Assembly: GCA_020060185.1 (NCBI GenBank)
Contig: JAGVAS010000076.1
Location: 1-34,823, forward strand
DNA: 34,823 nt
Direction: 5' to 3'
From: Desulfovibrio sp.
Lineage (GTDB): Bacteria > Bacillota > Dethiobacteria > DTU022 > UBA8154
Made by a program: the position numbers and the translations under genes. The notes under the pieces are model-generated. The model saw only the letters and a list, made by a program, of their open reading frames with translations. It searched no databases and was not told where the DNA came from. Shown in pieces: positions 1 through 34,823 of the stretch (position 1 is the first letter of the stretch; each line of letters begins with the position of its first letter).

Positions 1-105
1 ATTGCCAAGCGTTTTGGGGTATCCCTGGATGCGCTGATCAGGGCCAATCCTCAGATTAAGGATCCCAACCTGATATTCCCGGGAGATATCGTATTTATCC
101 CTTAA
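1..105 (+). CDS. C-terminal fragment of a LysM-domain protein (5' truncated by window edge)
   Basis: Frame 1 reads IAKRFGVSLDALIRANPQIKDPNLIFPGDIVFIP* , a typical LysM repeat ending at the stop. Confidence 0.8.
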   Translation: MAKRFGVSLDALIRANPQIKDPNLIFPGDIVFIP

Positions 106-172
106 AAGGGGATAAATAAATACTTATTGTTGTCCAAACTGGAAAGGCCGGGGAAGAAAACCCTAAGTGGTA

Positions 173-213
173 AGAAGGGGCTGGTTTAATAAAAACCGGT
201 TCTCTTCTTTTTT
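173..213 (+). terminator. Rho-independent terminator after LysM gene
   Basis: AGAAGGGGCTGGTTTaataaAAACCGGTTCTCTTCTTTTTT stem followed by T-run. Confidence 0.6.
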
Positions 214-425
214 GCAGTTAAAAAAATTGGCATAATATGTTATCAGGTAGGATTATTTTACATAAATTTTGAAAAAAACTCCAGAGGCATTTAATAAAAC
301 ATCCTTAAGCATGAAGCTGTTAAAAGGAAGGACAAGGTCTAATATACAGTTTGAGTATAAAATGTAAATAAGATTATAATTATAACATAAATTAACAGAT
401 ATGTAAGAAAGGAGAATTTAAGGTT

Positions 426-1178
426 ATGCTTGTACGAAGACGTCTGCTGATTATTGTGCCTCTGGTTTTACTTCTCGTCTTTTCCCTCGTTTCTACTGCA
501 GCTGCAAGCCAGATGACAGGAACTGTGATTTTTAACGGTGAGAGGATTCCTGTAAACATTGTTCAAGAAGGGGGGGGGGGACAACCCTTATACAGGATAG
601 AAATACCCTGGCAGGATGCCCAAGGTAACAGGAGAATTATTATCCTTTACCGAATTAATTTACAGGCAATCTATCCTGGCACGTCGCCAACACCCCAGCC
701 GCCGGCACCCCAGCCGCCGGCACCCCAGCCGCCGGCACCCCAGCCACCGGCACCCCAGCCGCCGGCACCCCAGCCGTCACCTTCACCGTTACTAACGGCT
801 GAAGAAGCACAGATGTTCAACCTGGTAAATCAGGAGCGCGTAAAAATGGGTTTAAACGAACTTAAAATTCATGAGGGCCTTGTAAAGCTAGCACGTCTGA
901 AAAGCAAGGACATGATCGATTTAGGCTATTTCGCTCACCAATCACCCACATATGGTTCTCCCTTTGATATGATGCGCAGAGCAGGGATTTCATTTAGCTA
1001 TGCGGGAGAGAACCTTGCCGGTGCGCCTACTGTTTCCCGCGCCCACACAGCTCTAATGAACAGTCCGGGGCACCGTGCCAATATATTGAACCCTAACTTT
1101 ACGCATCTAGGAATCGGTATTGTAGATGGCGGGCCATACGGAAAAATGTTTACCCAGCACTTTATCGGAGTAAGATAG
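426..1178 (+). CDS. Secreted CAP/SCP (YkwD-like) domain protein with PQPPA linker
   Basis: Signal peptide; Pro-rich repeat; NQERVKMGLNEL...HEGLVKLARLKSKDMI...GENLA...SPGHRANILNPNFTHLGIG CAP motifs; RBS AAAGGAG upstream. Confidence 0.9.
   Translation: MLVRRRLLIIVPLVLLLVFSLVSTAAASQMTGTVIFNGERIPVNIVQEGGGGQPLYRIEIPWQDAQGNRRIIILYRINLQAIYPGTSPTPQPPAPQPPAPQPPAPQPPAPQPPAPQPSPSPLLTAEEAQMFNLVNQERVKMGLNELKIHEGLVKLARLKSKDMIDLGYFAHQSPTYGSPFDMMRRAGISFSYAGENLAGAPTVSRAHTALMNSPGHRANILNPNFTHLGIGIVDGGPYGKMFTQHFIGVR
691..779 (+). repeat. 15-bp in-frame tandem repeat (CACCCCAGCCGCCGG), about 6 units, encoding PQPPA
   Basis: Direct reading of nearly identical consecutive 15-mers. Confidence 0.95.
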
Positions 1179-1259
1179 ACAATATTTATTACTTGCTCTC
1201 TATATGTTTCAGCGGGGCAGATCCGAATGGCAAAAGCATTCAAACAATCCAGTCTTTTA

Positions 1260-1303
1260 ATAAGGGTGGCGCCGTGCTGTGGTTAGCGGTTTAGCTGCCC
1301 TTA
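1260..1303. terminator. Probable bidirectional terminator between convergent genes
   Basis: ATAAGGGTGGC...GCTGCCCTTAT inverted repeat flanked by A/T-rich sequence between convergent CDSs. Confidence 0.5.
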
Positions 1304-1314
1304 TTTGTTGATTG

Positions 1315-1860
1315 TTATTTTTCCCGTGGCATGCAGATAATTTCTTTAACTACGGTATCAAAGAAGTTGTTGGAATGTGCAGGGAGTATAACGCAGGCTG
1401 TATCGGCTCCTTTCCCGCTCCCTGCCACAGAGATGATCTCCTCCCCATAGGGTATGAGACCGGCATCCAGGGCCATGCCGGCTACCTCAACACATACTTT
1501 AACACCCTGCCCCAGCATGCGCAGGGAGGCTGCGATAATTTCCGCCGGGTATAGCCCGCCGAATTTCAACCTTACCGCCCTGTCCACACCTGCCAGAAGA
1601 TGGGTGGTAGTAAGAACCTGGGCACCTTTTTGCAGGAGGTATTGTTTCATTTCCGGGGTGATTTCACTTTCGCCGGGATTTGCAAACCCTACGTGGTGAG
1701 TGACGCAGACGACCTGAATATCTTTTTCCAGGAATTTTTCTGCGGTTTTTCCGCTATTGGAGGCTATGACGATGTATTTAATACCCAGCTCTTTAGCCCG
1801 TTTCAGGGCTGCTTCTGCAGTAGGAACGGTATTAGACGGCCCGCTTTTTTTCCAAAGCAA
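1315..1860 (-). CDS. Stand-alone pyruvate kinase alpha/beta (C-terminal) domain protein
   Basis: ORF 1315..1947; preferred TTG start at 1860 preceded by AAAGGAG; TAEAALKRAKELGIKYIVIASNSGKTAEKF resembles the PK_C domain; no catalytic barrel present. Confidence 0.75.
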   Translation of the reverse strand: MLWKKSGPSNTVPTAEAALKRAKELGIKYIVIASNSGKTAEKFLEKDIQVVCVTHHVGFANPGESEITPEMKQYLLQKGAQVLTTTHLLAGVDRAVRLKFGGLYPAEIIAASLRMLGQGVKVCVEVAGMALDAGLIPYGEEIISVAGSGKGADTACVILPAHSNNFFDTVVKEIICMPREK

Positions 1861-2004
1861 GGGTAACACTCCTTTGCGATATGATAAATGTAGACCGGAA
1901 AGGCTTATTTCAGAACGTGGGGAAAAGTTTCCGGTCCGGCGCTGCATTTATTGTACTATAAATTCCCGTATTTTCCAAGTTTTTTACTCATAAAACCTGT
2001 CTCA

Positions 2005-2048
2005 AGCGAACTCGGAACTGCGCCACCAGCAAAACGCTGCGCTATTTT
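2005..2048. repeat. Dispersed repeat B, copy 1
   Basis: AGCGAACTCGGAACTGCGCCACCAGCAAAACGCTGCGCTATTTT; about 41/44 identical to 28298..28340. Confidence 0.85.
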
Positions 2049-2056
2049 CAAACTAA

Positions 2057-3598
<1,542 letters not shown>

Positions 3599-3632
3599 AT
3601 ATGGCCTGTAGAAAAGAATGCTGCTCTAATCT

Positions 3633-3654
3633 ACCGCCTTCCGGCGGTTTTTTT
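3633..3654 (+). terminator. Rho-independent terminator after guaB
   Basis: ACCGCCttCCGGCGGT followed by T7. Confidence 0.85.
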
Positions 3655-3707
3655 ATAATAGAGGCAAAATGAATTCTGCCTGCATAACATAAACTAACGT
3701 CTATAAA

Positions 3708-3920
3708 GTGGGTGAAGGCATGGCAGCCGGCAGGGGAAAGAAGTGTTTCTTTTGTAAAACAGGCAAAAAATCCGGTTTAAATGTCTTAACGGCATTTATT
3801 TGCCTGGATTGCGAAAGGGAAATAGCCGCCCTTTCCCTGGATGATCTAAAATACCGCAGTTATATGAGGGATATTAAAAGGTTTTGGAATGGACTGCAGG
3901 GAGAGGAAAGGGTTTTTTAA
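3708..3920 (+). CDS. csfB: Gin-like anti-sigma-G factor (CsfB family)
   Basis: CFFCKTGKKSGLNVLTAFICLDCEREIAALSLDDLKYRSYMRDIKRFW: CxxC...CxxC zinc motif; located upstream of yaaO/tmk as in B. subtilis. Confidence 0.8.
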   Translation: MGEGMAAGRGKKCFFCKTGKKSGLNVLTAFICLDCEREIAALSLDDLKYRSYMRDIKRFWNGLQGEERVF

Positions 3921-5476
3921 GATCAAGTACAAAATTCCGAACGAGAGGTGTTTTAAAAATAAGCGGGAAATTAAGCCAGAGGGAAGCTCCCCTCTTTGCA
4001 GCAGCCAGGGATTACCTGAAAAAAGGGTTTTTATCCTTTCATGTTCCCCTGCACGGCAGGGGATTGGGTGCTCCTGATTTAGTGCGTAAGGGATTTAATG
4101 CGGCCATGCACTGGGATTTAACCGAGCTAGACTCCCTGGACGACTTACACCTTCCTCACGGTGCCATAAAAAAAGCCCAGAAACTGGCTGCCCTGCTTTT
4201 TAATGCCGAAGAAACTTTTTTCCTCGTAAATGGAGTAACGGTGGGCCTTATTGCCCTTTTTTTGACCCTTTGCCGCCCCGGGGATAAAGTCCTGCTTACC
4301 AGAATATCTCATAAAGCGGCTTTGCACGGAATTGTTCTTTCCGGGGCCAGGCCTGTTTTTCTTCCTGTGGAAAAGGACAGCGCTACAGGGTTCCCCCTGA
4401 ATGTATCCGCAGGGGTAGTTGGAAAAGCCCTGCAGGAACATCCTGATGCCAGGCTCTTGCTTGTCACCTCGCCTTCTTACTGGGGTATTACGGCTGATCT
4501 GCCGGCTATTAAAAAAATTACAGCCAGGCATGGTGTGATTTTCGCTGTTGATGAAGCTCATGGAACGCACCTTTCTTTTTATGGCGGTAAACTGCCTCAC
4601 AGTGCCATGGCAGGAGCAGATATATGGTTACATAGCGCTCATAAATCTCTGGGCGCACTGACACCGGGGGCCTTTTTACACCTGGGGAAGAAAAACCCCG
4701 TTCCCCGGTTAAAATTTTGGCTGCAGGTTTTGCAGACAAGCAGTCCTTCTTATCCGGTGATGATTTCCCTGGACCTGATCAGGCGCCAGATGGCCCTCAA
4801 GGGGAAAACTCTTTTCTCCCGCTCATGGAAATGGGCGCGTTATTTCCGGCATGAGCTGGGAAAAAAAGGATTCGAGCTTTTTTCTCCCTTAAACCAGGAT
4901 GGTTTTAACCTGGATCTTTGCCGTATAACTTTGTTATGCCCACAGGGAGAAGGGCATTACCTGGCAAAAAGACTGGCACAAAGGTACCGCCTTCAGGTGG
5001 AGATGCGGGATAACAGTTTTTTGCTGGCTATCGTGGGACCTTCCCAGCTGTTTTTTTCTGCCGATTACATCGCCCGGGCTTTTAACAGGGCCAGGGAGGA
5101 GATTATGGTATTTAATCCCGGAACCGCCGGGTTAAATAATACCGTAGATTTTCCCCCTTCTTTTTTTGAGGATGGCAGTAAAACTTCTTTTGAAAGTAAT
5201 AAGGGAGACTCTTTTTCGCCTTTTTGTTTAACTCCCAGGGAAGCATTGTATTCCCCTTCCCTTGCTGTTCCTCTTGAGGAGTCATCGGGGAAAATTTGCA
5301 GTGAAATGGTAGTCCTGTCGCCTCCAGGAATACCTCTTTTATCTCCGGGAGAAGTTATAACTGAGAAAGTAGTTTGCCACCTCCTGAAAAAAAGGGCCGG
5401 AAAAGCGCTTTTTCAGGGTGCTGCTGATCCTTCCCTGAAAACAATTAAAATTGTTACAGGAGACCTAAAAATATGA
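3884..5476 (+). CDS. Orn/Lys/Arg decarboxylase-family PLP enzyme (YaaO-like)
   Basis: HGRGLGAPDLV...VNGVTVGLIAL...AVDEAHGTHLSF...LHSAHKSLGALTPGAFLHL PLP-lysine motif; 5' end overlaps gin. Start codon uncertain. Confidence 0.85.
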   Translation: MEWTAGRGKGFLRSSTKFRTRGVLKISGKLSQREAPLFAAARDYLKKGFLSFHVPLHGRGLGAPDLVRKGFNAAMHWDLTELDSLDDLHLPHGAIKKAQKLAALLFNAEETFFLVNGVTVGLIALFLTLCRPGDKVLLTRISHKAALHGIVLSGARPVFLPVEKDSATGFPLNVSAGVVGKALQEHPDARLLLVTSPSYWGITADLPAIKKITARHGVIFAVDEAHGTHLSFYGGKLPHSAMAGADIWLHSAHKSLGALTPGAFLHLGKKNPVPRLKFWLQVLQTSSPSYPVMISLDLIRRQMALKGKTLFSRSWKWARYFRHELGKKGFELFSPLNQDGFNLDLCRITLLCPQGEGHYLAKRLAQRYRLQVEMRDNSFLLAIVGPSQLFFSADYIARAFNRAREEIMVFNPGTAGLNNTVDFPPSFFEDGSKTSFESNKGDSFSPFCLTPREALYSPSLAVPLEESSGKICSEMVVLSPPGIPLLSPGEVITEKVVCHLLKKRAGKALFQGAADPSLKTIKIVTGDLKI

Positions 5477-5516
5477 TAGAATAAAAATAAAAAGAACATA
5501 CTAAAGTTGGTGAACT

Positions 5517-6194
5517 ATGTTAGATGAGAAGGGGAAAAACAACGGCCTGTTCTTAAGTATTGAGGGACCTGATGGCGCCGGCAAAACGACCCAGGCCAGG
5601 CTGTTAAAAGAACGGCTGGAAAAGTTGGGCCTGAAAGTTGTTTTGACCAGAGAGCCAGGAGGCACTCCGATTGGAGAAGAGATCAGGAAACTTCTATTAA
5701 ATCCGGATTTCCGGGAGATGACCGTCCCCTGTGAGGTCTTGCTTTACAGTGCGGCCCGGGCCCAGCTGATCAACCAGTGTATATACCCTTCTTTAAAAAA
5801 AGGATTAATTGTTATAAGTGACAGGTATCTTGATTCTAATCTAGTTTACCAGGGCTTGGCCGGGGGAGAGAAACCGGAAATTATTGAAACGATTAACATG
5901 TGGGCCACGGGGCAGCTTCTTCCGGAGATTACTTTCCTTCTGGATATAGATGTGGAATCGGGGCTTCTGCGTTTACAGGGAAAAGGTACAGGTGCGGAAA
6001 AGTGGCGGGGTGATCGTATGGAACAAAAAGAACTGGAATTTCACTGCAAGGTGCGGCAGGGTTTTTTGCAGTTGGCATCTCGGGACCCCAAACGCTTTTT
6101 TGTTATTCAGGCGGGGGACGGGCCGGAGGTAGTTCATGAGAAAATCTGGGGAAAAATACAGGAACTTTTACGAGAAAAAACCTGTTTTCGTTAA
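5517..6194 (+). CDS. tmk: Thymidylate kinase
   Basis: FLSIEGPDGAGKTTQARLLKERLE P-loop, TREPGGTPIGEEIRKLLL, SDRYLDSNLVYQG. Confidence 0.95.
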   Translation: MLDEKGKNNGLFLSIEGPDGAGKTTQARLLKERLEKLGLKVVLTREPGGTPIGEEIRKLLLNPDFREMTVPCEVLLYSAARAQLINQCIYPSLKKGLIVISDRYLDSNLVYQGLAGGEKPEIIETINMWATGQLLPEITFLLDIDVESGLLRLQGKGTGAEKWRGDRMEQKELEFHCKVRQGFLQLASRDPKRFFVIQAGDGPEVVHEKIWGKIQELLREKTCFR

Positions 6195-6208
6195 GGGAAC
6201 GATAAAAA

Positions 6209-7276
6209 GTGATCCAGCCTTCGTCTCAAGTTCTGGTAAGGAGTGAGATTAAGGTGGGCTTTGAAGAGATTATCGGCCAGGATCTTGTGCTGGAATCTTT
6301 AAAAAGGACTATTAAGAGCGGGGAAATAGGTCATGCCTACTTATTTTCCGGTCCTGCCGGAAGCGGTAAAAAAACCCTTGCTCTTCTTTTTGCCCAAGCA
6401 CTAAACTGCCGTAATGATCTGAAGAACCCTTGTCAACAATGCCTTTCCTGTCGTAAAATCCTTAGCGGCAATCATCCCGATCTTTATATTATAAAACCAC
6501 AGGGAGCCTCGTTAAAAATCGGGCAGTTGCGAGAAGTAAAAGATAGTCTTTATCTTCTTGCTGTGGAAGGCCGAAAAAAAATCTGTATTATTTATGATGC
6601 GGAACTCCTGACTTTGCCTGCAGCAAATAGCCTCTTAAAAATTCTGGAGGAACCTCCGCAAGATTTGGTTTTTATCTTATTAACTGCCAGGCTATGGGAC
6701 TTGCCTCCTACTGTTGTTTCCAGGTGTACTCATTTCACTTTAACGCCTTTACCGGGAGAAAAAATGAAACAAATCCTGGGAAAGTATGATTTTTCGCTTC
6801 CTGAGGAGAGAGAAATTATTATCGCCCTGGCCGGAGGAAATCCTGGCAAAGGCCTGGAAATGGCTTCCCGGGGTGGCTGGGAAAATAAGTATAAAGAAGC
6901 TTTTTTATTAGTAAAAAGTATTGAAGATGGTCCGGCAGAAGATATTTTTCTCAAGGCTGAAGAATTTTCCAGGAGGGATGATTTACAAGAATTTTTAGAG
7001 CTCTTGCTTCTTATTTATCGTGACAGGCTCGTCCTTAAACTGAGCAGTCAGGAAAACGTTTTAATAAATAGCCTTATACAGCCGGATAATAAGGGCAGAG
7101 TTGAAAGCTCTGCCAGTACTGGTAAAATATTGGTTAAAGAAGAAGATCAAAAAAATACCTTTTTTTTGGAAAAAATATGCCGTGCCCTGATGCAGTTGCA
7201 GGGAGAGTTACATCATAATATCAATCTGCGTCTTGCTATGGAAGTTTTGTTTTTAAAAATGAGAGGAGCTGTTTGA
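6209..7276 (+). CDS. holB: DNA polymerase III delta' subunit
   Basis: IIGQDLVLESLKRTIKSGEIGHAYLFSGPAGSGKKTLA; CxxCxxC zinc motif; KILEEPP; SRCTHF. GTG start or later ATG uncertain. Confidence 0.9.
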   Translation: MIQPSSQVLVRSEIKVGFEEIIGQDLVLESLKRTIKSGEIGHAYLFSGPAGSGKKTLALLFAQALNCRNDLKNPCQQCLSCRKILSGNHPDLYIIKPQGASLKIGQLREVKDSLYLLAVEGRKKICIIYDAELLTLPAANSLLKILEEPPQDLVFILLTARLWDLPPTVVSRCTHFTLTPLPGEKMKQILGKYDFSLPEEREIIIALAGGNPGKGLEMASRGGWENKYKEAFLLVKSIEDGPAEDIFLKAEEFSRRDDLQEFLELLLLIYRDRLVLKLSSQENVLINSLIQPDNKGRVESSASTGKILVKEEDQKNTFFLEKICRALMQLQGELHHNINLRLAMEVLFLKMRGAV

Positions 7277-8106
7277 GGTTGCCTAAGGTTGCAGGAGTCC
7301 GTTTTCGGCGGGCAGGAAAAATATATTATTTCGATCCCGGCAATTTGGAGCTTAATGCAGGTCAGGATGTAATTGTAGAAACCAGCCGGGGGTTGGAGTT
7401 TGGTGAGGTGGTTCAGCAAAATAAAGATGTTTCCGATGAGGAAATAGTGCCCCCTTTAAGACTGGTCCGTAGAATAGCTACCGAGACTGATTATAAACAG
7501 CTTGCGGCAAACAGGCAAAAAGAAAAAGAAGCCATGCATATTTGCCTGGAAAAGATCGAAAAGCACAGGCTGGAAATGAAACTGGTAGATGTGGAGTACA
7601 CTTTTGATCATAATAAGATTATCTTTTATTTTACAGCTGACGGGCGTGTTGACTTTAGAGAGCTGGTAAAAGACCTGGCGGCTATTTTTCGTACCCGCAT
7701 TGAACTGCGCCAGATTGGGGTAAGGGACGAAGCTAAAATGCTGGGGGGGCTGGGCCCTTGTGGAAGGGGTTTATGTTGTGCCACCTTTCTGGGAGATTTT
7801 GGGCCTGTTTCTATTCGGATGGCCAAGGACCAGAATCTTTCTTTAAATCCAACAAAAATTTCCGGAATCTGCGGGCGGCTTATGTGCTGCCTGCGTTACG
7901 AAGTAGATCATTATGAATTTTCCAAAGGAGATTTTCCCTCCCCTGGAGATCTCGTTATTACACCTCATGGTGACGGCAAAATCATCAGCCAGAATTTAAT
8001 TAAAAAAACTGTTCTGGTAGACCTCCTGGAAACGTCCAGGCACGAGGAGTTCCCGATAGAAGAAATTGAAAAATTACCTCCTTGCGAGGGTAGAAAAATG
8101 GAGTAA
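7273..8106 (+). CDS. ricT: PSP1-domain protein (YaaT/RicT)
   Basis: Cys-rich GGLGPCGRGLCCATFL, ISGICGRLMCCLRYE; position between holB and rsmI. Confidence 0.9.
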   Translation: MRLPKVAGVRFRRAGKIYYFDPGNLELNAGQDVIVETSRGLEFGEVVQQNKDVSDEEIVPPLRLVRRIATETDYKQLAANRQKEKEAMHICLEKIEKHRLEMKLVDVEYTFDHNKIIFYFTADGRVDFRELVKDLAAIFRTRIELRQIGVRDEAKMLGGLGPCGRGLCCATFLGDFGPVSIRMAKDQNLSLNPTKISGICGRLMCCLRYEVDHYEFSKGDFPSPGDLVITPHGDGKIISQNLIKKTVLVDLLETSRHEEFPIEEIEKLPPCEGRKME

Positions 8107-8114
8107 TATCCATT

Positions 8115-8981
8115 ATGGAGATAGAAGGAAAAAGTAACGGTCCGGAAAAAGGGGTACTATACCTTTGCGCTACACCCATAGGGAACTTGCAGGATATTAC
8201 CCTGAGGGCTCTGGAGTGTTTAAAAGAAGCCGATCTAATTGCAGTGGAAAACATTGAACATTCCAGGAAACTGTTAAGCCATTATGGTATCGGCACTCCC
8301 CTTATTTCCTACCGGGAATCCAACAGGGGAAAAAAAAGCAGGATTATCCTGGAAAGGTTAAGGCAGGGAGCAAAGGTTGTTTTAATTTCCGATGCCGGTA
8401 TGCCCGCAATTTCCGATCCCGGCTATTACCTGGTACACTTGTTACTGGAGGAAAAAATTCCTTTTACCGTATTACCCGGGCCATCTGCTGCTCTTACCGC
8501 TTTGATAATATCCGGTTATCCTGTTAAAAGGTTTGTTTTCTGGGGGTTTTTAAGCCGCAAAAAAGGAGAATTAAGAAAAGAACTTGAAGCTATCGCCAGA
8601 GAAGATAAAACGGTTGTCCTTTATGAATCACCCCACCGCCTGAAAGCAACTCTCACAGAAATGGCGGAAATTTTAAAGGACAGGCAACTGGCCGTGTGCC
8701 GTGAACTAACTAAAAAATTTGAAGAGGTTCACAGGGGCAATGCCGGGCAGCTTTTAAATTTTTTTCTCCAGGAACCTCCACGGGGAGAAATTACCCTGGT
8801 AATTTCTCCTTTAAGCCATCCCAGGAAAAGTTTGTTAGATATAAGAGAAGAATGTGAAAAAAGCCTCCTAGAAGCCATAAAAAAAGGAAACACACCTACA
8901 GAAGCTGTTAAAAAGGTGGCAAAAAATTTGTCTCTTAAGAGGAACGAAGTATATGAGGTTTTAATGAAGCTTAAGAGGTAA
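8115..8981 (+). CDS. rsmI: 16S rRNA (cytidine(1402)-2'-O)-methyltransferase
   Basis: YLCATPIGNLQDITLRALECLKEADLIAVE, LISDAGMPAISDPGYYLV, LPGPSAALTALIISG. Confidence 0.95.
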   Translation: MEIEGKSNGPEKGVLYLCATPIGNLQDITLRALECLKEADLIAVENIEHSRKLLSHYGIGTPLISYRESNRGKKSRIILERLRQGAKVVLISDAGMPAISDPGYYLVHLLLEEKIPFTVLPGPSAALTALIISGYPVKRFVFWGFLSRKKGELRKELEAIAREDKTVVLYESPHRLKATLTEMAEILKDRQLAVCRELTKKFEEVHRGNAGQLLNFFLQEPPRGEITLVISPLSHPRKSLLDIREECEKSLLEAIKKGNTPTEAVKKVAKNLSLKRNEVYEVLMKLKR

Positions 8982-8988
8982 AGGGAAA

Positions 8989-9019
8989 GGGGACACACCT
9001 CTTTCAGAGGAATGTCCCC
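8989..9019. repeat. Palindromic repeat C, copy 1 (REP-like hairpin)
   Basis: GGGGACACACCTCTTTCAGAGGAATGTCCCC; 30/31 identical to 20726..20756. Confidence 0.85.
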
Positions 9020-9047
9020 GTGGAATGTCCCCGTGGAATGTCCCCGT
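9009..9047. repeat. 13-bp tandem repeat, 3 perfect units (GGAATGTCCCCGT)
   Basis: Direct reading; the unit is the 3' arm of repeat C. Confidence 0.95.
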
Positions 9048-9097
9048 GGCGTAGCGGAATAAGCAACCTATCGCTGTAGTAATAATAAAGAACGAAA

Positions 9098-9127
9098 AAT
9101 GCAAGGTTTTGAAGTACCTTGCATTTA
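9098..9127 (+). terminator. Hairpin terminator downstream of rsmI
   Basis: AAATGCAAGGTttgaagtACCTTGCATTT followed by A/T-rich sequence. Confidence 0.5.
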
Positions 9128-9232
9128 TATTTTAAAATTATACAAGTGGTCAAATTTTTAATTGGAGCAGCTTGAATAAACCTGGTCCTTTAGTAACTAT
9201 TAATAAAAAGAAATAAAGTTAATTATTAAGTA

Positions 9233-9472
9233 TTAGTCCATCATTTTGCTAACACAATCCTGGCATACTATCCTGCCGCTGAACTGCTTTACATTGTCTG
9301 CGCTGCCGCAGAAGATGCACGCAGGTTCATACTTTTTAAGCACTATTTTTTCACCATCTACATAAATTTCCAGTGCATCTTTTATTTTGATACCCAAGGT
9401 TCGTCTGAGTTCAATAGGAATAACAACCCTCCCTAATTCGTCAACTTTTCTGACTATTCCTGTGGATTTCAA
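9233..9472 (-). CDS. abrB: AbrB-family transition-state regulator with C-terminal CxxC/CxxC motif
   Basis: MKSTGIVRKVDELGRVVIPIELRRTLGIKIKDALEIYVDGEKIVLKKYEPACIFCGSADN. Confidence 0.95.
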   Translation of the reverse strand: MKSTGIVRKVDELGRVVIPIELRRTLGIKIKDALEIYVDGEKIVLKKYEPACIFCGSADNVKQFSGRIVCQDCVSKMMD

Positions 9473-9495
9473 CCCCTCTCCCCCTTTTTACAAAT

Positions 9496-9547
9496 TTCGA
9501 CATTAATTGTCAAAAACTATTATACCAGTTATTGCCATAAAAAGCAA
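9496..9547 (-). promoter_or_regulatory. abrB promoter (TTGCTT-17-TATAAT) with downstream 0A-box-like TGTCGAA
   Basis: Reverse strand: TTGCTT (9547..9542), TATAAT (9524..9519), TGTCGAA (9502..9496) just downstream of the predicted start site. Confidence 0.55.
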
Positions 9548-9589
9548 TACCTTTCTTGCACAAAAAAGTAAAATTTGTCTAAAAAAGTA

Positions 9590-11389
9590 CTATCCATTGT
9601 TGTGACCCGCAGGGTTTAATTTAATGATAATCCTGTCTCCGATCTGGAGCTCATGTTGCATGGAGCATAGTTTGTCATTTACCAGGCAACTTATTTGACT
9701 GGAGTCAAGTTCGGCCAGGTTTATAAAATCACCCAGGGTGCCCATACCTTTAAATTCGATCCTATCCCCCTCTTTTAAAACCTTTTCAGGATCTGCTTTT
9801 TGCCTGTTTACCAAAACATGGGGAAACAGGCCAAATGGCTGATTATTAAAGTAAACATAATACCTGTCGGGGGGGAACAAATCCCTGGCTTTGACAACGG
9901 GTGTTAGGCCTTGCGTAGCCTCTATGATTTCGATTTTATCGTTATTTTTTACCATCGTTTCCAGGGAAGCTTCTTTTCCGTTGACCAGGATACGGGCATT
10001 TTCCCCGGGAATTCCCGGTATGATTTTTTCTTTTCCATCCAGGAATACCCTGAGATTAGGTCCTCGCCGCCCCAGCAGCTTTTTGGAATGGAAAGCCGCT
10101 GCCACCAGAGCATTGCTCACTTTAAGGTTTTCCGTATCGAGAAGCCGTATTACTTTTCCGTTTACAGTAAGATAAGAGAAGCCAAAGTAATCTTTATGTA
10201 ATGCTGATACGGCAATACCCAAAGGGGTAATTGACTCCGGGCCGTTAAGCTTGTTGCCCGTATAAATAACCTGATCCACGATTTCCCGTCCCCGAATGGC
10301 AACCATGTTAACGGGCAAATCCAGCTTTTCGGCCAGCTTTTCCCGGAGCAGCGGCGCCCGGCTCCCCCCTCCGATACAGAAGACCGCCCGTGTGGGACCA
10401 TTATTATATTTTTTAATGACAGAAGCAATTTCAGAGGCGATCTTTTCTACTACGGGCACGGTTACTTTTAAAATTTCTTCGGCAGGTAGATTGTAACTGT
10501 TTCCCAGGATATCTTTAAAGGAAATATGGTTTTTTTTCTGCGTAATCATCAGTTTAACTTTCTCTGCCGTATTAAAATCCAAAAGAAAGGTTTCAGCGAT
10601 CTGTTCTGTTATTTCGTCCCCTGCCAGGGGTACCATAGCATAACCGATTACTGCACCTTTGTGTGTGATGGCTATATCCGAGGTTCCTGCCCCTACATCC
10701 ACCAGGGCCAGGTTGAGTGAGCGGTATTCCGGGGGAATAGTGACATTTAGGGCGGCAATAGGTTCAAGGGTAAGGTTGCTGACGCTCAGCCCCAGTTCTT
10801 CGATTACAGTAAGCAGGCTGTCAACCACAACCTGTGGAAGAAAAGTGACCAGAACCTCTACCCCGAACTTTTTACCTCTTTGCCCGGTTAAACTACTAAT
10901 GGGAAAATCATCCAGGTAATACGCCACTGTGGAATAGCCAACACAGTAATATGAGTCCCTGGTATCGTTTTCTTCACCACTTTCATTCAAAAGAGTTTCC
11001 CGGGCTTTTTCCACCGCTTCCAATTCCAGGGAGGAAACTTCTTCCTTTCTTATCCTGTATCCAGGTTCAATTTCTTTTTCTACCAGGCTGCGGCAGGTTT
11101 TAAGAGCCCTTCCGGCAGCGGCTATGGCCACTGTTTTTAAACCTATTCCCAATCGTTTCTCCAGTCTTTCTTTAACTTTTTTGGCTGTTATTACAACACC
11201 TTCAATATTATGTATTTGTCCGTCCATCATATCTCTTTGGGGATGATAAGCAATTTCTGTAGATAGAACCCTTAATTTGTTATTTTCAGAATAACACACA
11301 AGCCCGATTATACTACGGGTCCCTATATCCATAGCAAAAATCAAACGCTCAGGGTTTATAACAATACTGCTTTTTGACAAAACAAACAC
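9590..11389 (-). CDS. FtsA-like actin-fold ATPase with long C-terminal beta-rich extension
   Basis: FAMDIGTRSIIGLV, LNLALVDVGAGTSDIAI, RAVFCIGGGSRAPLLREKLAE (FtsA/PilM/Hsp70 phosphate motifs); C-terminal repeats of the form VNGKE..L...V...D.I.I. Confidence 0.8.
   Translation of the reverse strand: MFVLSKSSIVINPERLIFAMDIGTRSIIGLVCYSENNKLRVLSTEIAYHPQRDMMDGQIHNIEGVVITAKKVKERLEKRLGIGLKTVAIAAAGRALKTCRSLVEKEIEPGYRIRKEEVSSLELEAVEKARETLLNESGEENDTRDSYYCVGYSTVAYYLDDFPISSLTGQRGKKFGVEVLVTFLPQVVVDSLLTVIEELGLSVSNLTLEPIAALNVTIPPEYRSLNLALVDVGAGTSDIAITHKGAVIGYAMVPLAGDEITEQIAETFLLDFNTAEKVKLMITQKKNHISFKDILGNSYNLPAEEILKVTVPVVEKIASEIASVIKKYNNGPTRAVFCIGGGSRAPLLREKLAEKLDLPVNMVAIRGREIVDQVIYTGNKLNGPESITPLGIAVSALHKDYFGFSYLTVNGKVIRLLDTENLKVSNALVAAAFHSKKLLGRRGPNLRVFLDGKEKIIPGIPGENARILVNGKEASLETMVKNNDKIEIIEATQGLTPVVKARDLFPPDRYYVYFNNQPFGLFPHVLVNRQKADPEKVLKEGDRIEFKGMGTLGDFINLAELDSSQISCLVNDKLCSMQHELQIGDRIIIKLNPAGHNNG
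9592..9615 (-). repeat. Dispersed repeat A, copy 1 (within the 3' end of the FtsA-like CDS)
   Basis: Reverse strand ACCCTGCGGGTCACAACAATGGAT, 24/24 identical to 20511..20534. Confidence 0.85.
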
Positions 11390-11511
11390 CTCGCGTTGAA
11401 AATGATATTTATATTTTCAATTTTTGCCGGCAATTTCCTGCAAAAAACGCCGTTTTACCAGAATATTTGTTGTTCTTTCCCCGGGGAGTAGGTTTACATA
11501 TTATGGTAAGT

Positions 11512-11540
11512 TTGCCTTAATTATTTTTTTGTGGTATAAT
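11512..11540 (+). promoter_or_regulatory. Sigma-A-type promoter for metG
   Basis: TTGCCT - 17 nt - TATAAT. Confidence 0.6.
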
Positions 11541-11615
11541 CTAAACTTAGAGTTCCGAAAAAGGTCACCATTTTCGTAATTTATCAGTAAAATAAAGGAG
11601 GGTCCCCCTGGCTAG

Positions 11616-13649
11616 ATGTCAAACAAAACCTTTTATATAACCACTCCTATTTATTACCCCAGCGATAAACTGCATATCGGTCATTCCTACACTACCGTTG
11701 CTGCCGATGCCATGGCCAGGTTTAAAAGGCTGACAGGTTGCGACGTTTGGTTTCTTACGGGAACTGATGAGCATGGACAGAAAATACAGCGCAGTTCCGA
11801 AAGCGCTGGCAAAGATCCCCAGCATTTTGTGGACGATATCGTTGCCTGGATTAAGGATCTCTGGTCTGCCCTGGATATTTCCTATGATGATTTTATCCGC
11901 ACCACGGAGCCCCGGCATAAACAAGCTGTTCAGGAAATATTTAACAGGCTTTACAGACAGGGAGATATATACCGGGGGCGATATGAGGGCTGGTACTGCA
12001 CACCTTGCGAATCTTTCTGGACAGCCAGGCAGGTAGAAGAGGGCAACTGCCCGGATTGTGGCAGGCCGGTAGAGCTGGTGGCGGAAGAGGGGTACTTTTT
12101 CCGCATGTCCAGGTATGCGGACCGTCTTCTGGAACATATTAACAATAATCCTGACTTTATTCAACCCCCCTCCCGTAAAAACGAAATGATTAACAATTTC
12201 CTGCGCCCCGGCCTGGAAGACCTTTGTGTTTCGCGAACAACGTTTAAATGGGGTATTCCGGTACCTTTTGCTAGAGAGCATGTTATTTATGTCTGGCTGG
12301 ATGCCTTAAGCAATTATATCACTGCCCTGGGCTATACCAGGGATGAAACTCTCTTTCATAAATACTGGCCCGCTGATGTTCATCTTATCGGCAAGGAAAT
12401 TGTGAGATTTCATGCCATTTACTGGCCCATTTTTCTAATGGCTCTCGGAGTGCCCCTGCCCAAACAGGTTTTTGGGCACGGCTGGCTGATTATGAAGGAA
12501 GGTAAAATGTCCAAATCCAGGGGTAATGTTATTGATCCCATGGTTCTTATTGAGCGTTATGGTTCCGACAGTATCCGTTATTTTCTTTTAAGAGAAATAC
12601 CGTTTGGAGCAGACGGGGTCTTTAGCAATGAATCCATGCTGCAGCGGATTAATACCGACCTGGCCAATGACCTGGGTAACCTGTTAAGCCGGACTCTGAC
12701 CATGGTGGAACGCTTCTTCTCAGGGATAATTCCGGCTCCTGCGGCCGGCGAGGAACATTCCAGCGATCTAGAGCTACGTGAACTGGCTTTATCCACGCCT
12801 TCCCGAATGGCCGAACTTATGGATAAGCTCCAGTTCAGCAGCGCCCTGGAGACCCTCTGGGCCCTGGTCAGGCGCTCCAATAAATATATTGATGAAAATG
12901 CGCCCTGGCTGCTGGCCAAAAAAGAGGAAGACAGGAAACGGCTGGGAACTGTCCTTTACAATCTATGTGAATCACTGCGCTTTATCAGCGTTTTCCTTCT
13001 ACCTTATATGCCGCGGGCACCCATGCGCATCTGGTCACAGCTAGGTATTGATACAATGCCGCACCTGCATCAGTGGAATAGCCTGGAAAAATGGGGGCTT
13101 TTAAAGCCCGGGATAAAAGCGCAGCGTACAGCGGATCTCTTCCCGAGGCTTGATATAGATAAAGAATTAGCGTCATTGCTGGAAGGGAAAGACAGTATGG
13201 AGAAGGAGCAGAAAGCATTTTCTGCCGGCGGGCATAACCTTGTCAAGGAGGAAAAAAGGGCTGTGAAAGAACCTTCTTCTGTAAATGGAAACGAGAAGGA
13301 GCAAATTTTTCCAGAAAAAACGGAGCTTGTTTCCCTGGAGGAATTTACCAGGCTTGATATACGTGTAGGCGAAATTATTTCTGCAGAACCTGTGCCACAA
13401 ACTGAAAAACTTTTAAAAGTGGTGGTAAATTTGGGAAAAGAAGAAAGACAGGTAGTGGCTGGCATCGCGCTTTATTATTCCCCCGGGGAGCTTACCGGGA
13501 AAAAAGTCCTATTTGTTTCTAATTTAAAACCGGTAAAGATACGGGGGTTGCTTTCCGAGGGCATGATCCTGGCAGCCTCAAGCCCCGAAGGGAAGGTCGT
13601 CCTTACTGCGGTTGACGGGGATGTACCCGCGGGAAGTAAGATTTCATGA
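11616..13649 (+). CDS. metG: Methionyl-tRNA synthetase
   Basis: TTPIYYPSDKLHIGHSYTT (HIGH), Cys4 zinc knuckle CTPCESF...GNCPDCGR, KMSKSRGN; C-terminal tRNA-binding domain. Confidence 0.97.
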   Translation: MSNKTFYITTPIYYPSDKLHIGHSYTTVAADAMARFKRLTGCDVWFLTGTDEHGQKIQRSSESAGKDPQHFVDDIVAWIKDLWSALDISYDDFIRTTEPRHKQAVQEIFNRLYRQGDIYRGRYEGWYCTPCESFWTARQVEEGNCPDCGRPVELVAEEGYFFRMSRYADRLLEHINNNPDFIQPPSRKNEMINNFLRPGLEDLCVSRTTFKWGIPVPFAREHVIYVWLDALSNYITALGYTRDETLFHKYWPADVHLIGKEIVRFHAIYWPIFLMALGVPLPKQVFGHGWLIMKEGKMSKSRGNVIDPMVLIERYGSDSIRYFLLREIPFGADGVFSNESMLQRINTDLANDLGNLLSRTLTMVERFFSGIIPAPAAGEEHSSDLELRELALSTPSRMAELMDKLQFSSALETLWALVRRSNKYIDENAPWLLAKKEEDRKRLGTVLYNLCESLRFISVFLLPYMPRAPMRIWSQLGIDTMPHLHQWNSLEKWGLLKPGIKAQRTADLFPRLDIDKELASLLEGKDSMEKEQKAFSAGGHNLVKEEKRAVKEPSSVNGNEKEQIFPEKTELVSLEEFTRLDIRVGEIISAEPVPQTEKLLKVVVNLGKEERQVVAGIALYYSPGELTGKKVLFVSNLKPVKIRGLLSEGMILAASSPEGKVVLTAVDGDVPAGSKIS

Positions 13650-14437
13650 ATAAGGCCAAGAAATATCCTTACATGGTCGATAGCCATGCGCACCTGGATT
13701 TTAGTAATTTTGACAGGGATAGGGAAGAGGTTCTGCAGAGGGCAGAGGACCAGGGTTTAAAGCTGATAGTTAATGTAGGCTTTGATCTCCTTTCTTCGAA
13801 AGAATCTGTTATGCTCGCAGGTCAACACCCCTTTGTTTATGCAGCTGTGGGCATTCATCCACATGACGCCGCCAAAGCGCCTTCCAATTATCTTCGGGAA
13901 CTGGAAGAAATTGCTCATTATCCCAAGGTTGTCGCCCTGGGGGAGATGGGGCTTGATTTTTACCGGGACCGCTCCCCACGCCCGGTTCAACGTGATGTTT
14001 TTCGCCGGCAGTTGAGGCTGGCAAAGAAGGTAAACTTGCCAGTAATTATTCATGATCGCGATGCCCACGAGGAAGTTTTGAAGATTTTAGAAGAAGAGGG
14101 ATTACCTGCTCCGGGTGGTGTTATGCATTGTTTTTCCGGGGAACTGGAGCTGGCAAGAAAATTTTTAAAGCTGGGACTTTATATTTCGATTGCCGGTCCG
14201 GTAACATATTCCAGGAATAATAAATTAAGCGAGGTTGCCGCAGCGGTCCCTCTTGAAAGGTTGCTGATTGAAACGGATGCCCCTTTTTTAACACCCGGTC
14301 CCTTACGTGGAAAACGGAACGAACCTGCCTATGTAGTCTTTGTTGCCGAAAAAGTAGCGGCTTTAAGGGGTATTAGTGTAGAAAGTCTGGGGCGTAACTG
14401 TCTGGAAAATGCCCGGAGACTTTTTTCCATTGAATAA
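13646..14437 (+). CDS. tatD: TatD-family DNase
   Basis: VDSHAHLDF, GIHPHDA, LGEMGLDFY, VIIHDRDAHEE, MHCFSG, LIETDAPFL; ATGA overlap with metG stop. Confidence 0.95.
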   Translation: MNKAKKYPYMVDSHAHLDFSNFDRDREEVLQRAEDQGLKLIVNVGFDLLSSKESVMLAGQHPFVYAAVGIHPHDAAKAPSNYLRELEEIAHYPKVVALGEMGLDFYRDRSPRPVQRDVFRRQLRLAKKVNLPVIIHDRDAHEEVLKILEEEGLPAPGGVMHCFSGELELARKFLKLGLYISIAGPVTYSRNNKLSEVAAAVPLERLLIETDAPFLTPGPLRGKRNEPAYVVFVAEKVAALRGISVESLGRNCLENARRLFSIE

Positions 14438-14472
14438 CGGGAGCGAAAGCTTCCAGGTAGAGGAGGTTTTTG

Positions 14473-15492
14473 ATGATTTTCAGCCGATTTTTTTCTTTAA
14501 GGCTGAATTTCCCCTTATGCTTCTATTTTTTAGCCTGTGTTTTGACTTTGACTACAGTAACATTGCTTTACCGGCAATTTCATTCCGTGGAAATTGTCAT
14601 CAGTGAAAACGGGGAAATTTGCAGGGTGGATTCCAAAGCGGATCATGTGGAAAATTTACTTCAGGAGCAGGGTTTTGTCCTGGGGCCCTTTGACAGGATT
14701 TCACCGGGTTTAAAGGAGCCCCTGGTAGAAGGAATGCAGATAACTATTGACAGGGCTTTTCCGGTGACCATAACTACCGATACAGGCAGCTTCGAGCATT
14801 ACTCGCACGCAACCACTGTTTATGAAGTCTTAAAGGAGCTTGGTATTCCCCTTGCGGGTTATTATGTGGAACCGGAATGCAGTGCTTCTGTTTATCCCGG
14901 AAAAGAAATATTTATTTTCCGGCAAGTTCTCTCTACGGAGACTGTTAGGGAGACAATAGCATATCCTGTGGAAAAGCGAATGGATGATACTGTTTATGAG
15001 GGACGGCGAAACATCGTCCAGGAGGGAAAAGAAGGCATAAAAGAGCTTAAATTCAGGGTTGTTTATGCCGGGGGAAAAGAGCTGCTCAGGGAATGTATTG
15101 GCGAAGAAGTTGTGGCAGAACCTGTTCCTTTAATAGTGGCGGTGGGAACAAAACCTTTACCAGCTCCGCCGGTTATGATCGCCTCACGGGGTGAGAGCAT
15201 TGAAGGGATGGCCTCCTGGTACGGACCCGAGTTCCATGGCAAGAGAACTACTAACGGGGAAATATTTGACCAGTATGCTTATACGGCAGCACACCGCACT
15301 TTACCATTTGGCACTCATGTTCAGGTTACATTTTTAAAAACGGGCAAAAGCATTTTGGTTCGTATTAATGATCGTGGGCCGAATGCGCCAGACAGGATAA
15401 TTGACCTTTCACGGGCGGCGGCGGAAGCTATAGGTTTGAAGCCTCATGGTGTAGGCATGGTCAGAATTGAAGTGGTAGAGGTAAAGAGATAG
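14473..15492 (+). CDS. DUF348 + G5 + RlpA-like double-psi beta-barrel cell-wall protein
   Basis: AGGAGG RBS before ATG 14473; N-terminal TM; DUF348 repeats; IVQEGKEGIKELKFRVVYAGGKEL (G5); GMASWYGPEFHGKRTTNGE...RINDRGPNAPDRIIDLS (RlpA). Confidence 0.9.
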   Translation: MIFSRFFSLRLNFPLCFYFLACVLTLTTVTLLYRQFHSVEIVISENGEICRVDSKADHVENLLQEQGFVLGPFDRISPGLKEPLVEGMQITIDRAFPVTITTDTGSFEHYSHATTVYEVLKELGIPLAGYYVEPECSASVYPGKEIFIFRQVLSTETVRETIAYPVEKRMDDTVYEGRRNIVQEGKEGIKELKFRVVYAGGKELLRECIGEEVVAEPVPLIVAVGTKPLPAPPVMIASRGESIEGMASWYGPEFHGKRTTNGEIFDQYAYTAAHRTLPFGTHVQVTFLKTGKSILVRINDRGPNAPDRIIDLSRAAAEAIGLKPHGVGMVRIEVVEVKR

Positions 15493-15530
15493 CAATAATT
15501 TCTTTAACTGTAAGCTTAAATAGTTTTTAA

Positions 15531-15562
15531 AAAAGCACTTACAAAAGATGGGTGCTTTAATT
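15531..15562 (+). terminator. Hairpin terminator
   Basis: AAAGCACttacaaaagatggGTGCTTT followed by T-rich sequence. Confidence 0.45.
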
Positions 15563-15716
15563 CTTTTGTACAACAGGAAAAAAACGGTTCTATTTGTTTA
15601 AGCGGAAAAGGAGGAGCGAAGCATAAAAAAAGCCATTTTTGTTTATAATAATATTTGTGTTTGTAAAAGTCCTTAAAAAGAGAAAAAAAGGGCAAAAAAT
15701 TTGGAGGGAGTCATTT

Positions 15717-16820
15717 ATGGAAGAGAGTGATGCGGTACCTTTATGCAGGCAGAAAGAGGAAAATAAAGGGGAAAACCGGAAAAGAAAAAAAATAGAAATC
15801 TTGTCCTTTTTTCTGTTTGTTGTCGTGGTTGTAACGTGTTTTTTGATCATGCAATGTAAAGCTGTTATTGTTGTTGAAGGAGAGGAAAGAAAACAGTTCT
15901 ATACTTTCAGCAAGACGGTAGGGGAATTTTTAGAGGAAAAGGACCTGGAAGTAAGTGTTTATGATAAAGTTATTCCAGGTAATAATGAAAAGATTAGAAG
16001 CGGTAATTTTATACTTATCAGGAGAGCTTTGCCGGTAACTTTAATCGCAGATGGAAAAGTACAGGAAGTATGGACTTACTCCTTAACAGTGGCAGAGTTC
16101 CTGCAGGAGGAAGGTTTACACCTGGGGGATGAGGATATGGTTTTTCCCGCCCTAGGTGAACTTTTAAGCCCATGGCAGACGGTAAAAGTAATCCGGATAG
16201 TACGAGAAAAGCAAGCCGAAACGGAACCTATACCTTTTAGTACGGTCAGGATTACCAACCCCCAATTGGATCAAGGCATAGTAAGGGTTATCAACGAAGG
16301 GTCCGAAGGCATCAGGGAAAATATTATCGAGTCAGTCAGACAGGATGGAGAAGAGATATCCGGGGAAATCATCTCCAGTCAGGTCATAAAAGAGCCTGTA
16401 AAAAGAGTTCTTGAATATGGGGCTAACCGTTCTTTTTCCCGTGGCGGTCGAACTTATGAGTTCGATAAGGTTGTAAAAGTTAGTGCTACTGCTTATTGTC
16501 CGGGGACACCCGGCTCCGGATGTCCTGTTGACGACCGGGGGGCTGCACAGTGTACAGGTTTTAACAATGACGGCTATACCTATACAGGTATAAAAGCGGT
16601 TGCCGGAGACGGGACTTTTGCAAATCCTCATATTATCGCGGTCGACCCTGCAGTTATTCCTCTTAAGTCCCTGGTCTTTATTGAAGGATACGGCTTTGCC
16701 CGGGCTGAGGATACAGGGTCGGCTATTAAGGGCAGTAGCATAGATCTTCTTTTTGATCAGCATTATGATGCCTGTATGTTCGGACGCAAAACTTTGAAAG
16801 TTTATCTATTAAGCAATTAA
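15717..16820 (+). CDS. YabE-like protein: DUF348 + G5 + 3D domain
   Basis: ORF 15639..16820; GGAGGGAG RBS before ATG 15717; DUF348, G5, C-terminal VSATAYCP...GIKAVAGDGTFANPHIIAVDP...GYGFARAEDTGSAIKG..IDLLF (3D). Confidence 0.9.
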   Translation: MEESDAVPLCRQKEENKGENRKRKKIEILSFFLFVVVVVTCFLIMQCKAVIVVEGEERKQFYTFSKTVGEFLEEKDLEVSVYDKVIPGNNEKIRSGNFILIRRALPVTLIADGKVQEVWTYSLTVAEFLQEEGLHLGDEDMVFPALGELLSPWQTVKVIRIVREKQAETEPIPFSTVRITNPQLDQGIVRVINEGSEGIRENIIESVRQDGEEISGEIISSQVIKEPVKRVLEYGANRSFSRGGRTYEFDKVVKVSATAYCPGTPGSGCPVDDRGAAQCTGFNNDGYTYTGIKAVAGDGTFANPHIIAVDPAVIPLKSLVFIEGYGFARAEDTGSAIKGSSIDLLFDQHYDACMFGRKTLKVYLLSN

Positions 16821-16926
16821 TCTGGTGTTGCGTGGTTTTTAATTGACAAGCCAATTTTCTTATGATACAGTACCTTTTGTGAGTCCCAACCTCACAGATT
16901 TAAATTTTTAGGAGGTATGTGATTTT

Positions 16927-17124
16927 ATGTTGGGTAGAGTAAAGTGGTTTAACAAGGAAAAAGGTTATGGGTTCATCGAAAGAGAGGATGGGGATGATGT
17001 CTTCGTCCACTACTCTGCCATTCAAGAAGAAGGTTTTAAGAGCCTGGCTGAAGGGCAAGAAGTAGAGTTTGACATTGTCGAAGGAAGTAGGGGCCCTCAG
17101 GCAGCTAATGTTGTTAAGGTGTAG
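16927..17124 (+). CDS. Cold-shock protein
   Basis: [56 protein letters not shown]. Confidence 0.97.
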
Positions 17125-17184
17125 TTTGTGAGGTGTGGGATACCTGGGAAACATAAAACTGAGTAGTACTTAACCTCGGGTAGT

Positions 17185-17215
17185 AAAGAGGGACATTTAA
17201 ATGTCCCTCTTTTGA
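17185..17215 (+). terminator. Perfect palindromic terminator downstream of csp
   Basis: AAAGAGGGACATTTAAATGTCCCTCTTT then T-rich. Confidence 0.7.
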
Positions 17216-17252
17216 TTTTATAGACTTCTACGAGTGATAAGTAAATAAGTTA

Positions 17253-17268
17253 AGTGCCAGGCACCATT
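17253..17268. repeat. Short palindromic AGTGCCAGGCACC motif (REP-like)
   Basis: AAGTGCCAGGCACCAT in the csp-hpf intergenic region. Confidence 0.4.
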
Positions 17269-17368
17269 TATTATACAATTTTTATTGATATGAAGGATTT
17301 TTCCATTCAATAGGGAATATTATAATGTTAAACTGGTTTGGGATAAGAAGTGGAAAGGAGTAATTTTA

Positions 17369-17905
17369 ATGCAGATTAATATCCGGGGTAGGAACATGGA
17401 GATCACTCCTGCGTTACAGGAATATGCTGAGAAAAGATTGAGCAAGCTGGAGAAATTTCTTAACCCTGAAGCAGATGTTCAGGCCACCTTGAGTGTGGTA
17501 AAGGAAAATCATATCGTAGATGTTATTATTTCCATTGGTGGTTTACTGTTAAGAGGAGAGGAAGCGACTCAGGACATGTATGCTTCCATTGATCTGGTTG
17601 TAGATAAACTTGAACGCCAGATGCACAAGTATAAAACGAAGATTAACCGCAAGCTGCGGCAAAAAGGACTTAAAGAATTAAATGAAAAATACATCAACAT
17701 GACGCTGGCGCGGGATGAAGAAGAACCCCGCGTCGTGAAAACTAAACGTTTTGTGATGAAACCTATGCCTCTGGAGGAAGCTGTTTTACAGTTAAACCTC
17801 CTTGGTCACGATTTTTTTGTTTTTACCAATGCGGAAACCGAGGAAATTAATGTTCTGTACAAGCGCAAGGATGGTAATTACGGGCTTATTGAACCCATGG
17901 AATAA
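17369..17905 (+). CDS. hpf: Long-form ribosome hibernation promoting factor (HPF/RaiA family)
   Basis: MQINIRGRNMEITPALQEYAEKRLSKLEKF; C-terminal RFVMKPMPLEEAVLQLNLLGHDFFVFTNAETEEINVLYKRKDGNYGLIEP. Confidence 0.96.
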   Translation: MQINIRGRNMEITPALQEYAEKRLSKLEKFLNPEADVQATLSVVKENHIVDVIISIGGLLLRGEEATQDMYASIDLVVDKLERQMHKYKTKINRKLRQKGLKELNEKYINMTLARDEEEPRVVKTKRFVMKPMPLEEAVLQLNLLGHDFFVFTNAETEEINVLYKRKDGNYGLIEPME

Positions 17906-17968
17906 AACGGGATGCATATTTAATCATTTCCGGGCTGTCCCGGTTGCATAAAACTTTAAAAGACCTGT

Positions 17969-17991
17969 AAACCGGCGGAAAGCCGGTTTTC
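17969..17991 (+). terminator. Rho-independent terminator after hpf
   Basis: AAACCGGCggaaAGCCGGTTTT. Confidence 0.75.
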
Positions 17992-18016
17992 CATTGTTGA
18001 AGGGAAGTGAACGCTT

Positions 18017-19138
18017 ATGGAAAAGGCAGTAAGCGTGGTTATTTTTGAAGGAGGGGAACCTTCCAGTGAGATCGAACGAATGATGGTTGATGTACGCCAT
18101 GCCGTACTGCTGGATAATATAAATAAGATGAAGCAGGTGGCCCCGATAGGTCCTATTTACCTATTGACCAATTATACGCGCCTGGTTAAAGAAGCTGAAC
18201 TTTTAGGGGTTAAAGTTTTGGAAAACCGTCTTTCTGGAAAACAATTTCATTTTGGTGAAATATTTTCTAACCTTATCAATAAGGAGAAGCTGGAAAACGT
18301 TTTTTATATGGGCGGGGCAAGCATTCCCCTGGTAACAATCCAGGAACTAGAGGAGATCTGTTTTCTTTTGTTGAACTCTGAGGCTATAATATATGCTAAT
18401 AACGCTCAGTCTGCTGATATTATTGCCTTTACTCCCGGGAGTCTTATTAATAAAATAGAACCACCCTTGATCGATAATATCCTAGGCTTTTCCTTAAGGG
18501 AGGGGACAGGTGTTGAACAAAAACTTTTTCGCCATACTTCAGGGTTACTGTTTGATCTAGATACGCCGGCCGATTTACTTGTTCTGGCCGGTAGTCCCCT
18601 GGCGGGCCCGCGTACACGCCAGGTGATCAACAACTTGAACCTGGATCTCTCCCGCCTGGAAAGAGCCAAGGAAGTTCTTCGCGGGGATTATGAAGAGGCA
18701 GTGCTCCTGGGAAGGGTAGGGGCACCGGTAATAGCGCATATTAATCAAAATCTGAAAGTACGCTTGCGTATTTTTTCTGAAGAGCGGGGGATGAAAGCTC
18801 TGGGACGCGAAGAGCGGGGCGAAGCAATTTCGCTTATGGGTTTTTTCCTGGAGGAGGTTGGTGCCTGCAAATTTATAGAATACCTGGAAAAGGTAGCCCA
18901 GTGTGCTTTTTTGGATACGAGGGTTCTCATGGTGCATTTAAAGCAAAAGCTTTCGGCCGAAGAACGTTTTCTCTCTGACTTGGGCTGCTGGCAGGAGATC
19001 AGGAATCCCATTATAAGGGAATTTACCAGGGCAGCAGTAGAGTCTGAAATACCGGTTGTCTGTGGTGCACACTCCCTGGTTCTCGGCGGCTTATGGGCCC
19101 TGGTGGATGAAATAGGACCTACGCACAACCACTGGTAA
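18017..19138 (+). CDS. Putative GT-A-fold nucleotidyltransferase-like protein (CofC/MobA-like N-terminal part) with unassigned C-terminal domain
   Basis: VFYMGGASIPLVTIQELEEI and SGLLFDLDTPADLLVLA resemble MobA/CofC-type motifs; the canonical N-terminal GGxSxRMG is not evident. RBS GAAGGGAAGTG. Confidence 0.5.
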   Translation: MEKAVSVVIFEGGEPSSEIERMMVDVRHAVLLDNINKMKQVAPIGPIYLLTNYTRLVKEAELLGVKVLENRLSGKQFHFGEIFSNLINKEKLENVFYMGGASIPLVTIQELEEICFLLLNSEAIIYANNAQSADIIAFTPGSLINKIEPPLIDNILGFSLREGTGVEQKLFRHTSGLLFDLDTPADLLVLAGSPLAGPRTRQVINNLNLDLSRLERAKEVLRGDYEEAVLLGRVGAPVIAHINQNLKVRLRIFSEERGMKALGREERGEAISLMGFFLEEVGACKFIEYLEKVAQCAFLDTRVLMVHLKQKLSAEERFLSDLGCWQEIRNPIIREFTRAAVESEIPVVCGAHSLVLGGLWALVDEIGPTHNHW

Positions 19139-19193
19139 AAACATACTTGCTTGTTTTTGGATGAAGGCAAAATCCTGGAGAGGAGGTTTAGAT

Positions 19194-20501
19194 ATGAAAT
19201 GCTATGACCTGGCTGCTCTTACAGAAACGGAGTACAGGAATTTACTTCGCCGTTCGGAGACGGATATTTCGGAACATTTCCCCCTGGCCATGGAGGTAAT
19301 TAAACGTGTCCGGGAGGAAGGTGATAAAGCTATCCTGGATTATACCTTGAAGTTCGACGGGGTTTCCCTCGAGGAAAAAGACCTACAGGTTAAGGAAAAA
19401 GAAATTGAAGAAGCTTATGAGAAATTGGACAACCTGACCAGGGATACCCTGCAATATGCTGCAGCAAATATTAGAAAGTTTCACCAGCAGCAGCTTCCGG
19501 CAGAAATGTGGCTAAAGGAAATCGACGGCGGCTTGCTGGCTGGAGAAAAGGTAACTCCTATTTCAGACGTTTGTTTATATGTCCCCAGGGGCAAGGGAAG
19601 TTTCCCTTCTGTAATGCTGATGCTGGGAATACCTGCGGTCATAACAGGGGTTCCCCGGATTGTGGTCTGTACTCCTCCCGGAGCGAATGGCGAAGTAGAT
19701 ACGGTAACCTTGGCTGCAGCTCATATCGTTGGTATCAGGGAAATATACAGGATCGGGGGTATGCAGGCCATTGCCGCCGTTGCTTTTGGAACGGAAACCA
19801 TTCCCCGCTGCCGTAAAGTTATCGGGCCTGGAAATGCTTATGTCAATGCTGCCAAAAGGTTGCTGTACGGGGTACTGGATGTCGGCCTGCCAGCCGGTCC
19901 CAGCGAGGCCATCATTCTTGCCGACGAGCTTGCCGATCCGCATATTGTCTCCCTCGATTTACTCATTGAAGCGGAACATGGCCCCGATTCCGCCTCGTTA
20001 CTGGTTACACATTCCAGGGAACTGGCGAAAAAGGTCACCATGCTTTTACCTGAAATGATCAAAAAATTGCCTGAAGAAAAACGTCTTTTTGTGGAAAAAG
20101 TTTTTAATAATTATGGAGGTGTTGTTTTAACCGGAAAACTCGAAGAGTCGATTCGCTTTGTCAATGATTTTGCCCCTGAGCACCTGGAGATTTTAACCTC
20201 TGCTCCTTTTTCTTTACTTCCCCAGATTAAAAATGCGGGGGAAATCCTGCTGGGACCTTTTACTCCCGTTACTCTCTGTAATTTTTTACTGGGTCCCAAC
20301 GCTATCCTGCCTACAGGATCCTTTGCCAAGACTTATTCCGGTGTTTCGGTCCATGATTTTTTAAAACGTTCTTCTTTTGGTTATGTTACACCGGAAGGCT
20401 TTGCCAGGGTTAAGGAAGCAGCAATACGTTTTGCGGAGGTTGAGGGCTTTTGGGCTCATGCCATGGCGGTCAGGGAGAGGGGTATTAACGAGAAGTACTG
20501 A
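19194..20501 (+). CDS. Histidinol dehydrogenase homologue (HisD-like) with altered metal and substrate positions
   Basis: ORF 19161..20501; AGGAGG RBS before ATG 19194; VIGPGNAYVNAAKRLLYG, LPAGPSEAIILADE, FAPEHLEI, LPTGSFAKTYSGVSVHDFLKR; but LLIEAEH and TLCNFLLGPNAILPT. Confidence 0.85.
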   Translation: MKCYDLAALTETEYRNLLRRSETDISEHFPLAMEVIKRVREEGDKAILDYTLKFDGVSLEEKDLQVKEKEIEEAYEKLDNLTRDTLQYAAANIRKFHQQQLPAEMWLKEIDGGLLAGEKVTPISDVCLYVPRGKGSFPSVMLMLGIPAVITGVPRIVVCTPPGANGEVDTVTLAAAHIVGIREIYRIGGMQAIAAVAFGTETIPRCRKVIGPGNAYVNAAKRLLYGVLDVGLPAGPSEAIILADELADPHIVSLDLLIEAEHGPDSASLLVTHSRELAKKVTMLLPEMIKKLPEEKRLFVEKVFNNYGGVVLTGKLEESIRFVNDFAPEHLEILTSAPFSLLPQIKNAGEILLGPFTPVTLCNFLLGPNAILPTGSFAKTYSGVSVHDFLKRSSFGYVTPEGFARVKEAAIRFAEVEGFWAHAMAVRERGINEKY

Positions 20502-20506
20502 GCCGC

Positions 20507-20542
20507 CACCACCCTGCGGGTCACAACAATGGATGAAAATGA
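20507..20542 (+). repeat. Dispersed repeat A, copy 2
   Basis: CACCACCCTGCGGGTCACAACAATGGATGAAAATGA; 24-nt perfect match to the complement of 9592..9615 and 29/36 match to 30165..30200. Confidence 0.8.
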
Positions 20543-20574
20543 CCTTTTTAAGAAACCGTATTATGTCCCGCAAA

Positions 20575-20822
20575 GGTGGCGCAAGGTTGTGGCTCGCGAC
20601 TTGTGCAGCGAAGTAAAAAGTTCACGGTGAAGCGAGGGTTGGAGACGACCCAGCTGACAGGATGTCAGCTGCCGGCAGACGACCATGGATGGGAGTTCTG
20701 CCGGGGAGGTCATTATCTGCGGTATGGGGACACACCTCTTGCAGAGGAATGTCCCCGATGCCCGAGTTGAACCGTAGAGCTTTCTGAGCGGAACTCGGAG
20801 CGAGCACCAACCTTCGCCACCC
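20575..20822. repeat. ~250-bp multi-hairpin element with imperfect terminal inverted repeats (MITE-like or structured RNA)
   Basis: Left GGTGGCGCAAGGTTGTGGCTCGC versus complement of right end GGTGGCGAAGGTTGGTGCTCGC; internal hairpins CAGCTGACA/TGTCAGCTG, CCGGCAGA/TCTGCCGG, GGGGACA..TGTCCCC, CCGAGTT/AACTCGG. Confidence 0.7.
20726..20756. repeat. Palindromic repeat C, copy 2
   Basis: GGGGACACACCTCTTGCAGAGGAATGTCCCC, 30/31 identical to 8989..9019. Confidence 0.85.
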
Positions 20823-20884
20823 CATTTAATACCGGAAAGGAGGTATCCGGGGAAAGGCTTTTTAAGGCTTTTTACCGGGAAAAT

Positions 20885-21514
20885 GTGCAGGTAATATCTG
20901 AAAGGAAAACTGCAGAATCGGAAATTGTCGTTAAACTGGATTTTGGCCCCCGCTATGCCAACCCTAAAAAAGGATTGAAAACAACAATGCCCTTTTTGAA
21001 TCACATGCTTGAGCATGTAATCTGGCGGGGGGAGTTTAACCTGGAAGTAAGTGTGGAATTAAAGGATTTTTACCTCTCTCATGTTGTTTGTGAGGATATC
21101 GGTATAACCATGGGAAAGGCTGTTAATGAATATGTGAAGCTAAGGCTTGACGAAGGCCTGGCAGGTTATGGTTTTGCCCTGGCCACCATTGATGAGGCTT
21201 TGGCCCAGGCGGTTATTAGTTTTGAAAACAGGGCCTATCTCGATTTTTCCCATCCCGGAGTAATAATTCCAGCGCAAACCGAGAATACAAATTCAGAGGA
21301 CCTTAAGACCTTTTTTGAAGGGTTTGTCCAGGGAGCTTCCTGTACCTTGCACCTGAGTGTTTTAAAGGGAGTGAACGGTCACCATATTTGGGAAGCAGTA
21401 TTTCGCTCCTTTGGAGAGACTCTTTTCCGGGCATTGGCGCTAAGGGAATGGAGAAAGGGAATTACTTCGGGGGTTGCGGGGCCTGTACAGGTTAATATTT
21501 TTTCCAACAAGTAA
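20885..21514 (+). CDS. Imidazoleglycerol-phosphate dehydratase homologue (HisB-like), divergent active site
   Basis: PFLNHMLEH, SHVVCEDIGITMGKAV, IDEALAQA, CTLHL, GHHIWEAVFRSFGETLFRAL match IGPD blocks; several canonical residues replaced. GTG start is uncertain. Confidence 0.8.
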   Translation: MQVISERKTAESEIVVKLDFGPRYANPKKGLKTTMPFLNHMLEHVIWRGEFNLEVSVELKDFYLSHVVCEDIGITMGKAVNEYVKLRLDEGLAGYGFALATIDEALAQAVISFENRAYLDFSHPGVIIPAQTENTNSEDLKTFFEGFVQGASCTLHLSVLKGVNGHHIWEAVFRSFGETLFRALALREWRKGITSGVAGPVQVNIFSNK

Positions 21515-21553
21515 AGTTTAAAATTGATCTTTTGGCATACGGAGGAAATAATT

Positions 21554-22762
21554 GTGCTGGGAAAAGAAGGCAACCGGGGAAAAATTATTTTTGACATGGA
21601 TGGCGTTATAACAGGGGAAGAGTGCTACTGGAATACCGCTTCCCTGGTTGTATGGGAGCTGCTGTACAGCAAGCGCTACCTTGGGCTGGAACCTGAAGCC
21701 AACCTTCCGGAATTTAAGACAGATGTAACTCCCGGGGAGATCGCCTCCATCAGGAAGGTTGTTTTTCAGGAAGAGAAGGTTATTACGTTTATTAAAAAAC
21801 GTGCCGTAAATTCCAACTGGGACCTGGCCTTTTTAACTTTTGGCTACCAGCTAATGTTGTTATTAAAAGCACTTAGCGGAAAAGGACTTGAAAACACAGC
21901 ATGGGTAAAAGGGAAAAAGAAGGGTATTGACCTGGAGCATCTCCGCACCTTTTCCAGACTTTTAATGTCATTACATGGAGCATGGAGCCCGTCTTTTGAT
22001 GCTATTTTGGGCAATTGGGCAGGTGAAGCCCGGGGGATGGAGTTGATGCAGGAGTTGTCCGCCCAGTTGCCTGTCAGGTACTGGGAACTGGGGGAAACTA
22101 CTTTTAATTCCTTTTCTCCGTTATGGAAAGGGGTCCAGGAGATTTTTCAGGAATGGTACTTCGGAGAAGAGAAATACAGGAAATTTTACCACAGGGAGCC
22201 GGCAGTTCCTGGCAAAAGAGGGCTTATTTCCGATGAGAAGCCGGTATTGCCGGTGGAAAAAATTAAAGCTACCCTGGAAAAACTGGTAAAAAAAGGCTGG
22301 ATGCTGGGGATAGCAACGGGGAGGCCTTTAAACGAGCTTTACTTGCCCCTTGAGTCCATGGGAATCTGGGGATTGTTTGACCGCGGTTCGATAGCAACTT
22401 ATGATGATGTTCAAAAAGCGGAGCAATCTTTAAAAGCAGAAGGCCAAAAAATTTCCCTGGGTAAACCCCACCCTTTTTCTTTTTTAAAAGCCTACTGGGG
22501 AGAAGGGTTTAAAGAAAAGGAGCTTGTTTTTTCCACAGTTTTGAGACCGCAACCGGGTAAGTGCTGGATAGTCGGGGATTCCCTGGCAGATTTAATGGCT
22601 GCCAGGGAAATGGGGGCTTTTTTTATTGGTGTTTTATCCGGTCACAGCGGTGCTGACAGCAAGATTCTTTTTCATAAGGAAGGCGCCAGGCTTGTGCTGC
22701 CGGATATTACCTATATCCCGCACTATTTAGCTGAAATTAATGGCCCTGCCTCTAGGCAATAA
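21554..22762 (+). CDS. HAD-superfamily hydrolase with large insertion between motifs I and II
   Basis: GGAGG RBS before GTG 21554; FDMDGVITGEE (I), GIATGRP (II), LGKPHPFSFL (III), WIVGDSLADLMAARE (IV). Confidence 0.8.
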   Translation: MLGKEGNRGKIIFDMDGVITGEECYWNTASLVVWELLYSKRYLGLEPEANLPEFKTDVTPGEIASIRKVVFQEEKVITFIKKRAVNSNWDLAFLTFGYQLMLLLKALSGKGLENTAWVKGKKKGIDLEHLRTFSRLLMSLHGAWSPSFDAILGNWAGEARGMELMQELSAQLPVRYWELGETTFNSFSPLWKGVQEIFQEWYFGEEKYRKFYHREPAVPGKRGLISDEKPVLPVEKIKATLEKLVKKGWMLGIATGRPLNELYLPLESMGIWGLFDRGSIATYDDVQKAEQSLKAEGQKISLGKPHPFSFLKAYWGEGFKEKELVFSTVLRPQPGKCWIVGDSLADLMAAREMGAFFIGVLSGHSGADSKILFHKEGARLVLPDITYIPHYLAEINGPASRQ

Positions 22763-22797
22763 GGTGGGTCCAGGTTGAAAATTCCGGTGGGTTCAAC

Positions 22798-23283
22798 TTA
22801 AGTCTTGGGTTTTAGGCGCAGGGAAGCTATTAATAATACTATACCGAAAATAAGAATCAGGTAATTAACAAGCTGCGTTCTCTCCAGGCCCTGTAACAGC
22901 GCCGGTCCCACGGAGCTGGCTAAACCTGCTGACAAATAATCTGGCAAAATGGCCAGGGTTATTTGGACAAGAATAAAGGAAATTATGGCAAGAATAGATG
23001 CAGGCAGGAAAATTTGGAAGTTCCCGTAGAGATAATACAGGGCTATAAGGCAAAACCCTATGCCGGAGAGGGAAACCCAAAAAATGTTTCGGACAATGTT
23101 AGCTTCGATATTGGCCAGGAGTATGGCTATTTCCGGTGGATGTCCCGTTGCTCCGGAAATAATGGCACTCAGGCTTTCTGAAGTTACGACGCCAACCAGA
23201 AAAGTAGTGATAACGGTTGTTATCAGTGCAGCAGCAAAGGCAACCGCTAAAAGAATCTTTAAAAAAAGTTTGGTTTTTTGCAT
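22798..23283 (-). CDS. Small integral membrane protein of unknown function (about 4 TM)
   Basis: ORF 22798..23325; ATG 23283 preceded by GGAAAGGTGG; several hydrophobic segments. Confidence 0.6.
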   Translation of the reverse strand: MQKTKLFLKILLAVAFAAALITTVITTFLVGVVTSESLSAIISGATGHPPEIAILLANIEANIVRNIFWVSLSGIGFCLIALYYLYGNFQIFLPASILAIISFILVQITLAILPDYLSAGLASSVGPALLQGLERTQLVNYLILIFGIVLLIASLRLKPKT

Positions 23284-23487
23284 AGCATTGCCACCTTTCC
23301 CTAAACCATGATAATAATTGAACATTAAGTTCTTTTTTAATGCTGAACTTTCCTGCTATGAGAAAAAAATATCTTGCTGCCCTGCAGGGAACTGGAGCGA
23401 CTTGTAATTTGCCTGGGTTTCTAGTAGAATGTTTTTGCACGAATTTCTGTTCTAAATTATAGGTGTTTTATAAACGGAGGAATTTTT

Positions 23488-26151
23488 ATGGGTCTTTTAA
23501 CCAAAATATTTGGCGATCCCCATGTAAGGGAAGTAAAAAAGCTCTGGCGTTATGTTGAAGAGGTCAATTCTTATGAAGAGCGCATGAGGGAGCTCAAAGA
23601 AAGCCAGTTTCCGGAGTATACGGCTATTTTAAAAGAAAAGCTTGCGCAAGGGGAAACCCTTGATGATATCTTACCCGAAGCTTTTGCCCTGGCACGTGAA
23701 GCTGCCCGGCGAGTTCTGGGCATGAGGCCTTTTGATGTCCAGGTCCTGGGAGGCATTGTTTTGCACCAGGGCCGTATTGCGGAAATGAAAACCGGTGAAG
23801 GAAAAACCCTGGTGGCGACCATGCCCGCTTACCTTAACGCCCTGTGTGGTAAGGGGGTTCATATCGTTACCGTTAACGATTACCTGGCCAGGCGCGACAG
23901 GGATTGGATGGGTCCTGTTTATGAACTTCTTGGCTTAAGGGTGGGGACTATTGTTCACGGGCTAAATCCCCAGCAGCGCAGGGAGGCCTACAATGCCGAT
24001 ATAACCTACGGTACAAACAATGAGTTTGGTTTTGATTACCTTCGGGATAACATGGTCATTTACAAGGAGCATCTGGTCCAGCGTTCCCATTACTATGCCA
24101 TTGTGGACGAAGTGGACAGCATCCTGGTAGATGAAGCGAGGACACCATTAATCATTTCTGGCGCTGCAGAAAAGGCTACCGAGCTGTATGAAAAATTTGC
24201 CGTTTTTGTGCCCCGCTTAGAAAGGGACGCTGATTACGAAGTAGATGAAAAAGCACATAATGTGGACATTACGGAAAAAGGTTTTGAAAAGGTAGCCAGG
24301 TTTGTAGAGCATTCCCTGGGTTTGAAAAACCTGGAACAATCGGAGCAGCGGACCGAAATAGAGAACTATGTTAGACAGGCCTTAAAAGCACATGTCCTGA
24401 TGAAGAGGGACAGGGATTATGTTGTTAAAGACGGGGAAGTTATCATTGTGGACGAATTTACCGGGCGGCTTATGTTCGGCCGTCGCTACAGCGATGGTTT
24501 GCACCAGGCCATCGAAGCCAAAGAAAAGGTGAAAGTGGCCCGGGAAAGCCGAACCCTGGCCTCCATAACCTTTCAGAATTACTTTCGTATGTATGACAAG
24601 CTGTCCGGTATGACAGGTACCGCCGCTACCGAGGAAGAGGAGTTCCGGAAAATTTATGGCATGGATGTTGTGGTCATACCTACTAATGAACCCATGATCA
24701 GGAAGGATCTTTCCGATTTGGTTTACCGTTCCGAGAAGGCCAAGTTTAACGCTGTGGTGGAGGAGATCACGATGCGGCATCGGAACGGGCAGCCGGTTCT
24801 GGTAGGGACTATTTCCATTGAAAAATCTGAAGAATTAAGCCGGATGCTTTCCAAAAGGGGCGTATACCATCATGTTCTTAACGCCAAATATCATGAAAAG
24901 GAAGCGGAAATAATCGCTCAGGCGGGCCAAAAGGGAGCGGTTACCATTGCTACCAATATGGCCGGACGCGGCACTGACATTGTTTTGGGCGGCAATTTTG
25001 AGCCGCAAGTAAAAGCCGTCCTGGTAGAAGATAATTTGACTAGGGAACAAAAAGAGGCAAAAGTACAACAAATCCGTGGCCTTTGGAAGAGCCGTCACGA
25101 CGAAGTAGTACAGCTTGGAGGCCTGCATATCATTGGTACTGAAAGGCATGAATCCCGGCGCATAGATAACCAGCTCAGGGGGCGTGCCGGCCGGCAGGGG
25201 GATCCCGGGTCTTCTGTTTTTTATGTTTCCCTGGAAGATGACCTCATGCGGCTTTTTGGTTCGGACAATGTGAGATCAATCATGGAGAGGCTGGGTATGG
25301 AAGAGGATGTTCCCATAGAACATCCTATCATCAGCAGGGCTATAGAAAATGCCCAGAAAAAGGTAGAAAGTCGCAACTTCGAAATACGCAAGCACATCCT
25401 GGAGTATGACGATGTCCTTAACCAGCAGAGGGAAGTCATCTATAAGCAGCGCCGCCAGGTTCTGGAGGGTGAGAACTTGCGGGACAATATCATGCAGATG
25501 ATCTCTGATGTTGTAGAGCAGGCCCTTTCTCTCTATGCCGATGAGAAGCTGCACGAAGAAGAATGGGATTTGCACGGGCTCTTAAGTTATGCGGAAAGAT
25601 TATTTCTTCCAGGAGGGCATTTCAGCATCGAGGAGTTAAAGGCCCTTTCCCGGGAGGAAATAAGGGAGAGGCTGTTTGAGGCTGCCGGTAATTTTTATGA
25701 CGAGCGGGAAAGAGAAATCGGCTCCGAGGTTATGCGGGAACTGGAGCGAGTTGTCCTTTTGCGTACCGTCGACAGCAAGTGGATGGACCATATTGACGCC
25801 ATGCACGAACTTCGCCAGGGAGTATATCTGCGGGCTTTTGGGCAGCAGGACCCCCTGATCGAGTATAAATATGAAGCTTACGAAATGTTTCAGGAGATGA
25901 TTCGCTCTATCCAGGAAGATGTGGTTCGCCTCCTGTTCCATCTTAAAGTTAACCAGGCCCCGGAGCGGCAGCGTGTGGCGGCACCGGTGGTAACATTAAA
26001 AACGGAAGGTAAAGGGGCCATGGAAGAAGCCAGGAACACCGGGAGCACTTCTCCCGGTAAGCGCAGTCCTGTAACTGTTGACAAAGTGGGCAGAAATGAG
26101 CCCTGCCCCTGCGGAAGCGGTAAAAAATATAAAAAGTGCTGCGGAGCCTAG
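23488..26151 (+). CDS. secA: Preprotein translocase ATPase SecA
   Basis: [51 protein letters not shown]-terminal [17 protein letters not shown]. Confidence 0.98.
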
Positions 26152-26262
26152 CGCTATGAGCAATTATCTTGCCGCTGCAGGTTAAAAAGCTTTTGCTGTT
26201 GTTGTTTCTTTAGATTTTTTGGGTTAGGGATTAATGTGCTTCTTCGAAAGGAGGTCTTGTTA

Positions 26263-27382
26263 TTGCTTCTTGAACTGAAGGATCAATGGTTAAAGCAAAA
26301 AAAGAGGCTGGAAGAATGGGGGAAGTCTCTTTGACCTGGGGGAAAAAAGAAAAAGAGCAAGCTTGCTGGAAAAAGAAGCAGGCAATACCGAATTCTGGAA
26401 TAACCCTGAAGATGCCGCCAGGATAATGCAGGAGTTGGGGCAGTTAAAAGATAAGCTGGAGATTTATGACCAGCTGGAAAGTTTAATGGAAGAATGGAAC
26501 GTCTTGCTTCAGATGTACAAAGAGCTGGAAAATGAGGAGGAGGCTCCGGAGCTATTAAAGGAGGCAGAGAAGCTGAGCCTTAAGGCTGCCTCCCTGTTGG
26601 ACAAGGAAGAACTGCGCCTTCTTTTTAAGGGACGCTACGACGAAAAAAATGCCATTATGGCCATTCATCCCGGCGCCGGAGGGCTGGAGGCTCAGGATTG
26701 GGCCGAGATGCTCCTGCGCATGTATACCCGCTGGGCCGAGAAGAAAGGCTATAGCGTAGAGGTCCTTGATCTTTGGCCCGGTGAGGAAGCAGGCCTAAAA
26801 AGTGTAACCTTTCTCGTCAAAGGAGAAAAAGCCTATGGTTACCTGCAGGCGGAAAGGGGGGTCCACCGCCTTGTACGCATTTCACCGTTTGATGCCGGGG
26901 GAAGGAGACATACCTCTTTTGCCTCGGTGGATGTTTTACCTGAGGTGGAGGAGGGTGTTGATTTAGAGGTAGACCCTGATGATTTAAGAATTGATACTTT
27001 TCGTTCCCGTGGAGCTGGAGGCCAGCATGTTAATACTACTGATTCGGCAGTAAGGATTACCCATATTCCGACAGGTCTGGTTGTGCAGTGCCAGAATGAA
27101 CGTTCTCAACATAGTAATAAGGAAAGGGCTATGCGCATACTTCTGGCTAAACTTGCAGATTTGGCGCAGCGCCAGCAAAAAGAGGAGCTCCATGCTTTGA
27201 GGGGAGAGCAGAAAGAGATTGCCTGGGGGAGTCAAATCCGCTCCTATGTTTTTCATCCGTATTCACTGGTGAAGGACCACCGCACAGGTGTGGAGATTGG
27301 GGACGTCCAGTCTGTTATGGACGGGGAAATTGATCTTTTTCTGGAGGCTTTTCTGCGCTACAATGCACGTTTACAGTCGTAA
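26263..27382 (+). CDS. prfB: Peptide chain release factor 2, expressed by programmed +1 frameshift at CTT TGA C (26329-26335)
   Basis: AAAGGAGG RBS then TTG 26263 (LLELKDQWLKQKKRLEEWGKSL|TGA); shift to +1 continues DLGEKRKRASLLEKEAGNTEFWNNPEDA; GAGGQHVNTTDSAVRITHIPTG (GGQ). Confidence 0.93.
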
Positions 27383-28223
27383 GTTAAAGTGGAAAAAATA
27401 TTTTTGGGAATTATTTGGCATTATTATCGGAACAGCTTTAATGGCTGCAGCTTATAATATGTTTCTTATTCCCAATAGACTTGCAGCCGGCGGTATTAGC
27501 GGTCTGGGTATTCTCCTGTTTCACCTTTACCTGATCCCTGTGGGTATGACAGTTCTTATTGTCAATGTCCCCTTGTTTTTCCTGGCCTGGAAGTACCTTG
27601 GTTGGAAATTTGTGGCACATAGTTTGACAGGTACAATTCTCATGCCGTTTATGCTGGAGTTTTTCACCTTTCTTCCCCTTGTGACCACCGATTTGCTTCT
27701 GGCTTCTGTTTTTGGCGGAATCGGGGTTGGCCTGGGCCTTGGTATTGTTTTCCGCTCCCGGGGCTCAACGGGGGGAACTGCGCTTGTGGCACAGCTTTTT
27801 CACCATTTCTGGGGATTGACCAGCGGTTATGGCCTTATCGGTGCGGATTTAGCCATAATTGTGGTTGCAGGTTTCATTTTTGGCCCCGAGGTAGCCCTTT
27901 TTGGCCTGTTATCTCTTTTTGTGAGCAGTAAAGCTGTAGATTTTATCCAGGAAGGCTTCTCTCTTTCTAAAGCGGCACTTATTATCACCAATAAAAAAAG
28001 GGATGAAATCACCAAAAAAATTTTGAGCGAACTGGGACGCGGTGCTACTTTTTTGGACGGTCATGGTGCCTATTCCGGGGAAAAAAAGGGTATAATTTTT
28101 TGTGTTGTTTCCCAGTCCCAGGTAACCCGCCTTAAAAGCATTGTCAGGGAAATAGATCCCGCGGCTTTTGTTATTGTCAGTAATGTAGGAGAGGTTCTGG
28201 GAGAAGGCTTTGGTCCCATCTAG
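27363..28223 (+). CDS. YitT/YvjA-family membrane protein (DUF2179 C-terminus)
   Basis: ORF 27288..28223; ATG 27363 overlaps prfB end; IGTALMAAAYNMFLIPNRLAAGGISGLGILL; C-terminal GRGATFLDGHGAYSGEKKGIIFCVVSQSQVTRLKSIVREIDPAAFVIV. Confidence 0.9.
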   Translation: MHVYSRKLKWKKYFWELFGIIIGTALMAAAYNMFLIPNRLAAGGISGLGILLFHLYLIPVGMTVLIVNVPLFFLAWKYLGWKFVAHSLTGTILMPFMLEFFTFLPLVTTDLLLASVFGGIGVGLGLGIVFRSRGSTGGTALVAQLFHHFWGLTSGYGLIGADLAIIVVAGFIFGPEVALFGLLSLFVSSKAVDFIQEGFSLSKAALIITNKKRDEITKKILSELGRGATFLDGHGAYSGEKKGIIFCVVSQSQVTRLKSIVREIDPAAFVIVSNVGEVLGEGFGPI

Positions 28224-28297
28224 AGAACAAAAAGTCCATAATATGAGTTGAACTTGCCTAAAGCAATGGTAACTTTCCGCCCACCTAGAACTTGCCG

Positions 28298-28340
28298 AGC
28301 GAACCCGGAACTACGCCACCAGCAAAAGCTGCGCTATTTT
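28298..28340. repeat. Dispersed repeat B, copy 2
   Basis: AGCGAACCCGGAACTACGCCACCAGCAAAAGCTGCGCTATTTT, about 41/44 identical to 2005..2048. Confidence 0.85.
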
Positions 28341-28362
28341 TAAAGTTAAAGGGGGATGAAAA

Positions 28363-29193
28363 TTGCCAGTAATTTCAGCTGCTGCTATGGAAGAATTAAG
28401 GCTGAAAACCAAAAAGTTACGCAAGGATATTATCACCATGATCTACCAGGCTGCTTCCGGTCATCCGGGTGGAGCGCTGTCAGTCCTGGATATACTCGTT
28501 GTTTTGTATTACATAGTTATGAAAATAGATCCTGAAAATTACCTGGATCCACAGAGAGACAGGCTGATTTTAAGCAAAGGACATGCATGCCCTGCTCTTT
28601 ATGCCATACTGGCGGACCGGGGCTTTTTCCCTTCCAGTTTACTGGCCGGCTTGCGCAAAATTGATTCCCCTCTTCAGGGGCACCCGGATATGCGCAAGAT
28701 TCCCGGGGTGGAAATGTCTACCGGTTCTCTGGGTCAGGGGCTTTCTGTAGCCAATGGTATGGCCCTGTCAGCCCGTCTTGAAAATTCCAGGCGCCGGGTT
28801 TACGTTATTCTGGGAGACGGGGAAATCCAGGAAGGCCAGGTGTGGGAAGCTGCTATGACTGCTGCTCATTACCGGCTGGATAACCTTACGGCTTTTTTGG
28901 ATTACAATGGCCTGCAAATAGATGGTTGGATTCGGGACGTTAAATCTCCGGAACCTGTAGCTGAGAAATGGCGGGCTTTTGGATGGCATGTCCTGGAAGT
29001 GGATGGCCACGATTATACTTCTTTACTGGAAGCAATAGGAAGAGCACATTCCAACAAAGGTGCTCCTACGATGATAATTGCACACACTGTAAAAGGAAAA
29101 GGTATATCCTTTATGGAAAATCAAATCGAATGGCATGGCCGGGCACCAAATAAAGAGGAATATGAACAAGCCCTTGCTGAACTAGAAAAATGA
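28363..29193 (+). CDS. Transketolase, N-terminal (thiamine-PP binding) subunit
   Basis: MIYQAASGHPGGALSVLDILVVLYY, LSKGHACPALYA, GSLGQGLSVANGMAL, GDGEIQEGQVWEAAM. Confidence 0.95.
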   Translation: MPVISAAAMEELRLKTKKLRKDIITMIYQAASGHPGGALSVLDILVVLYYIVMKIDPENYLDPQRDRLILSKGHACPALYAILADRGFFPSSLLAGLRKIDSPLQGHPDMRKIPGVEMSTGSLGQGLSVANGMALSARLENSRRRVYVILGDGEIQEGQVWEAAMTAAHYRLDNLTAFLDYNGLQIDGWIRDVKSPEPVAEKWRAFGWHVLEVDGHDYTSLLEAIGRAHSNKGAPTMIIAHTVKGKGISFMENQIEWHGRAPNKEEYEQALAELEK

Positions 29194-29209
29194 TATGGAG
29201 GGGGATAAT

Positions 29210-30151
29210 TTGACTGAAAAAATAGCTACCAGGGATGCTTATGGCCAGGCTCTGGTAGAGCTGGGACACCGTATGGACAAAATTGTTGTCCTGGACGCGG
29301 ATCTTTCCAAGTCGACCAAAACAGCACTGTTTGCTGAGGAATTTCCCCTTCGTTTTTTTAACATGGGAATTTCTGAAGCAGACATGATGGGAACAGCCGC
29401 AGGACTTGCAGCTTCCGGCTTTATTCCCTTTGCCAGTACTTTTGGTGTATTTGCAACAGGCAGGGCTTATGACCAGGTACGAAATTCAATCGCTTACACT
29501 AAATTAAATGTAAAAATTGTTGCCACTCATACCGGCATTACTGTCGGGGAAGATGGCGCTTCCCACCAGGCGCTGGAGGATATAGCCCTGATGCGTGTGT
29601 TGCCGAACATGATGGTTATTGTTCCTGCTGATGGAAGGCAAACTTTCCAGGCTGTTGAAGCTATAGCCGGGTATGAGGGCCCTGTTTATCTCCGGCTGGG
29701 AAGGCCACGTGTTCCCCAGGTAATACCTGAAGGATTTCCTTTCGAGCTGGGAAGGGCTCAGCTTTTAAAAGAAGGGAAAGACCTGGCTTTTTTAGCTACA
29801 GGTATAACCGTGGGACTGGCATTGGAAGCTTCACAACTGTTAAAAAGCCAGGGAATTAATGCGGCTGTAGTAAATATACATACGATAAAACCTCTGGATA
29901 AGGACCTTTTGCTTCAGATGGCCGAAAAAACAGGAGCCCTGGTTACTGTGGAAGAACACAGTGTTATTGGAGGCCTCGGTGGAGCAGTGGCGGAGCTAAT
30001 TTCGGAAAATTATCCTGTTCCCATCATAAGAGTGGGTATTAACGACACTTTTGGAGAGTCCGGATCTCCGGAGGCCTTATTAAAAAAATACGGCCTTACT
30101 GCGGAAAACCTGACAACTGCAGCTAAGACGTCTATGCAGAAAAAAAGATAA
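29210..30151 (+). CDS. Transketolase, C-terminal (pyrimidine-binding) subunit
   Basis: GGAGGGGG RBS before TTG 29210; RDAYGQALVELG...VVLDADLSKSTKT, FFNMGISEADMMGTAAGLA, HTGITVGEDGASHQALEDIALMR. Confidence 0.95.
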   Translation: MTEKIATRDAYGQALVELGHRMDKIVVLDADLSKSTKTALFAEEFPLRFFNMGISEADMMGTAAGLAASGFIPFASTFGVFATGRAYDQVRNSIAYTKLNVKIVATHTGITVGEDGASHQALEDIALMRVLPNMMVIVPADGRQTFQAVEAIAGYEGPVYLRLGRPRVPQVIPEGFPFELGRAQLLKEGKDLAFLATGITVGLALEASQLLKSQGINAAVVNIHTIKPLDKDLLLQMAEKTGALVTVEEHSVIGGLGGAVAELISENYPVPIIRVGINDTFGESGSPEALLKKYGLTAENLTTAAKTSMQKKR

Positions 30152-30164
30152 CTATATTAACGCT

Positions 30165-30200
30165 CACGACCTTACGAGTGACAACAAAAGATGAAAATGA
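30165..30200 (+). repeat. Dispersed repeat A, diverged copy 3
   Basis: CACGACCTTACGAGTGACAACAAAAGATGAAAATGA, 29/36 match to 20507..20542. Confidence 0.6.
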
Positions 30201-30213
30201 TTGAGCTTTTATA

Positions 30214-30246
30214 GCTCCTCCCCCTGGGAAGGAGCCATTTTTTTGC
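30214..30246 (+). terminator. Rho-independent terminator after the transketolase genes
   Basis: GCTCCTccccctgggAAGGAGC followed by ATTTTTTTT. Confidence 0.75.
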
Positions 30247-30609
30247 CTGGAACGAGAAATTTTGTAAAATTTTAAAGCAAAAAAAGTTTTTAAAGCAGGG
30301 ATTACCAAATAGCTTGTCGAAAATAAGCCTCATCCTATTTGCATTGATTCCCAGAATTAGTATATTATTGTACATAAGTTCTTTTTCAGGGTTTTTTAAT
30401 TGTTTTTTTTAAATTTTTCCCCGGATCGTACCGGTTTTTAGTGAGGTATATTCTTTTCTTGGGGAAAACTAAGTTAAATTTAAAGATTTTTTGGTATTCC
30501 TGTGGTTATTACCCCAGGAAAATATCATATTAAAAAAATATCAGGAGGTGTAAAGCCTGAACAATAAATTCATGTTTTTATTCTGTATTTATTGGCACAG
30601 GCGAAAAAA

Positions 30610-31605
30610 ATGGCGGTTATTTATTACGACAAGGATGCAGATCTTTCTTACCTGAACGGGGAAAAGATTGCCATCCTGGGCTACGGCAGCCAGGGACATG
30701 CCCATGCCCAAAATTTGCGGGATAGCGGCCTGAACGTTGTAGTCGCTGATCTTCCCGGTAGCCCCAACTGGATCCAGGCGGAAAAGGATGGCATGGAAAT
30801 TAAGACTGTAGCCGGGGCAGTTGAAGATGCCCAGGTTATTATGATGCTGCTCGGAGATAACGACCAGCCGCCGGTATTTCAGAAAGAGGTCCTACCTCAT
30901 CTTAAGGAAGGTAAGGCTCTTGCTGTGGCTCACGGCTTTAATATTCTCTATAACCAGGTTATTCCCCCCTCCCACGTGGATGTTTTCATGGTAGCTCCCA
31001 AGAGCCCCGGGCATCTGGTCAGGCGCATGTACCAGCAGGGGAACGGTGTCCCCGCTCTGGTGGCAGTACACCAGGATTATACGGGAAAGTGCCTGCAGAG
31101 AGGCCTTGCTTATGCTAAAGGACTGGGTGCGACACGAGCCGGGGTTATAAAAACAACTTTCCAGGAAGAGACTGAAACGGACCTGTTTGGTGAACAGGCT
31201 GTTCTCTGCGGTGGCGTAACGGCTTTAATTAAAGCTTCCTTTGATACCCTGGTAGAAGCAGGTTACCAGCCGGAAATAGCCTACTTTGAATGCATGCATG
31301 AACTCAAGTTGATTGTAGATTTACTCTATGAAGGCGGCCTCTCCTGGATGCGCTACTCTGTCAGCGATGTGGCGGAGTACGGTGATTTAACCCGGGGACC
31401 CAGAGTTATCGATGAGAGAGTGCGTGGGGAATTGAAAAAGCTCCTACAGGATATCCAGGAAGGGGTTTTTGCCCAGGAATGTATTACTGAATTCCGCATG
31501 AACCGTCCCAGGTTTACTGCTTTGAGGAGGAAAGAGGCGCAGCATCTTATTGAAAAAGTTGGCAAAGAACTCCGCTCCATGATGCCCTGGCTGGAGAAAA
31601 AATAA
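30610..31605 (+). CDS. ilvC: Ketol-acid reductoisomerase
   Basis: [63 protein letters not shown]; upstream TTG 30592 is an alternative start. Confidence 0.95.
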
Positions 31606-31765
31606 TTTCACGGCTTTTCAGTAAAAAATGTTCAAATATTCCATAATATGGCCGGAAATAAAAGAGGATTTTTAAGAAATACTGTCGAATAAAATACTTA
31701 CTTATTTTACAAATTACGTCATTTATCTATTAATTTCCTGTAAAATAATTAAGTGGGGCTATATT

Positions 31766-32455
31766 ATGATCGAAATTTATCATCTTTACAAGCAATATGC
31801 ACAAAACGAATTCTACGCTTTAAAAGATATCAATTTGATTATTGACCGCGGTGAATTTATTTTTGTCGTGGGTCCCAGCGGATCGGGCAAATCTACCCTC
31901 TTAAAGCTCCTGTTAAGAGAAACTCTGCCTACAAAGGGAAATATTAAGATTTTTGGAAGGGATATAACCCGGTTGAAAAACCGGGAGATTCCCTTTTTAA
32001 GGCGGAATATCGGCATGGTTTTTCAGGATTTTCGCCTGCTGAGTGACCGCAACGTATTTGAAAATGTGGCCTTTTCCCTGAGGGTTATCGGGACTTCACC
32101 CCGGGAAATTCGTAAAAGGGTGCCCCTGACTTTGGAACTTGTCGGATTGAAAGACAAAGCCTTTAAAAACCCTAACGAGCTTTCCGGTGGGGAACAACAA
32201 AGAGTTTGCGTGGCCAGGGCTATAGTAAATCGCCCTGCTGTACTTCTTGCGGACGAGCCTACCGGCAATCTCGACCCGGCTACTTCCATGGAAATTATGA
32301 CACTAATTCAAGATATAAATATCAGGGGTACGACGGTAATTGTCGCTACCCATGCCAAGGACATTGTGGATCATTTTCAAAAGCGGGTCGTAGTTTTGGA
32401 AAACAATCAATTAGTCAGCGACCAGGAAAGAGGGGTTTATTTTAATGCACATTAG
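31766..32455 (+). CDS. ftsE: Cell division ATP-binding protein FtsE
   Basis: VGPSGSGKSTLLKLLLRE, LSGGEQQRVCVARAIVNRPAVLLADEPTGNLDP; followed by ftsX. Confidence 0.95.
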   Translation: MIEIYHLYKQYAQNEFYALKDINLIIDRGEFIFVVGPSGSGKSTLLKLLLRETLPTKGNIKIFGRDITRLKNREIPFLRRNIGMVFQDFRLLSDRNVFENVAFSLRVIGTSPREIRKRVPLTLELVGLKDKAFKNPNELSGGEQQRVCVARAIVNRPAVLLADEPTGNLDPATSMEIMTLIQDINIRGTTVIVATHAKDIVDHFQKRVVVLENNQLVSDQERGVYFNAH

Positions 32456-33335
32456 GAGCCTCTTGTATTTTTTAGGAGAGGCGCTTAAGAGTATAGTTCG
32501 TAACGGGTGGATGAGCATAGCGTCTGTTGGGGTTGTTGCCATTACCCTTCTGATCCTGGGCAGTTTCATGGTTTTAAGTTTTAACGTCGCCCTCTTTACC
32601 CAGGATATAAAGGAACAGGTACAAATAGTTCTTTATATTGACGAAACAAGCGATGAGGAGACCAAACTGGAACTGCAGAGGCTGCTGGCAGCCCATCGCC
32701 AGTTGGAAGAAGTTCGTTATGTATCCAAAGAAGAAGCCATGGAACGTTTAAAGCAACAGCTGGGTGATCGCGCTTACCTGCTGGATGGATACAATGCGGA
32801 AGAAAACCCGTTGCGTGATTCCTACCAGTTGCGTACAAAAATTCCTGAAGATATTCCCATAGTAGCAAATGAAATAGCAGATTATCCCGGGGTGGGCTAT
32901 CTGGATTACGGCAAAGGTGTGGTAGAGCCTCTTTTCCAGTTTACGGGACTGGTGCGCTGGATCGGCCTGATGTTTATGACAGGACTTGCTGTCACGGCAA
33001 TTTTTCTTATAGCTCATACGATCCGACTGACAGTATATATCAGGCGCAGGGAAATAATGATTATGAAATATGTGGGAGCGACGGACTGGTTTATTCGCTG
33101 GCCCTTTATTTTCGAGGGCTTGATTCTCGGTTTGATCGGAGCCGTAATACCGGTAATTGTTATTTATTACGGATATCAAGCCGCTGTTCTCTGGATGCAG
33201 TCCAATATCTATTTCATTCCGTTGATCCCTCCGGAAAAGATCATGGAGGAGATAATAAAAGTTATTATTCCCCTGGGAGTTGTCCTGGGGGTTCTGGGAA
33301 GCAGTATTTCTGTGAGGCGGTTTTTAAAAGTTTAA
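32445..33335 (+). CDS. ftsX: Cell division permease-like protein FtsX
   Basis: LGEALKSIVRNGWMSIASVGVVAITLLILGSFMV; IRRREIMIMKYVGATDWFIRWPFIFEG; overlaps ftsE. Confidence 0.95.
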   Translation: MHIRSLLYFLGEALKSIVRNGWMSIASVGVVAITLLILGSFMVLSFNVALFTQDIKEQVQIVLYIDETSDEETKLELQRLLAAHRQLEEVRYVSKEEAMERLKQQLGDRAYLLDGYNAEENPLRDSYQLRTKIPEDIPIVANEIADYPGVGYLDYGKGVVEPLFQFTGLVRWIGLMFMTGLAVTAIFLIAHTIRLTVYIRRREIMIMKYVGATDWFIRWPFIFEGLILGLIGAVIPVIVIYYGYQAAVLWMQSNIYFIPLIPPEKIMEEIIKVIIPLGVVLGVLGSSISVRRFLKV

Positions 33336-33365
33336 AACCAGAGAAATTGACCCAAAAAGGAGGCA

Positions 33366-34592
33366 ATGCCCGTGTTTTCCCCGAAATCACGCCATATTTT
33401 AACTATATTTACAATATTATTCCTTGCTTTCACCTTCATTTTGCCCGGCTATGCTTCCCCTCTGGAACAAAAGATCCGCCAAACGCAGCAAGAGCTTACC
33501 AGTATTCAAAAAAAATTGGAAGACAGGGGCAAGCAGCTGGCGGATTCCCAGAACGAAGAAAAAAGACTTGAAGGGGAATTAATGAAGCTGGATCGAAGTT
33601 TATCACTCCTCAGGCGTGATCTGGACAAGCTGGACAAGGATATTCAGGAAACAGAACAAAATATCGCGGTTACAGAACAGGAACTCGCTACGGCTGAAGA
33701 ACAGGTTGAGCTGAGGGACGCTTTACTGAAAAAACGGCTGAGAGCAATCTATGAAAAAGGGGAGACCGGGTATCTGGAGGTTCTTTTTGACGCTTACAGC
33801 TTCGCAGAATTTTTAACCAGGTTAAATGATTTAAAGTTAATTGCCGAGAACGATTTGAAGCTTTTAGAAGAGGCCTTTGCGGAAAGGGCTTCTATTCAGG
33901 AAAAGAAGGACAAGCTGGAGGAGAAAAAAGAGCAGTTATTAAGCCTTAAAATGGAAAGGTTAGAGCGCCGTGAAGAATTGAACAAACAGCAGGCCGAAAG
34001 GGAAAAACTGCTGAAAGTTGTTCAGAAGAATATCGAGGCCCAGGAGAAAGCCATCCGAGAACTGGAACAGGAAGCCCAAAAGATTGAAAAAATAATCAAG
34101 CAGCTTCAGGAAGAAATGCGCCGCCAGACGGAACGCTTTACTCCTTCCGGAAAGCTGTTATGGCCCCTGGCTGAATACGGGACATCCTGGATAACTTCGG
34201 GATACGGCCCCCGTGTTCACCCTATAACGAAACGTCCGGGGGAATTTCATGGCGCTATAGATATAGGTATCCCGCGTACCCGCTGGCCAGGATCATCAAG
34301 TTACAACGGGAACCCTGTTTACATCAGGGCGGCAGACAATGGTGTCGTGCTCTATGCCGGTATCAACGGAAGCCTTACTTACGGTTACGGCAGGCTGGTG
34401 GTAATCGCTCACGGAAAAGGTTTAGCCACTGTTTATGCCCACTGCCACACCATTCTTGTGGCCCCGGGCCAGGAAGTTACCCGCGGCCAGCATATAGCCA
34501 TTGTAGGTTCAACCGGTTCCAGTACAGGGCCCCATTTACATTTTGAGGTCAGGATAAACGGTGAAAGGCAGAACCCCATGGGATATTTCTAG
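33366..34592 (+). CDS. EnvC-like coiled-coil M23 peptidase
   Basis: Signal peptide, long coiled coil, ITSGYGPRVHPITKRPGEFHGAIDIGIP...VYAHCHTILV...STGSSTGPHLHFEVRINGERQNPMGYF. Confidence 0.93.
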   Translation: MPVFSPKSRHILTIFTILFLAFTFILPGYASPLEQKIRQTQQELTSIQKKLEDRGKQLADSQNEEKRLEGELMKLDRSLSLLRRDLDKLDKDIQETEQNIAVTEQELATAEEQVELRDALLKKRLRAIYEKGETGYLEVLFDAYSFAEFLTRLNDLKLIAENDLKLLEEAFAERASIQEKKDKLEEKKEQLLSLKMERLERREELNKQQAEREKLLKVVQKNIEAQEKAIRELEQEAQKIEKIIKQLQEEMRRQTERFTPSGKLLWPLAEYGTSWITSGYGPRVHPITKRPGEFHGAIDIGIPRTRWPGSSSYNGNPVYIRAADNGVVLYAGINGSLTYGYGRLVVIAHGKGLATVYAHCHTILVAPGQEVTRGQHIAIVGSTGSSTGPHLHFEVRINGERQNPMGYF

Positions 34593-34790
34593 AAAGAAAA
34601 GCGTAACGAACGCTGTAGCAATAACTGGTTTATTTTCGAGCATAAATTGTAACTTCTTTTACATGCTTGCAGTCTTTTACAAAGTACCGCGTCTTTTTGT
34701 GCTTGAAAGAGCATAAAAAAATACAAACCGGCTAAATTTAATGATGGCTGTTGCCAGCACAATAATGGTACAGGAGGCACAAGAAGAGTA

Positions 34791-34823
34791 ATGAAAGATA
34801 ATATGAATAACTGGGCCGTTTCG
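34791..34823 (+). CDS. Start of a downstream CDS (truncated by window); product not assignable from sequence
   Basis: AGGAGG followed by ATG AAA GAT AAT ATG AAT AAC TGG GCC GTT TCG. Confidence 0.4.
   Translation, partial: MKDNMNNWAVS

Follow-up and report, generated by a model that had tools for sequence, protein, structure and literature searches.

The three genes that encode a HisD-like dehydrogenase (D'), a HisB-like dehydratase (B') and a HAD-superfamily hydrolase (HAD) between hpf and secA in the window, the whole 34,823-nucleotide stretch of DNA analyzed here, very probably replace hisD, hisB and the PHP histidinol-phosphate phosphatase and thereby complete histidine synthesis from imidazoleglycerol phosphate (IGP), a role that we infer from gene content and operon position. 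As a group they appear to be a hitherto unrecognised substitute for the final part of the pathway, and a search of open-licence papers found no description of such a variant. The most likely interpretation is that many Bacillota without the textbook enzymes have a variant of the lower half of the histidine pathway. This pathway is regarded as nearly universal and as fixed in its chemistry, and HisN was the most common low-confidence step in GapMind (PMC7311316). If our interpretation is correct, the trio would fill gaps in the predicted amino-acid pathways of many Bacillota and correct histidine-auxotrophy predictions for gut and environmental bacteria, a difference that is hidden at present because family-level annotation simply names the genes hisD and hisB.

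Table 1. Features of the hpf-secA region, with positions in the window.
Feature	Position	Strand	Remarks
hpf (S30AE)	17369..17905	+	left flank; Pfam PF02482 + PF16321
NT, nucleotidyltransferase-like	18017..19138	+	outside the histidine cassette; no Pfam/NCBIfam family
D', HisD-like dehydrogenase	19161..20501	+	PF00815, 490 bits
D'-B' intergenic stretch	20500..20884	+	strong predicted RNA structure; probably a repeat element
B', HisB-like dehydratase	20885..21514	+	GTG start; PF00475, 121 bits, E 4.5e-35
HAD-superfamily hydrolase, large cap, presumed phosphatase	21524..22762	+	PF13419/PF00702
175-aa ORF, no known family	22798..23325	-	not assigned to the cassette
secA	23488..26151	+	right flank; long ORF, hpf...secA-prfB order conserved

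The preliminary description of this DNA saw four co-directional genes inserted between hpf and secA, with no further his gene in the window, and proposed that they could form a single pathway that includes nucleotide activation. The coordinates and Pfam matches bear out the four co-directional reading frames (Table 1), and no other his gene was found in the window. The insertion itself has to be redrawn. In the order's other families, the 17 fetched loci read hpf-NT-secA-prfB (one ends at a contig end after NT), with nothing detected between NT and secA; it is in the window's family alone, the Dethiobacter relatives, that D', B' and HAD lie between these two genes. The trio is therefore the insertion and NT a resident of the interval. 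NT was found in 61 of 71 genomes of the order. The protein has no family match in Pfam or NCBIfam, and its AlphaFold model (pLDDT 91.6), with part-length matches to MM2497 (2i5e) and CofC/FbiD Rv2983 (6bwg), predicts a GT-A nucleotidyltransferase-like fold close to both. It is highly improbable that NT contributes a nucleotide-activation step to the cassette: although it adjoins the trio on the same strand, and the three family members without D' also lack NT, other families carry it at hpf-secA without D'B' and none of the 63 D'B' loci outside the window's family has it. On this synteny NT was rejected as a cassette member and the four-gene pathway abandoned; the proposed co-occurrence across relatives persists for D', B' and, usually, HAD, but not for NT.

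A genome search returned D' and B' as the sole PF00815 and PF00475 proteins of the window's genome, so that no second, canonical hisD or hisB turned up beside them, and the genome also holds hisG, hisF, hisI and part of hisA. Because both hisG and hisF are close to contig ends, we considered an assembly gap hiding the canonical genes and rejected it, given the same absence in relatives and in 45 distant genomes. Within the family D' occurs in 20 of 23 genomes and B' in 19 of these 20, the exception (G060) being fragmentary, with a D' that runs to the contig end. Canonical hisB is absent from every family genome but G070, which shows 8% contamination and additionally holds a canonical hisZ-G-D-B-A-F contig. 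Strong HisA/HisF matches are present throughout, two incomplete genomes excepted. Full-length HisD scores fall from 531-571 bits in the order's other families to about 465-500 in the window's family, and full-length HisB scores from about 190-212 to about 117-131 bits.

In most of the sister-family his operons fetched (hisD-B-A-F-IE-HolPase) a PHP phosphatase comes after hisI, and in the annotated loci of the window's family this position is taken by ogt instead. Seven of the 23 family genomes do have TIGR01856 matches above the cut-off, but these probably represent a second paralogue, as some other genomes carry another copy besides that in the operon. A hisC-type aminotransferase (HisC equivalog) also persists in the family; it lies outside the his and aro operons in the loci read, does not separate the possible routes discussed below, and was set aside as a discriminator between them.

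Carriers of the variant extend well beyond the family. A single scan with the B' alignment yielded 136 relatives, of which 80 were kept, mostly from Clostridia with some from Bacilli; B' is present in these by construction, and most carrier genomes are MAGs. Outside the window's family D' adjoins B' in 61 of 63 loci and HAD is adjacent in 50, the other 13 including both cases in which D'B' lie within a his operon. All 45 carrier genomes searched outside the family hold only the variant HisB, and 42 of them have HisA/HisF. The carrier his operons fetched (L195-L198, L204-L207) read hisZ-G-H-A-F-IE, a gene order that ends at the IGP step: they share the enzymes up to IGP with the sister-family operon but are without hisD, hisB and the PHP phosphatase, with D', B' and usually HAD found instead. 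Moreover, D'B' sit inside a his operon in two lineages (L170 and L136), although not in the window's family. In Hydrogenibacillus schlegelii MA48 the operon reads hisZ-G-A-F-IE-D'-B', D' starting 4 nt before the end of hisIE and B' coming next, and UBA3933 likewise has D' and B' after hisIE, in the same order. The HisE domain was seen in both L170 and L136, and both PRA-CH and PRA-PH domains were confirmed in the MA48 hisIE. MA48 is described as a facultative chemolithoautotroph, with a draft genome that is about 97% complete (PMC5255923), and should therefore make histidine. A partial reading of 0.44 Mb of the H. schlegelii genome returned only an extra hisH-hisF, and the remainder may hold a canonical HisD. 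D. alkaliphilus AHT1 grows without yeast extract (PMC10376724), but the sequenced carrier is BL5_bin.7, a different genome, and AHT1 growth was consequently not used as evidence.

These operons bear directly on the preliminary proposal of a dedicated D'/B' pathway acting on a non-histidine substrate, in which carriers would obtain histidine otherwise. The altered active sites, the placement of the cassette apart from the his genes in the window's family, and a 99% complete family member (G058) that has HisA/HisF and yields no hisD, hisB or NT match, through either loss or an assembly gap, would all be in keeping with such a pathway. However, carriers retain IGP-making operons without hisB and hisD, canonical HisB was found in no carrier outside the family among the 45 searched, and D'B' lie inside the his operons of two lineages, one of them a chemolithoautotroph. 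Since D' and B' are also the only hisD/hisB homologues in a genome with hisG, hisA/hisF and hisI, we consider a pathway apart from histidine very unlikely. G058, together with the 13 of 63 loci in which HAD is not adjacent, nonetheless counts against the histidine role that we prefer, and the retention of catalytic residues under low dN/dS, described below, counts for it.

D' and B' are not ordinary HisD and HisB proteins. Here the preliminary description was correct, as it was in pointing to active-site substitutions in both, which are conserved across the variant loci. B' belongs to the HisB fold family (PF00475; EC 4.2.1.19), with the same catalytic glutamates (E21/E173), most of the Mn ligands and a link to his genes, but its best NCBIfam HisB equivalog score, 113 bits, is under all of the cut-offs (189-443). 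Compared with the HisB reference residues (PMC4509728), B' in its own numbering reads V67 for H74, R48 for H55, G94 for R99, R174 for K177, G196 for S199 and A198 for K201, and retains the catalytic E11 and E170. From the di-Mn ligands (H47, H74, H169 and E173; H73, E77, H145 and H170) the window's B' loses H74 and keeps the other seven, and from the phosphate-binding residues R99, R121, K177, S199, K201 and H55 it keeps R121 only. The same pattern extends to all 82 B' loci, which have Arg at H55 and K177, Val, Leu or Ile at H74, and Gly at R99 and S199, with Ala at K201 in 81, so that three of the seven HisB phosphate contacts (R99, S199, K201) are lost in 81-82 loci. E21, H47, H73, E77, R121, H169, H170 and E173 are retained in every one of them, and H145 in 74, being lost in eight. 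Conversely, H55, H74, R99, K177 and K201 are present in 15 of 15 canonical HisB proteins of the sister families, where the S199 column is gapped in the alignment and S199 was paired by eye.

D' presents a comparable picture. It is a full-length homologue of HisD (PF00815; EC 1.1.1.23) and passes TIGR00069 with 463.5 bits against a cut-off of 243.8, retaining E326, H327, H262, E414 and H419 (E. coli numbering). The changes are Q259>E, E356>V, D360>N and H367>A, and the zinc-ligand set of Q259, H262, D360 and H419 therefore reads E, H, N, H, leaving the canonical set incomplete (HisD reference residues from PMC5585171). Every variant locus covering these sites has Glu at Q259, Asn at D360, Ala at H367 and Val, Ile or Met at E356; Y361 is mostly Phe, and the catalytic pair E326/H327 is kept in all loci that cover it. 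Q259, D360 and H367 are invariant among the canonical HisD set, and the sole canonical-looking row in the variant alignment belongs to the his operon of G070. The changed residues lie around the zinc, where the amine of histidinol binds. The HisD and HisB phylogenies both place the variants in clades apart from the canonical proteins, with support of 100/99 for HisD and full support for the HisB split. B' evolves under a dN/dS of 0.07-0.11 between genus members, and the distances of D' correlate with those of B' (r = 0.74 over 74 loci), a value to which shared descent alone contributes.

The active-site changes are thus fixed over about 80 Bacillota loci, and the question becomes whether they accompany a change in chemistry. 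It is quite possible, if somewhat doubtful, that the textbook intermediates are kept, with B' and D' acting as divergent versions of IGP dehydratase and histidinol dehydrogenase, respectively, and HAD as a histidinol-phosphate phosphatase that has been displaced. All of the genomic support for a histidine role applies equally to this reading, in which the enzymes tolerate the altered positions or compensate for them; R116 of B', which is kept, and R48 and R174, which are gained, could still bind phosphate; the HisC equivalog persists; and HAD-type histidinol-phosphate phosphatases are known elsewhere (PMC5516325). It does not readily accommodate near-invariant changes at positions that are invariant in the canonical enzymes (R99, K201 and H74 of HisB; Q259, D360 and H367 of HisD), and it leaves unexplained why D' and B', which have two further steps between them in the textbook route, were replaced jointly and sit side by side.

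Altered intermediates are the explanation that we favour from the sequences, as the phosphate contacts of B' are lost, the zinc surroundings of D' are changed and HAD is usually adjacent; that three arginines of B' may bind phosphate and that hisC is retained count against it. The PF00815 fold also includes vicinal-diol enzymes, the sulfopropanediol dehydrogenases, which counts for altered substrates. The HpsN-type sulfopropanediol 3-dehydrogenase is a PF00815 homologue and, as its PDB molecule name implies, acts on a vicinal diol and not an amino alcohol, but it is farther from D' than are the listed HisD structures, and D' occurs without a sulfonate context. A second HisD paralogue in G064 (L109) was dropped as an HpsN stand-in because its best PDB matches are HisD, and no inference on HpsN-type function was drawn from it.

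Which altered intermediates these might be can be proposed only tentatively; in the following order, the single most likely scheme, our confidence stops somewhat short of even. IGP would still be made by HisG, HisI, HisA, HisH and HisF. HAD would then strip its phosphate to give imidazole glycerol, D' would oxidise the primary alcohol of this compound to imidazole glycerate, B' would dehydrate this acid, a vicinal diol, to imidazolepyruvate, and imidazolepyruvate would be converted to histidine by an aminotransferase, bypassing histidinol phosphate and histidinol. In this model the reactions of HAD, D' and B' would be three in direct succession, which would account for the genes staying together, and different intermediates would amount to a second way of making an amino acid. 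Alternatively, early dephosphorylation by HAD could lead back to textbook-like chemistry, with B' converting imidazole glycerol to imidazole acetol, an aminotransferase yielding histidinol and D' oxidising it. Such a sequence accounts for the loss of phosphate contacts in B', for the HAD gene and for the retained hisC, but D' would still act on histidinol and its changed zinc and pocket residues would go unexplained, making this order unlikely.

For HAD, the presumed phosphatase, structural comparison does not point to a substrate. The DxD motif is retained across the family, and the best PDB match to the model (pLDDT 87.1) is the HAD protein 1qyi (Q8NW41; E 4.8e-26, 31% identity), a structural-genomics entry without stated function, so that the match does not identify what HAD acts on. 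The D'-B' intergenic stretch has an RNA-structure z of -6.74 and no Rfam match; parts of it match dispersed copies in the genus, with partial copies in L079, L077 and L039, and it is probably a repeat element. Downstream, the minus-strand ORF separates HAD from secA and has no match in Pfam or NCBIfam, with homologues at the same place in L077, L110, L087 and L092. Finally, ribosome-binding-site-like sequences suggest that the true starts of D' and HAD are probably better placed at 19194 and 21554, respectively.

The nucleotidyltransferase-like gene (NT) holds a fixed place between hpf and secA throughout the order. No Pfam model covers this conserved family, and structure prediction suggests a CofC/FbiD-like fold.

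Within the window's own family, G070 carries a canonical hisZ-G-D-B-A-F contig alongside the HisD-like (D') and HisB-like (B') genes, with IS21 genes adjoining the canonical his genes (L080, contig C10), a contig that may reflect contamination or recent gain. G058, of the same family, retains hisH-A-F-I and hisC, and a search of this 99% complete genome returned no match to hisD, hisB or NT. A second HisD paralogue in G064 (contig C110, L109), in which the zinc ligand D360 is replaced by Cys, is not a D', nor is its identity as HpsN (sulfopropanediol 3-dehydrogenase type) clear. In H. schlegelii a hisH-hisF pair (L192) lies separate from the his operon, which has its own hisF and lacks hisH.

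The strongly structured D'-B' intergenic sequence matched no Rfam family; partial copies occur in the same genome (L039) and elsewhere in the genus (L079, L077), and it is probably a dispersed repeat. The 175-aa ORF following the HAD hydrolase gene matched no known Pfam or NCBIfam family. Outside the family, a PF05683 gene (class I fumarase C-terminal type) lies near the cassette in 26 of 63 loci, mostly directly after HAD or B'.

Coordinates of NT and of features within or near the D'-B'-HAD cassette
Feature	Location	Strand	Remarks
NT, nucleotidyltransferase-like	window 18017-19138	+	conserved family; position hpf-NT-secA
Structured intergenic sequence	window 20500-20884		between D' and B'; predicted RNA structure, z -6.74
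175-aa ORF	window 22798-23325	-	HAD-secA interval; conserved across four members of the window's family
PF05683 gene, example	L130:9726-10277		neighbourhood of cassette
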